64,000 bases of DNA. It comes from an uncultured Pseudomonadales bacterium. GTDB taxonomy: Bacteria; Pseudomonadota; Gammaproteobacteria; Pseudomonadales; Pseudohongiellaceae. The notes under the pieces were generated by a model. That model had not been told where the DNA came from. It ran no database searches and was given only the letters and a program-made list of their open reading frames with translations. This document shows, one piece after another, positions 1 to 64,000 of the stretch. The DNA lies in NCBI GenBank assembly GCA_943789485.1, contig CALSUH010000007.1:62001-126000 (forward strand). Direction: 5' to 3'. Numbering within the stretch: position 1 is the first letter of the stretch; each line of letters opens with the position of its first letter. The position numbers were made by a program, and so were the translations under genes.

Positions 1-1
1 A

Positions 2-922
2 GTTCCGCGGATAGAAACAGGCGCTCCCGATCTGCAAGGTACTTGGACATCGGCCAGCATTACCACGCTTGAACGCGATCCAGAATTAGGAGAAAAATTG
101 GTCGTAACGGCTGAAGAAGCGTTAAGGATGGAGCAGACGTCAGCTTTCAATTTGCTCTCGGTATTAGACGATGTGCCTAGCGATCCGAATCGTACCGCAC
201 CTACGGACGGGGATGCAGACGCTGGTTACAACGCATTCTGGATAGACCCCGGTAAGCGAATAGCCCGCATCGGCAAAGAATACCGAACTTCATTTATTAT
301 AGACCCAGAAAACGGACAAATTCCTTACACTGAATCCTCTGGCCGCGCGTTCTTTGATTATCGGCAAAACAGTGGCTTTGATGGTCCAGAGCAACGCCCC
401 CTGGGTGAGCGTTGCATGGTGGGCTTTGGGTCAAGTGCAGGGCCACCCATGCTGCCTGTGCTATATAACAACCATTATCAGATTGTTCAGAATGAAAACT
501 ATGTAATGATCTTAGTTGAAATGAATCATGATGCGCGGATTGTTAGGTTGGATTCCGAACATCAAGGGGGTAATTTCAAACCCTGGCTAGGTGACTCCAT
601 TGGCTTTTGGGACGAAGATACTTTGGTGGTGGAAACAGTGAATTTTCATCCTCAACAAAGTTTTCGCTTTGCTATAAAACACACGCTATATTTGCCTCAA
701 ACAGCTAAAGTTATTGAACGGTTTACTCGCACAGCAGAAAATGAAATTCTCTACGAATTTACCATCGAGGACGAACAAGCATACTCGCAACCATGGACAG
801 CGCAAATCCCGCTGCGGCCTGCAGAAGGACAACTCTATGAATATGCCTGCCATGAGGGAAACTATGCATTACCAGGAATCCTAGCAGGCGCTCGTAGAGT
901 CGAGTTAGAAGATTCAAATTAA
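2..922 (+). CDS. Hypothetical exported-type protein, 5' end outside window
   Basis: The reading frame is open from base 2 to the stop at 922, so the true start and any signal peptide lie upstream of the window. An in-frame TTG at 98 exists, but coding sequence with the same character (PDLQGTWTS..TTLERDPEL) continues upstream of it, so 98 is not the start. The visible part has about 306 residues, two cysteines (GERCMV, YACHEGN) and a C-terminal LYEYACHEGNYALPGIL..AR segment. I recall this combination from uncharacterised secreted proteins of acidobacteria and marine gammaproteobacteria, but I know no function. The next gene, a Tat-exported Gfo/Idh/MocA oxidoreductase, follows after about 90 bases on the same strand, so co-transcription is possible. 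Confidence 0.75.
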   Translation, partial: VPRIETGAPDLQGTWTSASITTLERDPELGEKLVVTAEEALRMEQTSAFNLLSVLDDVPSDPNRTAPTDGDADAGYNAFWIDPGKRIARIGKEYRTSFIIDPENGQIPYTESSGRAFFDYRQNSGFDGPEQRPLGERCMVGFGSSAGPPMLPVLYNNHYQIVQNENYVMILVEMNHDARIVRLDSEHQGGNFKPWLGDSIGFWDEDTLVVETVNFHPQQSFRFAIKHTLYLPQTAKVIERFTRTAENEILYEFTIEDEQAYSQPWTAQIPLRPAEGQLYEYACHEGNYALPGILAGARRVELEDSN

Positions 923-1013
923 GTGGCACTTTAAAGCCGCTCATTTTATCAGCTGGCCCAAACGCTATTCAGTATTATTCTGCAACGACGAGGAAAAATA
1001 AGAGGAGACTCAA

Positions 1014-2435
1014 ATGAAAAAAGATTTGAAAAAATCAAATCCCATCAAGAGCGAATTGAACCAAGGTGCGTTGACGCGGCGGGATTTTTTAAAGAATGTT
1101 TCAAGCGCTTCAGCCTTTTCAGCAACCTCCTTCATGATAGTGCCTCGCTCTGTATTAGGCGGGCCGGCTTATGTTGCTCCCAGTGACAAGATCAATATAG
1201 CCGCAGTTGGAGCCGCTGGTAAGGGCACGACAGATATTCGCAGTGTCGCTCACGAAAACATCTATGCCCTGTGCGATATCGATGACAACCGTCTGGCCAA
1301 CACCTTAAACGAAGATTTTGCTGCATCCTTCCGAGAAAAAGTTAAACGCTATCGCGACTACCGCGAAATGTTGGACTCCGAGCCAGAGATTGACGCCGTA
1401 CTGATTAGCACACCTGATCACATGCACGCCCCCATCGCCACTCATGCCATGAGCCTAGGAAAGCATCTCTATGTTCAAAAGCCTTTATGTCATACGGTCG
1501 CTGAAGCGCGCTACTTAGCACGGCAAGCAGAAGAAACTGATGTGGTAACTCAGATGGGAAATCAGGGGCACGCTGAAGAAGGCGCTAGACAAATTAACGA
1601 ATGGGTTGCCAGCGGTGCTTTAGGGAACATCAGCGAAATACACTGCTGGACGAATCGTCCGGTTTGGCCTCAGGGCATTGCTAGAGCTGATAGTTCGACG
1701 CCTGTACCTGGAAGCATGGATTGGGACTTGTGGCTGGGCGCCGCCGCTCAGAGAGCTTATATAAATCGTGCCTACCATCCCTTTAACTGGAGGGGATGGG
1801 CGGATTTTGGTACCGGAGTAGTTGGAGATATGGGTGCACACATTATAGATCACCCTTATTGGGCATTAGATTTAGACCTCCCGGCTAGCGTGTCTGCGAG
1901 CTCAACTCGTTGGGGCAGAGATTACGAAACATTTCCTGTGGGCTCAAAGATTCATTTCGAATTTGCCGCGAATGCCGTTAGAGGACCAGTGAAGATGACC
2001 TGGTACGACGGTGGCTTGCTACCGGAGCGGCCTGAATTGATCGAAAATGGTCGACAGATGGGGGACAATGACGGAGGCGTACTTATCGTCGGAGACAAAA
2101 ACACTCTTATGCACGGCGTTTATGGTAGAAACCCGCGACTACTTCCAGAAGCAACCCACGCTGCCACCAGCGCACCGGCGAAAGTCCTACCGCGCTCGCC
2201 GGGCATCTACCAAGAATGGCTTGATGCCATCAAAGATCGAAGTAAGATCACTACCTCAAGCTTCGCGTACGCAGCGAGACTTACCGAGACAATGTTGCTT
2301 GGAAATGTAGCACTAAGGCGGGCAGGTGATCACAAAGTTCTGAACTATGATGGCGAGAATATGAGGTTTACCAATGACGATGAGGCAAATGGCTATCTTG
2401 ATAAAAATTATCGACCTGGCTTTGGTCTGGTTTAG
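1014..2435 (+). CDS. Tat-exported Gfo/Idh/MocA family oxidoreductase
   Basis: This 473-residue protein has a twin-arginine signal (TRRDFLKN at about residues 21-28, then a Ser/Ala-rich stretch), followed by a Rossmann NAD(P)-binding domain starting around INIAAVGAAGKG (about 61-72) and the EKP-type motif YVQKPLCHTV (about 152-161). The middle and C-terminal part (GDMGAHIIDHPYWAL) fits the Gfo/Idh/MocA C-terminal domain. Exported members typically oxidise or reduce sugar-type substrates with a tightly bound nicotinamide cofactor. The start is supported by an AGAGGAG ribosome site about 7 bases upstream. Downstream lie remains of a gluconate-dehydrogenase-type subunit 3 and of a DUF1080 protein, families that often accompany such oxidoreductases. 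The substrate is unknown. Confidence 0.9.
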   Translation: MKKDLKKSNPIKSELNQGALTRRDFLKNVSSASAFSATSFMIVPRSVLGGPAYVAPSDKINIAAVGAAGKGTTDIRSVAHENIYALCDIDDNRLANTLNEDFAASFREKVKRYRDYREMLDSEPEIDAVLISTPDHMHAPIATHAMSLGKHLYVQKPLCHTVAEARYLARQAEETDVVTQMGNQGHAEEGARQINEWVASGALGNISEIHCWTNRPVWPQGIARADSSTPVPGSMDWDLWLGAAAQRAYINRAYHPFNWRGWADFGTGVVGDMGAHIIDHPYWALDLDLPASVSASSTRWGRDYETFPVGSKIHFEFAANAVRGPVKMTWYDGGLLPERPELIENGRQMGDNDGGVLIVGDKNTLMHGVYGRNPRLLPEATHAATSAPAKVLPRSPGIYQEWLDAIKDRSKITTSSFAYAARLTETMLLGNVALRRAGDHKVLNYDGENMRFTNDDEANGYLDKNYRPGFGLV

Positions 2436-2530
2436 AAAGTAATTTGTGCGAAATGACTGAGTGATTATTAACAGCTAACTCCCATTCGGGAATCAATAAA
2501 AACAAACAATGGCACAAAAACTTCTCCTTG

Positions 2531-2739
2531 ATGCGTAACCTGACAATGACTGGTTACTATACAGCCGAGCTTGGATTTAAAGACTTGGGCTAGCAAGGGA
2601 ATACGTCAAATATCTGAGATTGCGTGCCGGAGTCAGTACTAACAAAACATACGAATCACAATTGCTAGAAAAATGTGCTGACCAGTCCTAGCGAGATATT
2701 ACGGCACAGTGAGATGATGATATGAATTTAATTACTTAG
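2531..2739 (+). pseudogene. Fossil of gluconate 2-dehydrogenase subunit 3-like C-terminus
   Basis: From ATG 2531 the frame reads MRNLTMTGYYTAELGFKDLG, then TAG, then QGNTSNI, then TGA, then DCVPESVLTKH. This matches my memory of the C-terminal part of gluconate 2-dehydrogenase subunit 3 family proteins (LT..GYYTSEIG followed by a W-D-G-V-P-E element), with the stops where Tyr and Trp would stand. After a frameshift a second frame gives YESQLLEKCADQ and RDITAQ, again broken by stops. The gene is clearly not translatable. In living clusters this subunit partners a GMC-type dehydrogenase, absent here. Confidence 0.55.
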
Positions 2740-2783
2740 ATTGCTGCTGCTAGAAATAACTCACTTTTACAATTGAAATTTAG

Positions 2784-2978
2784 ATGATGAAAAAAATCGT
2801 ATTGATAATGGCTGCGCTTAGTTTGTGTGGCCGCTTTATACGCAGAACACTACTGCTGAACCAGAATCGATCAATGGCGTAATGAATGGCGACCGACTGC
2901 AGTGTCAGAATACCCATTTCCTTGCAAGACCCTGATCAAGTGCTCTCTTTTCGCAATATTTGGGTACGTGAACTGTAG
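2784..2978 (+). pseudogene. Fossil of a DUF1080 (3-keto-disaccharide hydrolase-like) protein
   Basis: An ATG at 2784 begins a signal-peptide-like sequence (MMKKIVLIMAALSLC, then a frameshift into VAALYAE). About 100 bases later another frame ends with SLQDPDQVLSFRNIWVREL and a TAG stop at 2976-2978. The latter strongly resembles the conserved C-terminus of DUF1080 proteins (LQDHGNPV.FRNIW.R.L). The central domain has been deleted, leaving the two ends. The position between a Gfo/Idh/MocA oxidoreductase and a cupin fits a decayed 3-keto-sugar metabolism cluster. Confidence 0.55.
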
Positions 2979-3084
2979 TATTAATTAGGCTAAAGATAAT
3001 GCTACACAGATGATGTAGCTGGCTGTGTCGAGGCGCTCCGATCAACTTACTCAGACCTCTTTTGAAAATGATTTTGTATGCCTG

Positions 3085-3681
3085 CTACTGTGTGTAGGGG
3101 TTTACATACCCGGCCGGTAGTACTTTTTCAGGATCGGGGCGGATGCTTATCATCTCTATGCGCTCTTCCACTTCATGCCAGCCATGAAATACACCGGCAG
3201 GAACTACAATTATATCACCCTCGGATACCAACCGTACTTGACCGTCGCCTCGGGCAACGGATGTAGAGAAACTCTCTCCCACTAACACCTCAACAATATC
3301 AGTATTTGACGGAATATCTCTTCTACCTAACATCGTACCGCCGGTAACTAACACACCTGAGCCGGAAGTAATGTAGTACACCTCAGACACTTTTGTATGG
3401 ACGATGCCAGTTACCGGCTCGTCGTTAGCGACAATTAGATCGCGAAACAATACACCAACTGCCACATGTGAGTTGCCTACATCCACAACTTTAACCTGAC
3501 GATCAACCCTACCCTCGGGGGCGTGCAATACAGCTTGCCACTCGCTTAAATTTACATCGGTGGCGAACGAAACCGAACTCTCCTGTGAAAAAGTAGTGAA
3601 CGTTGCAAAGCTGACCAACGTGACGCATATCGATACAAATAATCTCATTTTTGTCAGCATAGCAGTAACCTTGTGAGTCAA
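3085..3681 (-). CDS. Secreted cupin-domain protein
   Basis: Up to 198 residues. Three in-frame ATGs (3681, 3660, 3648) precede the signal peptide; the start at 3648 (MRLFVSICVTLVSFATFTTF) or 3660 gives the cleanest export signal, so the 3681 start is uncertain. The mature part carries a single cupin barrel: repeated beta-strand text such as VYYITSGSGVLVTGG and a second half with GDIIVVPAGVFHGWHEV, where Pro-Ala-Gly-x-x-His is the typical second cupin motif. Metal ligands of the first motif are not obvious (VSEVYYI in place of a His-x-His), so it may bind ligand rather than catalyse. It is convergent with the fossil cluster upstream. Confidence 0.8.
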   Translation of the reverse strand: MTHKVTAMLTKMRLFVSICVTLVSFATFTTFSQESSVSFATDVNLSEWQAVLHAPEGRVDRQVKVVDVGNSHVAVGVLFRDLIVANDEPVTGIVHTKVSEVYYITSGSGVLVTGGTMLGRRDIPSNTDIVEVLVGESFSTSVARGDGQVRLVSEGDIIVVPAGVFHGWHEVEERIEMISIRPDPEKVLPAGYVNPYTQ

Positions 3682-3775
3682 ATATAAGTTTTGAATACAG
3701 AGAATACGAGCTACTCCAATAGCTAATCAAGCAGAATTTCTTGTATTGAAGTAGTAGAGATCTACTGGATAGCAT

Positions 3776-3898
3776 AATTTAGCAATCTGACGCTGGCGCG
3801 GTTAAAATTGCTATGCTGTGAGCGACCCCTATTTTTCCTTTAGATCTATTGGATGCGCTTAGTAGGCTCTTCTCAGCGAAGCAATATATTGCTAAATT
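3776..3898. repeat. 11-bp inverted repeat upstream of the metallo-hydrolase gene
   Basis: AATTTAGCAAT at 3776-3786 is matched by its exact reverse complement ATTGCTAAATT at 3888-3898, with about 100 bases between the arms. A near-direct repeat (AGATCTACTGGAT / AGATCTATTGGAT, near 3759 and 3842) lies in the same gap. The gap is the divergent promoter region of the cupin and the metallo-hydrolase, so these could be operator half-sites or mobile-element debris. Nothing else was recognised there. Confidence 0.35.
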
Positions 3899-3943
3899 GT
3901 GGGTCCTATCATTCACTAGCGAAGTTTAGGAAGGAAGTTGACC

Positions 3944-4822
3944 ATGAACACCTACAGGTTTCGTGCTTCATTATTTGCTGCAATGCTGAGCTGCTCTGTT
4001 TTCGCCTCCTCACTAACCAGCGCCCAATCCGAGCCACCTGCAGGTTGGGTTACTCCTTTTCCTGCATTTCGGGTGATTGGTCCTTTGTATGGGGTCGGAA
4101 TGCTGGATCTCAGTGTGTTCCTTATTACCTCCGATGAAGGCCATATTCTCATCAATACAGGCCTAGCCGATTCAACCGAGGTTATCCGTCGCAATATCGA
4201 ATCGTTGGGATTTCGTCTGGAAGATGTCAACATCCTGCTCACCATGCAGGCCCACTGGGACCACACGGCAGCCATAGCGGAGATTAAGCAGATAACAGAT
4301 GCCGAAGTATGGGCCACGGCAAAAGATGCACGTGTACTGGAAGACGGCGGATTTAGCGATGCCCATTTCGGCGGACGTGAATCCTTTGACCCAGTAGAAG
4401 TCGATCGCATCCTTAAGCAGGATGAAATCATCACTTTAGGTGATCTGCGCATCACTGTGCATGAGCATCCAGGTCACACCGAAGGCAGTTCCAGCTATAG
4501 CTTTAAGGTGACCGAGGACGGTAGAACTTACGATGTCGCTATTGCCAATATGGGCACCGTCAATCCCGGCAAGCAACTCGTTGTCGAGCCCACCTACAGC
4601 GGAGTGGCAGTGGATTTCGCCACTACCTACAACAGGCAGAAGCAAATGGATGTAGACGTCTGGGTGGCCGCTCATGCCAGTCAATACAACATGCATGAAA
4701 AATACACCCCAGGGCAGCCCTACAGCCCAGATACATTCGTCGACCCGATGGGCTTCATCAAGGCCATCGAGAGATTGGAAACCGCTTACTTAGAAGTCAT
4801 AGCGGATGAGTTGGATCAGTAA
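3944..4822 (+). CDS. Subclass B3-type metallo-beta-lactamase-fold hydrolase (Gln at zinc site 1)
   Basis: 292 residues with a Sec signal (cleavage near ASSLTSAQS). ATG 3944 is chosen over the in-frame TTG at 3938 because AGGAAGGAAG sits at a proper distance upstream of the ATG. The zinc-binding motif reads Q102-A-H104-W-D106-H107, followed by H178 (HPGHTEGSS) and H244 (AAHASQY). This is the B3 layout (positions 116, 118, 120, 121, 196, 263), but His116 is Gln, as known for GOB enzymes. It would be periplasmic and bind one or two zinc ions; activity on beta-lactams or on another cyclic amide or ester cannot be decided from sequence. It starts a + strand run of hydrolase and oxygenase genes. 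Confidence 0.88.
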   Translation: MNTYRFRASLFAAMLSCSVFASSLTSAQSEPPAGWVTPFPAFRVIGPLYGVGMLDLSVFLITSDEGHILINTGLADSTEVIRRNIESLGFRLEDVNILLTMQAHWDHTAAIAEIKQITDAEVWATAKDARVLEDGGFSDAHFGGRESFDPVEVDRILKQDEIITLGDLRITVHEHPGHTEGSSSYSFKVTEDGRTYDVAIANMGTVNPGKQLVVEPTYSGVAVDFATTYNRQKQMDVDVWVAAHASQYNMHEKYTPGQPYSPDTFVDPMGFIKAIERLETAYLEVIADELDQ

Positions 4823-4865
4823 ATAGGGGGAACCTCCCCTAAACTAAAAATAGAAAGGAATTGTA
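4823..4865 (+). other. Short hairpin in the intergenic gap
   Basis: TAGGGG and CCCCTA pair across a six-base loop directly after the stop codon. A run of A rather than T follows, so it is more likely an mRNA-stabilising or weak attenuating hairpin than a strong terminator. The AGAAAGGA ribosome site of the next gene lies just downstream. Confidence 0.35.
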
Positions 4866-6512
4866 ATGCAAGCTTTGATGATGAATACCCAACTCATGAT
4901 TTCGTCGATATTGAATCATGCTGAGTGTAATTTCCCAGATGTAGAGATGGTGTCAGTAACCCTCGACAATCCCCGGCACAGACAAAACAACAAGACGTTC
5001 GCCAAACGCTGTCGGCAACTCGCCAATGTGTTGGATTCACTCGGTGCTGAGTTTGGCGACAGAATCGGTACCCTCGCCTGGAATGATCATCGTCATATGG
5101 AGCTCTATTACGCTGTCTCCGGAAGCGGGATGATATGCCACACCATCAATCCCAAACTATTCCCCGAGCAAGTGGCGTACATAATCAATCATGCAGAAGA
5201 CAAAATTCTTTTTGTTGATGTTCTGGTTATGCCGTTGCTGGAAGCGCTGAAAGAACATTTATCGAAGGTGGAGACAGTCGTCGTTCTCACTACTAAAGAG
5301 AATATGCCTGAAACGACACTTACTAATGTTGTGTGTTATGAAGAACTCCTAGCAGCACAGTCTGATGTTTATGATTGGCCGCAGTTTGATGAGAACACTG
5401 CCAGCGGTATGTGCTATACCTCCGGAACCACTGGAAACCCCAAAGGGGTCGTTTACAGCCATCGTTCCACCGTGCTTCATGCGCTAGCCGGAGCTCTACC
5501 TGACGTTACCCGCGCATCGAATATGGAGACTAGCTTGCCAGTTGTGCCAATGTTCCATGTCAACGCCTGGGGCGCACCTTACGCGGCTCTAATGGTGGGA
5601 ATGAAATTAGTATTGCCTGGACCTAAAATGGCTGACGGGGAAACCCTTTGCGATCTGATGAACGCCGAAGAAGTAACTTTTAGCTCTGGCGTGCCTACTA
5701 TATGGCTAGCGTTACTCGATTATCTAGAAGCCAACAAAAAGTCCATTCCCAGCCTATCGCGAGTAAGTGTTGGTGGCGCTGCCTGCCCAAGAATCATTGT
5801 CGATCGTTTCAGGGAGCAGCACAACTGCATCGTTGTACAAGGATGGGGCATGACAGAAACCAGCCCACTGGGAACTGTATTCAGCTTGAAGAAAGGCATG
5901 GGAGACCTCACCACGGAACAGATTACCGACTTGCAGTGCCTTCAAGGGCGCGGGGTTTTTGGCATAGAAATGAAAATTGTGAGTGAAGACGATGCACCGC
6001 TACCCTGGGATGGCGTCGCCTTCGGTGCGTTGAAAGTAAAAGGCCCCTGGGTAGCCAGTAGCTATTACGGATTGTCCGATGTTCCTGGCAATGAAGATTG
6101 CCCTGTCGATGAAAAAGGCTGGTTTCAAACCGGTGATGTAGCGTCTATAACGCCAGAGGGATTCCTGAAAATTACAGACCGGACAAAGGATGTAATTAAA
6201 TCCGGTGGCGAATGGATTAGCTCTATCGATATTGAAAATGCCGCGGTCAACCACGATGATATCGCTGAAGCTGCAGTAATTGGCCGCTACCACCCTAGAT
6301 GGACCGAGAGGCCCCTGCTGATTGTTGTATTGCAGCCAGGAAAATCTATGAGCCGCGAAGAAGCACTGGAATTTCTACAGGACAAGCTGCATAAAATGGC
6401 AAGACCAGATGACGTCGTTTTTGTCGCTGAATTGCCTCACACAGCAACCGGAAAAATCAGCAAGATTGCGTTACGTAAAACCTTTGAGAACTATCAGTTT
6501 CCAGAGCCATAG
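4866..6512 (+). CDS. AMP-forming acyl-CoA ligase (medium/long-chain type)
   Basis: 548 residues of the adenylate-forming superfamily. The AMP-binding signature [16 protein letters not shown] lies around residues 180-195, the [11 protein letters not shown] motif around 325-335, the hinge region [23 protein letters not shown] around 420-440, and the catalytic lysine motif [13 protein letters not shown] near the C-terminus. This reaction activates a carboxylic acid to acyl-AMP and then acyl-CoA in the cytoplasm. The overall text resembles AlkK-like medium-chain fatty-acid ligases, but chain length is inferred only. A proper AAAGGAATT ribosome site precedes ATG 4866; ATGs at codons 5 and 6 are alternatives. 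A P450 and a possible thioesterase remnant follow, suggesting oxidation and activation of a lipid-like substrate. Confidence 0.93.
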
Positions 6513-6572
6513 AGAGGATGATAAGCCAGACATATAAAGCCTTCTAAATTAGTGGAATAAGCAAAAAATTAG

Positions 6573-6806
6573 AGCTGCGCTGAGACCGAAATTATCGATA
6601 TTGGTAACAAGAAAATTGCAAGCAAAGGAGACAATGTGGGCGTTTCTTTTTATGCTTTCTTCGCAGATAAAAATGGTAATTCAGAGTTGCTAATGGAAGC
6701 TACCACCTGGTGGATTAAAACGCATAAGCTAAATCATTTCGTAAAGGTTAGTACCCTCTTAAAAATGGCAAAAAATGAAATAAAGAAAATTGGGAAACTC
6801 CAATGA
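6573..6806 (+). pseudogene. Remnant or short ORF overlapping the P450 start
   Basis: This frame is open from 6573 to a TGA that overlaps the P450 start codon (ATGA). It has no ATG; a GTG at 6636 preceded by AAAGGAG could start a 56-residue product. The segment SELLMEATTWWIKTHKLN recalls the end of hotdog-fold (4HBT) thioesterases, which would suit a gene behind an acyl-CoA ligase, but the match is weak. I read it as the tail of a decayed gene, possibly still translated and coupled to the P450. Confidence 0.35.
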
Positions 6807-8044
6807 GTAATTATGCGAATAAAAATATTTCATCGCCCTCCTGCCCAATTGATCATCAACATTTATCTGAGCAGTTTACAGCCCCGCTTGTTGAGCCAGT
6901 CGATTTCCCTATCGAACAAGACTCTTTCGGTGTTTGGCACATACGCGGTTATGAACAAGCACAGGCTGTTTTGCGGTCAAATTGTGTACGTCAAGCTGGC
7001 TTTCAGGCGGAAATGTTAGATAAGTTACCAAGCTATATGAATCCACCCATCTTGTTCTTGGAAGGGAAGCAGCATCAAAAACAACGACGTCAAACAGCTA
7101 AATTTTTCACGCCACGAACCACAGATAGCCAGTATCGGCAACTAATGCAAGATTTCTCTGAGGAGATTGTGGCTGATTTTAAACGAGCAGGACGAGCAGA
7201 TTTAAGCCAGATGAGTATGGATATGGCGGTGGGTGTGGCGGCTCAAGTGGTAGGGCTGACTGATAGTCGACGCAAAGGAATGAGTGGTCGTATTGATCGT
7301 TTCTTGCAACAAAGCCCAACTGATTTTGGCTGGACTTTTCGTCAAATTAAATCGTTTCTACGAACTCAGTTCGATTTACTTCGTTTTTACTTGTTGGATG
7401 TGCGGCCCGCTATTAAGGCGCGACAGGCTGCTCCAAAAGAAGATGTTATCTCCCACCTCTTAGCGAGCGAATACTCAAATGTCGAAATCATGACCGAGTG
7501 TATTACCTATGGTGCGGCCGGCATGGTGACAACGCGTGAATTTATTGGCGTAGCAATGTGGCACTGCTTGAAAAATCCAGAGCTACATCAACTTATGCTA
7601 AATGCCGATCAAGAGACGCGCTACGCCTTTTTGCATGAGCTACTGCGACTAGAGCCTGTTGTGGGGAGTTTGTACAGACGAACGACGGAAGATTTGATTC
7701 TGGATCATGGCAACTCAAAGCTCACCATTGCTGCAGGTTCCCTAATTGAGCTACATATTTACGCCATCAATGGCCAGGAGTCGGTAGTCGGGCAAAAGCC
7801 GTTACAGCTGTGTCCCAATCGGGAAATGGTAGAGCGCCGCCCCAAGGTCGCAGAATATGTGATGAGTTTTGGTGATGGGGCGCATCGCTGTCCTGGAGCT
7901 TATATTGCCATTCAAGAAAGTGATATTTTTCTACGCCGCATTCTCAAATTGGAAGGAATAAGAATCGAACAGTCCCCAACTGTGACTTACAATCAAACTG
8001 TAAAAGGGTACGAGTTACGCAACTTTATTATCGCCGTTGCTTAA
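6803..8044 (+). CDS. Cytochrome P450
   Basis: 413 residues, the usual size of soluble bacterial P450s, without a membrane anchor. The heme-thiolate motif FGDGAHRCPGAYIA lies around residues 351-364 with the Cys ligand in place. The K-helix ExxR is visible as HELLRLEP. The I-helix region reads GAAGMVTTREFIG, where the usual acid-alcohol pair (D/E-T) appears as T-T, so proton delivery may differ. It would hydroxylate a hydrophobic substrate in the cytoplasm with electrons from a ferredoxin/reductase; no ferredoxin gene is adjacent, although a ferredoxin-NADP reductase-like gene lies near 34.3 kb. The start overlaps the stop of the preceding remnant frame. Confidence 0.93.
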   Translation: MSNYANKNISSPSCPIDHQHLSEQFTAPLVEPVDFPIEQDSFGVWHIRGYEQAQAVLRSNCVRQAGFQAEMLDKLPSYMNPPILFLEGKQHQKQRRQTAKFFTPRTTDSQYRQLMQDFSEEIVADFKRAGRADLSQMSMDMAVGVAAQVVGLTDSRRKGMSGRIDRFLQQSPTDFGWTFRQIKSFLRTQFDLLRFYLLDVRPAIKARQAAPKEDVISHLLASEYSNVEIMTECITYGAAGMVTTREFIGVAMWHCLKNPELHQLMLNADQETRYAFLHELLRLEPVVGSLYRRTTEDLILDHGNSKLTIAAGSLIELHIYAINGQESVVGQKPLQLCPNREMVERRPKVAEYVMSFGDGAHRCPGAYIAIQESDIFLRRILKLEGIRIEQSPTVTYNQTVKGYELRNFIIAVA

Positions 8045-8092
8045 TTGCGAATCAAAGGGAACACAGCTTAGGAATAACATGGAAAACTGACG

Positions 8093-8136
8093 GCTAGTCA
8101 ATTCCTGTTTATAAAATACCACTCTTGTTGACTAGC
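8093..8136. repeat. 9-bp inverted repeat between P450 and amidohydrolase
   Basis: GCTAGTCAA at 8093-8101 and TTGACTAGC at 8128-8136 are exact reverse complements around a 26-base AT-rich spacer. It could be a weak transcription terminator hairpin for the P450 gene or an operator for the amidohydrolase; there is no clear U-tract. Confidence 0.4.
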
Positions 8137-8173
8137 GTTACACTAATAAAGCCACAAGCACAGGAAATTTGTC

Positions 8174-9544
8174 ATGCGTAATTTTCTCATTTTTTTTAGT
8201 TTTATAGGTTTCATAAGCACCCATGCTATATCGCAAGACTCTCAACTCCAATCCTATGCACTGGTCGGCGGAATGCTGATCGATGGCTACGAGGCGCCAG
8301 CTGTACACAACGCTGTAGTGCTCGTAAGTGGCAACCGCATCATTGCAGCTGGGCCTGCACACAAAGTCACGATCCCTGATGGCACACCAATAATAGACAC
8401 GCGCGGCAAAACCATAATGCCCGGACTAATTGACATGCATATGCACCTGGACCTAATCGGTCACGGGGACTACGACGAATATTACACACTCCTGGGCGGC
8501 ACCAGGCGCCTCGCGGAGGTCATGCCTATTGCTGCCAAGCATATGATGCGCGCAGGTGTCACGACTGGCGTTGATCTGGGCAGTCCATTTGATATTCTCG
8601 CTGTCCGCGAGAAAATTCGCGCAGGGGAAATCCCTGGGCCGCGTCTTACAATCTCTGGCCCCTGGATTACCCGTATCAAACTCGACGGTGTACCGGACAG
8701 CTATCAAATAGTCATCAACAGCTCTGAGGAGGCAGCCGCGAAAACGCTAGAATTAATAGATCAGGGCTCGGACGTTATCAAAATATGGCTAGGCCTCACA
8801 CTTGAAGATATGAAAGCTGTAGTCAATGCTGCGCACAGCAGAGGCGTCAAAGTACATGCACACCTTTATAAAGTACCTGCGATGGAAATGGCGATTGAAG
8901 CAGGCATTGACGTTTTACAGCACGTAGGCAGTGCCAAAATGCCGCCGTATCCCGCCGCTGTTTTACACAAAATTGCCGAAGACCGCATTCCGGTAGTACA
9001 AACTGTCGCGCACCGAATCTGGGTCTACCCCGCATCCCTCGAAAACCCAAGCAGGCTTGATAACCCTGAACTAGAGGCCGACATTCCTGTTGACATTTAT
9101 GCCGATATGCAGCGCAGCTTTAAAAATATCCGTGCCCTCTCCTACTTCAAAGACACACCGGACGAAATCCGCAACTCCACAATCAATGCACGCCAGTTCA
9201 TCGACGCTAACGCCTATATGGGTGTTGGTACTGATGCAGCTAGCCCCCTGAATTTTCATACAGAAGCCATGTGGCGAGAAATGTCTGCTTTGGTTGACAG
9301 CGGCATGACACCCGCCCGCGTGATAACTGCTGCCACCAAATCCGGCGCTGAAATACTGGGTAAAGGCGAGGAGCTAGGCACCATTGAAGCAGGCAAGCTC
9401 GCCGACATTATCATCATCGACGGCGATCCGCTATTTGATATCAACGCGCTTAAATATGTCGCTGTCACGATTAAGGACGGCCGTGTTTGGTTTGATAAAA
9501 AATACACCACCGATGCCCTCATTGAACTGGGTACCGCATTTTAG
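8174..9544 (+). CDS. Secreted amidohydrolase family protein
   Basis: 456 residues with an N-terminal signal peptide (hydrophobic core NFLIFFSFIGFISTHAISQ). The metal-dependent hydrolase fold is shown by the small N-terminal beta domain (ALVGGMLIDGYEAPAVHNAVVLVSGNRI), the metal-binding motif MPGLIDMHMHLDL (His-x-His, about 83-95), the VHAHLY and VLQHVG histidine strands, and the GVGTDAAS aspartate motif around 350. The C-terminal GTIEAGKLADIIIIDGDPL returns to the beta domain. Family members hydrolyse amide or C-N bonds, including imidazolone and dipeptides. Exported members often act on small peptides or cyclic amides. The S9 peptidase and serine hydrolase downstream point to peptide or amide catabolism; the precise substrate is unknown. 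Confidence 0.9.
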   Translation: MRNFLIFFSFIGFISTHAISQDSQLQSYALVGGMLIDGYEAPAVHNAVVLVSGNRIIAAGPAHKVTIPDGTPIIDTRGKTIMPGLIDMHMHLDLIGHGDYDEYYTLLGGTRRLAEVMPIAAKHMMRAGVTTGVDLGSPFDILAVREKIRAGEIPGPRLTISGPWITRIKLDGVPDSYQIVINSSEEAAAKTLELIDQGSDVIKIWLGLTLEDMKAVVNAAHSRGVKVHAHLYKVPAMEMAIEAGIDVLQHVGSAKMPPYPAAVLHKIAEDRIPVVQTVAHRIWVYPASLENPSRLDNPELEADIPVDIYADMQRSFKNIRALSYFKDTPDEIRNSTINARQFIDANAYMGVGTDAASPLNFHTEAMWREMSALVDSGMTPARVITAATKSGAEILGKGEELGTIEAGKLADIIIIDGDPLFDINALKYVAVTIKDGRVWFDKKYTTDALIELGTAF

Positions 9545-9581
9545 AAATAGCGAGGTATTTCAACAGGGAATGATTCCATTT

Positions 9582-9651
9582 CCTAAAAGTAAATACAGCC
9601 TTATTGCGCGCAAACTTCATTTTGTGATGTCAAAATTGCTGTATTTTTAGG
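9582..9651 (+). terminator. Inverted repeat, likely terminator after amidohydrolase
   Basis: CCTAAAA(GTAA)ATACAGC near 9582-9599 pairs with GCTGTATTTTTAGG at 9638-9651, with a four-base bulge and a long loop. The downstream arm itself contains a T run. It lies about 40 bases after the amidohydrolase stop and 75 bases before the S9 peptidase. Confidence 0.4.
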
Positions 9652-9727
9652 TGTACTCAACTTACTCTAACTGCAGCAATATCCAAGCAGCAGCCATATT
9701 GAACAACTGTTATAGGAATTCTCGGTG

Positions 9728-11761
9728 ATGAAAAAGAATCTGAAAATCAAAGGCTTTGCCCTTCTTTCCATACTCCTGCCTCTATTTGCCCAAGCTCAGG
9801 ATGAATCACAGCCAGTGACAATTGACGATCTCATGGCGCTGCAATCCCTATCGAGTCCGCAGATTAGCCCAGACGGTGAATGGGTGGCCTATGTCGTTCG
9901 CTCTCGAGATATGGAGGAGGACAAATCGAATACACAGGTTTTCATGGTTGCCACCAGCGGGGGTGAGCCTATTCCCATGACTGATAAGGAAACATCTGCA
10001 AGTGATCCTCAGTGGAGCCCCGATGGACGTTTTCTCTCCTTTACTGCCAGCAAAGGAGAGGGTGCTAAAACTCAAATTTGGACTTTAAACCGTTTAGGCG
10101 GTGAAGCTGTTCAATTAACAGATGTCATATCCGGTGTTAGAGATTATGCCTGGTCACCCGATGGTAGCCGGCTACTGCTAACTCTAACCGACCCCAAGCC
10201 CGCCGACTTGACCGAAGACAAAGATGACGATGATAAAGCTGTTCCCTACGTTATTGATCGGATGCAATTTAAACAAGACTATAGCGGTTACCTAGATCGC
10301 AGGCGTACACATGTTTATGTGTACACGCTAGATAGCGAAACAACTACTCAACTCACCTTTGGTGACTATGATGACTCCAATCCCGTATGGAGCCCCGATA
10401 GCAAATCTATAGCGTTGGTCAGTGATCGCTCTGACAACCCCGACCTTAACTATGGCACAGATATATTTGTTGTAAATGTAGATGACGAGGATCCCGTTCT
10501 AACTCAGATAACCTCAAATCCGGGACGTGATTTTTCCCCAGCTTTTAGTCCTGACAGCAAAAGCATTGCTTATGTAACCTCTAGCGGGCCCGACGTTGGC
10601 GGCTCTGCTTTGACACCAACAAAGTATCTTGCCGTGACTGAAATTGGCGCCGATCAACGCTCTATTTTAACGGGCAATCTTGATCGAAGTGTTTCCAGTC
10701 CTGAATACTCCAGTAACGGCCGAGATATTTATTTTCGCCTGGAAGACAGCGGTATGAACCACTTTGCCAGAGTAAGAGCGCGCGGCGGTGACATTGTACG
10801 CGAGGTAAGTAATGAGGTTAGCGTTCGAGATTTTACGCGTGGTGGCGGTAGAACAGTACTTGCAATGACCAACGCAGACACGCCGACTGAACTGTATAGC
10901 TATGATGACGATGCGTTAACACGCCTTACTTTTCTTAGCGATGATTCACTTTCTAGTGTGGCTCGTGCCGAAGTTGAGAAACTGCGTTTTAACAGTGCTG
11001 ACGGCACACCGATAGAAGCATTCTTAGTTAAGCCTGTTGGATACCAAGCAGGGACACGTTACCCGACAATACTCTGGTTGCACGGTGGCCCCGCATCACA
11101 GTTTAGCTTTGGCTATAACGATACTGCCCAACTTTTTGCTGCTAATGGCTATGCTGTAATTCTGCCCAACCCGCGCGGTTCAACCGGCTATGGCAGTGAG
11201 TTTGCTCACGGTACAGTGGCGGCATGGGGTGAAAATGATTTCGACGATGTTATGGCGGCAATCGACCACGGTATCGAAATAGGCGTTGTTGACTCTCAGC
11301 GCACAGGGGTCGGTGGGTGGTCCTACGGAGGCATTCTAACTAACTACGTTATAACTCAAACTCAACGCTTCAAAGCAGCTATGTCCGGCGCTAGCCTCGG
11401 CCTAGTGACATCAAACTATGGCCATGATCAATATCAGCTCATGTATGAACTTGAGTTCGGTCTACCTTGGGAGAACCCTCAGTTATGGGCCGAGTTATCA
11501 CCTTTTAATAAAGTGCAGAATATCACGACCCCAACTCTATGGATGGGTGGCGAAGTGGATTGGAATGTACCGATTAATAATTCCGAGCAAATGTATATCG
11601 CAATGAAACGCCTAGGCCAGGAAACCCAGTTAGTAGTTTATCCAGATGAACACCACGGCATTCGCCGTCCAAGCTTTCAAAAAGACAGGTTTGAACGCTG
11701 GATTAGGTGGTACGATCGGTACTTAAAGCCTGCGCCCTTGGTTAGTGATTTAGATAACTAA
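9728..11761 (+). CDS. Secreted S9 family peptidase (prolyl oligopeptidase-like)
   Basis: About 677 residues from ATG 9728; a GTG sits one codon earlier. A signal peptide (FALLSILLPLFAQAQ) is followed by an N-terminal propeller built from repeated SPDG/SPDS blades (about 50-300) and a C-terminal alpha/beta-hydrolase domain. The nucleophile is Ser532 in GGWSYGG, with the acid in GGEVDWNVP and the histidine in YPDEHHGI, giving a complete triad. The oxyanion region reads HGGPASQF. Such enzymes cleave short peptides, often N-terminal dipeptides or after proline, in the periplasm. Its neighbours, an amidohydrolase and a serine hydrolase, support a role in peptide or amide scavenging. The 16-base gap to the next gene suggests co-transcription. 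Confidence 0.92.
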   Translation: MKKNLKIKGFALLSILLPLFAQAQDESQPVTIDDLMALQSLSSPQISPDGEWVAYVVRSRDMEEDKSNTQVFMVATSGGEPIPMTDKETSASDPQWSPDGRFLSFTASKGEGAKTQIWTLNRLGGEAVQLTDVISGVRDYAWSPDGSRLLLTLTDPKPADLTEDKDDDDKAVPYVIDRMQFKQDYSGYLDRRRTHVYVYTLDSETTTQLTFGDYDDSNPVWSPDSKSIALVSDRSDNPDLNYGTDIFVVNVDDEDPVLTQITSNPGRDFSPAFSPDSKSIAYVTSSGPDVGGSALTPTKYLAVTEIGADQRSILTGNLDRSVSSPEYSSNGRDIYFRLEDSGMNHFARVRARGGDIVREVSNEVSVRDFTRGGGRTVLAMTNADTPTELYSYDDDALTRLTFLSDDSLSSVARAEVEKLRFNSADGTPIEAFLVKPVGYQAGTRYPTILWLHGGPASQFSFGYNDTAQLFAANGYAVILPNPRGSTGYGSEFAHGTVAAWGENDFDDVMAAIDHGIEIGVVDSQRTGVGGWSYGGILTNYVITQTQRFKAAMSGASLGLVTSNYGHDQYQLMYELEFGLPWENPQLWAELSPFNKVQNITTPTLWMGGEVDWNVPINNSEQMYIAMKRLGQETQLVVYPDEHHGIRRPSFQKDRFERWIRWYDRYLKPAPLVSDLDN

Positions 11762-11777
11762 GGCTCAGGAAATTATA

Positions 11778-13052
11778 ATGAAAAAATCCAACTGGTTTTC
11801 CGCTGCGATTAATTTTTCTCTCGGCACAGTGATCATACTACTCGCCTCCAATTCTGTGCTAGCACAAGGCCAAAGCGCGCTAGAGGAAATGCGCGAGCTC
11901 TATCAAATGCACACACCAAAGAATTTCGATGATGGTGGATTGATCAGTCGCTATGTGTGGAAGAACTTTGCTTCTTTCTACCCACACGCAACTATCGCCC
12001 GCACATCTGCCACACGACCCTTAAGGGTTTCCACTATGAATGCAGTGGCAAGTTTTCAAGTCACAACCGAATCGGGTGTTTCGTCGCTTCATGACTATGT
12101 AAATAGCAGCCCCTTAGTCGATGGCTTAATTATATTAGCTGGCGGCAACGTCGTGTACGAATCGTATCCAGCCATGGAGCCCTTTGAAAGACATCTAGGC
12201 TGGTCTGTCACCAAGGTCATAGTCTCGACTGCACTGGCTGCACTAGAGCAGCAGGGCAAGGTGGATATGAACATGCCCGCAGAGATTTATGTGCCTGAAC
12301 TCAGTGGCAGCCAATGGCAAGGCATTAGCCTAAGAAACATAGCGAATATGGCTTCAGGGATTTCCTGTTTGGACAGTGATGGTTATCAAAACACAGAATC
12401 GTGTATCTATCGCTATGAAGAATCTCTAGGGCTCACCGCGCCGGTTAATCCACCAACAGCAACACTCGAAAATTTAACCAACATGAGACGCCATCTACCT
12501 GCCGGTGAAAAGTATGAATATGTCTCAGCAAATACATTCGTAATCGGTCTGGTAGTGGCGAACGTAACCGGTCAGCCACTTTGGCTGGCATTGCAGGACT
12601 TGGTTTGGAACAAGATTGGTGCCGAGGCCGATGGCCTGATGATGATTAGCCCCGACGGAACTCCTGCCACCCACGGAGGAATATCAGCTCGCCTTAGGGA
12701 TGTCGCTCGTTTCGGACAAATTTTTACCTCAGATAGTGGACTTGGAGTTATAGGCAAGAGTTATAGGCCGGGCCTTGGTTTAGACAAAGGCATAGCCTTT
12801 GACACCGCCCAGCGCGAAGCTTTGGAGCAAATTTTTCCCGGTGATGCACCGAGTCACGCGGCTTGGCAATGGGACATGATCTGGCCTGACGGCGCCATGT
12901 TCAAAGGTGGCTATTCGGGCCAAGGAATTTTCGTAGATCCCAATCAAGACGTGGTAATCGCTTGGTATGGCACGGACAGTATCGAGGGAGAACAAAACAG
13001 CTTGCTACCCATATCCCGCCGATTAGCTGAATCAATTTTGTTCGAAAATTGA
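11778..13052 (+). CDS. Secreted serine hydrolase (class C beta-lactamase/esterase fold)
   Basis: 424 residues with a signal peptide (cleavage near SVLAQGQ). The catalytic S143-V-T-K146 motif is embedded in HLGWSVTKVIVST, the second motif is YVSAN in KYEYVSANTFVIG, and the KTG-equivalent region is GGYSGQGIFV near the C-terminus. This is the penicillin-binding-protein/beta-lactamase fold used by many periplasmic esterases, amidases and D-amino-acid peptidases. Nothing indicates antibiotic resistance specifically. It starts 16 bases after the S9 peptidase stop and is likely translated from the same transcript. Confidence 0.9.
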   Translation: MKKSNWFSAAINFSLGTVIILLASNSVLAQGQSALEEMRELYQMHTPKNFDDGGLISRYVWKNFASFYPHATIARTSATRPLRVSTMNAVASFQVTTESGVSSLHDYVNSSPLVDGLIILAGGNVVYESYPAMEPFERHLGWSVTKVIVSTALAALEQQGKVDMNMPAEIYVPELSGSQWQGISLRNIANMASGISCLDSDGYQNTESCIYRYEESLGLTAPVNPPTATLENLTNMRRHLPAGEKYEYVSANTFVIGLVVANVTGQPLWLALQDLVWNKIGAEADGLMMISPDGTPATHGGISARLRDVARFGQIFTSDSGLGVIGKSYRPGLGLDKGIAFDTAQREALEQIFPGDAPSHAAWQWDMIWPDGAMFKGGYSGQGIFVDPNQDVVIAWYGTDSIEGEQNSLLPISRRLAESILFEN

Positions 13053-13072
13053 ACGAATAATAAATAGGAATA

Positions 13073-13100
13073 GGTAGGGTCAGAGTAAAAATGCAGTTGT
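13073..13100 (+). repeat. Single copy of GGGTCAGAGTAAA element
   Basis: GGGTCAGAGTAAA at 13077-13089 matches the arm of the perfect palindrome at 38407-38464. The reverse arm is missing here, so it looks like a half or decayed copy. Short GGGGTCAGAGTAAA-type repeats are, as I recall, common REP-like elements near Y1-type transposases in gammaproteobacteria; no such transposase is in this window. Confidence 0.45.
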
Positions 13101-13155
13101 AGCAAGAGAATATGAGCGCGCCCTTATGCTTTTCGTCTTTTCGGCGCATCAAACT

Positions 13156-14247
13156 TTAGCGAATATCCTCCAGCGCAACATAATCCATATCAAAACCAAA
13201 CGCTCGAGGTGAGGTCACCTTAAGAGCCGCTTCCGTTCGATAGTGATGAGTACAGCCTATGCCAAAAACAGCAACTCGCTGTCCATAGCGCATACGTTCG
13301 GCATTCAGTGGACGACTCGTCTCTTGTTCAACTATGCAAATAAGATCGGGTACCGATGCAACTACTTGATCACCTACCTTAGCTACAAGGTACTCATTTT
13401 TTATCAGTAAGGTCATCGGCTCCAAATTCGCATCAAAACTTTGCAGTGCGGCTGAACCAACATCATAACCACCAATAATTTTCCGCTCACTGTCTACTAC
13501 CTTGCCAGTGTATAACCTTTTAACAGCACCATACTGCGTGTTAGCAAACAGACTAATGAGCTCTGACTCAATCGCATCAATCGAGCCATTGTGATTTCTT
13601 AACAATTGGCCAAGTTTTGTGGCAAAACTAATTGTTTTGGGAACGGCTGCTTCTGAGGCTTGCTTGCCCGTCATGCCATGCTCGGCAGAGCTGATCATGC
13701 CGCCCATTGCGACTGCCATAGCGCGAATATGCTTCTCGAACGTGAGCGGATCATTGCAGTGAAGAACCGCGCTGTTACCCCAAGAATCCATTAATACGGC
13801 GGGAGTTGGCTTCACTCCATAGAGTGGAAACGTCATCATTTGAGCTTCCGGCAACGCCCGTCCCATACCATCTCCATCAATGCAAGGCACCCCACGTACT
13901 GCTGCCACCGTAAGCGGGATAGTGCTATTACCACCACCCACTTCAAAGGGTATAACAGCGTCTATTTTCCGTCCGGTTTGCTGCTCATAGGCATCGAATG
14001 CCTTAACCGCTTCATCTTCAGTAGGTAGTTGTTCCAAGGTCACGGTGGGTGCTCCCACCATGCCAATACTCACCACATTAAAATCATCTGGTATCTCTTC
14101 AGGCGCCATCAAGTTAGCTGGGCCGTGCTTTTCAAGCAATCTTTCGGCTGCCAACTGAGAAACGTAGGGATCGCCTCCCCCACCCGTTGCAAGAAATGCC
14201 GCACCGCAACATAAATCCTTTATATCTTTCGCTGAAATTTGTTTCAT
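13156..14247 (-). CDS. DUF917 domain protein (hydantoinase-associated)
   Basis: 363 residues, cytoplasmic, no signal. The N-terminus ISAKDIKDLCCGAAFLATGGGGDPY and the central VGGGNSTIPLTVAAVRGVPCIDGDGMGRALPE are hallmarks of DUF917, now linked to S-methyl-thiohydantoin desulfurase-type proteins and usually encoded beside hydantoinase/oxoprolinase genes. Its start codon overlaps the hydantoinase stop (ATGA), so the two are translationally coupled and probably act on the same cyclic amide. It is the last gene of a three-gene operon with an NCS1 permease. The exact reaction is unproven. Confidence 0.88.
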   Translation of the reverse strand: MKQISAKDIKDLCCGAAFLATGGGGDPYVSQLAAERLLEKHGPANLMAPEEIPDDFNVVSIGMVGAPTVTLEQLPTEDEAVKAFDAYEQQTGRKIDAVIPFEVGGGNSTIPLTVAAVRGVPCIDGDGMGRALPEAQMMTFPLYGVKPTPAVLMDSWGNSAVLHCNDPLTFEKHIRAMAVAMGGMISSAEHGMTGKQASEAAVPKTISFATKLGQLLRNHNGSIDAIESELISLFANTQYGAVKRLYTGKVVDSERKIIGGYDVGSAALQSFDANLEPMTLLIKNEYLVAKVGDQVVASVPDLICIVEQETSRPLNAERMRYGQRVAVFGIGCTHHYRTEAALKVTSPRAFGFDMDYVALEDIR

Positions 14248-15794
14248 GACTCCACCAACTGTTTTAATTCTCCCACGACTTTGATCCGTAGCCGCACTGC
14301 ATTGTCATCCATATAACTCATTGGTGTTTCTTCTACATCAAGTACTCGAAGCGAGTTACCATCTGCTCCGGCGAGCACAGCTTTGTCTTTCGCTTCCTGA
14401 GTGCTCTTAGCAATCGCGTCTTCGCGCTTTATTTTGCTGTAACTAATAATGGACTCAACTTCTCCGCCCACTTGCGCAATAGCAGCGCCAATCGCGTTTG
14501 CCACATCTGCATGTTCGGGACAGACTACTTTGGAGGCTGAATTCAACTGCTGTGACACCAGAATCGAACCACCACCTACCAAAATAACAGGTACTGGATC
14601 GTCGCTAGGACGCATTCTATCGATCGCATCGTCAATTAGTCGATGCATTTCATCACCAGCCGCCTCAATCATCTCAGGCTTTAAGTGAGCAACTTTTTGC
14701 ATGTCGCCTATAGAGTGAAGCCCTGCAGCCACAACGATATCTGTTGCCGTTACTTGATTTCCACCAAAGACCAAACCTTCAGTTACCAATCGATGACCAA
14801 CCGATTTTGGTCCAACAGAAGTACCATCAGCCGAAACTAAACTACCTCCACCTACTCCAATGGCCATAATATCTGGCATGCGAAAATTAGTACGTATGCC
14901 ACCTACATCAATGAAACTATTACTCTCCCTGGGAAAACCGTTTGCCAATACACCGACATCTGATGTTGTGCCCCCAATATCCACAACAATCGCATCGCTA
15001 ATTTGCGAAAGCATAGCCGCTCCCCGCAGCGAATTGGTCGGCCCGCTGGCGAATGTCAACGCTGGGTAATTGGCAATGTAATCAGCCGACATCAACGTGC
15101 CATCATTTTGACTCACGAAGAAGGGACAATCTATTTGTCTCTCGATTAGAGCTTGCTTCATGCTACTAACCACAGTATCTGCAAGAGAACCTAATGCAGC
15201 ATTGAGCAGCGCTGCATTCTCCCTCTCCAATAGTCCCAATCTGCCTATTTCATGGCTTAGAGTAATATTAGCATTCGGTATCTCTGCTCTTATCTTGTTA
15301 GCTATATACACCTCATGCGCGGGATTCATCGGTGAAAATGCTGCAGCAACGGCAATAGATTCTATTCCCTTGTGCGCGATATCTTTGATGACAGATCGAA
15401 TTTCCACATCATCCAGGGCATGAATCTCATCGCCACTGAAGGTATGACCTCCTTTAATAGAATAGACATGGTTGCCAAGTGAATTAGCTATATCTTCAGG
15501 CCAGTCACACTGGGGTGGTATCCCTGTTCCGGTAGGTAAACACGCGCGGATAATTGCAGTGCAGCTCAAATGCTTTCGTTCAATGACAGCGTTGGTAAAA
15601 TGAGTGGTACCTATCATTACAGCAGACACATCACTAGGCTTTAATGACGCGCCGAACATGACTGCATCCAAAGCGTTCACAATCCCTTCTTTCACATCAG
15701 CAGAGGTAAGTGCTTTGTGGGTTGCTAATATCTCCGAGCCAGAAAGCACCACAGCATCGGTATGGGTGCCACCAACATCAATTCCTATCTTCAC
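14244..15794 (-). CDS. Hydantoinase/oxoprolinase family protein (HyuA type)
   Basis: 516 residues. The N-terminus MKIGIDVGGTHTDAVVL is the actin-like ATPase phosphate-1 motif, and VVDIGGTTSDVGVLANG (around 270-287) is the second phosphate motif; GGVRTNFRMPD-like text (GGIRTNFRMPDIMAIGVGGGS) follows. These are diagnostic for ATP-dependent hydantoinase/5-oxoprolinase A subunits, which open cyclic amides such as hydantoins. No separate HyuB subunit is present; the DUF917 gene takes that place. The start is a GTG that overlaps the permease stop by four bases, and its own stop overlaps the DUF917 start. Confidence 0.92.
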   Translation of the reverse strand: MKIGIDVGGTHTDAVVLSGSEILATHKALTSADVKEGIVNALDAVMFGASLKPSDVSAVMIGTTHFTNAVIERKHLSCTAIIRACLPTGTGIPPQCDWPEDIANSLGNHVYSIKGGHTFSGDEIHALDDVEIRSVIKDIAHKGIESIAVAAAFSPMNPAHEVYIANKIRAEIPNANITLSHEIGRLGLLERENAALLNAALGSLADTVVSSMKQALIERQIDCPFFVSQNDGTLMSADYIANYPALTFASGPTNSLRGAAMLSQISDAIVVDIGGTTSDVGVLANGFPRESNSFIDVGGIRTNFRMPDIMAIGVGGGSLVSADGTSVGPKSVGHRLVTEGLVFGGNQVTATDIVVAAGLHSIGDMQKVAHLKPEMIEAAGDEMHRLIDDAIDRMRPSDDPVPVILVGGGSILVSQQLNSASKVVCPEHADVANAIGAAIAQVGGEVESIISYSKIKREDAIAKSTQEAKDKAVLAGADGNSLRVLDVEETPMSYMDDNAVRLRIKVVGELKQLVES

Positions 15795-17092
15795 AAGCTA
15801 TGTCCTTCGGCTCGCTCAAAGCGTGTTGGCCACGCTTTCAAACAAAGTAAATACAATGGAATAGTAATTAGCAGCGCATCAAGACTAGCGATGCCTGTTA
15901 TTGATACTTCAAACCAAAATGCTAAAACTGATATAACCGTTGCTGTAACCCAGGCCACTAAAGCGGCCTTATCATAGTCTTCAACTTTTTCTAGCATATC
16001 CAAGTCAAAGGCTGTTCGTTTAAGTAAAAAGTAATCGGTGAGATAGACGCCAGCAATTGGTGGAACGATAACTCCCAGCCATTCTAGAAAAGAGATGAAG
16101 TAATCCGCCAAACCAGCCACAGCTATAGCGGTGCCAAATATGCCGCAGAAAATCATCAACTTCCATTCAGATAACTTCGGCAGTATGACCGCAACTGCTA
16201 AGGTTGTACTGTAAAGATTAACGCTATTGGTTGTCCATGTAGCAAAGACGAGAATGATAAATGCAGAAAATACAACACCCAACATGATCATATAAGCCAT
16301 AGGATCAAGCAAGCTTGTTGCAAGCGCAGGAAACACAGCAATTAGCATCGAAAATGAATTGCCAAGTCCGTTTCCAAGAATTGATGCCGTGATGCAGTCT
16401 TTAGTATTTCTTGCGTAACGAGATAGATCAGGCATCAACACAACACCAACTATAAGGCTTCCAATAATTGTAGAAACTGCCGTTGAGAAATAATCAGGAT
16501 CGTTTCCTGGAATATCGAGTAGGTCGCTAAAACTCACCGATGCCAAAGACAAATTGGCAACATAGATGAGGAATAGAATTAGAAGAGGGACCGCAAATAA
16601 GGAGAGTCGGTCAATCGCTTTAAAACCGAACAATGTTGTCATTAGGATTAGGGCGCTAGAGACTAATGTTAGGAGCCAAACAGGAGGCGAATATCCTAGA
16701 ATCTCAGAAAATGCTATTTCTAGTGTTTGCCCAAAAAAACCTGCGGTGACAGCAAACCAGCCAATAAGGGTTAGAGCAAGCAGAGCATTCACAAAATCTG
16801 CGCCACGGCGACCAAATACGAATTCGATGATGAGATAGCTACTAAGCCGAGTTTTTGCTCCAACGATCGCCGCAGGAATCGACATTGACGCCAGCACCAA
16901 ACTGGCGATACCAATTGCCTGAACTGTGCCGATGACACCGAGATTATTTGCCGCCGCTGCCCCCGTGTATAAACTAGGCAAAGTAAGACAAATGCCGAAG
17001 ATAACCAAACCAACTGACCACCCAGAGACCGTTTCATCCTCACGAACCTTAAGGCGGGCGCTCTCATCAAAAAGACTGGTTATATCAGTCAC
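15791..17092 (-). CDS. NCS1-family purine/cytosine/hydantoin permease
   Basis: 433 residues with about 12 hydrophobic segments and a cytoplasmic N-terminus, GTG start with an AGAGAG ribosome site. The N-terminal text WSVGLVIFGICLTLPSLYTGA and the internal GWFAVTAGFFGQTLE..LG segment are characteristic of the cytosine permease branch of NCS1 symporters. It would import a nucleobase, hydantoin or related ring compound with a cation. It is the first gene of the overlapped permease-hydantoinase-DUF917 operon, so its substrate is presumably the cyclic amide that the next two products degrade. Confidence 0.9.
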   Translation of the reverse strand: MTDITSLFDESARLKVREDETVSGWSVGLVIFGICLTLPSLYTGAAAANNLGVIGTVQAIGIASLVLASMSIPAAIVGAKTRLSSYLIIEFVFGRRGADFVNALLALTLIGWFAVTAGFFGQTLEIAFSEILGYSPPVWLLTLVSSALILMTTLFGFKAIDRLSLFAVPLLILFLIYVANLSLASVSFSDLLDIPGNDPDYFSTAVSTIIGSLIVGVVLMPDLSRYARNTKDCITASILGNGLGNSFSMLIAVFPALATSLLDPMAYMIMLGVVFSAFIILVFATWTTNSVNLYSTTLAVAVILPKLSEWKLMIFCGIFGTAIAVAGLADYFISFLEWLGVIVPPIAGVYLTDYFLLKRTAFDLDMLEKVEDYDKAALVAWVTATVISVLAFWFEVSITGIASLDALLITIPLYLLCLKAWPTRFERAEGHSL

Positions 17093-17490
17093 TGAACTCT
17101 CTCTTCATATCAATAGATTAGGATAATAGTTCATTGAATAGGTGATGTCTCGCTCAATATAAACCCTCTATCTGCGTTCGTGATTTCAATATCTGATGGT
17201 CAATCCCATAGCGAAAAATCATGGAGTTGGAGTGACTACATACTATCCCTTGTACTCGCCTCATCAGGAATCAAAACGGTCAGAGAATTTTGATCTTTGC
17301 ATTTGGGCAGGCGTAGTAAAATTTAGAGCAGTTGGTAAATTTTGAGAAATTAGAAAACTAATTTTGATTGCCTAATTTCTCGGAATACCATTTTCGTTGT
17401 CGCGCGTATTCCCAAGAAGGGTTTGGGGAAGTCTTTCTTCGAGAAGACCAAATCGAAACGCCCTTTGCTTTTAGAAACCGAGAGCTTATA
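17093..17490. other. Intergenic gap with an inverted repeat
   Basis: No coding remnant was recognised in these roughly 400 bases. It must hold the promoter of the permease operon. GAGAAATTAG (17344-17353) and CTAATTTCTC (17372-17381) are exact reverse complements with an 18-base spacer, and GTCTT/AAGAC flank a CTTCGAG core near 17435. Either may be an operator or a terminator; I see no defined regulator nearby. Confidence 0.35.
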
Positions 17491-18309
17491 TTATAAAGAG
17501 AAGCGCTCTCGCAAAAAATGAGCTACTCCGTCCTCATAGTTATTCCTTATAACGGCGTTAGCTAGCTGCTTAATATTAACTTTCGCATTCTCTGGAGCGT
17601 AACTTTCGTCAGCGAGTTCAAACATACTTAAATCATTGTCACTATCACCAAAACAAATTACGTTGGTGGCTCCTAATCGATTTTTTATAGTAGCAACAGC
17701 CGCGCCCTTACTCGCTGCACAGTGATGAATATCGACCCACCTAAATTGATCACCCTCTATAGCTGGCCCAGAATAAAAAACTAGGTTAGGCTTTTTTTTA
17801 AGCTCTTGCAAAATTGGGTTAATTGCTTCAGCAACACCAATCATACTAATATTTGTAACTTGGCTAGTAGCAGTCAATTCCTCGATAGGTAAAATTTTAG
17901 CGTCGGCGTGACAATAGCGCGTATTAATAAGATCTTCTTCTACTTTATGGCGCGGAGCAGAATGATAAATAAAGTAATGCTGATCATCGATAGCGTGAAC
18001 AAAAGGAGTAATTTCCTGTGAGATAGCAAGATCAACCACGGTCGAAATTTCCTGACTGCCAAGCAGGTGCTCAAGAATCAGCTCCTGAGACTTGGGATCC
18101 CATATCGTTACCCCATTATTGTATATTTGGGGCAAAACAAAATCGTGATTTTTTAGGATACTCTTTGCCGAGAGCATAGTCCGCCCCGTCGCTACGGTAT
18201 ACGCTATGTTCTTTTCATCTAAAAGAACAAGAGTTTCTTTCGTAAACGGGGATATCTCGGAAGCACTATTTAATAAAGTTCCATCTAAATCAAAAAAAAT
18301 AAGATTCAT
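17491..18309 (-). CDS. Cof-type HAD-IIB family phosphatase
   Basis: 272 residues. Motif I is FFDLDGTLLNS near residues 5-15 with both catalytic aspartates. Motif II is YTVATGRT, motif III the lysine of KGAAVATIKNRLG, and motif IV ICFGDSDNDLSMF. The cap lies between motifs II and III, as in Cof/YidA-type phosphatases that hydrolyse sugar phosphates or pyridoxal phosphate. It is cytoplasmic and monocistronic. The specific substrate cannot be read from sequence. Confidence 0.9.
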   Translation of the reverse strand: MNLIFFDLDGTLLNSASEISPFTKETLVLLDEKNIAYTVATGRTMLSAKSILKNHDFVLPQIYNNGVTIWDPKSQELILEHLLGSQEISTVVDLAISQEITPFVHAIDDQHYFIYHSAPRHKVEEDLINTRYCHADAKILPIEELTATSQVTNISMIGVAEAINPILQELKKKPNLVFYSGPAIEGDQFRWVDIHHCAASKGAAVATIKNRLGATNVICFGDSDNDLSMFELADESYAPENAKVNIKQLANAVIRNNYEDGVAHFLRERFSL

Positions 18310-18369
18310 AAAAATTTTGTGTGTCTCGGTTACGGACTAAAACTTAGCCTTATTTTGAAATTTAATTTA

Positions 18370-18456
18370 GTTAATGGCGGGGAAATTTACCACCCAGTCG
18401 GACTAGTCGAGCCCGATGAGCTAGAAGCAAAACTGCGTCGGCTAACAGTCAAATAA
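18370..18456 (+). pseudogene. C-terminal gene fragment, thioredoxin-like in character
   Basis: A frame without a start reads VNGGEIYHPVGLVEPDEL, continues EAKLRRLTVK and stops at 18454-18456. The pattern (Asn-Gly-Gly, H-x-V-G-L, then an amphipathic C-terminal helix) recalls the end of thioredoxin-fold proteins, but the piece is too short to be sure. It sits between the HAD gene and tRNA-Arg and is probably debris. Confidence 0.3.
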
Positions 18457-18520
18457 GCTATCGGATATAGGAACATTACCTTCCCGCACTGATTCGCCAC
18501 TTTTGACTACAGATCAAATT

Positions 18521-18597
18521 TGGCGCGCCCAGAGAGATTCGAACTCCCGACCAACTGGTTCGAAGCCAGTTACTCTATCCAGCTGAGCTATGGGCGC
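18521..18597 (-). tRNA. tRNA-Arg (anticodon UCG)
   Basis: The reverse strand folds as a 77-nt cloverleaf: acceptor arm GCGCCCA/TGGGCGC, D-arm AGCTCAGCTGGATAGAGT, anticodon stem ACTGG/CCAGT enclosing the loop CTTCGAA, TPsiC arm with GTTCGAATC, and an encoded CCA end at 18521-18523. The anticodon TCG reads CGA and related CGN arginine codons. No integrase gene or flanking duplicate of its 3' end was seen. Confidence 0.96.
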
Positions 18598-18741
18598 GTG
18601 GAGACTGGATTATATACACTTAATTTGATTCGGTCACTGCATAGCTACAAGTACGCCAACGCCCAGCGTAGCTAGCTTTTTCTCCCTCCCCCCTATATGC
18701 TTCGCCCGATTGAATTTTGTCAAAAGTAATCGGGGGATTGC

Positions 18742-19524
18742 ATGTCAGATTTAACTGCAGGTGACGCTGCTCCAAATAAGACGCAAGATGGTATGGGATT
18801 TTCGGCGGCACCCATGCCTGCCATTCGTAAGAGCTTGGAAGTCATAGGGTGGGGTTTGGTTGCGATTCTGGTTTTGACGGGTCTATCGGCTATCTTTGCT
18901 AGGACAGGCTTCATGGTTGGTGCGTTTTCTGAGCCAATCGCAAATCCGGAAGAGGTGTTCAATGCCTTCGATATTCGCTATTACACCAATGCACTGGCTA
19001 CTGTTCTGCATCTCGGGCCTGGATTCTTTGTGATGGTTCTCGGGCCACTGCAGTTCATGCGTAACGTGCGTAAGAAGCACATCAAGCTGCATCGCATCAG
19101 TGGGCGCATTTTTGTACTTTGCGGTGTTATTGGCGCCTTCTCCGGCATCGCCATCGGCGTATTCGATCCCTTCATGGGTGTTGGCGGTCAGGGCTTTAAT
19201 GAGTCCATGGCTACAGCCTTCTTCTCTGGCTTTATATTGCTCTGCTTGATCATGGCTATTGTGCGCATTAAACAGCGCAATTTTGGTCAGCATCGCGAAT
19301 GGATGATTCGCGCCTTTGCTCTAATGTTGGCAATAGCTACCGAGCGCTTAATGCTGACGGTCTTGATGTCGACAACAGAGATTGGGATTCCTGTGTTATT
19401 CGGCACTACATTCTGGATGGCAGGTGTAGTGAACATAGGTTTTGCAGAACTATGGATTAGTTTGACTCGCACACCTGGCATTGGCGCACACCATTGGAAA
19501 GACATCGATGCAAAAGCCGCTTAG
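18742..19524 (+). CDS. DUF2306 membrane protein
   Basis: 260 residues with about seven hydrophobic segments. The central text LHLGPGFFVMVLGPLQFMRNVRKKHIKLHRISGRIFVL matches DUF2306, with histidines in H..LHR.SGR and later FGQHREWMIRAFALM. These histidines suggest heme binding or a cytochrome-like role, but no member has an established function that I know. The protein is predicted to be in the inner membrane. The dead DUF2721 gene immediately downstream may have been its neighbour. Confidence 0.85.
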   Translation: MSDLTAGDAAPNKTQDGMGFSAAPMPAIRKSLEVIGWGLVAILVLTGLSAIFARTGFMVGAFSEPIANPEEVFNAFDIRYYTNALATVLHLGPGFFVMVLGPLQFMRNVRKKHIKLHRISGRIFVLCGVIGAFSGIAIGVFDPFMGVGGQGFNESMATAFFSGFILLCLIMAIVRIKQRNFGQHREWMIRAFALMLAIATERLMLTVLMSTTEIGIPVLFGTTFWMAGVVNIGFAELWISLTRTPGIGAHHWKDIDAKAA

Positions 19525-19556
19525 GTTTAATCAAAAGAAGCACTGACAACCTCATC

Positions 19557-19832
19557 ATGGCAAACTCACAGAAAAAGAAGCATCTGCTAGCGTCATTCAA
19601 TTGGCGATGGCGCCTGTATTTGTGTTGGCAGACATTGCGGAATCACTGAACGTGGTCTCACCTGCGATTGAGCTATGCAGTGGATCGTGTTCGTGTCGGT
19701 GTTTTTTCCCGCGCGATGTTATTAGTGATCATGGGACTGATCTTATTCCTAATTAAAGTGCGCCTATCCACTCGCAACATTGGTCACGGCATCACTAAAA
19801 TTCTAGCCAAAGAAACGAACAGCGCAAACTAA
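19557..19832 (+). pseudogene. Broken DUF2721 membrane protein gene
   Basis: One frame reads SVIQLAMAPVFVLADIAESL, and after a frame change and loss of the middle the next reads VFSRAMLLVIMGLILFLIKV followed by RLSTRNI and a TAA at 19830-19832. Both parts match the start (IQLALAPVFLLAGIGALL) and the end of DUF2721 proteins. The region that normally carries the TNRLARIVDRAR motif between them is mostly gone. The gene cannot yield a complete product. Confidence 0.65.
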
Positions 19833-19834
19833 CT

Positions 19835-21196
19835 TTAGCTTATCGCTTTCACTGTAGCTGCTGCCTTCTTCTTTTCTATCGCCTTTCCCATCGCCGTCTT
19901 TATATTGCTATCTAAGTTTCTCAGCGTTGGACTTAAAAAATAGAAGCCCGCTACCGTCACGATAAGCAGCATGCACGCACCGAATAGCGCATTCGCTGCG
20001 CCGATACTGTCCGCAGCAATCGCTAACGGAAATACGCCGATAGGCGTAAGCGCAAAGGACAGCATCATGAAGCTACTCATGCGTCCTCTTACGCTGTCAT
20101 CCACGAGTATCTGCACCGAGGCATTGTTGATAGTCTGGCTCGCACTGACGCACATATTGGCTAGCAAGAGCGGAATCAGGGCTAGGTAGAAGCTGTCTAT
20201 CTCCACGAATATAGCGAGTAGCACACCGAAGGCTGCCGTACTGCCTATCATCAATTTAAGGCGCGAAGCCTTGTCGCCGCGGCGTAAAATCCAGATCGAA
20301 CCCAGCACACCACCTATTCCGCCTACCGCCATTAGCGTCCCGACACCGCTCTCGCCTACGTCCCACTGCTGCTCTGCCAACATCACTAGAATGCTTTGAA
20401 AAGGCATGGCTAGCAGCATCGGCACCAAACCAAACACGAGGCAAAGTAGTATGGGTCGATTGCTGCGCACATAGCTAAAACCTTCGCTGATATCTGCCAA
20501 CAGTTTCTCTTTCGGCTTGTCGGTGGGGTTGGATCGACTGCGTTGTACGCCAAGCATGCAAAGAATGGCTGTGGCATAAAGTAAAACCGAAAGCATATAA
20601 GCAGCTGTCGCCGAATATTGGGCCACTACTACACCCATGATCGCCGGACCGATGACCCGACTCAGATTCATCACGCCACTGGAAAACGCTATGCCACTCT
20701 GCAGTTTTTCCGGGCCGACTACTGTCGCCGTGATCGCCATGCGCGCGGGCATAATGAATGGAAAGGCACAGCCCGCGACGAAGGCGGTACAGAGCATATG
20801 CCAGAATTCCAGACGCTCGGTAAGTAGCATGATAAGAATGAAGATCTCGTTAGCCATGATCAGACACTGGCCGATAATCACGAGTTGCCTGCGCTCGACT
20901 CTATCGGTGATCGCACCTCCCACCAGAGAGGCGAAGATCATCGGTATCGCTACCACTAAATTTATATAAGCGAGCGACGTCGCCTCGCCTGTGAGATCCC
21001 AAGCGATGATTGTGCGGGTAAGCATCTGTCCTTGCATGGCAAAGAAGAAGGCCGCGTTGCCAAGAAACAACCAGCGAAATTGCGCTATGGAGAATACAGC
21101 GAAGGGGCTGGATTTGGCGGCAATAGAATCTAAAGAGGGGGAAGAAATACTGGCACTCCTAAGGTGTGCGCGCAGTATAGGTCTTACTCTGTTCAA
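19835..21196 (-). CDS. MFS transporter (enterobactin-exporter/DHA3-like)
   Basis: Up to 453 residues with about 12 membrane segments. The first helix begins at FRWLFLGNAAFFFAMQGQM, loop 2-3 carries GGAITDRVERRQLVIIGQ (the MFS motif A), and PARMAITATVVGPEKLQSG matches the DHA3/MFS_3 family. The 21196 start is a TTG and the N-terminal 40 residues are not well supported; no ATG occurs before the first helix, so the start is uncertain. Such transporters export drugs, siderophores or metabolites using the proton gradient. The substrate is unknown. Confidence 0.87.
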   Translation of the reverse strand: MNRVRPILRAHLRSASISSPSLDSIAAKSSPFAVFSIAQFRWLFLGNAAFFFAMQGQMLTRTIIAWDLTGEATSLAYINLVVAIPMIFASLVGGAITDRVERRQLVIIGQCLIMANEIFILIMLLTERLEFWHMLCTAFVAGCAFPFIMPARMAITATVVGPEKLQSGIAFSSGVMNLSRVIGPAIMGVVVAQYSATAAYMLSVLLYATAILCMLGVQRSRSNPTDKPKEKLLADISEGFSYVRSNRPILLCLVFGLVPMLLAMPFQSILVMLAEQQWDVGESGVGTLMAVGGIGGVLGSIWILRRGDKASRLKLMIGSTAAFGVLLAIFVEIDSFYLALIPLLLANMCVSASQTINNASVQILVDDSVRGRMSSFMMLSFALTPIGVFPLAIAADSIGAANALFGACMLLIVTVAGFYFLSPTLRNLDSNIKTAMGKAIEKKKAAATVKAIS

Positions 21197-21280
21197 ACAA
21201 AAGTTTTGTTCTTTGATCTGATAAAAAAGCCACGACTACTCCTAATTCGTACCCTTCGCTGCCATAACACCCCCAAATTC

Positions 21281-21307
21281 CTTGACCTAGATCTTGTTCA
21301 GGTCAAG
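21281..21307. promoter_or_regulatory. Perfect inverted repeat, possible operator upstream of tag
   Basis: CTTGACCT (21281-21288) and AGGTCAAG (21300-21307) are exact reverse complements with an 11-base spacer. It lies in the divergent promoter region of the MFS transporter and the glycosylase gene. The size and symmetry suit a dimeric repressor. No regulator gene is adjacent. Confidence 0.4.
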
Positions 21308-21433
21308 AAGTAAGATCAAAATACACTGAATCAAGGCAATGCTCAGGCTCGCTATTTTGTCATAATGAGGAAAATATCAGCTGTATGTGTTGCTATTTAT
21401 ATGCAGTAATTACCCTAAAAAGGACGCTATACC

Positions 21434-22000
21434 ATGAAGAAACGCTGCTGGTGGCCAGGAGAAGATCCTGTGTATATCGCCTATCATGATGAGGAATGGG
21501 GCGTACCCGTGCATGACGAGAGACTCCTGTTTGAGTTTCTCTGTCTCGAGGGTCAGCAGGCCGGCTTAAGCTGGATCACCGTGCTTAAAAAACGTGATCA
21601 TTACCGCAAGTGTTTCAGGAATTTCGAGATAGACAAGGTGGCGCAAATGACCGACAAGTCTATCGAGAAATTGCTTTTAGATACTGGCCTTATTCGCAAT
21701 CGCCTGAAGCTATATTCTATTCGTAGCAATGCGCTTGCCTTTAAAAAAGTACAAAAAGAATTCGGCACCTTCGATAGTTACATCTGGTCTTTCACAGGCG
21801 GTAATGTGTTGGACGGCAAGCGCAAGACGCGCAAAGAGGTGCCTGCTACAACCGACATCAGCGATGCAATGGCGAAAGATCTCAAGAAGCGCGATTTCAA
21901 GTTCATCGGTAGCACGATATGCTATGCGCTCATGCAGGCGGCAGGACTAATCAATGACCACACTGGTAATTGTTTCCGCTACAAAGAACTAAAAAACTAA
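21434..22000 (+). CDS. tag: DNA-3-methyladenine glycosylase I
   Basis: 188 residues, the normal length of Tag. The zinc snap is intact: C5 and H18 near the N-terminus (KKRCWWPGEDP..YIAYHDEEWG) and His/Cys in the C-terminal DHTGNCF. The catalytic-pocket text FEFLCLEGQQAGLSWITVLKKR is typical, including the Glu of LEGxQAGLSW. It excises 3-methyladenine from alkylated DNA in base excision repair. The gene is preceded by an AAAAGGA ribosome site and followed by a terminator hairpin. Confidence 0.96.
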   Translation: MKKRCWWPGEDPVYIAYHDEEWGVPVHDERLLFEFLCLEGQQAGLSWITVLKKRDHYRKCFRNFEIDKVAQMTDKSIEKLLLDTGLIRNRLKLYSIRSNALAFKKVQKEFGTFDSYIWSFTGGNVLDGKRKTRKEVPATTDISDAMAKDLKKRDFKFIGSTICYALMQAAGLINDHTGNCFRYKELKN

Positions 22001-22054
22001 GAAGGTGCTAATTTGACCACGAGCCTCAAAGCTAAAAATAGCTGTGCCTTTTAT

Positions 22055-22078
22055 CACTATCGCTTATAGTGGCTTTTT
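22055..22078 (+). terminator. Intrinsic terminator after tag
   Basis: CACTAT (22055-22060), loop CGCTT, ATAGTG (22066-22071), then GC and TTTTT. It lies about 55 bases downstream of the tag stop and touches the end of the convergent lipoprotein gene. Confidence 0.7.
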
Positions 22079-22427
22079 ATTCGCTCACAAGTAATGATTG
22101 ATTGCTGCTTATAACATTATGTTGCACAGGGTTTTCTAAGACACTGTATCCTGCAGTTCTGCTATAGCGGATTTCAGCGTTTCCCGATTCGTTGGCACAA
22201 GTTGAAATAGCAGTTTCTGACGACCTAGATACTCGAACACGGTAATGATTACGACCACATACCTTGTCGTAAAGGTTCAATGTCACACTACTTCCAGTTC
22301 CATTGGCTATGTACCAGTCAACCATACCAAATTCAGGTGGCGCACTTGATTGACAGCCAAATAGCAGAAAGACAAATGAAAATAAAATCGGGGGTTTTAT
22401 TTTTAAGAATACAAAATGAGCTAACAT
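22077..22427 (-). CDS. Small predicted lipoprotein
   Basis: 116 residues with a signal sequence ILFSFVFLLFGC that ends in a lipobox-like L-F-G-C, so the mature protein probably begins with lipidated Cys at about residue 25. The remainder is a short beta-rich domain with two further cysteines (KVCGRNHY and STCANES). I do not recognise the family. The following gene on the same strand upstream (22454-22942) is 26 bases away, so the two may share a transcript. Confidence 0.65.
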   Translation of the reverse strand: MLAHFVFLKIKPPILFSFVFLLFGCQSSAPPEFGMVDWYIANGTGSSVTLNLYDKVCGRNHYRVRVSRSSETAISTCANESGNAEIRYSRTAGYSVLENPVQHNVISSNQSLLVSE

Positions 22428-22453
22428 AGTGAATAGAAACCCTTTAACAGAGA

Positions 22454-22942
22454 CTAGTCAAAATCTTCCTGACTGGAAAACTGTGCGTAGGCCACCGAAT
22501 TGAGCTCTTGCGCACGATTGCCAAAAACTACCTTGTGCAAATTATCAGCGATGGAATTCTGAAAATTATCCATGTGCATATAAGCTACAGCACCACCATC
22601 GGTGGGATCCAACGCCAATGTCTTCAAATCGCGACGGTGATCTTCGGTAATAATAATCACTGGCGTAGGGCTGCGAAACGGACTGCGTTTCTCTTCGCTG
22701 CGTAGTTGAAAGATAAATTGATCCCTAGGCTTCTTGTAAGGGTTCCAGCCAGTTACCACACAGGAAATTTTATTTGTAACCAGACCAAAAAAGCGATTGT
22801 ATTGGTGAATCGCCTCTCTGGCATTGGTTTCATTGTACGTATTGATCGTAGTGTACAGCCCCGTATGCCCAATTAGCGCTGCTGCCTCATCGACTAAGGT
22901 ATTGTTTAGATCGTACAAGAGAATGACAGGTTTGAGGCTCAT
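22454..22942 (-). CDS. Hypothetical protein with HAD-like N-terminal motif
   Basis: 162 residues, no signal peptide. The N-terminus VILLYDLNNTLVDE resembles HAD motif I (DxDGT) but the second Asp is Asn and Gly is Asn, which would abolish normal phosphatase chemistry. A later VIIITEDHRRDLKTLALDP could be motif II-like. The length is short for a HAD protein. I do not recognise a closer family; a degenerate HAD domain that senses or binds phosphate is one possibility. Confidence 0.55.
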   Translation of the reverse strand: MSLKPVILLYDLNNTLVDEAAALIGHTGLYTTINTYNETNAREAIHQYNRFFGLVTNKISCVVTGWNPYKKPRDQFIFQLRSEEKRSPFRSPTPVIIITEDHRRDLKTLALDPTDGGAVAYMHMDNFQNSIADNLHKVVFGNRAQELNSVAYAQFSSQEDFD

Positions 22943-23001
22943 GGTAGTAGAATTCTTAACCCGTGTTTTAATTACTTTAAGTAGTGCCTATTCAGTAGCG
23001 C

Positions 23002-23715
23002 TCATTCAGACCGGAACACCACATTCGCAGAGATATCGTCGCGAGTAGTTTGTGTCGCGTTTGCATCTACCGAAGTATCCTCGTAGCCAAAGCTTATACC
23101 GAATAGAATTTTTGTACCATCTGCGATTTCGAAGGCCTCCCGTACCATATCAGGATAGTTGCGCATTGTGCCCATAGGACAGCTATGTAGCCCAAACGCC
23201 ACCATACTTAACATGAGTGACTGTGCGAACATCCCTACATCGATCGCAACAGTCGGTCCAAAATCTGCGTGCATCCCAAGAAATGCGATGTGCGGTGCAT
23301 CGAAAAACTCGAAATTACGCAGCACCGCTCGCATCCGTCCTTCCTTATCGCCCCTGCCTATGCCCATCTTGGAATAAAGCGCGACGGCGCATTCAACTTG
23401 TCGGGTACGGTATTCGTCAGAAAAATCGCCGCGGTAAGGATAGTCGGGGTTCGGTGTAACTCCCCCGGATGTTGCCTCAACCATCTGCCTTCTCAGCCGG
23501 TCTTTTAATGCACCCGAAGCAACAAAGACCTTCCATGGCTGCACATTACAGTTAGACGGTGATTGCTGCGCAATCTCGAAGATTCGATTCATCACATCCT
23601 GCGGTACTTCTTTGTCCAGATAGCCCCGCACCGAATGCCGAGCATAGATCGAATCGATCAGCCCCATATCCGAGTCGGCTACGTTTGACTTAACTGCTTC
23701 CTGCTCATTTTTCAT
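23002..23715 (-). CDS. Nitroreductase family protein
   Basis: 237 residues. The FMN-binding N-terminal text SIYARHSVRGYLDKEVPQDV and the SPSNCNVQPWKVFVASG motif (about 52-68) are typical, as are GLHSCPMGTMRNYPDMVREAF and the C-terminal FGISFGYED. It should be a homodimeric flavoprotein that reduces nitroaromatics, quinones or enones with NAD(P)H. The next genes on the same strand, an SDR and an FAD-linked oxidase, are also oxidoreductases, with gaps of about 70 bases. Confidence 0.92.
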   Translation of the reverse strand: MKNEQEAVKSNVADSDMGLIDSIYARHSVRGYLDKEVPQDVMNRIFEIAQQSPSNCNVQPWKVFVASGALKDRLRRQMVEATSGGVTPNPDYPYRGDFSDEYRTRQVECAVALYSKMGIGRGDKEGRMRAVLRNFEFFDAPHIAFLGMHADFGPTVAIDVGMFAQSLMLSMVAFGLHSCPMGTMRNYPDMVREAFEIADGTKILFGISFGYEDTSVDANATQTTRDDISANVVFRSE

Positions 23716-23786
23716 GCGTCAATACCACTTTCAATATCGGAGATTGTTCTTCGCTCATCATGCCTTGAGCGTTCGGACCAAACTAA

Positions 23787-24512
23787 CTAGCTCAGTATGC
23801 GACCGCCATCAACGTCAATCGTAGTACCTGTCACGAAGCCGTTCTGCATAACGAACAGAATACCCTGCGCAACTTCTTCGGATGTTCCCGCACGCTTAAT
23901 CAGGTGGGTTGCAGTCATTGCTGCTAGCTTGCTCTGTTTCTCATCACCCATCCAATCAAACATCGCGGTGTCTACCGTGCCCGGCGAAACCACATTGACA
24001 CGCACTGGTGCCATCTCTACAGCCAAGCAGCGCACTAAATTCTCAACCGACGCACCAACACAACTTAACGGCGACTGGGCAGGCTTAATCTTACGAGCCG
24101 GCGAACCGCTAACAAGTGTTATAGCGCCATCTGCGGCAAGATAAGTAGCACCAGTTCTAACAACCTTGGCATAACCCCAGAGCTTATCGTAGGCAGCCTT
24201 GAACTGATCTTCAGTTTGCTCGAGGAAAGGCTTAAGAGTTCGCTCTCCGCCCACTGCTGCTGAAACTAGATGATCGATAGTACCTACTTCTTTGAATATG
24301 GCCTCGAGGCTGGCCGCATCGTGTGTATCTGCCTGCCGCACTTCGAAGCTGCCATTGGCGACTTGCTTCGCGGACTCGATATGTCCTGCCGAGCGCCCTG
24401 CAGCCCAAACGTTAGCGCCTGCTGCGGCAGCTGCCTGCGCTGCTGCAAGTCCAATACCTGCTGTACCACCGATAATTACTACATTTTTGCCGGTTAAGTT
24501 ATTGCTAGTCAT
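23787..24512 (-). CDS. SDR family protein lacking the YxxxK motif
   Basis: 241 residues. The cofactor motif is GGTAGIG (about 15-21), and the C-terminal VRVNVVSPGTVDT and TIDVDGGRILS are standard for short-chain dehydrogenases. At the position where Tyr-x-x-x-Lys is expected, before NLVRCLAVEMAPVRVN, the sequence is LSCVGAS, so both catalytic residues are replaced (by Leu and Gly in my alignment). The catalytic Ser of LVSGSPA remains. Some divergent SDRs show the same loss. It could be a binding protein, an enzyme with different acid-base groups, or use another Tyr. Confidence 0.85.
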   Translation of the reverse strand: MTSNNLTGKNVVIIGGTAGIGLAAAQAAAAAGANVWAAGRSAGHIESAKQVANGSFEVRQADTHDAASLEAIFKEVGTIDHLVSAAVGGERTLKPFLEQTEDQFKAAYDKLWGYAKVVRTGATYLAADGAITLVSGSPARKIKPAQSPLSCVGASVENLVRCLAVEMAPVRVNVVSPGTVDTAMFDWMGDEKQSKLAAMTATHLIKRAGTSEEVAQGILFVMQNGFVTGTTIDVDGGRILS

Positions 24513-24584
24513 TCCTTTTTCTCTCCAATGCTTGTGCTAGTTATTCTTCAAATTGTTTAATTCTGAGTGCTCGTTAGACAGCGA

Positions 24585-25982
24585 TTAGAAAACGCGGCCT
24601 GGATTAAGTATTCCTTGCGGGTCCATCGTGTGCTTTAGCGCCTTCATGAGTGCAACCTCCGGTTCGCTCTTGCTGTACGGCAGAAACTGTTTCTTCATTA
24701 AGCCGATACCGTGTTCAGCTGAAACGGCACCGTGCAACTCCTGTATTAGACCATAGATGATCTCATCAATCTGTAGGTGTAGATCTCGCGTATCCGGTCC
24801 CACATGAATAATGATATGTACATTGCCATCGCCAATATGCCCGAATAACCCGAATATCGCATCGGGCCATTCAGCGCGAAGTCTATTTTCAACTTCTTCG
24901 CCGAAGTAACCCATGTCGTCAACGTTTAGACTCACGTCATAGGTATGCATATAGCCAACGCCTGGAGCGACTTCCGCAGCCGCATCGCGCACGGTCCAGA
25001 GATTTTTAATCTTCGTGTCCGAGTCAGCTACTATTACCTCCTCGATCAATTTTTCCTCACTCGCCTGCGACAAGACTTCGAGAAAAAGGTCGCTATCCTT
25101 CTCGGCGTGCGAGCCCATACTCTCTATGAGCACATAAAAATCATAATGATCGTCCATCGGCACGGTGGCATGAGGCACGTGCTGATCAATAAGCTTGTAG
25201 GTGTTATTCCAGATAACTTCGAACGCACTAAGGTTTGCGCCCAGGCCTGCCTGAACTTGTACCAGTAGATCTGCCACCTTCGCAAAATCGTTGACCGCGC
25301 ACATCGCCACAACTTGACTGCTAGGTTTTGGAGATAGCTTCAGTACCGCGCGAGTGATAACACCCAGAGTGCCTTCGCTACCGATGAACAGTTGCTTTAG
25401 GTCGTAGCCGGTATTGTTTTTTCGCAGCTTGTGCAATCCGTCAATGATCGTACCGTCAGCTAGAACCGCTTCTAGCCCTACTACTAATTCTCGCATCATC
25501 CCGTAGCGTATAACGCGATTCCCTCCAGCATTCGTGGAGAGATTGCCACCAATCGTGCAACTGCCTCTCGCGCCGAGATCTAGCGGAAATAACAAGCCGT
25601 GGGCATCGGCCTTTTCTTGAATAGTTTGTAACTCTGCGCCAGCCTCTACCGTCATAGAACTAGTAAAGGGATCTACCTCTACCACTTTTTTCATACGCTC
25701 GAAACTGAGTGATATTTCTCCTTCTAGCGGCGCGGCGGCAGATACTAATCCTGTCATACCACCCTGCGGAGCAATCGGCTGACCGGCCCCATGGCAGGCT
25801 TTAAGAATCGCAGATACCTGCTCGGTGGAATCAGGTCGCAGCAATAACAAAGGAGGAATAGATCTGGCACCCATCGCATCCTGATAGTTCTTCGACTCGA
25901 TATCCGCACCCTCACGGTATCCAGCAAGACCGACGATAGCCTTCAATGACTCGATTAATACATCACTCTCACAAACAGCCAT
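24585..25982 (-). CDS. FAD-linked oxidase (GlcD/D-2-hydroxyacid dehydrogenase type)
   Basis: 465 residues. The PCMH-type FAD-binding domain begins with LLLRPDSTEQVSAILKACH, contains PQGGMTGLVSAA and GARGSCTIGGNLSTNAGGNR, and the C-terminal oxidase domain carries GHIGDGNVHIIIH and SAEHGIGLMKK. These motifs place it with D-lactate, glycolate (GlcD) and D-2-hydroxyglutarate dehydrogenases. It oxidises a 2-hydroxy acid to a 2-oxo acid. Without GlcE or GlcF neighbours, the single-subunit D-2-hydroxyglutarate or D-lactate type is more likely than glycolate oxidase. Confidence 0.92.
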   Translation of the reverse strand: MAVCESDVLIESLKAIVGLAGYREGADIESKNYQDAMGARSIPPLLLLRPDSTEQVSAILKACHGAGQPIAPQGGMTGLVSAAAPLEGEISLSFERMKKVVEVDPFTSSMTVEAGAELQTIQEKADAHGLLFPLDLGARGSCTIGGNLSTNAGGNRVIRYGMMRELVVGLEAVLADGTIIDGLHKLRKNNTGYDLKQLFIGSEGTLGVITRAVLKLSPKPSSQVVAMCAVNDFAKVADLLVQVQAGLGANLSAFEVIWNNTYKLIDQHVPHATVPMDDHYDFYVLIESMGSHAEKDSDLFLEVLSQASEEKLIEEVIVADSDTKIKNLWTVRDAAAEVAPGVGYMHTYDVSLNVDDMGYFGEEVENRLRAEWPDAIFGLFGHIGDGNVHIIIHVGPDTRDLHLQIDEIIYGLIQELHGAVSAEHGIGLMKKQFLPYSKSEPEVALMKALKHTMDPQGILNPGRVF

Positions 25983-26184
25983 AACGCTCTCTCAATAGCA
26001 GGCACAAACGAGTATGAATAATAGCACATACAGATCGCAGCGGGCCCAGCAGCCACTGTTACAGTATTGCGTTCGGCAGCCCGAAATAATGCTGTTAGAA
26101 TCGATTACTGACGAAGGCTCAGACTCATTGCATTTCAATTCTTGCACTGCGCCAAGGCAAGTTCTTACAGAAAGGGGTTAAATC

Positions 26185-26499
26185 ATGAAGAGTTTTCTAG
26201 TGGCAGCGATTGCCGCAGTGGCAATAACTAGCTGTACATGGGTACAACTCACAGCCGAGGGTGAAAATGTCAGTCTTGTCGGTGTCGATCGTATCGGCAA
26301 TTGTGAACGCGTCGGGCGCGCCACCTCAAAGACCTTGGGCTCAATTGTGACCGTTGAACGTGGCGGCGAAAGCCTGCAGGAAGAACTGCTAACTCTGGCC
26401 CGAAATGAAGCAGGACGCATGGGTGGAAACACCGTTGTGCCCGAATCCCTCATTGATAACGGGCAGCAAGATTTTGGTGTCTATAACTGCCCGAGATAG
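26185..26499 (+). CDS. DUF4156 lipoprotein
   Basis: 104 residues. The signal sequence ends in a lipobox (AITSC, Cys at about residue 17). The mature part reads WVQLTAEGENVSLV, NCERVGRATSKTLGSI and EELLTLARNEAGRMGGNTVV, the recognisable pattern of DUF4156, with a conserved disulfide pair likely between NCE and the C-terminal YNC. It is predicted to be an outer-membrane or periplasmic lipoprotein of unknown function. An AGAAAGGGG ribosome site precedes the ATG. Confidence 0.87.
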   Translation: MKSFLVAAIAAVAITSCTWVQLTAEGENVSLVGVDRIGNCERVGRATSKTLGSIVTVERGGESLQEELLTLARNEAGRMGGNTVVPESLIDNGQQDFGVYNCPR

Positions 26500-26590
26500 G
26501 ACAGACACTGACCCTCAGCTAGATTAGCCCTCGCTCAGAGGGCTGTATTTCCCATTGCCAAATGAATTAGCACTTGGTCTTGTTCAGGTA

Positions 26591-26886
26591 TTTGGATATT
26601 TTTCGAAGCCATATCAGTTCCGGCACGTCGCAAGATTCTCGGCCTTCTCAGAATGGGTGAAATGTCGGCCGGCGAGCTGGGTAAGCATTTCGATATTAGC
26701 GGCCCTTCCAGAACCCATCATCTAAGTAAGTTAGAGGCCACCGACTTGGTGATTGTGAATCGAATGTGCCAGCGCATTAATTATTCAATCAATACATCTT
26801 TTTTCGATGATGCCGCACAATTCGTCATCGGGTTTTTTCAAGAAAAAACGGAAATTGAAAAAAAATCCATACTGCTGATGCACTAA
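26591..26886 (+). pseudogene. Decayed ArsR-family regulator (SdpR-like)
   Basis: The frame carries FFEAISVPARRKILGLLRMG, then EMSAGELGKHFDISGPSRTHHL and SKLEATDLVIVNR, a clear ArsR winged-helix domain that normally starts FKALSDPTRRKIL. No proper start codon precedes the first helix; ATG 26653 would remove that helix. The wing (where GR.v.Y.l.. is expected) is CQRINYSINT, and the C-terminus is preserved. The pairing with an SdpI-type remnant directly downstream identifies it as an SdpR-like autorepressor. It is likely non-functional, though a truncated product from 26653 cannot be excluded. Confidence 0.6.
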
Positions 26887-26899
26887 TTTTTGCTTGTCT

Positions 26900-27402
26900 C
26901 GCCGCATCGTTGTCGTGGGGATAATCATCTATCACGGACTTCCTGAAACCATTCCCACTTAGTATAACTTTAAAGGCGTGGCGGGAAACTACGCGCCTAA
27001 ACGGCTCGTGATCTTGATAATGCCGATTTCCTTTGTAGTATCTATCGTTGTGGTTAATCTCATGGTTCATTTCTCGACCCCAAAAATTCGCTATAATTAA
27101 TAGCCTTCGGGCAATGGATATAATGGTTTTTAGTGTCGGCCTTGTGTTGCTGATATCACATGTGGGAATGATGGTGAGCCTCGGCAATGCGGATATTTTT
27201 CATCCGTATTTCGCCATTACAATGGCCTGCTTCCTTATTATTTCAGGTAATGTGATTGGCAAGACTAACAGAAATTTCATTCTTGGCATTCACCTACCAT
27301 GGACCGTAACGTCTATGGAAACCTAGCGCGCCACCCATAGCATGGCCGGAAAATTGATGGTCATACCCGGACTGTTGCTTCTGGCTTTTAGCTTCTCCTG
27401 AC
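26900..27402 (+). pseudogene. Decayed SdpI-family membrane protein
   Basis: Pieces in shifting frames give HGLPETIPT then TAG, FKGVAGNYAPKRLVILIMP, a long hydrophobic frame with NADIFHPYFAITMACFLII and GNVIGKTNRNFILGIHLPWT, then METstopRATHSMAGKLMVIPG. The last part matches the SdpI hallmark (GI.TPWTL.....W.KTHRLAG.L), with TAG replacing the conserved Trp codon TGG. SdpI proteins are inner-membrane immunity or stress proteins controlled by SdpR. At least two in-frame stops and one frameshift make it dead. Its last codons may trail to about 27500. Confidence 0.65.
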
Positions 27403-27719
27403 CTTCTGTGTTATTGAATCTAACCCTAGGATTAAGCTGGATGCCGTCCAATCATTCGTCTTCTATATCAAAAATGAGAGGAATCGCATAAATAAAACAG
27501 GGGTCAGCTAGAGAAATTCACCAATCTGAGCGATACTAGGCTCTGAGAAATTGCCACTTTGAATGAACCAAGTACAAGTTATGACCGACCTATTTACTAG
27601 TCCAGTTATCAGTCAATACTAAGGCCATTGCCGGCAATTCAGAGAAGACTAGCTGCGAGGCCGCCGCGTAGCGAAATTCTGATTTTACGTGTACACATAC
27701 TCTATCTCGGGTTCTAACC
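27403..27719. other. Gap with a REP-like half element before the RND gene
   Basis: Contains the probable tail of the SdpI fossil and, at 27491-27507, AATAAAACAGGGGTCAG, a near match to the arm of the palindrome at 38407-38464. The remaining 200 bases show no gene. It should include the promoter for the RND-LolA-barrel operon; I could not define its boxes with confidence. The ribosome site before 27720 is weak. Confidence 0.35.
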
Positions 27720-30461
27720 ATGGAAAAAACTCTACTTTCTCTCACCGATGCGTTCGCTCAGGCGCCTTACAAGGTACTGAAGTACAAGAGCTTTGTACTT
27801 GCCGGCTTGATTGTTATGACTTCCATCATGGTTTACGGTATTTATACCCGCACCTCATTGGACATGACGATTGACAGTTTTCTGAATGACGCTGATCCTG
27901 CCACAATTGCACTCGATGAATTTCGCGAACAGTTCGGCAGCGACGAGTCCGTATTCCTCGTCTACCGAGCGAAAGATGGAAACGTGTTCTCCAGAGAATC
28001 TATGGAAGCTGCACAGCAGCTAACCGACGATCTACGCAACTGGCAGTCGCTGGATCGCAGTCAGTATCCCGAGTCAATAAACGGCATTACCCTCGAGTGG
28101 GAAGAGCTAAATCATATCCGGCGTGTACGATCTATCGCCAATCTTCGCTATCAGCAAAGCGTTGGAGATAGCCTGCTTTCAAATCGCTTGGTGCCGAGTT
28201 CGCTGCCTATCGAGAACGAAGAACTAGGACAGATACGCGGCAACGCCCTCTCCCAAGAAGACTATCTACTTGCCTTCTATTCTGAGGATACCGAGTACGG
28301 CGCCATACTTATTCAGACAGACTTCGGCACGAAGCCTGTAGAGGGCTTTGTGTCGGCAGTCGATGGCTCCAACGTATCGCTAGATGACAGCTTCGGCGCC
28401 TTCGGCGGCGATGAGACCTTCGATTTGGAATTCAATGAAGACATAGAAGTACAGGAAATTGAATTCGAGGCGGTCGACATGCTTGGCTACACCGCTTTCC
28501 ATGTTATGTCCAAGGCGATCTACGAGAAGTACGAAACACAGTTCGAGTTCTTTCCAGTCGGCACACCTCCGCTCATGGGGTTCATGCTCGAGATGCTCGA
28601 CGAGATGGTGGTCCTCGGTATAATTCTGGTACTGATTTTTACACTCCTGCTATGGATACTGTTTCGCTCGTTCAGCGCAGTGATCTGGCCACTCGTTACA
28701 ATCCTACTAAGCATAGCTTGGGCATGGGGAATACCCGCCTGGACGGGTGTCGTCTTGACGTCGATGATCTCACTCACGATCATGTTGATCTTCGCCGTGG
28801 GCATTGCCGATTGTGTCCACGTAATGAGCGCCTATTTTACGTTCCGCCGCGAGGGCGAAGAACATTACATAGCCCTTTCCCATGCCTATCGTAAAACTGG
28901 CTTAGCCATATTAGTCACTACCGTTACCACCATGAGCGGTGTTTTGGCCCTAGGGACATCCGACCTCGCGATGATTCAAGTATTCGGATGGACATCTGCC
29001 ATGGGCGTATTTCTCGCCTTCTTCTTTACTATCGTTCTTCTACCGATACTGCTCGATCTCTGGCACCCAGGAGACCCTGATGCGGACGCAAGCTTTGCAG
29101 ACAAGTTAGGCAAGCGTTGGCATAGCCTATCGATGCGTGCGAAGCAAAGCATAGCCGTGGTCTATTTCGCCGCGATATTTACGTTACTAGGACTAGCCGT
29201 TGGTAGCTACATAGCCTTGGTGACCATGCTTACCTACGTGGTCGTCAATTGGCAGAAGCCGATCCTCGATGCCGTACCAGCAATCACTGCCCGCTACCCT
29301 TATCTCATCATGGCCATCTTCGGTGGCATCTTTGTTACCTGCCTTTACGGCATGAGCCAGATCCGTATCGACAGCAACATGGCAGAACTCACACGGGAAG
29401 ACTCCATCATTCAGCGTGCCTATGCCGTGGTGGATGAGAACATGGCAGGCTCACAGAGCATGGAGATCGTCATCAACACCAACACCATCGATGGCATGAT
29501 GAACCCAAGGCTATTGCAGGCGGTTGATGAATTACAGACCCGTATCGAAACGAGATACCCGGACCAGGTATCGCGCACAAATTCTTTGGCGAATATCGTA
29601 AAGGAAACTAACAAGGTCATGAACGATGATGACCCTGCCTTTGACCGCATTCCCGATTCACAACTGATGGTTTCGCAGCTACTCTATCTTTTCAACAGCT
29701 CCAACCCAGAAGATCGTCGCGCACTGGTATCGGATGACTACAGCAAGTCACATATTTCGATTAGTGCTTACAATGCCGGGTCCTATCAATACCAAGCCTT
29801 CTTTACAGAAATGGAAGAAGAGATCACGGGCACCTTCGCTGGGCTCGAATCTGAATTTCCAGAATTACAGGTAACCGTTACCGGCAGCATGGCGATGATG
29901 ATGCGCATGGCGGATGATCTTGCCCGCTCACAGTACGCCAGCCTGTTGCTGGCGCTGGGAATCATCAGCGTCATCATGATAGTGACTCTAGGATCATTTC
30001 AGGGCGGCTTGCTCGCCATGATTCCGAATATGATTCCTGCCGTCTTGAGTTTTGGTCTCATGGGTCTGCTCGGCCTGCCACTCGATGCTGACACACTATT
30101 AATAGCCCCTATCATCATCGGCATCGCCGTGGACGATACGATTCACTTCATGACTCACTATCGAATCGACCTAGCACGCACCGGCAGTATCAGTGAGGCA
30201 TTAGTCAGCACAATTCGTGACGTTGGCCAGGCAGTAATGTTCACCACTATGATCCTGGCGCTCAGCTTTGCCCTACTAAGCTTCTCAGGGCACTTGGGTA
30301 TGGCGAAGATGGGGTTCTTCGGAGCGATCGCGATATTCTTTGCCCTGCTCTGCGATCTATTCTTGATCCCAGCGATGATAATTGTATTCAAGCCGACGTT
30401 TGGTGTGAAGGACGCGAATACAGAGATCGATTTTTCAAAAGCTACAACAGTACACTCGTAG
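27720..30461 (+). CDS. MMPL/RND-family transporter
   Basis: 913 residues in the classical duplicated layout: one membrane helix, a large periplasmic loop, six helices, then the same again. The first loop contains long acidic inserts (GDETFDLEFNEDIEVQEIEFE). Helix 4 regions carry GIADCVHVMSAY (about 360) and GIAVDDTIHFMTHY (about 800), the proton-relay Asp motif of the HAE3/MMPL class. MMPL proteins move lipids or hydrophobic compounds to the periplasm or outer membrane. The gene is followed at 25 and 14 bases by a LolA-like protein and a beta-barrel protein, which together suggest a trans-envelope lipid route. Confidence 0.92.
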   Translation: MEKTLLSLTDAFAQAPYKVLKYKSFVLAGLIVMTSIMVYGIYTRTSLDMTIDSFLNDADPATIALDEFREQFGSDESVFLVYRAKDGNVFSRESMEAAQQLTDDLRNWQSLDRSQYPESINGITLEWEELNHIRRVRSIANLRYQQSVGDSLLSNRLVPSSLPIENEELGQIRGNALSQEDYLLAFYSEDTEYGAILIQTDFGTKPVEGFVSAVDGSNVSLDDSFGAFGGDETFDLEFNEDIEVQEIEFEAVDMLGYTAFHVMSKAIYEKYETQFEFFPVGTPPLMGFMLEMLDEMVVLGIILVLIFTLLLWILFRSFSAVIWPLVTILLSIAWAWGIPAWTGVVLTSMISLTIMLIFAVGIADCVHVMSAYFTFRREGEEHYIALSHAYRKTGLAILVTTVTTMSGVLALGTSDLAMIQVFGWTSAMGVFLAFFFTIVLLPILLDLWHPGDPDADASFADKLGKRWHSLSMRAKQSIAVVYFAAIFTLLGLAVGSYIALVTMLTYVVVNWQKPILDAVPAITARYPYLIMAIFGGIFVTCLYGMSQIRIDSNMAELTREDSIIQRAYAVVDENMAGSQSMEIVINTNTIDGMMNPRLLQAVDELQTRIETRYPDQVSRTNSLANIVKETNKVMNDDDPAFDRIPDSQLMVSQLLYLFNSSNPEDRRALVSDDYSKSHISISAYNAGSYQYQAFFTEMEEEITGTFAGLESEFPELQVTVTGSMAMMMRMADDLARSQYASLLLALGIISVIMIVTLGSFQGGLLAMIPNMIPAVLSFGLMGLLGLPLDADTLLIAPIIIGIAVDDTIHFMTHYRIDLARTGSISEALVSTIRDVGQAVMFTTMILALSFALLSFSGHLGMAKMGFFGAIAIFFALLCDLFLIPAMIIVFKPTFGVKDANTEIDFSKATTVHS

Positions 30462-30486
30462 AATTCGATAAATACAGGAGATAAAA

Positions 30487-31386
30487 ATGCACGGTAAACT
30501 TCTAAGCGACGGACTAGTAAGCCTAGTTGCAGTCCTGCTTCTAATTCCACTGCAAAGTATTGCACAGGATCTCAGCGGAAGAGAAATAATGGAGAAGCTG
30601 GAAGACAATCGCCGTGCTACTTCGAATTCCGCGCTTTCTCGTATGCAACTGTCGACCTGCAAGTTTGGCGTGCGCGAGGGGAAAATTACCTGTGCCGAAC
30701 GGCCACGCGTCAAATCTTTAGAGTCAGTTGGCAAGGGGTACGGGGTTGATCTTAAAGACACCCGCTCGGTCGCAATACTCTTGGATCCACCAGCTGAACG
30801 CGGTATCGGCATGCTAAGTTTTATCTATGACGAAGGCGCGAGAGATAACGAGACTTGGTTGTACCTATCGGCGTTAGGCCGAGTAAAGCGCATCGCAAGC
30901 GGCAGCTCGGACGACGAAACTGAACCTGGCTCAATGTTCGGATCCGAATTTACTACTGAAGATCAGGACACTGGCAAGCTAGATGAATACGAGATCAACC
31001 TCCTCGAAGAGACAACGGAATCCGGCCGCGAAGTCTGGAAGATCGAAACCATTCCCAACGCCGAACGTGCTCGTAAATCTCGTTATTCACGCACCGTACT
31101 TTATGTCGACAAAGAACGTTTTGTAGAACTCAGGATAGAAATGTACGACCAGTACGGCAAAGAAATTAAGCGCATGCTGGGCGCACGAGTCGAACTGATG
31201 AACGGCATCTGGGTGGCACGATCTACCACGATCATGAATCTTGTAACCAACCGACTTTCGAACATGGCCTTTCTCGAGATGCATACTGGCATCGACGTGC
31301 CCGACGAGTTTTTAACGCAACGTACGCTAACCGATGCCGCCTTTAGAGAGACCGAACTCGAAAAACTGCGCGCACAGATTGATTAG
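30487..31386 (+). CDS. Outer membrane lipoprotein-sorting (LolA-like) protein
   Basis: 299 residues with a signal peptide (LVSLVAVLLLIPLQSIAQ). The domain begins DLSGREIMEKLEDNRRA and contains MLSFIYDEGARDNETWLYLSALGRVKRI, the pattern of the uncharacterised outer-membrane lipoprotein-sorting family related to LolA/LppX, with a half-open beta-barrel able to hold a lipid. The C-terminal DVPDEFLTQRTLTD is also typical. It probably shuttles a lipid between the MMPL transporter upstream and the outer-membrane barrel downstream. The ATG at 30487 has an AGGAG site about 7 bases upstream. Confidence 0.9.
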   Translation: MHGKLLSDGLVSLVAVLLLIPLQSIAQDLSGREIMEKLEDNRRATSNSALSRMQLSTCKFGVREGKITCAERPRVKSLESVGKGYGVDLKDTRSVAILLDPPAERGIGMLSFIYDEGARDNETWLYLSALGRVKRIASGSSDDETEPGSMFGSEFTTEDQDTGKLDEYEINLLEETTESGREVWKIETIPNAERARKSRYSRTVLYVDKERFVELRIEMYDQYGKEIKRMLGARVELMNGIWVARSTTIMNLVTNRLSNMAFLEMHTGIDVPDEFLTQRTLTDAAFRETELEKLRAQID

Positions 31387-31400
31387 CCGAAAAATCGCGA

Positions 31401-32828
31401 ATGATAGAGCTTAAAAAATTCGCTGGCTTCACCGCCACCACTCTCCTTGTCGCCCTAAATCATGCGAGTGCGCAGGACGACGTATTAGTACTCGATGACG
31501 ATATCCAGTTCGAGGGCGATTTCACCTTTGACGACGACCTCTTTGGTGCCGCCTTCGACGACGACAGTTTAGCCAATGCCAGCTCCTGGCTCGACGATTT
31601 TACTATCAAGATCAGTCAGCAGTTCTCCGGTCAGGTAAACAATCATTCAGTTGATATTGCTCCCGGCTTTTCCCTTCCCCGCGAGGCTGACTTAGAAACC
31701 AACCGGCTTGGCGCCAATATCCGCTATCAAAATGCCTTCGCTCCCGGCTGGCTCTTCCGCGCCAGCGGTCAGATTAGAAACTATTGGAAAGACGACTATG
31801 AGTATGAAGCCGCGGGAGACAAAGTCGATACCGAATATCGAGTCAACGAATTCTTCCTACAACGCAGCTTCGGCCAACACAGCCTGAAATTCGGTCGCCA
31901 AACGGTTGTCTGGGGCGAAACCGTAGGCAATTCGGTACTGGATGTTATCAACACTACCGAGTTTCGCGACTTCAACATCATCGATATCGAGGATGCTAGG
32001 CTAAATCAAACGATGTTGGTCTGGGACTATTTTGGCGAGAATTCCAATTTCTCTAGCTTCGTCAATCTCTACCCGGAATTCAATCCGGCGGCAGTACGAG
32101 GCAGCCCCTTCTTCTTCGAGCCCCAATTCAATCTTACCGACTACGATCGAGACAGCAGCATGTTATTTGAAGCAGGCACGCAGTGGCGCAGATCGTTCGA
32201 AGGCAGCGATATATCTTTCATGGCCGCGTATCTCTACGAGAATCAGCTGCGCTATGAAGACCCTGCAAACCACGTAGGTGACGCTATAGCGGAGACCAAC
32301 GACTTCTTCTTGTTGGGATTCAGCGCAAATCGCGCTATCGGTAAATTGCTGTTAAATTTTGACCTAGCCTACAGTCACGACGTACTAGCTGACAGCTTCA
32401 GCTTCCCAGGAACAGCGAGCCTCGCCAACCCCGTGAATCTAAAGAAAGACCAGATCGGCACCTCGATGGGTTTCGAGTACGCCATCAGCAACGAACAGAG
32501 CGTCAGCCTAGGCATACAAGCACAGATGTTATTAGATGAGGATGAGGGCTTGCTGCCTGGACAGTCACTGATAAACGACGGGGTATTTGGGAGCTGGCTG
32601 ATGCGCTACAGCAATACGCTGATGAATAATGACTTGGTTATCTCATCGACATTGCAAGGCGATCTAGCTGCGAATTCCCTGCTGGCACTTGTCGGTGCAG
32701 ACTACACCGTCAATGACAACTGGGCAGTTGGCGGTCAAATAATAGCCATTACCTCGAACGAGGAATCACCATTACTCTTCTTTGCCGAAGACATCAGGCT
32801 CTCTGCAACGATCACTTATTCGTTCTAA
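31401..32828 (+). CDS. Outer-membrane beta-barrel protein (DUF1302-like)
   Basis: 475 residues, signal peptide ending near HASAQDD, then an acidic segment (DDDIQFEGDFTFDDDLFG) and a long run of amphipathic strands, ending in ATITYSF with the terminal Phe required for barrel assembly. The text LKFGRQTVVWGETVGNSVLDVIN matches DUF1302-type barrels that accompany MMPL and LolA-like or DUF1329 genes. It is the outer-membrane member of the trio that starts at 27720. Substrate is unknown; lipids, hydrocarbons or siderophores are possible. Confidence 0.85.
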   Translation: MIELKKFAGFTATTLLVALNHASAQDDVLVLDDDIQFEGDFTFDDDLFGAAFDDDSLANASSWLDDFTIKISQQFSGQVNNHSVDIAPGFSLPREADLETNRLGANIRYQNAFAPGWLFRASGQIRNYWKDDYEYEAAGDKVDTEYRVNEFFLQRSFGQHSLKFGRQTVVWGETVGNSVLDVINTTEFRDFNIIDIEDARLNQTMLVWDYFGENSNFSSFVNLYPEFNPAAVRGSPFFFEPQFNLTDYDRDSSMLFEAGTQWRRSFEGSDISFMAAYLYENQLRYEDPANHVGDAIAETNDFFLLGFSANRAIGKLLLNFDLAYSHDVLADSFSFPGTASLANPVNLKKDQIGTSMGFEYAISNEQSVSLGIQAQMLLDEDEGLLPGQSLINDGVFGSWLMRYSNTLMNNDLVISSTLQGDLAANSLLALVGADYTVNDNWAVGGQIIAITSNEESPLLFFAEDIRLSATITYSF

Positions 32829-32864
32829 GCACACCGCTGCTGTAATCCAGCAACCTGAAAAAAT

Positions 32865-34112
32865 CTAGAACTTAATCGGCCTCTCGAAGATGTCTTTATC
32901 GAACTCATTTTCCCAGTTGGCAACGGCTGTTGAAACCGAAAGATCGCCACCAATATTTACCGCTGTGCGCAGCATGTCCAAGGGACGGTCGAAAGGCAAA
33001 ATGAATCCAATCACAATCGCCGTCTGTTCTGGACTCATTCCTATGGTCTGTGTGACCGCGGCGATGAGAAATAGTGAAGCACCGGGAACAGCGGCTGTAC
33101 CTATAGATACCAGTGTTGTGGAGCCCGCAATCAACACATAATCCGAAAAAACCAAGTCGATTCCAAAAGCCTGAGCGGCGAAAACAGAAACTATACCCAC
33201 ATACAGTGCAGTGCCATCCATATTAATCGTAGCGCCTAGAGGTAGAACAGTAGAGGCGATTATCGGTCGAATACCCAAATTTTCCTCGGCGACCGACATC
33301 GACACGGGCAATGTTGCGGAACTTGAGGAGGTAGAGAAGGCGACTAACATAGCGTCACGCGCTCCTCGAAAGAACATGATCGGTGACAACTTCAACGTAA
33401 ATTTTATAATAATGAGACCATGAACTATAAATAGATGGACAGCCGAACCAATTAAGACGGCAACCGCCAAGAGTATTACATCAAGCAACGCCCCAATACC
33501 TTGAGTTCCCGCCACAGAGGCTATCAAAGCGAACACGCCAAAAGGTGCAACCTCCATAATCCAATGGGTTATGCGCAACATCATTTCGCTACTGGATTCC
33601 ATCAGATCGGCGACAGGTTTGCCTTTTTCACCTATTGTTAGCAAACTCACGCCAACTAGCAGCGCAAAGAAGATAATCGCCAGCATATTCCCTTCGGCGA
33701 GCACAGCTATTGGATTATGTGGCACGATGCTCATCAGGCGTTCGGACAGTGGAATAGCCTCTTGGACCTGCTGAGGAACAGACGTAGAAAAATCTACACC
33801 AACACCGGGCTGCAAGATTACCGCAAGAATCAACCCTATTGTGATAGCTGCCAAGGTAGTCGCCATATAAATAGCCAGCGTCTTAACGCCAAGCGAACCG
33901 AGCTTATTCGGGTCACCCATGGACACCACACCCGAAATCAATGTTACGAAAACCAGAGGTACAACTATCATCCGGATTAGCCTAACAAATAGGGTGCCGA
34001 CCCAAGCAATGCTGTCAGAACCTGGACCCCATATCATTCCCACGATCGCGCCCAATATGAGCGCCGCGAATATACGTTTCCAAAGAGCTATTTCAAACCA
34101 GGTTGCTACCAT
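32865..34112 (-). CDS. Dicarboxylate/amino acid:cation symporter (DAACS)
   Basis: 415 residues with about eight membrane helices and two re-entrant loops. The serine-rich hairpin STSSSSATLPVSM and the NMDGTALYVGIVSVFAAQAFG motif bind substrate and cation in GltPh-like transporters. The C-terminal GFILPFDRPLDMLRTAVNIGGD is the last conserved block. It takes up glutamate, aspartate or C4-dicarboxylates with Na+ or H+. The specific substrate cannot be settled. Confidence 0.93.
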   Translation of the reverse strand: MVATWFEIALWKRIFAALILGAIVGMIWGPGSDSIAWVGTLFVRLIRMIVVPLVFVTLISGVVSMGDPNKLGSLGVKTLAIYMATTLAAITIGLILAVILQPGVGVDFSTSVPQQVQEAIPLSERLMSIVPHNPIAVLAEGNMLAIIFFALLVGVSLLTIGEKGKPVADLMESSSEMMLRITHWIMEVAPFGVFALIASVAGTQGIGALLDVILLAVAVLIGSAVHLFIVHGLIIIKFTLKLSPIMFFRGARDAMLVAFSTSSSSATLPVSMSVAEENLGIRPIIASTVLPLGATINMDGTALYVGIVSVFAAQAFGIDLVFSDYVLIAGSTTLVSIGTAAVPGASLFLIAAVTQTIGMSPEQTAIVIGFILPFDRPLDMLRTAVNIGGDLSVSTAVANWENEFDKDIFERPIKF

Positions 34113-34274
34113 CTTTTTTCACCAATTATTTGTCTTCTATTTTCTCGGTATTAGCGACCCACTAAACGGTGGTGCACTAATAAAGAGAGGGAGATTTAAT
34201 TACTGCTTGCTAGAAGACTATAGAAGTTCATACCATAGTTCCAGCCCCATACCCCACACCCTAGAGTAGCCAAA

Positions 34275-35018
34275 ATGGTCCAGTGGATCCAAGGAACCGT
34301 AGTCGACAATATTCATTGGACAGAAAACCTCTATTCACTGAAGATCGACGCCGATGTAGACACCTTCATAGCGGGCCAATTCACCAGCTTAGCACTGGAA
34401 ATTGACGGCGAGCGCATTGACCGTCCCTATTCCTTTCTGAGCGCTCCAGACCAGAACCCCCTGGAATTCTTCTTCTATACCGCTACGGGCGGCGTCCTCT
34501 CAAACGCCATGTTAAAACTGCAGGCCGGCGACCCCATCTGGTTGAAAAAGAAGCCAATTGGATTCTTCACCCTAGCGGCCATACCCGACTCAAGGGATCT
34601 ATGGCTGTTCGGAACAGGAACGGGAATCGCGCCCTTCTTCTCTATACTTAAGACTCAGGAGCCTTGGGAGCGATTCGAAAAAGTGATTTTAGTGCACGGT
34701 GTTCGCGCCAACGCTGACTTGCGCTATCAGGAGCTTATCGAAAATATTCAACGCGATCACGGGGATCGCTTTCAGTTTAAGGCCTTCGCGACTCGAGAAG
34801 ATGTACCTGGCGCCTATCGCGGCAGAATCCCCGCCGCTATTACCGATGGCTATCTAGAAAGCGTCTGCGGCCTAAACCTCTCGCCCGCGAATTCTCAAAT
34901 TATGTTGTGCGGCAATCCCGACATGGTGAAGGATTCGGTGAAGGTCCTTGAGGAGCGCGGGTTCAAGAATAATCTTCCCGGCACTCCCGGCCAGATAACT
35001 GCCGAATATTACTGGTAG
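34275..35018 (+). CDS. fpr: Ferredoxin/flavodoxin-NADP+ reductase
   Basis: 247 residues. The FAD motif RPYSFLSAPD (about 55-64), the GGVLSNAMLKLQAGDPIW block and the NADP motif GTGTGIAPFFSIL (about 116-128) are intact; the C-terminal EYYW ends in an aromatic residue that stacks on FAD in bacterial-type FNRs. It transfers electrons between NADPH and ferredoxin or flavodoxin in the cytoplasm and could serve the P450. A remnant of a cytochrome b561 gene begins directly after the stop. Confidence 0.92.
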   Translation: MVQWIQGTVVDNIHWTENLYSLKIDADVDTFIAGQFTSLALEIDGERIDRPYSFLSAPDQNPLEFFFYTATGGVLSNAMLKLQAGDPIWLKKKPIGFFTLAAIPDSRDLWLFGTGTGIAPFFSILKTQEPWERFEKVILVHGVRANADLRYQELIENIQRDHGDRFQFKAFATREDVPGAYRGRIPAAITDGYLESVCGLNLSPANSQIMLCGNPDMVKDSVKVLEERGFKNNLPGTPGQITAEYYW

Positions 35019-35030
35019 CTAGTCACTATT

Positions 35031-35198
35031 TTCCAACCGCCTAAGCTCACGCCCATACCGGAATCATTGGCAGATCAGGCACATGAGCTTATTGGCGCGT
35101 CTGGCTATTTATTTATCGCCTTGCATGCATTAGCCGCGCTATATCATCCCTACTCAGTTAAGGAGACTTCGCTTCGCCATATGCTTCCTTGGGGTTAG
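35031..35198 (+). pseudogene. Cytochrome b561 C-terminal fossil
   Basis: An open frame without a start reads LTPIPESLADQAHELIGASG, then YLFIALHALAALYHPY and SLRHMLPWG before TAG at 35196-35198. Histidines in AHELIG and LHALAALYH match the last heme-binding helices of bacterial di-heme cytochrome b561. The rest of the gene is missing. It follows the FNR gene by only 13 bases, so a deletion may have joined them. Confidence 0.6.
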
Positions 35199-35272
35199 CG
35201 TTGCAACGTAACCACAGACATTAAACATCGCATATAGTTTGGGGCTTAGTTTACGAACGGTCTTTGAGCGGT

Positions 35273-35680
35273 TTACTTATTACGAGTTTGCGGAGACCAC
35301 CTCTGGCATTGCATTCTTACGACTTTGCTGGAATCACTTATCCTTACGAATTCTCCAAGCATTGTTCCCAACTCTATTTTCGTAAACGAAATAAGAGAAG
35401 CTTCAGTATTTCCTTTCATTCGAACAAAGCTACTTACAGTGACATAACCATTTTCCCATTCGTGGCTATCCCACATTGTTTGAGTACCAGCTTCCAAATA
35501 ACGAACACGCTTATCAATTCCAGTCTCGAAGAACGACAATATCTGCTTAATACCATTGTTCGAAGGCGTGCACTCAATAGCAAAACCCCTATCGCGGCCA
35601 TAGGAAACTGGAATCGCTAGTGTACAAATCAAAATCAATAGTAATTTCTTCAATTTTCCATTCTCTAGCAGTGTTCTCAA
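35273..35680 (-). CDS. Hypothetical exported protein
   Basis: 135 residues with a signal peptide (KKLLLILICTLAIPVSYG). The mature part has two cysteines (AIECTPS near the start and MQCQRW at the end) that may pair. I do not recognise the family. A frame of similar size exists on the opposite strand but has no signal or ribosome site. Upstream and downstream lie fossils, so the gene could be a survivor in a decayed stretch. Confidence 0.5.
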   Translation of the reverse strand: MRTLLENGKLKKLLLILICTLAIPVSYGRDRGFAIECTPSNNGIKQILSFFETGIDKRVRYLEAGTQTMWDSHEWENGYVTVSSFVRMKGNTEASLISFTKIELGTMLGEFVRISDSSKVVRMQCQRWSPQTRNK

Positions 35681-35704
35681 TTTTTGATATTAAGGCCTAA
35701 CTAG

Positions 35705-35878
35705 CAGGTCGCGACTAGTAATTTCGTTAGCGTCGCCGAACTCTTGGCAAAAGTATTGGGCATGCCCGGCTATAGCTTTTCAGTTATTGATCATCCTGTA
35801 AGCAGTGCCAGCGATCAGGAGTTGGAGGCTAGAGCGTTACAGACCATGGCAGTAATTGATGAGCAGATTTTTCTTTAG
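35705..35878 (+). pseudogene. UGSC-like protein C-terminal fossil
   Basis: A frame open from 35705 with no start reads NFVSVAELLAKVLGMPGYSF, SVIDHPVSSASDQELEARAL and ends at TAG 35876-35878. The LGMPG...V.HP.S...DEEL pattern recalls the C-terminal half of UGSC-family proteins, whose N-terminal U/C-G-S-C motif would be in the lost part. Only the end remains. The identification is from memory and moderate at best. Confidence 0.4.
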
Positions 35879-36018
35879 CTTGGTTAAAATGTCAGCACCC
35901 TGTTACTCGCCAACCTGCACGTGCTAACTGCATTTGTAAAACTGAATTATCCGCTTGCGTTTCCTCGAGTGCCTAGTAACAATCCCCCTTACTTTTTTTC
36001 AATCGCAGGAAATTAACT

Positions 36019-37254
36019 ATGTCTGACAGCGCCAGTAAAGACAACCCCGAACAAGCCGAGTTCCGCCAACACTGCCGCGATTGGCTATGCGACAACACGC
36101 CTGCCGAACCTTCATTCAGGCTACCAATTTCTGCACTGGAGATAATGACTGAAGAGCAGCTGACATACCTTAAGGATTGGCAGAAATCAGCCTATGACGC
36201 TGGATTGGTAGGTTGTGACTATCCAATAGCTTATGGCGGAGGTGGACGGAGCAATTGCCAACGCATAGCCAACGAGGAAATGCATAGGGCTAAAACGCCT
36301 TATATGCCGAATATTATCGGCCTGGGTATGGCAGCACCCACTGTGCTTCAGTACGGCCAAGAAGAGATGAAGAAACATTTACTACCTCGCCTCTTCTCTG
36401 GCGAAGACATTTGGTGTCAGGGCTTTAGTGAACCAGGCTCAGGTTCAGACCTTGCCAGCGTGCAGACCTTCGCTCAGCGTGACGGCGATTCTTGGGTAAT
36501 TAATGGTCACAAGGTATGGACTTCCTTGGCACACTTCGCTGCATGGATGATTATCTTATTACGGACAGACAAGACGCAAAAGCACGGAGGCCTATCCTAT
36601 TTTGTTGTGCCCATTAGCTCTGCATTGGATCAGGGCGTGAGTGTGAAGCCACTCATTAAGATGACTGGTGAGACGGGGTTCAATGAAGTGCTTTTCGACG
36701 ATCTTCAGGTTGACGATGGCTTACGTCTAGGTGCGCTCGGTCACGGCTGGCAGGTTGCCACCACGACGCTCTTGCACGAGCGCGATGCCGGCGAATTGGT
36801 AACACCACGCTCGGGAGGCATGAAGAACGCAGCAACACATAATGCCAACACTGCAAATCTGATAGATCTGGCGCGCAACACACAATACAACGGCAAAGCT
36901 GCAGTGGAAGATCCGTTACTGCGTGACCGCATTATGCGACAGCTTATTCGAGAGACCGCGCTGGAGGAGAACCAACGACGAACTCGTGTACCGGCGTTAC
37001 TAGAACATCCTGCACGCCTGCAATTGCAGAACAAACTACTTAGGTCCGAGATTGCTCAGGAGACCGCTGCACTGGCGCTTGAAGTCGCAGGTGCTAGTGC
37101 CTCGCTGTATTTAGGCGATCAGAATGCTCCCGCCGCCGGCCAATGGCCGCTTGCCTATATGAGCACCTATGGAAATACTATTGCTGCAGGTACTAGCGAA
37201 GTGCAACGCAATATTCTGGGTGAGCGCGTGCTCAGCTTAGCTAAATCGAAGTAA
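36019..37254 (+). CDS. Acyl-CoA dehydrogenase family protein
   Basis: 411 residues. Residue blocks WCQGFSEPGSGSDLASVQT (about 133-151) and WVINGHKVWTSLAHFA are the FAD-contact motifs, and the C-terminal GTSEVQRNILGERVL is the standard signature. The N-terminus resembles the larger acyl-CoA dehydrogenases used on branched, aromatic or steroid side-chain acyl-CoAs. It lies 18 bases before a second, frameshifted acyl-CoA dehydrogenase; such side-by-side pairs often form heteromeric enzymes, as for FadE pairs in sterol degradation. An intact partner is lacking here. The ribosome site is GCAGGAAA. Confidence 0.92.
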   Translation: MSDSASKDNPEQAEFRQHCRDWLCDNTPAEPSFRLPISALEIMTEEQLTYLKDWQKSAYDAGLVGCDYPIAYGGGGRSNCQRIANEEMHRAKTPYMPNIIGLGMAAPTVLQYGQEEMKKHLLPRLFSGEDIWCQGFSEPGSGSDLASVQTFAQRDGDSWVINGHKVWTSLAHFAAWMIILLRTDKTQKHGGLSYFVVPISSALDQGVSVKPLIKMTGETGFNEVLFDDLQVDDGLRLGALGHGWQVATTTLLHERDAGELVTPRSGGMKNAATHNANTANLIDLARNTQYNGKAAVEDPLLRDRIMRQLIRETALEENQRRTRVPALLEHPARLQLQNKLLRSEIAQETAALALEVAGASASLYLGDQNAPAAGQWPLAYMSTYGNTIAAGTSEVQRNILGERVLSLAKSK

Positions 37255-37272
37255 AGGAAAATAAGGATTAAT

Positions 37273-38408
37273 ATGGCACAGCCCGATGACTATGGTTTCT
37301 CTGAAGAGGCCTCTCTGCTTAAAAACTCCGCTCGAAAGTTCTTTAAAAACAATTTTTCTACGGACAAGTTGCACCGAATGGTGGCTGACAATTCTGATTA
37401 TTCCGGAGCTTCTGAAAGCCCCTGGGATAAAGAACCTCTGGCAGCAACTTCTAGAATTAGGCTGGACCTTGCTCGCAATTCCAGAGTCAGCAGAGGGACT
37501 AGGCTTGCCAGCAGTCGCTGTTGCGGGCTTGGTGGAAGAGGCCGGAAGAGCCGCCTTTCCTTGCCCGTTGCTGGCAACGCTGAATGCGACTTATGTGCTT
37601 GCCGCTTGCGGTAATTCCAGCAATGCAGCACTCAAAGAACATCGCGGAGGGAGCCACTGCCACACTCGCGCTGACTAATCGAACAGGTTCTTGGCAACCC
37701 CAAGACACTGAGGTGCTTGTCACTGATAGAAAGCTGAATGGTACAGCCTGGTTCGTGCAAGACGCGCGCAAGATTGATCGGCTTTTAGTGTGCGCAAAGA
37801 AAGGCACAGGGCACTCACTGTATTGGGTGGCAAGCGACGCACCTGGAATTTCAGTGCACGCCGATAGGATCGTTGACCTCACACGGGATCAAGCCCATGT
37901 CGAATTTCTCGATGTAGAAGCTGAGGAAGTTTGTGAAGATGGACTCAAAGCACTAGAGCAGGCATTCCCAGCCATCTGGACGATGCTCGCCGCTGATGTG
38001 ATCGGAGCTGCGGAATGGCAATTACAAACCACGACTGAGTACGCCCGCACGCGCACGCAATTCGAACGCCCCATCGGCTTCTTCCACGCAGTGAAACATC
38101 CACTAGTCGATGTAATGATACAGATAGACGAGGCAAAATCCCTAGTTTATAACGCAGCCTGCGCGATCGATCACGAACCACGACGCGCAGCGGAATACGC
38201 CCACATGGCCAAGGCTTCCGCGAGTGAAACTGCTGCGTTTGCCAGCAGCCGATCAGTACACTTCCACGGTGGCATAGGGTACACCTGGGAGTGCTTCGTA
38301 CAGTTGTATTTCAAGCGTCAGAAACACAGCCAATTGTTGTGGGGCGATGCCGCTTGGCACCGGGCTCGATTAGCAGACATTGTGCTCGGGGAAATTGGGC
38401 TGAATTAA
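37273..38408 (+). pseudogene. Frameshifted acyl-CoA dehydrogenase
   Basis: A full acyl-CoA dehydrogenase of about 378 residues is spread over three frames. It starts at ATG 37273 (MAQPDDYGFSEEASLLK), moves +1 near 37429-37435 into LWQQLLELGWTLLAIPESA, and +1 again near 37634-37640 into NIAEGATATLALTN, ending at 38408. The last part has TRTQFERPIGFFHAVKHPL and VHFHGGIGYTWECF, typical of the smaller subunit of heteromeric enzymes. Both shifts fall on the same heptamer AAAGAAC in the same codon phase. The residual sequence is otherwise undamaged, so this is a recent pseudogene, a sequencing artefact, or (least likely) recoding. Confidence 0.85.
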
Positions 38409-38464
38409 TAAACGGGGTCAGAGTAAATATACAGTACTGTATATTTACTCTGACCCCGTTTATT
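38407..38464. repeat. 58-bp perfect palindrome (REP-like)
   Basis: Bases 38407-38435 are the exact reverse complement of 38436-38464, with no spacer; the arm contains AACGGGGTCAGAGTAAATAT and the centre is ACAGTACTGT. It starts inside the stop codon of the frameshifted acyl-CoA dehydrogenase. Partial copies occur at 13077 and 27491. The GGGGTCAGAGTAAA core is, from memory, typical of REP elements mobilised by Y1 (RAYT) transposases. In RNA it would form a strong hairpin that could terminate transcription. Confidence 0.85.
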
Positions 38465-38552
38465 CCTCCGTATCACTAGTCCCATTTTGCCGGAGTTTGA
38501 GGTAATCTCAGGGTTACTATCAACTCCATAAAAACGTCGAGGCGAGCAGAAC

Positions 38553-39831
38553 ATGAACATTAAGCCCCTAAAAAACCTCTCTTTAGTCTTTGTCACCCTA
38601 TTTACAACATTTGTTGCCAACTTGGCATCGGCCCAGGATATTCCGTGGGCCTCCAGTGCCGAAGAAGTGGGCATGTCCAGCGAGCGTCTCGAACGCATCA
38701 ACCAAGCCATGCAGCGGCACATTGAGGCCGGCAACATTCAAGGTGCAGTAACCGTGGTAGCTAGGCGCGGAAAACTAGTGCACTTCCAGTCACATGGCCT
38801 AATGGACGTACCCAACAACCGTCCCATGACTGATGACAATGTGTTCATAATGATGAGTTCCACCAAACCGGTGCTGGGGGTTGCCGCCATGATGATGATC
38901 GAAGAAGGTCTGATACGCCCCACCGATCTAGTCTCAAAGTGGATTCCAGAATTTGAGACTATGCAGGTGGCGGTACTCGCGGACTCCTATGAGGAGAACA
39001 TCAGCCCGTTGCGCGTCGTTCGAGAAAACCTCCCTGAACACCGACTGGTACCCGCATACCGTCAAATAACCGTGCATGACATTCTGACCCATACCTCTGG
39101 CCTTGCAAGCAGCGGTCTAGGCACGGCAATATCCACGCCTGCAAATCGCAGCCCGGGAGCAACGCTTGCAAACACGGTACCTAAGTACGGCAATTATGTT
39201 CTTGATTTCCAGCCTGGTACTCGCTGGCAATATAGCGGGGGGCACTGCTTTAGATGTGATCGCACGCATCATCGAAATTGAATCCGGCCTGCCTTTCGAC
39301 CAGTTCGTGAAAGAACGCATTTTCGAACCCCTAGGCATGAACAACACCTGGTGGAACGTTCCTGAAGAATACGCAGACCGAAGGGTAGTAATCTCTGACC
39401 GGGATATGGCACCCTTCTTCGATACACCCGATACCACTTACTTTTCTGGCTCCTACGGGTTCAACAGTACTGCCGCAGATTACCTGCGCTTTGAACAGAT
39501 GCTGGTTAACGGCGGTGAGCTATTCGGTAACCGACTATTAAGCCCACGCACCGTTCGCATGATGGGCAGCAACCAATCCGGCGACCTCTATAAAGGCATT
39601 GGACTGAATGTAAAGGGACAAGGGTTTGGCTATACCGTAGCTGTAGTAGAAAACCCCATAGTATCAAATACACGCCGCAGTGCCGGGGCATTCGGCTGGG
39701 GCGGCGCATTCGGCACACGTTCATATACCGATCCGGCAGAAGAGCTAACAGCAGTCATTATGTTGCAACAGCCCTACCGAGCCGCACAGGATGATTTTGA
39801 GAATGCTGTGCAGCAAGCGATCATTGACTAG
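38553..39831 (+). pseudogene. Frameshifted secreted serine hydrolase (beta-lactamase fold)
   Basis: Starts at ATG 38553 with a signal peptide (VTLFTTFVANLASAQ). The S-S-T-K catalytic motif is in IMMSSTKPVLGVAAMM, and HDILTHTSGL is the usual second block. The frame breaks at a run of six Gs (39237-39242) just after RWQYSGG; one G fewer would restore GGTALDVIARIIEIESG and continue to the stop at 39831, including NTWWNVPEEYADRRV and the C-terminal FGWGGAFGTRSY. The repaired protein would have about 425 residues and belong to the same class as the gene at 11778. The break in a homopolymer could be a sequencing error. Confidence 0.85.
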
Positions 39832-39870
39832 AAGCCAGCCGGAACAAGCGAAGTCAAAAAGACAGAGGGT

Positions 39871-39909
39871 CTTATTGTTAATCAAAATTTAAAAGTGGTT
39901 AACAATAAG
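39871..39909. repeat. Inverted repeat after serine hydrolase pseudogene
   Basis: CTTATTGTTAA (39871-39881) and TTAACAATAAG (39899-39909) are exact reverse complements around a 17-base AT-rich spacer. A second imperfect GC-rich hairpin (GCTGG..GGGAG / CCTCCCAGC) follows at 39910-39935. Either may end transcription of the gene upstream, but there is no T tract. Confidence 0.45.
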
Positions 39910-39990
39910 GCTGGCAGGGAGAACTACCTCCCAGCTCGGGCAATTGAACCTCAGCACTCATGGTGAGCGCGCTGGAAATAGGAACTTAAA

Positions 39991-40996
39991 ATGCAAAAAA
40001 TAAATTCGAGTTACTTTTCCCTTGGGCTATTTTTACTGTCCCAATCTGCGCTGGCGCAGACCCCCATGGATGCACATTCCTCCAACTCCTGTTTACTCGG
40101 GCAAGTTGATCAGGCGTGGGTTGAGGGTGCTGAATTTATTATGGGTGACGACTCAGCCTATAGAGAAGAAGGCCCGGCTCACGCAGTTGCCGTATCGGGA
40201 TTCTGGATGGATGCGCACGAAGTGAGCTAATGCACAATTTGCCAAATTTGTTGAAGAAACGGGCTATATCACTGTCGCCGAACAAAGCCCTAACCCGGCG
40301 GACTGGCCAGCGGATGTGCCCGCAGAGTTTCTGCAGCCTGGTTCTGTGTTGTTCGTTCCGCCTCTTGCAGGACAGCCCGCAGACAATTGGTGGTCTTGGG
40401 TGGCGGGAACTAACTGGCGCCATCCAGACGGCCCAGATAGCAATATCACGGGTAGAGACAATTATCCGGTTATTCATATCGCCTTCGAAGACGCTAGAGC
40501 CTATGCGACGTGGGCGGGACGATCGTTGCCAACCGAGGCACAATTTGAGCTGGCGGCACGCAACAAAAGAGACAGCCGGTATGCCTGGGATGGCAATGAG
40601 CTTGCCCCTGATGGCCATCATCATGCCAATACCTGGCAGGGCTCATTCCCTGTGGAACACGCATCAGAAGACGGTCATGTTGGCCTGGCGCCGGTTGGCT
40701 GCTTTGGGTCAAACGATTACGGCATTTATGATCTTATCGGAAATGTTTGGGAGTGGACTTCCAATTGGTACTACCCCGAACACGACCCAGCTGACACCTT
40801 GAATCCAGAGGGTCCTTCGCAGCAGGAAAGCGTGAGCCGCAATCATGGGAATGCCGTAGCTCGAGTAATTAAGGGAGGCTCCTATTTATGCGCCGAAAAC
40901 TATTGTCTTCGGTTCAGGCCTGCGGCTAGAGAAGCACAGGATAGCGGACTTGGCACCAGTCATATTGGCTTTAGGACAGTACTAAATCCTGAATAG
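39991..40996 (+). pseudogene. Frameshifted formylglycine-generating enzyme (SUMF1-type)
   Basis: ATG 39991 opens with a signal peptide (SLGLFLLSQSALAQ). The domain runs GAEFIMGDDSAY..GPAHAV and GFWMDAHEV, where the frame hits TAA at 40228. An extra base at about 40226 explains it: GTGACTAAT would restore V-T-N-A-Q-F-A-K-F and continue to 40996. The C-terminus carries KGGSYLCAENYCLRFRPAAR and HIGFR, with both active-site cysteines of genuine formylglycine-generating enzymes (SYxC and YC). The enzyme converts a sulfatase Cys to formylglycine. No sulfatase gene is in the window. Confidence 0.85.
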
Positions 40997-41147
40997 AAAA
41001 TTTTTGGACCGAACGCAAAGGCCAAAACCAAAACTGAACTAGCCAGTTTTCCTGCATTATTGTTCATTTATATTCTTTCGTGAGCAGGCACCGCTAAGGG
41101 GTGATGACTAGACCTGTTCCTTTGATAAAGGGGAAAATTTATTCTTT

Positions 41148-42188
41148 TTATTTAGAGAGTGAATATTTTCGCAAAGCCATGCCTGCTGTGAGTGAGCCAT
41201 AGATATTTCCATCTCTGTCGGCAACCACACCCTCCTGACTCCCGCTCGCATCGGGGTCCTGAAGAAACAACATCACACGGCCATCTCTCACATTCCCGAC
41301 GCGAATACCTTCTTCAAAACCGGGATTAGATTGTGCTGTGTTTGAAGATGAGGAGTCGGCGACATACAGCAGGTCATTGTCATCGATGAACATGCCGCTG
41401 GGTCGGCCAAATTGCGTCCACTCGTCGAGAAAGTTGCCGGACTGATCGAAAATAAGTACTCGATCGTTACCGCGATCGCCAACAAATAACCGGCCCGCGG
41501 AATCCATAGCCAATGCGTGAGGCGTATGAAACTGATTCGGGCCCTCGCCAAATGACCCCCAAGTCATGAGATAGTCGCCATGGGAGTCAAACTTCACGAT
41601 GCGAGCGTTTGATCTAGGGCCATGCCCGTCACCGACAAAGATGTCGCCACCCGGCGCAACGACTACTGCCGATGGCATATTGAATGTGTCTGGGCCGTCG
41701 CCTGGGATACCGGGTTTGCCCAAAGTCATGAGCAATTCGCCTTCGGGACTGAACTTGAAGACCTGATGACCCTTGGCTTCGCTAACAGTATCGATGTCAC
41801 GTGAGCCAACATCATCTGTTACCCAAACATTTCCACCTCTATCTACAGTCAAGCCATGAGGACGCTGAAACAGGTCTTCACCGAAACTGAGAAGATGATT
41901 GCCCTGCCGGTCGAATTTCATAATTGGGGCAAGATCTGACCCTCGGCAATTTTCGGCACCGCAGCGATCAAAGACCCAGAAAGACGAACCATCCGGGTGA
42001 ATTCCCAAGCCCGAGGTGGCACCGATTGACCTGCCCGGTGGCAGTTTGAAGAAAGCCTCGTCGATGCTGTAGTCATTGCTGGGCGTGAAACGCGCATCCG
42101 TGACCTGGGATAATGCAGCAACAGAAAAAAACAGCGAAAAAATTACCGCTACTCTCTGATGGAATTTAATATGGTTCAGTTTTGGCAT
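41148..42188 (-). CDS. Secreted NHL propeller, peptidyl-hydroxyglycine amidating lyase (PAL)-like
   Basis: 346 residues from ATG 42188, preferred because MPKLNHIKFHQRVAVIFSLF starts a clean signal peptide; an in-frame ATG at 42236 would overlap the upstream CapA gene. The NHL blades align with animal PAL: H111 in FQRPHGLTVDRGGNVWVTDD, HQVFKF, H224 in FHTPHALAMD and R243 in NDRVLIFD. Where rat PAL has Tyr654 (SDGY) this protein has GDGH, and where it has His786 (MPHD) this has SQEG, giving Glu319. It therefore has the PAL fold and two of three zinc-type His ligands but an altered site. Probable periplasmic lyase or hydrolase of unknown substrate; a paralogue is at 48632. Confidence 0.82.
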   Translation of the reverse strand: MPKLNHIKFHQRVAVIFSLFFSVAALSQVTDARFTPSNDYSIDEAFFKLPPGRSIGATSGLGIHPDGSSFWVFDRCGAENCRGSDLAPIMKFDRQGNHLLSFGEDLFQRPHGLTVDRGGNVWVTDDVGSRDIDTVSEAKGHQVFKFSPEGELLMTLGKPGIPGDGPDTFNMPSAVVVAPGGDIFVGDGHGPRSNARIVKFDSHGDYLMTWGSFGEGPNQFHTPHALAMDSAGRLFVGDRGNDRVLIFDQSGNFLDEWTQFGRPSGMFIDDNDLLYVADSSSSNTAQSNPGFEEGIRVGNVRDGRVMLFLQDPDASGSQEGVVADRDGNIYGSLTAGMALRKYSLSK

Positions 42189-42225
42189 AATTGAATCGCT
42201 CGTTTTACGATGATAAAAGGCTATA

Positions 42226-43695
42226 TTATTCCACATGTATTACACCTACACTCCCTTCGACTTCGATGGTAGTTCCCCATTGATCCGACAAGCGCGCAAC
42301 ACGTTCCAGAATTAATTGGGCATGACTCTCTTTGGCCATCCGCGGAATACCAAGCTTTGAGTCAGGGCCGTTTATCCCCAACTCTATCGGGTAAAGTCGC
42401 ACCTCTCGTAGAGCACCGTCTTCATAATGGCTAACTGCAACCACGCTTTCCAAAGACTGGGTGGATCCGCCAAAATTTCGGGAGAACTGCTGCAATCTTC
42501 TTTGTGGGTCTGCATCGGCAGCACCGACAACCAGCTCCAATTCCCACTGTGCTTCTCGAAAAAACTCACCCAGACCATAGAAAATCGGTTTGCCTTCGTA
42601 GATTTCAATGCCGCGTAGTGTTTGCACTCCCGTGCCAACAAAGGCATCGGCTCCGGCATCGATAGCCTGATGCGCCAGATCCACATAGAACTCGGGCGGG
42701 CGCGTGCTCAAATGCTGAAACTCCACGACCGACTCACTCTGATGGATGTGAGCGGCGGCAGTAACGAAATCTCCAAGCTGGCGGGCATTGCGAATATTCC
42801 TGAGCATGCGATCCACGTCATTGCCATTCAAGGTATACGCAACTGTGCCTGGAATTTCATCACCCCGAATTACTCGATATCTGGGGTCATTGCGTCCGGA
42901 ACTCGAGGCAGGAATGCTTATACCCGTATCGGGCGAAGCGTTGGCTACGGGGCGCGGATTGTCATAGTTGTCTCGGTATTCCAGGAATCCCTGACGAACT
43001 TGCTGCAGGGCATCGTACTGCTGCTGGGATACTAAAATAGTCTCTCTATAATTGAGCATGTTGAGACCGGGTCTTCCTCCCAGATTTCCATTGCGAGATG
43101 TTGCCGCAAGTCGATAGTGTTCTGGAAAGATGGGGGCATGAGCGCCGACTAACGCGGCGCGCCCCTTTGCCAACTCAAGATAAGCCGGTGCGGCTGCTTC
43201 TTGCAGGTTTCTACCGCTGCCCGCATGAATAATGCCTGCTTCGTCCAACAAAGCGTTCGTTGAAAACATGCCCTCGAATTCGGAATCAAGAAGATGGTTC
43301 TGGGCACGATTGACCATGTCGAAGCCCATCAATTTGAGATCGGCTGCGACCTCATGACTGCCTACAAAGCCATTGAGGGGGCCATCGAATTCTCGCAAAT
43401 TCACCAACTCACCCTCCATGTTTGCCACTGCAAGATCGGCATTTCTTATCAAGTCAAAAACTGCCTGCACTTTGGGGTCGACGAGCTGAGATGCGGGGCG
43501 GCGTATCATCAAGTCACCAACACTTGCCAGAACGAATTCTCCCGGCATGGTCATTGCCCGATCTCTATCGGCAAGCGGCGGAAAATCCGTCTGGGCTGAT
43601 AGATTGATTGAAAGGCCACTCGATACTGCGAATACAAGTGTAATTAAACGCAAGGCGACTCGGCCTGCCCGACTCTGTAATTTACTAGCTTTCAT
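42226..43695 (-). CDS. CapA family protein (metallophosphatase-like)
   Basis: 489 residues with a signal peptide (ALRLITLVFAVSSGLSINLSAQ). The CapA signature appears as FVLASVGDLMIRRP near the start of the domain, ADLAVANMEGELVN, GFDMVNRAQNHLLDSEFEGM, and the C-terminal VDLAHQAIDAGADAFVGTGVQTLRGIEIYEGKPIFYGLGEFF. This fold is a calcineurin-like metallophosphatase; in PgsA/CapA proteins it serves poly-gamma-glutamate capsule export. The HIHQSES segment takes the place of the usual H-W-G-x-E motif, so metal binding may differ. No other capsule genes are nearby. It precedes the PAL-like gene with overlap at the stop and may be co-transcribed. Confidence 0.88.
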   Translation of the reverse strand: MKASKLQSRAGRVALRLITLVFAVSSGLSINLSAQTDFPPLADRDRAMTMPGEFVLASVGDLMIRRPASQLVDPKVQAVFDLIRNADLAVANMEGELVNLREFDGPLNGFVGSHEVAADLKLMGFDMVNRAQNHLLDSEFEGMFSTNALLDEAGIIHAGSGRNLQEAAAPAYLELAKGRAALVGAHAPIFPEHYRLAATSRNGNLGGRPGLNMLNYRETILVSQQQYDALQQVRQGFLEYRDNYDNPRPVANASPDTGISIPASSSGRNDPRYRVIRGDEIPGTVAYTLNGNDVDRMLRNIRNARQLGDFVTAAAHIHQSESVVEFQHLSTRPPEFYVDLAHQAIDAGADAFVGTGVQTLRGIEIYEGKPIFYGLGEFFREAQWELELVVGAADADPQRRLQQFSRNFGGSTQSLESVVAVSHYEDGALREVRLYPIELGINGPDSKLGIPRMAKESHAQLILERVARLSDQWGTTIEVEGSVGVIHVE

Positions 43696-43746
43696 AACTG
43701 CTCCCAGGGTGCCTTTTTAGCTATCTGTTATTATCTTTATCTGGAC

Positions 43747-44024
43747 TTATCTCTGCCTAGTGGCAGTAGCGCAAGCAGAAAAAAATTCGCTACGAACTTC
43801 CACTCCTTTTCTGCTAGCCACGCCTGCTCTGTACAGGACACATTGGTATGTCTCAGCTCGAGGATATCTCCAGGCGCAATACCCGGGTTTTCAAACAGCG
43901 CTCGAATCGTCGCTAAATCAGGATTGAAGCGAAGATCAAGCTACAGAACTTGATGAGCCCAAGACTCAGAGCAAAGAACAATCGACAGCGCAAGCAAAGG
44001 CATTAGCTTAAAAAAGTGTTTCAT
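43747..44024 (-). pseudogene. Internally deleted copy of the LRR protein gene
   Basis: From ATG 44024 (AAAGGAAT site upstream) the frame reads MKHFFKLMPLLALSIVLCSE then SWAHQVL and TAG, continuing LDLRFNPDLATIRALFENPG, IAPGDILELRHTNVSCTEQA. After a one-base loss the end is VEVRSEFFSACATATRQR and TAA at 43747. This is the start and end of the LRR gene at 52386 (MKHLTINLSL...LDLRFNPEL..IQALFENPGIG...) with all the repeats missing. The junction CTGTAGCTTGATCTT corresponds to recombination between CTGCAGCC and ATGCAGCTC of the living gene, i.e. across TGCAGC. Confidence 0.85.
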
Positions 44025-44129
44025 AGCGAGATTCCTTTTTTAGACATAGGCATGACCCTAGTCAACGTTAATTCTTGTCTAGTTTTCATCTTATAGTCAT
44101 TCAATGCTATTGCGGCAATCTCAAAAAAA

Positions 44130-44936
44130 TTACTCCTTCATTCTTGAAATCACATCTATTCTGGTCTCGGGATTAGCGTCATCACCCGGGTCATGAAAGA
44201 AGCCCGCTGCTACGCTAACCGAAACTGCTGGACTGGTCTCAGCGAGACAGGCAATGACATGGTTATCCGGGTCATCATCTGCGAGGATAAGTGGGTGCAC
44301 GGAATCCCCGTCACTAAGAAGAACCGATATAGCTGTTCGCTGGGCCTCGGCAAGAGCGGCACCCTGGGCTCCGGTAACCCCGCCTTCCCAAGTTAGCTGA
44401 ACTGCTTGTGCGGTCTCGATTGGGCATTCCCCTTCAAGCCCTTCAGTATCGGAAGCGAAGCGCTCGGCAAGCACGAGGCTGGGCCCAGCTGAGAGGAGCG
44501 TCACCTTTTCACTTCTCAAGCCCACCAGTGAATTTCCATCGACATCTTCGAGTTGTTCCACAATTTCAACACTGAGCGGCAGTGCATCGTCGACACTAAA
44601 GGCCCCAATAAGAAGCACAGTACGCTTCTCGAGCGCCTCTGTCGCAGGTCGCAATGTGGCACACAGTGGAGTAATAATTTCACCAGAGGTAGTTTCAACT
44701 GCAAAGGCGATTGCAGAAACTGATGCACTATTTATCTGCACAGAAAAGGTAACGGGCATTCCATCCTGGCCACCAGCAGGCGGCATTCCACACAATCGAG
44801 TTGCAAGTGGCGGCAAGGGATCAAGCCCGTGATACGCAGATAGAATGCGCATCTGTTTCTCACTTTCTGTTATTTTTTCCTGCGCGTCAGCAGCAACAAA
44901 AAAGCAGAATAAGGATAGTGTTGTGAATAATTTCAT
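44130..44936 (-). CDS. Hypothetical exported protein next to PQQ dehydrogenase
   Basis: 268 residues with a short signal peptide (LFTTLSLFCFFVAADAQ). The mature protein has four cysteines spaced through the chain (RLCGMPP, PLCATLR, GECPIET, IACLAET), probably two disulfides, and a C-terminal VSVSVAAGFFHDP. Two internal VTFSVQIN / VSVSVAAG stretches suggest an immunoglobulin-like beta sandwich, but I do not recognise a family. It is 54 bases downstream of the PQQ dehydrogenase on the same strand and probably shares its transcript, so it may assist or bind that enzyme. Confidence 0.65.
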   Translation of the reverse strand: MKLFTTLSLFCFFVAADAQEKITESEKQMRILSAYHGLDPLPPLATRLCGMPPAGGQDGMPVTFSVQINSASVSAIAFAVETTSGEIITPLCATLRPATEALEKRTVLLIGAFSVDDALPLSVEIVEQLEDVDGNSLVGLRSEKVTLLSAGPSLVLAERFASDTEGLEGECPIETAQAVQLTWEGGVTGAQGAALAEAQRTAISVLLSDGDSVHPLILADDDPDNHVIACLAETSPAVSVSVAAGFFHDPGDDANPETRIDVISRMKE

Positions 44937-44990
44937 AAGTTATCTCGTTACAGTGTGCGGCTGTGAATGTGCACTCAAAAAACTAGTGAA

Positions 44991-46961
44991 TCAAGGCCCG
45001 TAACTGTAAACCCTCAACCGTCCCGGCACATCTGAACCTGCGATCGCCACAACCAGATACTGGACGCCGTCGATAGCGTAAGTCATTGGGCTTCCGGTCT
45101 GTTGCGCTGGCATGGATAGGCTGCCTAGTTGCTTGCCGGTAAGTTTGTCATAGGCTCGCAGCAAGGCTTCTTGCTCGCCATCAGCATTTGTATAACTGCC
45201 ACCGTCGCCGGCTATCACAAGTGTTTTGGTAACCAGGACACCTACACGCCCCGCTTGTCCGGTAGGTGGAATATCGAGCCCGGCCAGTGCAGGATGATTG
45301 CGAATAGAATCCGGCGTCTCACCATGCACAACATCCCAAAGCTTTTCACCCTCGTTCAAGTCCAATGCCACGATCTGTCCATAAGGTGGTTTGATTAATG
45401 GCAAACCCTCCACACTCAATCGCGGCGCAGTTCTCAATTGCAGATTAATATAGTCCATGTCGGAGCGCTCGGGACGACTGCTCATAGACATTCGGCCCAC
45501 ATCTGACTTGCTAAAAATATACATGAAGCCGGTTTCAGGATCGACTGCGCCTCCTGGCCAGTTGGCTCCTCCGGTTTGCGAGGGCATGAACAGCGTGCCG
45601 AACGTACCGTCGTCGGCCTCCGCCAGAGACGGAGGCATATAGATCTCGCCATAACGGTACTGAGAGAGTATCTCTCGTGCCTTGGTTTTCAACTGCGGCG
45701 TAAAATCAATTAATTCATCGTCGCTGAGCCCTTGGCGAGCGAACGGTGGAGGTTTTACAGGAATTGGCTGAGTAGGAGAAAGTCGTTCACCGGGAATATC
45801 GGATGGAGGCACCGGTACTTCCTCGATCTCAAACAGAGGCTCTCCAGTCGCCCGGTCGAACACGAAGGTGTAACCCTGTTTTACTGTTTGCACCAGAGCA
45901 GCGCTGGTTTGCCCATTAATAGTTAGATTAAGGAGCATTGGCGCAGAGGGAATATCCCAATCCCACACGTCATGATGTGTAGTCTGAAAATGCCATTTTC
46001 TCTCACCGCTTGTGAGATCGAGTGCAACTATACTGTTGGTGAATAGATTGTCTCCGTGCCGATGACCGCCATAAGAATCCCCGGTAGCAGTTTCGGTAGG
46101 CAGGTACACCGTATTTAGCGCAGCATCGATTGTCATCTGTGCCCAAGAGCCGCCATAGCCCGTATAGGACCAGGAGTTATTCAGCCAGGTATCATTGCCG
46201 TACTCACCGGCCTCGGGAATAGCATGAAAGATCCAGAGTCGATTGCCAGTGCGCGCGTCGTAGCCGCGAACATGGCCTTTTGGCTTTTCCCGGCTAGTTG
46301 GCATCCTGCCCGCACGGAACGCCGAACCGATAACGATAACGCCATTGGCAACGATAGGTGCGGCATGGAGTCCTACTTCACCTGTTATGAGGTTCAAGTC
46401 CTGATCGAACTCCTGTTTTAAATCTACAATGCCATCGATTCCAAAGTTCTCGATGCGTTCTCCGCTCGCCGCATCCAGCGCAATCATCTGGTAACCGGGT
46501 GTTACATAAATGATACGTCCCCTGTCGCTGCCATCATCCCACCATGCCAGTCCGCGACCTGACAGCCGGCGGGGAGCATTCGACGCACGCTCTCCTTCAT
46601 CGAGACGGGACATCCAGAGAATCTCTCCGCTCGAAGCATCCAAAGCAACAACAGCTCGCCTGTTTCCAGCAGTGGTATAGATAGTTCGATTGACCATTAA
46701 GGGTGTTGATTGAAAATTAAACTCTGGACTAGGGCCAAAGCTACTCGTGTCGAATTCCCACGCAACCTCTAACTGGTTAAAGTTTTCACCAGTGATAGTG
46801 TCCAGCGGAGAATAACGGGTGCTGGCCAAGTCGCCGCCATAAGTACGCCATTCCTGATCTTGGGCTTGAGACTGTTTGAGTGTGGTTATTGATAAGAAAA
46901 TGATTGAGAAAGCAGTTAGCTGCATACGCTTTTTTTGGAAGGTGCTGCGGGTGATTAGCAT
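44991..46961 (-). CDS. PQQ-dependent dehydrogenase (quinoprotein)
   Basis: 656 residues. Start at 46961 (MLITRSTFQKKRMQLTAF) or the internal ATG at codon 13; either gives a signal peptide ending SQAQDQEW. The eight-bladed propeller starts YGGDLASTRYSPLDTITGEN and contains tryptophan-docking motifs such as ALDASSGEILW, ALDLTSGERKWHFQ, FDRATGEPLF and ALDLNEGEKLWDV. RGLAWWDDGSDRGRIIYVTPG is typical of the soluble domain of glucose/quinate-type quinoproteins. It lacks the vicinal Cys-Cys pair of methanol dehydrogenases and a heme-c domain. It oxidises an alcohol or sugar in the periplasm; the neighbouring cytochrome c protein may accept or relay electrons. Confidence 0.92.
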   Translation of the reverse strand: MLITRSTFQKKRMQLTAFSIIFLSITTLKQSQAQDQEWRTYGGDLASTRYSPLDTITGENFNQLEVAWEFDTSSFGPSPEFNFQSTPLMVNRTIYTTAGNRRAVVALDASSGEILWMSRLDEGERASNAPRRLSGRGLAWWDDGSDRGRIIYVTPGYQMIALDAASGERIENFGIDGIVDLKQEFDQDLNLITGEVGLHAAPIVANGVIVIGSAFRAGRMPTSREKPKGHVRGYDARTGNRLWIFHAIPEAGEYGNDTWLNNSWSYTGYGGSWAQMTIDAALNTVYLPTETATGDSYGGHRHGDNLFTNSIVALDLTSGERKWHFQTTHHDVWDWDIPSAPMLLNLTINGQTSAALVQTVKQGYTFVFDRATGEPLFEIEEVPVPPSDIPGERLSPTQPIPVKPPPFARQGLSDDELIDFTPQLKTKAREILSQYRYGEIYMPPSLAEADDGTFGTLFMPSQTGGANWPGGAVDPETGFMYIFSKSDVGRMSMSSRPERSDMDYINLQLRTAPRLSVEGLPLIKPPYGQIVALDLNEGEKLWDVVHGETPDSIRNHPALAGLDIPPTGQAGRVGVLVTKTLVIAGDGGSYTNADGEQEALLRAYDKLTGKQLGSLSMPAQQTGSPMTYAIDGVQYLVVAIAGSDVPGRLRVYSYGP

Positions 46962-46984
46962 GAATTACTCTCTCAATATTGCTG

Positions 46985-47019
46985 AAAAAAGTTCCGAGCA
47001 GCTTGCAGCAGCTCGGAAC
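46985..47019 (-). terminator. Strong intrinsic terminator after the cytochrome c/copper protein gene
   Basis: On the minus strand GTTCCGAGC (complement of 47011-47019) pairs with GCTCGGAAC (complement of 46991-46999), extended inward by a GC pair after one A-A mismatch, followed at once by TTTTTT (complement of 46985-46990). It separates the cytochrome/monooxygenase gene from the PQQ dehydrogenase, so these two are likely transcribed separately. Confidence 0.85.
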
Positions 47020-47111
47020 TTAACGCGATTGTTCAACGATTTCTTCGCGTGTTTGCGCCTCTGCCCGGCGCTATTAGCCCTCTTTGACGAGTGACCAAGA
47101 TTGCGTGCTAT

Positions 47112-48449
47112 TCAGTCACTGCCTGCGAGAGAACGTTGCTGCTTCACTTCTCTCTCGGCAACCATTTTTTCATAGCCTTCATCGTCTAGGTGTGTAACAG
47201 CAATCCAGGCGTGAGTCATTTCATCGCCGGTGCGGCTGCCGCCCACAACCCACATATCAGGGTCCGGGTTGTTGGGGTTGTCCGCTGTGTTGTCATACCA
47301 CTGCTTCAGCACCAGAACCGCACCTGCTGGCAGCAGCGGTGCTACATCGGGGTCGTAGATATGATTGTGATGCCAAGTAGCACTCCATTTGGAGATTTGG
47401 CTGACCGGCACAGTACGTCCGGTTTCTGGATAGAAAATCTCCAGCGAGGCGGCATTCATGCGCAGGTGACCATGGGGCTGGAAACTATCGATACGCACCG
47501 GATGATCAAAGGTGTGGAAGCCCTGAGTCATTTGATAGCCGTTGGGTGGAATCACAAGATCCCCCTGTTGCTCTATCCGGTAGTTCGTCAGGTCCTGCCG
47601 ATAAACGCCTTCCTGCTCACCGAATTCTTCGTCATGGAACCACAGGCCGATTTCAACCACGTTGTCCTCGATCATCTCGCCCTTGGCAGTTGCACCGACG
47701 CCACCGGGGAAATTATGGATATTCCATTGTATTTGAGCCCCGGAAGGCAGGGTCCTACAGACATCGCCTGGCACTTTCTCACCCCATTTGCCCATGGCGT
47801 ATTCGGTGAGCATGCCATTTCGGCGAAGCTCACCGTATTCATCTTCGATAAAGATGATGGAATTTGCGTGATGGACTACCGCCGCTGCATCTCCGCGAGG
47901 CTTCACCTGAACTGCCTTAATGCAGCGCTCTGCAACTGCCGCTGTTACTCTGGGGTCAACAATCTCTCTTATCCACAGGTCATTACCATTAGCAGGGACA
48001 TCATAAGAGGATGAAGGCACGATCAGGTCCGGTGCGCCAAGTTCGGCTTCGAAGTTCCATTGGCTTGGAGTTTTAACCTGAGCAACAGGTGGGTTCACGT
48101 CAAGATCACCTCGAGGGGAGCCAGCATTCACCCAGGCCACAATAGTATCGATATCATCTTGCTGCATGCGCCAGTCGCCGACTAGATTCTGAATACCAAT
48201 GCCGTGATCATAGGCGTAGGGCGGCATTTCACGGTTAGCTACCTTGAGTTGGATAAGCGGAGCCCAAGGGCGCACCTGTTCAAAATTAGTGAGCTGCATG
48301 GGGCCAATGCCGCCTTCTTGGTGACATACCACGCAATTCTCATTGATGATTTGGGCGACATGCTCGTTGTAGGTGAACGGCTCTTGAGCGAATACGCCCT
48401 GAACCCCAAGCAGTGCAGCAACCGCGACGAGTAATTTGCTAAGTTTCAT
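47112..48449 (-). CDS. Cytochrome c fused to PHM-like dicopper monooxygenase domain
   Basis: 445 residues with a signal peptide (VAVAALLGVQGVFAQ). Residues 24-110 are a c-type heme domain with C39-V-V-C42-H43 and a likely Met75 axial ligand (NREMPPY). The remainder matches the type II ascorbate-dependent copper monooxygenase fold: H193-H194 (VVHHANSI) and H245 (WNIHNFPGG) suit the CuH site, and H326-G-H328 (FQPHGHLRM) with M411 (TGDEMTHAW) suit the CuM site. In peptidylglycine monooxygenase these six ligands hydroxylate the alpha carbon of a C-terminal glycine. Here the heme domain may deliver electrons in place of ascorbate. PAL-like genes on both sides suggest a paired hydroxylase/lyase. 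Substrate unknown. Confidence 0.82.
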   Translation of the reverse strand: MKLSKLLVAVAALLGVQGVFAQEPFTYNEHVAQIINENCVVCHQEGGIGPMQLTNFEQVRPWAPLIQLKVANREMPPYAYDHGIGIQNLVGDWRMQQDDIDTIVAWVNAGSPRGDLDVNPPVAQVKTPSQWNFEAELGAPDLIVPSSSYDVPANGNDLWIREIVDPRVTAAVAERCIKAVQVKPRGDAAAVVHHANSIIFIEDEYGELRRNGMLTEYAMGKWGEKVPGDVCRTLPSGAQIQWNIHNFPGGVGATAKGEMIEDNVVEIGLWFHDEEFGEQEGVYRQDLTNYRIEQQGDLVIPPNGYQMTQGFHTFDHPVRIDSFQPHGHLRMNAASLEIFYPETGRTVPVSQISKWSATWHHNHIYDPDVAPLLPAGAVLVLKQWYDNTADNPNNPDPDMWVVGGSRTGDEMTHAWIAVTHLDDEGYEKMVAEREVKQQRSLAGSD

Positions 48450-48631
48450 ATGCTTTACCTCTCCAATGTGCTTAATTCGCTGGACTTAGTTTGCAGCTCA
48501 ATAGCATAACCCATTTTCAACTAGAATCCGCAAGACAAGTCCGGGACATGTCGGCACTATTTTGTCCAAAATACTGGATAATTCCCAGTTTCTAAGATAT
48601 TTTTTCGATTCCATAACTACGATGCTCACTC
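48450..48631. promoter_or_regulatory. Divergent promoter region with GACATGTC palindrome
   Basis: These 180 bases must hold promoters for the cytochrome/monooxygenase gene (minus) and the PAL-like gene (plus). An 8-bp palindrome GACATGTC sits at 48545-48552 in the sequence CCGGGACATGTCGGCAC, close to the centre, and could be an operator. I could not assign -35/-10 boxes with confidence. The divergent arrangement suggests co-regulation of the two genes. Confidence 0.3.
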
Positions 48632-49690
48632 ATGCAAACAACAAAAATTCTTGCTCTACTGTCGGTATCACTATTCATTATAGATTCAGGGGTTCACAGC
48701 CGCGCTCAATCCCCTTCAACGTCAGGAATAGTTCACGGCGTGCGCAACGATCTGCCTCAGCCCTATGAGACACTACGCAGTTGGGGCGAATTACCAGAAG
48801 GGTCGAAATGGGCTGCTGTCACTGCCGTGGAACCGTCTCCCGATGGGCAGTTCATCTATGTCATACACCGCTGCATTGACAACTCTTGTGAGGGTCGCAG
48901 CGAAGATCCAATTCTCAAATATGACTATGACGGCAATTTGCTGGATTCTTTTGGTGCAGGGCTGTTTGTTTTCCCCCATGGCGCTTCGGTGGATTATGAA
49001 GGCAATCTGTGGGTCACCGATGCTCGCAGTAACGGTAGCATTGGACATCAGGTTTTCAAATTCAGTTCCGAGGGTAATATTTTGATGACAATCGGGCAAC
49101 AAGGGCAAGGCGGCTCAACACCGGGACTACTGTTCAACCCTAATGACGTTGTTGTTGACCCTGACGACGGCGACATCTTTATAGCGGAAAGCCACCGAGG
49201 CGGGAGAAATAACCGAATTGTGCATTATTCGTCTGAGGGAAGGTTCATTAAACAATGGGGAAGCAAAGGATCAGGGCAAGGAGAGTTCAGCGAACCCCAT
49301 AGCATAGCAATGGATTCCCGGGGACGATTGTTTGTTGGCGATAGAGACAACAATCGCATTCAGATTTTTAGTCAGGATGGGGATTTTATCGACGAATGGA
49401 GACAGTTCGGCCGCCCCAGCGGTATTTTTATTACTCCAGATGACCAAATTTATGTAGCCGACTCGGAATCCGGACCCGACACAGGTGCAGGTGAATTAAC
49501 GGGAATAAGAAAGGGTATCCGCATCGGTTCTGCCGTTGACGGCACAGTCACTGCATTCATTGAAGATTTGGAACCGCTGCGGGACGATCACTCAGGCGCC
49601 GAAGGTGTTGGCGTGGATGCTAATGGAAATGTTTACGGTGCGGTGGTCAGACGACAGATGTTAGAGCGTCATGTGCTGCGATCAAATTAA
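48632..49690 (+). CDS. Secreted NHL propeller, PAL-like (second copy)
   Basis: 352 residues; signal peptide ILALLSVSLFIIDSGVHSRA. It is a clear paralogue of the protein at 41148: FVFPHGASVDYEGNLWVTDA, GHQVFKFSSEGNILMTIG, FSEPHSIAMDSRGRLFVGDR and NNRIQIFSQDG align blade by blade. The two PAL-type histidines (FPHG, EPHS) are kept. The Tyr654 equivalent reads ESHRGG, and the third His position reads GAEGVGV, so the same Tyr-to-His and His-to-Glu changes occur as in the first copy. It is divergent to the heme/copper monooxygenase gene, making a hydroxylase/lyase pair plausible. Exact chemistry unproven. Confidence 0.83.
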   Translation: MQTTKILALLSVSLFIIDSGVHSRAQSPSTSGIVHGVRNDLPQPYETLRSWGELPEGSKWAAVTAVEPSPDGQFIYVIHRCIDNSCEGRSEDPILKYDYDGNLLDSFGAGLFVFPHGASVDYEGNLWVTDARSNGSIGHQVFKFSSEGNILMTIGQQGQGGSTPGLLFNPNDVVVDPDDGDIFIAESHRGGRNNRIVHYSSEGRFIKQWGSKGSGQGEFSEPHSIAMDSRGRLFVGDRDNNRIQIFSQDGDFIDEWRQFGRPSGIFITPDDQIYVADSESGPDTGAGELTGIRKGIRIGSAVDGTVTAFIEDLEPLRDDHSGAEGVGVDANGNVYGAVVRRQMLERHVLRSN

Positions 49691-49811
49691 GATCTAGTGC
49701 CTGCTACCGAATCCTCATCCACAGCACGATCTAATTCTGGTTTCGAAGAAGGTACTCGAATTAGGAATGCCGGAGATGATCGAACTACTCTGCTTATTTT
49801 ATTCCCAATTA
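49691..49811 (+). pseudogene. Fragment of a third PAL-like gene
   Basis: Directly after the stop of the PAL-like gene a frame reads DLVPATESSSTARSNSGFEE and GTRIRNAGDDRTTLLIL. This aligns with LLYVADSSSSNTAQSNPGFEE and GIRVGNVRDGRVMLFLQ of the copy at 41148, not with the copy it follows. It is therefore debris of a third family member, probably left by recombination or deletion of a tandem array. Confidence 0.7.
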
Positions 49812-49902
49812 ATGATAAAAAAGGACGTTACGAGAAAGCATTACAAGCAGCAGCACGCATCAATTCAGCCCCTTTTAAATCCCACTGTCATAGAGTTCAT
49901 AC

Positions 49903-50898
49903 ATGAAAACAAAAAAAGCACTAACTCTACTGCTGTACTCATTATCTGTCTTGTTCTCAGCTGCGCAGGCAGCAGAACCGGCCAAGGTCATTGCCACCCG
50001 TCTTGGTGATGGCCCTATCATCACGCCTGAAATGGATGCTCGAATGGGCGGCAATATTCAGGGGCCTTCGTTGATTAAGGTACCTGATTGGGTAGAGAAT
50101 CCGCTTGGCAACTACTACCTGTATTTTGCTGATCACCGCGGCACTTACATGCGTATGGCCTACGCCGATGAAGTTACTGGTCCGTGGACCGTCTATTCAC
50201 CAGGCTCACTAAGACTCGAAAACTCCTTCTTTCCCACTACCTGCCCACCCTGCTCACTTGCACCAGGGCGGACCGCGCCGCTGTATGCACATATCGCCTC
50301 ACCCGACGTGCACGTGCGTGAAGATCTTCAACAAATAGTGATGTACTACCATGGACGAGGTGAAGGCAGACAATTCACACGTGCAGCTGTGTCTAAAGAC
50401 GGTATTCATTTCGAAGGCAGAGAAGACGAGCTAGGCCCACACTACTTTCGCGTGATTGAACACGATGATTACTTCTACGCCATGAGCATGCCTGGCTTCC
50501 TGCATCGCTCGCCCGATGGCTTATCTAAATTCGAAGCAGGCCCTCGGTTTTTCAATGCCGACATGCGGCACTCGGCCCTATTGATCCGTGACAATCGCCT
50601 CTATGTATTTTACTCCCAGGCTGGAGAACAACCGGAACGAATTCTACTTTCCACCATTGAATTAACAGATAATTGGCTGGAGTGGACGGCGACTGATCCA
50701 GTAGAAGTGCTTCGCCCCGAATTTGGCTACGAGGGCGCTGACCTGCCAAACGAACTATCCAGAAGAGGTTATATCGATGTGCGAGTGCACCAGCTTCGTG
50801 ACCCGGCCATCTATCAAGAAGGTGATAAAAGCTATTTGCTTTATTCAGTTGCGGGTGAGAGCGGCATCGCCATCAGTGAAATTAGTTTCACTGATTAA
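49903..50898 (+). CDS. Exported propeller-type protein (glycosyl hydrolase 43/32-like fold)
   Basis: 331 residues with a signal peptide (LLYSLSVLFSAAQA). Repeated blades such as GNYYLYFADHRGTYMRMAYAD, VMYYHGRGEGRQFTRAAVSKDG, LYVFYSQAGEQPERILLST and DPAIYQEGDKSYLLYSVAGE look like the five-bladed propeller of GH43/GH32-type proteins, with SPDVHVRED and a central HSALLIRD strand. The catalytic acids of those families are not convincingly present, so it may be a sugar-binding or non-catalytic propeller. One Cys pair, TTCPPCS, resembles a redox-type CxxC. It begins after the PAL-like fragment and could belong to the same accessory set. Confidence 0.7.
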   Translation: MKTKKALTLLLYSLSVLFSAAQAAEPAKVIATRLGDGPIITPEMDARMGGNIQGPSLIKVPDWVENPLGNYYLYFADHRGTYMRMAYADEVTGPWTVYSPGSLRLENSFFPTTCPPCSLAPGRTAPLYAHIASPDVHVREDLQQIVMYYHGRGEGRQFTRAAVSKDGIHFEGREDELGPHYFRVIEHDDYFYAMSMPGFLHRSPDGLSKFEAGPRFFNADMRHSALLIRDNRLYVFYSQAGEQPERILLSTIELTDNWLEWTATDPVEVLRPEFGYEGADLPNELSRRGYIDVRVHQLRDPAIYQEGDKSYLLYSVAGESGIAISEISFTD

Positions 50899-50981
50899 TA
50901 ACTGATGTCGACTGAAATATTTTTTAAGCGCCGCTTTCTTCTCATCACTCAGTAAAATTCAACAATAAAAATGGAGACCCC

Positions 50982-52268
50982 ATGAACTCTCGCCACTACC
51001 TTTCGACTCTGATTACGCTGATGCTGCTGTGGTTTCCCTTCATAAATACTCACGCACAAACCACGCTATCACCCAGCGATCATTGTCGGAATTTTTCGGC
51101 GGATGCAATTGTAAGCTTTGCTGATCAAGACCTGGCCGAAGTCGTAAACGATGCGCTGGGATTGGATTCGCAGGCTCCACTGACCTGTGGACAAGCAGCC
51201 GAGTTAGAGCAACTGATTGTGGGGACTACGATTGAGCGCGTAGTTTATGGCGGCACCTTACGACCCTCGCCAGAAAAACCTTTCGAGAGTCTGGAGGGCA
51301 TCCAAAACCTTACAGGTTTAACCAGGCTCAACCTAATTAATCGCCTCATTACTGACATTAGCCCAATTCGCACTTTGTCTAATCTCGTTAATTTGAACTT
51401 ACACACTAACTGGTTCAGCGACCTTAGCCCCGTGAGTGAATTGACCAATCTCGAACAGCTTGTCGTTAGTGAAAACCCAATCTTCGATATTAGCCCACTG
51501 GCGGGACTCACCAAACTACGAAGGCTCCATGTACATGGTCTGTACCCCCGTCAACTTCAGCATTATCTCGATATGGATGACGGACGCGATCCCAACGTAG
51601 TGTTCAATGGCATTACTGACATTAGCCCGCTTGCAGGGCTTACCGAAATGCGCCTGTTGCGCATTCACCTCAATGCCATATCCGATATTGGTCCTCTTGC
51701 TCATCTCACCAAACTCACTCATCTGCGAATTTATGAAAGTGAAATTAAAGACATCAGTCCTCTCGCGAACCTAAATGAACTGACCTTGTTGTGGGCCAAT
51801 AACAACCAGATAGAAGACATAAGTGCACTAAGTGGTAAGCCCGCCTTGGTGCAACTTAGCCTGAATGACAACGCCATTGCCGACGTTAGCGCCCTTCAGG
51901 ACTTGATCAACTTGAGGTATCTGTTTCTCAGCAATAACAACATTGATGACATAGCGCCTCTAAGAAGACTCCACGCACTGCAAGTCCTGCGTCTCGAGAA
52001 TAATGACATCACCGATGTGAGCGCCCTCGCCGGACTCAATCGGCTTGAAGAATTGAGCCTGGCTCAGAACTGGTCCCTGTATAATGTTCAACCACTGCTG
52101 CTGAATGAGGGTATTGGTGAGGGCGACGAAATCGACCTCCGCTTCACCTATGTGCCCTGCTCCGACATGAACGCTTTTGCCAACTTGGGAGTCAATTTGC
52201 TCAGAGTCACCTCGATAAATGGCTCAGCCTGCGATGGCCGAAGACTAGAAGACGATCAAAATTTCTAA
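50982..52268 (+). CDS. Secreted leucine-rich repeat protein (internalin-type)
   Basis: 428 residues with a signal peptide (TLITLMLLWFPFINTHAQ) and a short N-terminal cap (LSPSDHCRNFSADAIVSFAD..LTCGQAAELEQL) holding two cysteines. Then come about 11 repeats of roughly 22 residues, each of the form I.DISPLA.LT.L..L..., e.g. GITDISPLAGLTEMRLLRIH and NNIDDIAPLRRLHALQVLRL. A C-terminal cap (IGEGDEIDLRFTYVPCSDMNAF) contains a further Cys pair. Such proteins bind other proteins or glycans at the cell surface; there is no visible anchor. A paralogue follows at 52386. Confidence 0.9.
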   Translation: MNSRHYLSTLITLMLLWFPFINTHAQTTLSPSDHCRNFSADAIVSFADQDLAEVVNDALGLDSQAPLTCGQAAELEQLIVGTTIERVVYGGTLRPSPEKPFESLEGIQNLTGLTRLNLINRLITDISPIRTLSNLVNLNLHTNWFSDLSPVSELTNLEQLVVSENPIFDISPLAGLTKLRRLHVHGLYPRQLQHYLDMDDGRDPNVVFNGITDISPLAGLTEMRLLRIHLNAISDIGPLAHLTKLTHLRIYESEIKDISPLANLNELTLLWANNNQIEDISALSGKPALVQLSLNDNAIADVSALQDLINLRYLFLSNNNIDDIAPLRRLHALQVLRLENNDITDVSALAGLNRLEELSLAQNWSLYNVQPLLLNEGIGEGDEIDLRFTYVPCSDMNAFANLGVNLLRVTSINGSACDGRRLEDDQNF

Positions 52269-52285
52269 ACATATCCAATTAACCA

Positions 52286-52308
52286 GAGTTTGAGATAACC
52301 CCAAACTC
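52286..52308. terminator. Hairpin between the two LRR genes
   Basis: GAGTTTG (52286-52292) and CAAACTC (52302-52308) pair perfectly across a 9-base loop, 18 bases after the first LRR stop. No T run follows, so termination would be weak; it may be an RNA-stabilising hairpin. Confidence 0.4.
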
Positions 52309-52385
52309 AAATGACAAAATAGTGCGTTCGTATTTATTCTGATTTGCGGTACTAAAGCGTTAGAATTTAAACAAGGAACATTGAA

Positions 52386-53450
52386 ATGAAGCACCTTACT
52401 ATAAACTTGTCTTTAACCGCGCTGTCGCTTGTACTTTGCTCTGGGGCTTGGGCTCAACAAATTCTGCAGCCATCTGACAACTGCCTAGATCATAACGCTT
52501 CTGACATAGTGACCTTTGCAGACGCCGTGCTGGAAAATGAGGTGCGTGAAGCTTTGTCACTATCACCACAAAACACGCTTAGCTGCAGTCAAGCCGCGCA
52601 GCTAAAAAATCTGGATGCTTCTGGCGTAGGTGCGAGACGATCAGTTTCAGGATCTCCAGAATGGAGAGACCCTGAACACCTGTTTCATGACCTCTCCGGA
52701 ATACAGAACCTTACAGGTCTAACCGACCTCGCTCTCCGAAACCGCGGCCTCTCTGACATTAGTCCACTGGCCGGGCTTACGGAATTGATAAACCTAAACC
52801 TACACACCAATTGGATTTCTGACATCAGCCCTTTGCGTGACATGACTAAGTTGATCAGATTGCGTATCGCCGAGAATCCCTTGACCGATATCAGCGCCCT
52901 GGGCGAACTTACTGAACTGAGAGTGCTTCGAATGCATCGTCACGGCAACTTCATCGGCGGACAGAACCCCAGGACGCATATGGGAGCGACAGGATTGCTA
53001 TTTACTAATGCCGTTACCGACATTAGTCCATTAGCAAAACTTACCAAGCTGGTGGACCTTAATATTCATACTCAGGATATAAGCGACCTGACGCCGTTGC
53101 GTGGCCTGACATCTCTGATCGAACTGCGACTAGCGGCTAACTCGTTCACTGATCTCAGCCCACTACGCGGACTCAATACCTTGCAGTTCCTCGAGCTTAC
53201 CGGCAACAACATAAGCGATATAACTCCACTTAGTGGACTTACAAACCTGATGCAGCTCGATCTTCGATTCAATCCCGAGCTAAGCAATATACAGGCACTA
53301 TTTGAAAATCCAGGCATTGGCGCTGGAGATATTGTCGAGCTAAGACATACCAACGTGTCATGCACAGATCAGGCGCTACTGGCAGAAAAAGGAGTGGAGG
53401 TGCGCACCGAACTATTCTCTTCTTGCGCCACAGCCACCAGACAACGATAA
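52386..53450 (+). CDS. Secreted leucine-rich repeat protein (paralogue)
   Basis: 354 residues. Signal peptide MKHLTINLSLTALSLVLCSG, cap with QPSDNCLDHNASDIVTFAD and LSCSQAAQLKNL, then about eight 22-residue repeats (RGLSDISPLAGLTELINLNL, NNISDITPLSGLTNLMQLDL), and a C-terminal cap NPGIGAGDIVELRHTNVSCT. It shares cap and repeat layout with the gene at 50982 but has fewer repeats, consistent with repeat gain or loss. Its 5' and 3' ends match the fossil at 43747, and its 5' end matches the fossil at 53459. AAGGAACATTGAA precedes the ATG. Confidence 0.9.
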   Translation: MKHLTINLSLTALSLVLCSGAWAQQILQPSDNCLDHNASDIVTFADAVLENEVREALSLSPQNTLSCSQAAQLKNLDASGVGARRSVSGSPEWRDPEHLFHDLSGIQNLTGLTDLALRNRGLSDISPLAGLTELINLNLHTNWISDISPLRDMTKLIRLRIAENPLTDISALGELTELRVLRMHRHGNFIGGQNPRTHMGATGLLFTNAVTDISPLAKLTKLVDLNIHTQDISDLTPLRGLTSLIELRLAANSFTDLSPLRGLNTLQFLELTGNNISDITPLSGLTNLMQLDLRFNPELSNIQALFENPGIGAGDIVELRHTNVSCTDQALLAEKGVEVRTELFSSCATATRQR

Positions 53451-53458
53451 GAACTAGC

Positions 53459-53540
53459 AACTCAGCATCAGAGCAAAGAACAAATGAGAGAGCCGCTAAA
53501 GATAATTTTATGGAAAGGTATTTTATATCAAGGTTCCTTT
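53459..53540 (-). pseudogene. 5' end of another LRR gene copy, start codon lost
   Basis: Read on the minus strand, AAGGAACCTTGATATAAAAT lines up with AAGGAACATTGAAATGAAGC of the living gene, including its ribosome site; the start codon ATG has become ATA (53524-53526). The following codons give KYLSIKLSLAALSFVLCSDA against KHLTINLSLTALSLVLCSGA. Homology fades after about 25 codons, just before the stop of the living LRR gene at 53450. The copy is thus inverted and joined tail-to-tail with the living gene. Confidence 0.75.
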
Positions 53541-53695
53541 GGTAGGCTGCGGCAAGTCAGATTTCTTTCGAGTAGGAAATCTTAGTAACATCAGTGAAGT
53601 CTGAACCTAACTTAATTTGGTTATATGCGGAGTTATATTCCTAGTTATACGCTTAGACCAACCCCCTGCGCGACATCGAACACGAATAGGTATTG

Positions 53696-55057
53696 CTATT
53701 CGTGGCGCAATGCTTCCACAGGATCCATATCCGCAGCACGAATGGAAGGGTAGATACCGAAGATCACACCGATCAGTGCCGAAATGGAGAAAGCCAAGAT
53801 CGGTGCGAGCGGCGTGACTATCGTGGTCATGCCCCAGAACGCAGAGATGATGAATGGAATCACGATTCCTAATACCACACCAATGAGGCCACCCACGCCC
53901 GAAAGAATCACCGCCTCAATCAGGAACTGCATGATGATGTCTTTGCGCTTAGCACCGAGCGCACGACGTATGCCAATCTCCCTGGTTCGCTCGGTCACAC
54001 TGGCAAGCATGATGTTCATGATACCGATGCCGCCGACTAGCAGAGAGATACCAGCGATGGCGCCCGCTACAATCTGATCGCGAAGCGCACTCTCCTCCGC
54101 CTGCCGCAACAGAGCGAGTGGTACCTCTATGGCGTAGTCGATATCCTTGTGTCTGCGCTGCAGGATTTGATCGATGATCTCACCCACCTCGATGACTCCA
54201 TCCTGCCCTTCCACCTGAATTATCGCTTCGTGCAGCTCCACGGTCTCGGATTCGACGCCACCTGCCGTCTGGCGTGTAGTGGTCTCACCGAAACGACTCT
54301 TGGACGAAGTGAAAGGTATAAAAACTCGGCTCGGTGCGGAATTGGAACTGCCTGCCTGATTTTGGCCTAGATTCGAAAACCCCTCAGACTCCATGATGCC
54401 GACAATATTGTAATAGTCGCTGTCGATTCGTATGGTCTTGCCTAGCGGGTTATCTATGGGAAAGAGCGCCTGTGCTACTTCATCGCCAAGCACAACCACA
54501 TTGCCATGATCGCGCATCTCCGACTCACTGAAGAAGCGCCCAGCCCTAAGATTGTAGTTACGCGAGACGGGGTAGTCTACTGACGTGCCGACCACATCGG
54601 TGTTCATATTGAGGCCGCCATTCCACACATTTTTCTTTACAATACGTGACGCAATGACGTTGCTTACGCCAGGAATCGAATTTCGGATGGTGGTAATGTC
54701 GGCTGTGGTTAAGCCGTAGACGATAGCCTGAGGCGGACCGAAGCCGCTGCGACTACTCTCCTCCACCTCGGCAGGTTTCACACTTTTCACGAGTATATTG
54801 CTCGCGCCCAAGTCACGAAATTGTTGCTGCGCCTCGTAGCTTGCGCCCTCACTAACTGCCAGCATGGCGATCACCGCCGCCACACCAATTACGATACCCA
54901 GCACCGTAAGCAGAGATCGCAGCCCATGAGAGTAGATACTCTTAATACCCACTTCGGTAATTTTCTTGAAGCGAATGAAATTGAATCCTGTAACGAGACT
55001 AGGGCTTCTGTTCAAACGCGAACCTAATTTAGGAGAATTAAGCGTTGCGCCGGTCAT
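53696..55057 (-). CDS. ABC transporter permease (MacB/FtsX type)
   Basis: 453 residues from ATG 55057 ([12 protein letters not shown]), chosen because GGTGGAGAGCG sits directly upstream; an in-frame ATG at 55117 lies inside the ATPase gene. One helix at the N-terminus (GLRSLLTVLGIVIGVAAVIAM), a large periplasmic MacB-PCD domain, then three helices with the FtsX text LASVTERTREIGIRRALGAK and GGLIGVVLGIVIPF. It forms a mechanotransmission-type ABC transporter with the ATPase encoded just upstream (overlap about 20 bases), driving substrate from the periplasm through an adaptor and TolC. Last gene of the operon that starts at 59641. Confidence 0.93.
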   Translation of the reverse strand: MTGATLNSPKLGSRLNRSPSLVTGFNFIRFKKITEVGIKSIYSHGLRSLLTVLGIVIGVAAVIAMLAVSEGASYEAQQQFRDLGASNILVKSVKPAEVEESSRSGFGPPQAIVYGLTTADITTIRNSIPGVSNVIASRIVKKNVWNGGLNMNTDVVGTSVDYPVSRNYNLRAGRFFSESEMRDHGNVVVLGDEVAQALFPIDNPLGKTIRIDSDYYNIVGIMESEGFSNLGQNQAGSSNSAPSRVFIPFTSSKSRFGETTTRQTAGGVESETVELHEAIIQVEGQDGVIEVGEIIDQILQRRHKDIDYAIEVPLALLRQAEESALRDQIVAGAIAGISLLVGGIGIMNIMLASVTERTREIGIRRALGAKRKDIIMQFLIEAVILSGVGGLIGVVLGIVIPFIISAFWGMTTIVTPLAPILAFSISALIGVIFGIYPSIRAADMDPVEALRHE

Positions 55058-55784
55058 CGCTCTCCACCAATCCATCACGCAGACAAACCAAGCGCTGCGA
55101 TCTTTCTGCCATTTCATCAGAGTGTGTCACCATGATCAGCGTCTTACCCTGATCATGAAGCTCATCGAATAGATTTAATATTTCCGCGCCGGATTTAGAA
55201 TCGAGGTTTCCTGTAGGCTCATCCGCCAAGATAATTATCGGGTCGACCGCCAATGCCCGCGCGATCGCTACGCGTTGCTGCTGCCCGCCAGAGAGTTCAA
55301 ACGGTTTGTGATCTACCCTGTCGTCCAAACCAACACGAGCTGCTAGCCCCATGGCAATCTCGTGACTGTCTCCCTCGGAATAGCCCTGATAGAATAAAGG
55401 CATCTCGATATTTTCTAAGACATTTAATTGTTGAATAAGATTGTAGGACTGAAAGATGAATCCGAGCCTAGCTCCACGAATGCTAGACAACTCATCGTCT
55501 TCCATCTTCGATGTGTCTTGATCACCGAGGAAGTACTTACCTTCAGTTGGCTGATCCAAACAGCCGAGAATATTCATCAGCGTCGACTTACCACAACCCG
55601 ATGGACCCATGATGCTGATATAGTCGCCTTGATAGAAATCGAGACTGATTCCGTGCAACACCTCAACCGAGAGCGCACCCATATAATAAGTCTTACGGAT
55701 ATCATCCACGCTCGCAACAATATCCTGTCCGCGAATCGCGGTAACATCGCTGTTAGTATTTTCAGATGATTCGGTCTCAAGCAT
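55038..55784 (-). CDS. ABC transporter ATP-binding protein (MacB/LolD type)
   Basis: 248 residues with Walker [10 protein letters not shown] (about 60-68), Q-loop [15 protein letters not shown], signature [15 protein letters not shown], Walker [14 protein letters not shown] and H-loop VTHSDEMAE. It powers the MacB-type permease encoded next. The gene follows the adaptor by 40 bases and overlaps the permease start, so translational coupling is likely. Substrate could be a peptide, lipopeptide, drug or lipoprotein-like molecule. Confidence 0.95.
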
Positions 55785-55824
55785 AATTTCGCTCTGTATT
55801 GGCCGGGGTTTCTACTAATGCAAC

Positions 55825-57948
55825 TTATGCGCCGGAGGCATCTCTCAAGCTTTGCTGTGGTGGAAGCAGAAGCACTTCCTCGCCCGCCTCCAATCCACTT
55901 AGGATTTCGATATAGGAATCGGAGAAGGTGCCTACCTCGATTTCTCGGCGCTCAGTTCTACCGCGGTTAGAAACATAGACGACACGCTCGTCGTCGAAGT
56001 AAGTAACCGCCTGAATAGGTACGTAGACAACATCTTCGAGGCTTCGCACCAAAATATCGATCTCAGCACTCATTCCAGGACGCAGCCAATCGTGTGTGCC
56101 ATCAATCTTGATCGTTGTCGGATAGACTTTTAGGTCGGGGTTCATGAAAGAGTTTGCAGAGTCAGCGACGACAGCCACCTTTATGACGACGCCAGTTAAT
56201 TGCTCATCAGGAAAGGCGTCAACTGACACTTTAACCAGTTGACCCACGGCGACGCGCTGCACGGCAGACTCATGGATATTAACCTTGACTGCCATCTCCC
56301 GCATATCTGGAATGGTCAAGATAGATTGTCTCTCTCTAACGGTAGCGCCTTCCTGAATAGCTTCCTGGCTGTTGCTGCGATAACGCATAGAGTTTTGATC
56401 AGCCGCACCGTAGACGACAAGGCCCGGTCGCTGTGCAATGATCGTAGCTAGCTCGATCTGCTCGTTGACATCCATCAGCTTAACTCGCTCAAGATTGAAT
56501 TTTCGCTCAGCAGAGCTATAGCGCGCCGCTTCTTGTGCCTTCTCTGCAATATTTTCTTTTACCTGACGCTGATAACTCATCACCGCGTTCTCATAATCAG
56601 ATAGTTTTTCTTCTGCCTCTTTCGGGAACGTGTACTGAATATATAATTTCAAAGATGTTTCTTCTTGTTCCATCTTATTGTTGGCTTTATTCAGATTTAG
56701 CTCTTCGGCTTCTAATTCTGTTGGCGTTATAAATCCGCGCGATTCTAAGCGTCGCTGCCCCGCGATTCGGTCCCGCGACAATAACAGTTCTTCTTGGGCC
56801 ACTTGTAAATCATCTTGCAGAGATCGCAGCCGTTGCTTTGCCTCGCCGTCTTCCAATATGTTGATATCGGCATACTGTGTGAAGTCGAGCTTACCTCGAA
56901 TCGCCATGTATCCGTCATCCATGAGCAGGTTTGGTTCGGCATCCAGTGTCCTACTAGTGCTCGTAGGCGCAGCTGTTCGCAGAGATAGCGTCTTCGGCTC
57001 GCGCGCTACAGGTGCGCCTGCTTCCGCAGTTGGCCTTGGAGCATCACCGCCGGGTCGCCCACGGCGACCACTAGGCCCGCCTTGACCGCTCTGCCCAAAG
57101 TTTTGCATGCGTTGCAACATGTCTTCAGGCAGTGTGCCGCCATTGTCTGCCATAGCCTGACGAATTCTTTCCTGCATCTGTGGTGGCATGGAATCGAGAT
57201 TGAAAGGTAGCTCTGTCGTAGCTGAGTCAGAGACCGTGTTGGGAGCTGACTCACCGGTTAGTGAGTCAGCTAATTGTGCAGCCTCGAAGTCAGCTTGCTC
57301 GGCACGAGCTAGGCGCTCTTCTATCTCGAGTTGCGCAACAATCTCGGTAACAATATTGCCGCCTAGGAATTTCTCGAAATCCAATCTTGCGAAGCGCATG
57401 TCCTGACGCGCGTCATTTAAGTCCGTCATATTTTGATTTAGTTGAATTTCATATTCTGCTTTGCGTTCTATATAGCTGGCTTCCGCAGTCTCTACTGCGA
57501 TCTCCTGATTGAGTTGCTCGTCGATTAATTGCGACGTATCAAGCTCAACCAATATCTTACCGGCGGTTACATCCGCGGGCGTAACACGATAGCCTTCCTC
57601 AACAATGCTGAGGATCTTCACTCCTTCGCGGCCCTTAACGCGAGACCGAATCTCTTGCGACTGCAAAGCCTCTAAAGACCCGCCTTCCAATACGGTTATA
57701 TCTAGATTTCCGCGTCTAGCTTCGAAAGTAATACTGCCGGCAATAGTGTCACTCGAGTTACCACCGAAAGAAAACAGCAAGCCTACCAAGACCACCACGC
57801 AGGCAGCGATAGCATATTGCGTAGGTTTTTTAGCCGCCAAGAATCGAGCCCTCTGCTCAATAGCTTGCACTCTAACTGGCTCGGGAATTTTTCCCCAAAG
57901 TTGGCTAACAAAAGCATTCTCTATTACACCAGCCTTATCTTGACTCAT
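55825..57948 (-). CDS. Oversized MacA/HlyD-type periplasmic adaptor
   Basis: 707 residues from ATG 57948 (GGAAGG ribosome site), rather than the ATG at 57984. One membrane helix (AIAACVVVLVGLLFSFGG), lipoyl-type half-motifs around LEALQSQEIRSRVKG and VVYGAADQ, a coiled-coil hairpin, and barrel-sandwich and beta-barrel parts (VKVNIHESAVQRVAVGQLVKVS; LRPGMSAEIDILVRS). Inside the hairpin, at about residues 230-325, is a low-complexity insert (DSMPPQMQERIRQAMADNGG, then Gly/Arg/Pro-rich text) that makes the protein nearly twice the size of MacA. It would link the MacB-type pump to the TolC-type channel upstream. Confidence 0.88.
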   Translation of the reverse strand: MSQDKAGVIENAFVSQLWGKIPEPVRVQAIEQRARFLAAKKPTQYAIAACVVVLVGLLFSFGGNSSDTIAGSITFEARRGNLDITVLEGGSLEALQSQEIRSRVKGREGVKILSIVEEGYRVTPADVTAGKILVELDTSQLIDEQLNQEIAVETAEASYIERKAEYEIQLNQNMTDLNDARQDMRFARLDFEKFLGGNIVTEIVAQLEIEERLARAEQADFEAAQLADSLTGESAPNTVSDSATTELPFNLDSMPPQMQERIRQAMADNGGTLPEDMLQRMQNFGQSGQGGPSGRRGRPGGDAPRPTAEAGAPVAREPKTLSLRTAAPTSTSRTLDAEPNLLMDDGYMAIRGKLDFTQYADINILEDGEAKQRLRSLQDDLQVAQEELLLSRDRIAGQRRLESRGFITPTELEAEELNLNKANNKMEQEETSLKLYIQYTFPKEAEEKLSDYENAVMSYQRQVKENIAEKAQEAARYSSAERKFNLERVKLMDVNEQIELATIIAQRPGLVVYGAADQNSMRYRSNSQEAIQEGATVRERQSILTIPDMREMAVKVNIHESAVQRVAVGQLVKVSVDAFPDEQLTGVVIKVAVVADSANSFMNPDLKVYPTTIKIDGTHDWLRPGMSAEIDILVRSLEDVVYVPIQAVTYFDDERVVYVSNRGRTERREIEVGTFSDSYIEILSGLEAGEEVLLLPPQQSLRDASGA

Positions 57949-59641
57949 TAACGCCTTCCTCCCACTGCCCGCTATCGTCGACATACAACAAACCCAAGTC
58001 TCGCCAAAATTCCAACTTCGATATATTGTGATCCACGATCGAGCTAATTAAATCCGTTTGTGCCGCTGTTAGATCGTTCTGCGAATCTACCGTATCCTGA
58101 ATATCTCCTAGCCCTAATTCGGCTCGCAGCTCGGCTTCTTCGACTCGGCGTTCGTTGATCTGAACGCTGGTTAGATTTATTTCATAATTTTTTCTAGCTT
58201 GGTTCATGCGCCGCCAAAGGTCGACTACATCCAATTTAATATTATCCATGTCTAGCAAATAGTTTCGCGTCGCAACTTCGTAGTCGATCAACGCTCGACG
58301 ATAACTATTTCTATCTAACTTGGTATCTAGTGGTAATTCAAAATCGAGCCCAGCCGAATATAAAGCATTCTCAAAATCTAGCTCACCCAAATCACCGTCG
58401 TTGGCATCTGGCACTCTAGCGACAAGGCTCAGGTCCAGTCCTGGCTTCATCGCATTCGCCGCAACCTCGATTTTCCGGGCACGATCCTGAACGCGGTCTA
58501 GCCCATTATACAAGTCCAGACGGGTCTGCACAGCGAGGTCCATGGCCTGTTCGAGGTTAAGATCCGGACTATCCATCCCTGTTTCTGAGATCAGAATCAT
58601 CTCATTGTCGTCAAGGGCTATATTCTCCTCCGCCTTCAGGCCTAGCAGTATCTTGAAATCATCCAGACTTCGCTTGTATCGCGTGATGGAAGAAGTCCAA
58701 CGCAGATCTTGCTGGAGAGATGACTGCTCTAGTCTGCCCACCTGCAATAAGGTGCGCAGCCCCTCTGCCTGAAATGCCTGCTCACGTTCTAGCGATAAGT
58801 TGTTTGCCAGAAGGCCTGCGTAGTTATTTCTAGTAGTCTCTCTGTTCAGTAAGACTGAGTAGTAAGAAGAGGCAACTCGTACCGCAAAGGTCTTTCGAAA
58901 GCGTGTGAAATCTCGCAAACGATAGAGCAGGTCACGCTCCGCCTGCATTAGGTTCTCGGTTTCTATGTCGCTACCGAAGTCTCGCAGCAACGGCTGTGTG
59001 AACGAGCCGATCAGTGCGCCAGTTCCAAGCTCGCTGACATCGCCAGTCAGGAATCGGGTAAAATTATTAGTAAGATTTAAGGCAATTGCCCCGCCACCTT
59101 TAAGTAGATAGCGCGCGCCTAAGCTGGTACTCGCGTCCACTCTCTCACTAGCACTGAGCACGCTCATACCGGTCAAAGCCTGCATGTCGGTAACGAATTG
59201 ATCTTCGGCATCCCATTGGTAGTCCGCACCGCCGCTTGCAGAAAAAACCGGCGTATAGCGATAGCGATCGAAGGTTAGCGCGAGTGCCTCGAGATAGAGT
59301 GCCTCTTTCTGTGTTTGATATGCCTGGCTATGCTGAAAAGCTAAATCCAGTGCGACATTCAGGCTGAGGATATTCGCGCCGAGTTCGCTGTCTGCCTCGT
59401 TGTCTAGGAATTTGTAGCTATCCACATTTATGGGGAGGCTACTCAAATCAATGTCTTTCTCCTCATTAATCCCTATTCTCTGCGTCATCCCAGGAACTAG
59501 ATTGGTCTTCTCTGCTATGGCTTCATAGGTTTCCCTATCCGCATCTTGACGGTAGGAATTAGCCGTACAACTCACCAACGCGCCTCCAGCCAGAAGCACG
59601 ATTGATAATTTAGCTATTTTTTTCAAAGACTTAGCCAGCAT
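57935..59641 (-). CDS. TolC-family outer membrane channel
   Basis: 568 residues, signal with a lipobox-like VSCTAN near residue 25, so it may be a lipoprotein. Two repeats of outer-membrane-efflux (OEP) helical domains with long coiled coils: ALDLAFQHSQAYQTQKEALY and LEQAMDLAVQTRLDLYNGLDRV. Strand regions RYTPVFSASGGADYQWD and GLDLSLVARVPDAN suit the membrane barrel. The stop overlaps the adaptor start. It is the first gene of a four-gene export operon (channel, adaptor, ATPase, permease) that is complete for a MacAB-TolC-like pump. Confidence 0.92.
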   Translation of the reverse strand: MLAKSLKKIAKLSIVLLAGGALVSCTANSYRQDADRETYEAIAEKTNLVPGMTQRIGINEEKDIDLSSLPINVDSYKFLDNEADSELGANILSLNVALDLAFQHSQAYQTQKEALYLEALALTFDRYRYTPVFSASGGADYQWDAEDQFVTDMQALTGMSVLSASERVDASTSLGARYLLKGGGAIALNLTNNFTRFLTGDVSELGTGALIGSFTQPLLRDFGSDIETENLMQAERDLLYRLRDFTRFRKTFAVRVASSYYSVLLNRETTRNNYAGLLANNLSLEREQAFQAEGLRTLLQVGRLEQSSLQQDLRWTSSITRYKRSLDDFKILLGLKAEENIALDDNEMILISETGMDSPDLNLEQAMDLAVQTRLDLYNGLDRVQDRARKIEVAANAMKPGLDLSLVARVPDANDGDLGELDFENALYSAGLDFELPLDTKLDRNSYRRALIDYEVATRNYLLDMDNIKLDVVDLWRRMNQARKNYEINLTSVQINERRVEEAELRAELGLGDIQDTVDSQNDLTAAQTDLISSIVDHNISKLEFWRDLGLLYVDDSGQWEEGVNESR

Positions 59642-59931
59642 TGCACGGTATTTCCACTGAATATCGAATTAACCAGGGAATTATACGCCCTATTCAGCGG
59701 AATCCGTCTATTTTTACGACCGATTGAGCCCTGAGCTAGCGGGATAACAATCTGATTTACATTCATTTTCCGGAAAGCCGAGGTTCAGCCACATTCGGCT
59801 CACTGTTTGCTTGCATCACTTGCTATTATCTGGACACTATCTGGATTCTTCTACGCTTCATAAACACTAAAAGAGCAATGTATTCTAAGCACATCCCTGG
59901 CGAACAAAATAAGAGATGAAAAAGAGGCTAC

Positions 59932-60945
59932 GTGAAATTTAAACCCCTACTCGGATTCGGCGTGTTACTAGCATGCGTTGTCTGGCTGGCGATTCAGAAC
60001 CAAAGCTTACAGCAGCATCTCGATCTAGCGCTGAGTTATCAAAGCCAGCTACAAGAACTCTCCCAGAGCAATGCCCAGCAGCGCCTGCAGTTTGCGAGCG
60101 AGATAAGCGATTTGAACGAGCAGCTCTCCAGCGCGACTGATCAACTGAGTAATCTATCAAGCATCCTGCAAAAAACGCGTCTGCAAGTGGACCCGAATTA
60201 TGACGCCCTCTTGCAACAAGCACGCGATGAAGCCGCGCAGCAGACTAAGCAAAGACAAACGGGCACCAATGGAACAGCATTCGCCGCGTTCACCGACCCA
60301 AAAAACGCACGTACGCGCGCCAATGAAAGCATGCCTAAGTTGTACGACAGTTATTTGAATTCACTCGGTATTCCAGGGACCGAGAGGCAGCGAGTTATGG
60401 AGACACTGGTGAATTTCGGCGCCCAGCGCTACCAAATGTTAGACGCGTTATTAGCCGGGTCAATGACCCCAGATCAGGCCGTCGAGCTGTATGGCGCTAA
60501 TGCGCTATCTGAAAACCTACAGAATTCGCTAACGGCAACTCAGCAAACCGACCTGCGTCAATACGATCTGCTGCTCAAATTCGATACCCTGCGCGAAGTC
60601 TATCAACAGTCCCTGCGAAACACCGGAACAGCTCTGGCGGGTGCTACTCAGGAACAAGTTACTCAGGCATTGATCGATGAAGTCGTCTCTGCGGAGAATA
60701 ATTGGGGCGCATTGGTTGCCGAAGATGGCAGCATGCGCAGTGCGTATAATGGCATGCTAGCCGCTTTTGACCGTGCCCGTGACATTCTAGAGCCGGACCT
60801 CAATACACAGCAACTGGAGCATCTCGACAGGTTTATCGAGACTCAATCCAGCGGCATAGATGTGATACTGGAAGCTTCATCGAACGGTAGCGGCAGAGTG
60901 TCTATCACCCAAGCTCGCGTAGGGCTCGAAAATCTACCCCACTAA
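59932..60945 (+). CDS. Membrane-anchored coiled-coil protein of unknown function
   Basis: 337 residues from GTG 59932. An N-terminal signal anchor (PLLGFGVLLACVVWLAIQNQ) is followed by a heptad-rich coiled coil (about 25-85: LQQHLDLALSYQSQLQELSQ..LNEQLSSATDQLSNLSS), a Gln-rich linker, and an alpha-helical domain with MPKLYDSYLNSLGIPGTERQ and similar helices rich in Gln and Leu. I do not recognise the family. It lies divergent from the TolC gene and upstream of an M16 protease; it could be a periplasmic protease adaptor or scaffold, but this is only inferred from position. Confidence 0.65.
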   Translation: MKFKPLLGFGVLLACVVWLAIQNQSLQQHLDLALSYQSQLQELSQSNAQQRLQFASEISDLNEQLSSATDQLSNLSSILQKTRLQVDPNYDALLQQARDEAAQQTKQRQTGTNGTAFAAFTDPKNARTRANESMPKLYDSYLNSLGIPGTERQRVMETLVNFGAQRYQMLDALLAGSMTPDQAVELYGANALSENLQNSLTATQQTDLRQYDLLLKFDTLREVYQQSLRNTGTALAGATQEQVTQALIDEVVSAENNWGALVAEDGSMRSAYNGMLAAFDRARDILEPDLNTQQLEHLDRFIETQSSGIDVILEASSNGSGRVSITQARVGLENLPH

Positions 60946-61008
60946 TGCTTCAAGACAACTCTGCTGACTTACATTTTTTAGCAGAATACCATACATTAGG
61001 GGGCTTGC

Positions 61009-61026
61009 GACCGCGCGCGCGTGGTC
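61009..61026. promoter_or_regulatory. Near-perfect palindrome in front of the M16 gene
   Basis: GACCGCGCG|CGCGTGGTC is an 18-base palindrome with one mismatched pair, 30 bases before the M16 start codon. It could be an operator or an RNA hairpin near the ribosome site (ACGGAG). The alternating CG run could also favour Z-form DNA. Confidence 0.35.
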
Positions 61027-61054
61027 CTCAATAATCTCATAACGGAGTCTAGAT

Positions 61055-64000
61055 ATGTCTGAATTACGAACAGCAAGGGATTGGAAGCGAAGTAGCCTAC
61101 TCGCTATTTCCCTTCTGACGTTGGTTGCCTGCAGCGATAATGGAAGCGCTATAAATACTACAACCAATACATCTGCTAATAGCGATATGCAGCAAGCCAG
61201 CACGGCCGCACTTGGCTATAGCAGAATAAACGCTGCGGATGAGAATGATCCGCTAGACGCACAGATATACGAACTCGACAACGGTCTGCGCGTATACCTG
61301 ACTGAAAACCATGAAGAACCACGATTCTATGCTGAGATCGCCGTTCGCGCGGGAAGCAAGCACGATCCCATAGATGGCACAGGCCTGGCCCATTATCTTG
61401 AGCACTTGCTGTTCAAGGGCAATCAGAACCTAGGCAGCCTTGACTACTCTCTAGAGAAACCACACCTGGATCGCATCGTCGAGCTATATGAAGAGCACCA
61501 TGGCGAGACAGACCCTACGAGCCGCGCAGAAATCTACGCAGAAATAAATAGCGAAGCCCAACTGGCCGCTCAATATTCTGTGCCAGGAGAATTAGACAAG
61601 CTCTACAACAACATGGGCGGTAGTGCATTAAATGCGCACACTTCATTTGAAGAAACCGTCTACAAAATCGGCCTTCCCTCGAACCGACTCAGGCAATGGG
61701 CAGAAGTCGAATCCGACAGATTCGTCAATCCGGTATTTCGTCTTTTTCACACTGAATTGGAAACGGTCTATGAAGAGAAGAACCGTTCACTAGATAGCGC
61801 AGGCCGCATAATAGGAACCGCTGTCAACGAGACCTTATACAAGGTTCATCCCTACGGGCAACGACCCACAATTGGGACTGTTGACCATCTGAAGAACCCT
61901 TCACTGGTTTATATCCAAAATTACTTCGATACCAACTATGTGCCTAATAACATGGCCATCTTCATCAGTGGCGATATCGACCCTGTCGAGACTATCGCGC
62001 TGATAAGCGAGAAATTTTCCCATTGGGAAAGAAAGCCCATCCCCGAAATTGGCCCGTGGGTTGAAGAACCTTTACAAGGCGCGGAACGAAAAACGGTGCA
62101 ATACCCAGGCGAAGAGCAAGTACAACTGGCCTTCCGCACGGCAGGCAACGGTAGCGAAGATAAGGAAGCACTTATCTTAGTGGATATGATTCTGGACAAC
62201 AGCACCGCCGGACTCATCAATCTGAATCTGAATCAGCAACAACTCGTTTCTGGGGCTGGTTCGTCGCCACTATTCTTAAACGATGCCGGCTCGCAGAATC
62301 TATATGGCGTACCGAAACAGGATCAAACTCTTGCTGAAGTGGAACAGCTCCTTCTCGATCAACTAGAAATAATTAAGGCTGGTGAATTTGAAGAGTGGAT
62401 TATCCCGGCGATCATCAATGACTTTAAGAAGAGCGAAAAGGGCAGCCTGGAATTCAATCAGGCGAGAGTAAGCATGATGCGCGACTCGTTTATTCAGGGT
62501 TCGCAGTGGGAGTATCACGTGGCTGAACTCGATCGAATGAGTCAGCTGACTAAGAACGACGTCGTAGATGTCGCCAACAAGTACTTTGGCAATGACTATG
62601 TGGCCGTCTATAGAATCGACGCGCAGAACGAGATTCCCGTCGTTGAAAAACCGCAGATCGATCCTGTGAACATTGACTCATCGCTTCAGTCTGAGTTCGC
62701 CTCGCGCATCTTGGCGATGGAATATGAAGAAATAGAGCCTACCTATGTAGAGGCAGACCGAGACTACCGCGTCATCGAATTCGCTGATGGCGTGCAGCTC
62801 TATTACGCACCTAATCCTCTCAATGATTTGTTTTCCTTCTCAATAAACATAGACGTGGGCACAGAAGAGAACGCAAAATTAAATCTAGCTGCCGCCTTAA
62901 TGGACGTTGCAGGCACGAATAGCAAAACAAACGAGGAGCTGCAGAAAGAATGGTATCAGATGGGTACCGATTTCAGATTCGGCGCTGGAGAAAACTCATC
63001 GGGCATCTCTATCTCGGGTCTCGACGAACAATTCGAAGCCTCACTAGCTCTTGCTATGGACCTAATCAAGAATCCTAGCGTGGAGGAGCAGACGCTGGAG
63101 CAAATGAAGGGAATCTTGCTAAAATCCAGAGAAGATCAGAAGAGCTCTCCACCCGCAATTTCCAGAGCACTGACTCTCTACAATCGCTATGGCGAAGAAT
63201 CTCCTATGCTAGAAGCGCTCACGCGCGAAGAGATAATGGAATCGACCGTCGACGAGCTCCTCACACTGCCGGCCGAATTGCTGGACTTCAAGCATACCCT
63301 CTCTTATACCGGCTCAATGCCTTTGGAAGATTTGGTAGAGGTGCTTCGGCGCCAACACCCAATAGCTGGCGAACTTGCAGATACGCCAGACTATCGCTTC
63401 CGCACAGCACGAGAGTTAGAGGAGACAGAAATCTATGTTGTGGATCAACAGACCGCACAGGCGCAAGTACGGATTGAATTCCCAGACGGCGTATACGACC
63501 GAGATGACAGCCTCGTAGCTTCTATCTATACCAATTATTTTGGTAGCGGCATGTCCAGCGTAGTCTTTCAAGAATTGCGCGAGGCACGAGCTCTCGCCTA
63601 TACCGCTGGCGCGCGCTATGCACAAGGTGGCAGGCTAAATGATCAAAACATCATGCTAGGCACCATCGGCACACAGACTGACAAAACTGTTGATGCACTA
63701 AGCGCCTTTCTCGATCTGATCGACAATATGCCTCAGTCCGACGAACGCTTCGAGACCTCGGTAGAATCTCTCATGAATCGCTACCGCACCTCGAAGATTA
63801 GTTTTCGTCAGGTTATCGGTGCAGTACGCGGCTGGGAGCGCCTCGGTATCCAGAGCGATCCGCGTAGAGAAAGTTATCAGAAACTGCAAACTGCCAGCAT
63901 GGACGATCTGCTGAACTTCCAGCAAGAACACGTCAAAGATAGGCCTAAGCTGATCTCAATAGTCGGCGATCTATCGATTCTCGACGAAGAGGAACTTGAG
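61055..64000 (+). CDS. M16 family zinc metalloprotease lipoprotein, 3' end outside window
   Basis: ATG 61055 starts a frame open to the window edge (982 codons, incomplete). The signal ends in a lipobox, LTLVAC with Cys26, so it is a lipoprotein, probably in the periplasm. The inverted zinc motif H113-Y-L-E-H117 is in GLAHYLEHLLFKGN, with a distal Glu expected downstream (ELETVYEEKNRS fits). The upstream text YELDNGLRVYLTENHEEPRF and RAGSKHDP are standard M16 features. The second half (YRVIEFADGVQLYYAPNPLN) starts the inactive repeat, so it is a single-chain pitrilysin-type enzyme that degrades peptides. ACGGAG precedes the start. Confidence 0.92.
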   Translation, partial: MSELRTARDWKRSSLLAISLLTLVACSDNGSAINTTTNTSANSDMQQASTAALGYSRINAADENDPLDAQIYELDNGLRVYLTENHEEPRFYAEIAVRAGSKHDPIDGTGLAHYLEHLLFKGNQNLGSLDYSLEKPHLDRIVELYEEHHGETDPTSRAEIYAEINSEAQLAAQYSVPGELDKLYNNMGGSALNAHTSFEETVYKIGLPSNRLRQWAEVESDRFVNPVFRLFHTELETVYEEKNRSLDSAGRIIGTAVNETLYKVHPYGQRPTIGTVDHLKNPSLVYIQNYFDTNYVPNNMAIFISGDIDPVETIALISEKFSHWERKPIPEIGPWVEEPLQGAERKTVQYPGEEQVQLAFRTAGNGSEDKEALILVDMILDNSTAGLINLNLNQQQLVSGAGSSPLFLNDAGSQNLYGVPKQDQTLAEVEQLLLDQLEIIKAGEFEEWIIPAIINDFKKSEKGSLEFNQARVSMMRDSFIQGSQWEYHVAELDRMSQLTKNDVVDVANKYFGNDYVAVYRIDAQNEIPVVEKPQIDPVNIDSSLQSEFASRILAMEYEEIEPTYVEADRDYRVIEFADGVQLYYAPNPLNDLFSFSINIDVGTEENAKLNLAAALMDVAGTNSKTNEELQKEWYQMGTDFRFGAGENSSGISISGLDEQFEASLALAMDLIKNPSVEEQTLEQMKGILLKSREDQKSSPPAISRALTLYNRYGEESPMLEALTREEIMESTVDELLTLPAELLDFKHTLSYTGSMPLEDLVEVLRRQHPIAGELADTPDYRFRTARELEETEIYVVDQQTAQAQVRIEFPDGVYDRDDSLVASIYTNYFGSGMSSVVFQELREARALAYTAGARYAQGGRLNDQNIMLGTIGTQTDKTVDALSAFLDLIDNMPQSDERFETSVESLMNRYRTSKISFRQVIGAVRGWERLGIQSDPRRESYQKLQTASMDDLLNFQQEHVKDRPKLISIVGDLSILDEEELE

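Follow-up and report, generated by a model that had tools for sequence, protein, structure and literature searches.

A heme-linked PHM-fold monooxygenase beside PAL-class propellers in Pseudohongiellaceae: a candidate periplasmic oxidative-cleavage module

Results

A divergent gene pair and its neighbourhood

The window, by which we mean the whole stretch of 64,000 nucleotides that was analysed, corresponds to positions 62001-126000 of contig C7 of genome G000, an assembly of 3.67 Mb in 32 contigs estimated to be 84% complete. It contains a gene for a 445-residue heme-c / dicopper monooxygenase of the PHM/DBH fold (47112-48449, minus strand) and, divergent from it across the intergenic stretch 48450-48631 that separates the two starts, a gene for a 352-residue six-bladed propeller of the PAL class, PAL-B (48632-49690, plus strand). 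The strand of the monooxygenase continues, in order, with a 656-residue PQQ-type dehydrogenase (44991-46961; Pfam PQQ, 595.5 bits) starting 150 bases past the monooxygenase, a four-cysteine protein with a signal-like start (44130-44936), the broken remnant of a leucine-rich-repeat gene (43701-44035), a CapA/PGA_cap-type protein with a weaker match, below cut-off, to the lasso-peptide epimerase MslH model (42226-43695), and a second PAL-class propeller of 362 residues, PAL-A (41148-42236), whose true start is likely Met17 (base 42188). On the opposite strand, PAL-B is adjoined by a protein with a weak, sub-threshold match to GH43 (49903-50898), whose cluster recurs in 11 loci, and by two leucine-rich-repeat proteins.

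A preliminary description of this DNA had placed one PAL-like protein divergent from a PHM-like one and another about 5 kb away, with a third PAL-like fragment in between and a PQQ dehydrogenase and an exported four-cysteine protein in the same block. Most of this picture was confirmed: PAL-B is indeed divergent from the monooxygenase, PAL-A lies 4.9 kb from it, both are NHL propellers, and the dehydrogenase is present, as is the four-cysteine protein, which has no Pfam match and carries Cys 49, 92, 171 and 230 after its signal region, all kept in 7/7 members of its cluster (window included). The third fragment has to be withdrawn, PAL-A and PAL-B being the only PAL-class matches in the window. 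The candidate at 43701-44035 matches leucine-rich-repeat proteins (blastx, E = 6.4e-23), and the intervening gene at 42226-43695 is the CapA/PGA_cap one.

The monooxygenase combines a heme motif with a PHM-type fold

The N-terminus of the monooxygenase consists of a signal-like start (judged by eye) followed by a CxxCH motif at residues 39-43 and by M75, a candidate distal heme ligand. Further on lie all six candidate copper ligands, H193, H194, H245, H326, H328 and M411, whose order (HH, H, HxH, M) we equate with that of the PHM copper ligands. Among 206 aligned rows, which take in three cuts of the window protein, equivalents of H193, H194 and H245 occur in every one and the complete set of six in 165; CxxCH is found in 203 (the remaining three have gaps) and M75 in 204, with cytochrome c Pfam scores below cut-off.

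Fold prediction was needed to link this protein to PHM, because sequence searches gave no PHM match. The window protein reached neither Pfam copper monooxygenase model (Cu2_monooxygen, Cu2_monoox_C) and had no PDB match by phmmer, and a profile of 53 relatives retrieved no PHM from the PDB; PF03712 matched seven of these 53 at E<=0.01, with one seen over the cut-off (27.1 versus 23). Two AlphaFold2 models were used, one of the monooxygenase and one of PAL-B, and the former displays the two-domain PHM fold and matches DBH/PHM. The link to PHM is therefore based on fold, ligands and relatives, and on these grounds the earlier proposal of a PHM-like protein with the six expected copper ligands stands. 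PNGase F rows among the matches are accounted for by the common Pfam clan and double jelly-roll fold of PHM and PNGase F (PMC8812541).

From its sequence, the fused heme motif suggests that the reductant may be other than ascorbate. The family is also abundant: among the matches listed, G000 has 28 that are PHM-like at E<=1e-3, of which 20 reach E<=1e-20, including two fragments interrupted by stops. Uncultured Gammaproteobacteria are the source of the relatives of the monooxygenase, several carrying the label Pseudohongiella and one OM182.

The propellers keep most, not all, of the PAL active-site residues

The predicted fold of PAL-B is a six-bladed PAL-type propeller for which two programs return animal PAL as the top match, and PAL also ranks first for residues 55-225 in one long stretch (E = 1.3e-23). 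Five residues of PAL-B, R80, H116, H188, H223 and R238, are invariant in 19/19 aligned propeller members, and positions 188 and 324 (the latter E324 in PAL-B) vary together. We take R80 and R238 to be the counterparts of PAL R533 and R706. On this basis the window propeller class keeps the PAL positions R533, H585, H690 and R706, and thus the Zn ligands H585 and H690, whereas H786 is replaced by Glu and Y654 by His in both PAL-A and PAL-B (for H585, Y654, H690 and H786, adding a constant 491 to the 3fvz chain positions gives the same numbers). Judged by these residues, the rearranged metal site probably means that the substrate or the cleavage chemistry of this class differs from that of animal PAL, and since PAL-A and PAL-B lack two PAL residues, PAL chemistry on hydroxyglycine can be no more than putative for them. 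The homology to PHM and PAL first recognised from motifs is accordingly upheld for the folds and given up for strict PAL identity.

Matches of NHL type to PAL-B number 23 in G000, 12 of them at E<=1e-30. The same genomes contain a separate propeller class, located beside redoxin-type PHM genes, in which the set of six PAL residues is complete (RHYHRH).

Gene order in near and distant relatives

Nine loci (L043-L051) carry a monooxygenase 88-94% identical to that of the window, and at least one propeller is kept in 8/9. The adjacent, divergent arrangement of PAL-B is seen in L043, L044, L045 and L050, and PAL-A lies downstream of the monooxygenase in L043, L046 (cut), L047, L049 and L051; both are downstream in L049, and neither is present in L048, a short contig. 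The divergent PHM/PAL-B pair is still kept in L078, at 70% and 72% identity. Across the 66 loci with a more distant monooxygenase, the retrieved stretch includes a strong PAL-class propeller in two (L078 and L095) and any NHL match in seven.

No gene adjoins the PHM family more often than c1, which in 51 of 57 cases is no more than 600 bp away from a PHM-like gene; a Pfam scan of one c1 member gave no match. Several same-strand sets bring it together with other genes of interest: a TonB receptor, PHM, c1, c6, the PAL class and the PQQ cluster in L019; a di-heme-type cytochrome c, the PQQ cluster, PHM, c1 and the PAL class in L021; and c6, an RHYHRH propeller, PHM and c1 in L020. In another genus, L121 holds a PHM with c1 and a second PHM that adjoins a PQQ-cluster gene, with a PAL-class gene on the opposite strand in between.

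The two families co-occur and co-localise within Pseudohongiellaceae

We surveyed 25 genomes of the family, calling PHM-positive those with matches at E<=1e-20 and PAL-class genes strong at E<=1e-50, cut-offs that were set after the lists were seen. PHM-like genes are present in 15/25 genomes among the matches listed, and on that count a strong PAL-class gene occurs in 15/15 PHM-positive genomes versus 1/10 of the others. These represent five PHM-positive and three PHM-negative genera, and as the genomes are related, the events are not independent.

For co-localisation, 18 weaker matches were dropped from 85 PAL-class matches; the 67 kept (E 7.6e-45 or better), minus one in G001, a genome without PHM-like genes, gave 66 PAL-class genes in 15 genomes. 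Fourteen of them, where chance predicts 4.24, lie within 10 kb of a listed PHM-like gene, a number matched or exceeded in 4 of 100,000 simulations, and eight lie within 3 kb (1.9 expected; 41 of 100,000), under a chance model that takes the share of the genome within reach of PHM-like genes and is optimistic because it ignores contig ends and relatedness. The other 52 have no listed PHM-like gene inside 10 kb.

Orthologues of the RHYHRH propeller follow the same distribution, with a best E of 1e-135 or lower in 15/15 PHM-positive and 0/10 other genomes, and weaker relatives (E 1e-50 to 1e-97) in 5/10 PHM-negative ones. In 13/15 PHM-positive genomes the distance from the orthologue to a PHM-like gene is at most 6.1 kb, and the pattern was found in all eight of these 13 that were read, the first of the six positions being missing in G007.

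The PQQ dehydrogenase, though adjacent in the window, was set aside as a linked partner: 3 of 23 lie within 5 kb of a PHM-like gene, against 1.33 expected (tail 0.14, not significant), in a test of matches at E<=1e-50 only, which thus leaves out the PQQ-cluster gene of L021.

Absence of co-occurrence had been named beforehand as evidence against a joint system; the two families do co-occur, and cluster beyond chance, within Pseudohongiellaceae. The PHM-PAL pairing is supported, not proven. Beyond the family, with few candidates scored per genome, an order sample of 145 genomes yielded no joint PHM-like and PAL-class presence: PAL-class genes at E<=1e-50 occur in 8/145, two of them outside the family (G045 and G080) and both without a PHM-like match, and PHM-like genes at E<=1e-20 in 13/145, seven of them outside the family and all without a PAL-class gene. 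Scored in the same way, a phylum sample of 397 genomes gave two with PAL-class and two with PHM-like genes, G000 alone being common to both.

Discussion

In animals, PHM and PAL are most familiar as the two enzymes that together carry out peptide amidation, with the copper pair of PHM using O2 and two electrons to hydroxylate an activated C-H bond. Here, known folds in an unusual combination constitute a real feature, of which the predicted folds, the conserved residues and the gene neighbourhood are directly seen, and from which we infer the reaction steps of a module. We tentatively read the locus, at slightly less than even confidence, as a periplasmic two-step oxidative-cleavage module in which PHM-type hydroxylation is followed by PAL-type cleavage and electrons enter via the fused heme. 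The copper sites would act on a C-H bond adjacent to N or O, hydroxylating it; both electrons would arrive through the heme instead of from ascorbate, perhaps supplied by the neighbouring PQQ dehydrogenase or by other periplasmic cytochromes; and the metal-binding propeller would speed the collapse of the hydroxylated product, a hemiaminal or hemiacetal, for a net reaction of dealkylation. The pairing hints at a little-studied breakdown of organic molecules outside the inner membrane. Of the joint hydroxylase/lyase system originally suggested, both folds and their association survive this analysis; the glycine-type substrate does not, as we found nothing pointing to N-substituted glycines in particular, nor do strict PAL identity and the third fragment.

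A credible, if somewhat doubtful, alternative is that the heme-dicopper protein is an independent periplasmic hydroxylase partnered by c1, and that the propellers serve as hydrolases or lactonases for other molecules, brought close by shared catabolic islands. The tight association of c1 with PHM-like genes, the distance of most PAL-class genes (52/66) from them, the presence of PAL-class genes without a PHM-like match in G045 and G080 and the Glu at the H786 position of the window propellers would all fit such a view, which is harder to reconcile with co-localisation above chance, with same-strand sets that hold both families, and with the joint presence of the two inside Pseudohongiellaceae. 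It is improbable that the propellers serve only for binding or as scaffolds, as NHL domains without catalysis, given the single long, first-ranked PAL match of PAL-B, the five invariant residues and the covariation of positions 188 and 324, as in an active site. Finally, PHM and PAL folds together, next to a CapA-like protein matching the MslH epimerase model at 175 bits, could recall true peptide amidation or another peptide modification in which that neighbour acts on the same peptide. However, the MslH match is far under the model cut-off of 700, the strict PAL residues are missing from the window propeller class, and about 20 diverged PHM-like copies (among the matches listed), with TonB receptors and dehydrogenases close by, are more in keeping with catabolism, so that we regard a role in peptide modification as very improbable.

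The oxidative-cleavage module could be taken further, into a self-powered pathway that we consider speculative and rather unlikely: TonB import, heme-wired dicopper hydroxylation, PAL-type cleavage with a rearranged metal site, and a PQQ dehydrogenase that would oxidise a product and, by way of cytochrome c, give the monooxygenase back two electrons. Were it true, the roughly 20 diverged copies listed would equip a single cell to act on a wide range of substituted compounds in dissolved organic matter, and the chemistry would be older in bacteria, with the animal PHM-PAL pair as one of its branches. If those copies are catabolic at all, they would add a so far unassigned family of oxygenases to those involved in marine carbon turnover. 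A bacterial system in which both folds occur together with a fused heme and an altered PAL metal site would also offer simple proteins for studying electron delivery to coupled copper sites and for testing lyase evolution.

Comparison with known systems

Relative to PHM and dopamine beta-hydroxylase, the window monooxygenase adds an N-terminal fused c-type heme motif, shares 11-16% identity, is without a Pfam match, and belongs to a family with many copies per bacterial genome. PAL-B has animal PAL as its best fold match and keeps the positions of R533, H585, H690 and R706, whereas in its class Y654 is replaced by His and H786 by Glu. We found no literature report of a bacterial PHM-PAL gene pair, which is weak evidence of absence as most subscription journals were outside coverage; the portions consulted of papers on Chlamydomonas and animal amidation (PMC5461114, PMC6919629) contain nothing on bacterial enzymes. 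A survey of bloom Gammaproteobacteria calls annotations in Pseudohongiellaceae and its sister family challenging and reports many oxygenase annotations in that sister family, HTCC2089, and the word copper is absent from its main text, as far as that was available (PMC8371827).

Two further systems offer parallels. SAR202 bacteria show an expansion of paralogous oxygenases, whose proposed target is resistant dissolved organic matter, and thus have in common with the present case many oxygenase paralogues in marine bacteria, although theirs are flavin enzymes and those described here are heme-dicopper enzymes with signal-like starts (PMC5395668). In bacterial methylguanidine degradation, the hydroxylase MgdH is followed by MgdL, a lyase without sequence homology to PAL according to its authors (PMC12508155). 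MgdH is an Fe(II)/2-oxoglutarate enzyme, unlike the dicopper monooxygenase, but in that system, as in the module proposed here, the hydroxylated product passes to a dedicated lyase for hemiaminal cleavage (PMC12508155).

Gene neighbourhoods of the PHM-like monooxygenases

A cluster formed by a redoxin-type PHM, a HupE/UreJ-type protein and an RHYHRH propeller, a separate propeller class carrying all six PAL residues, is syntenic between genera (loci L022, L118-L120 and L123-L125), and most of these clusters also include another PAL-class propeller as well as two DUF6644 proteins. The most frequent direct neighbour of PHM-like genes is the uncharacterised c1 protein family (for example L019:11106-12029 and L021:8486-9472), which lies at most 600 bp away in 51 of 57 cases; no c1 gene adjoins the window copy (47112-48449, minus strand). 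Several members of the c6 family (about 310-370 aa; for example L019:12133-13206 and L018:13743-14777), which has 14 members in the window and the loci of the window's own genome, belong to PHM/PAL sets, and the one member scanned gave no Pfam match. Distant PHM loci of other genomes (for example L058, L066 and L075) have a different set of neighbours in common: an MFS transporter at 33 loci, a cupin at 31, an uncharacterised protein roughly 400 aa long at 25 and a GMC oxidoreductase at 19.

Next to the block of genes surrounding the window monooxygenase lie two leucine-rich-repeat genes (50982-52268 and 52386-53450) that belong to a cluster of 17 members from 10 loci, as does the broken leucine-rich-repeat remnant inside the block (43701-44035, minus strand).

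A PHM-like subfamily lacking the His-x-His copper pair

In a PHM-like subfamily (40 aligned rows, for example L034:8705-10405, L060:436-2133 and L068:3152-4918), the His-x-His copper pair is replaced by Arg-x-Asn and the like, and its members are often found next to intact copies, on the opposite strand. The remaining three histidines are retained, and the methionine ligand M411 is present in 38 of the 40 rows. Separately, a PHM-like tandem on another contig of the window's genome (G000:C4:1325-4248, locus L017) consists of pieces with in-frame stops alongside an intact copy.
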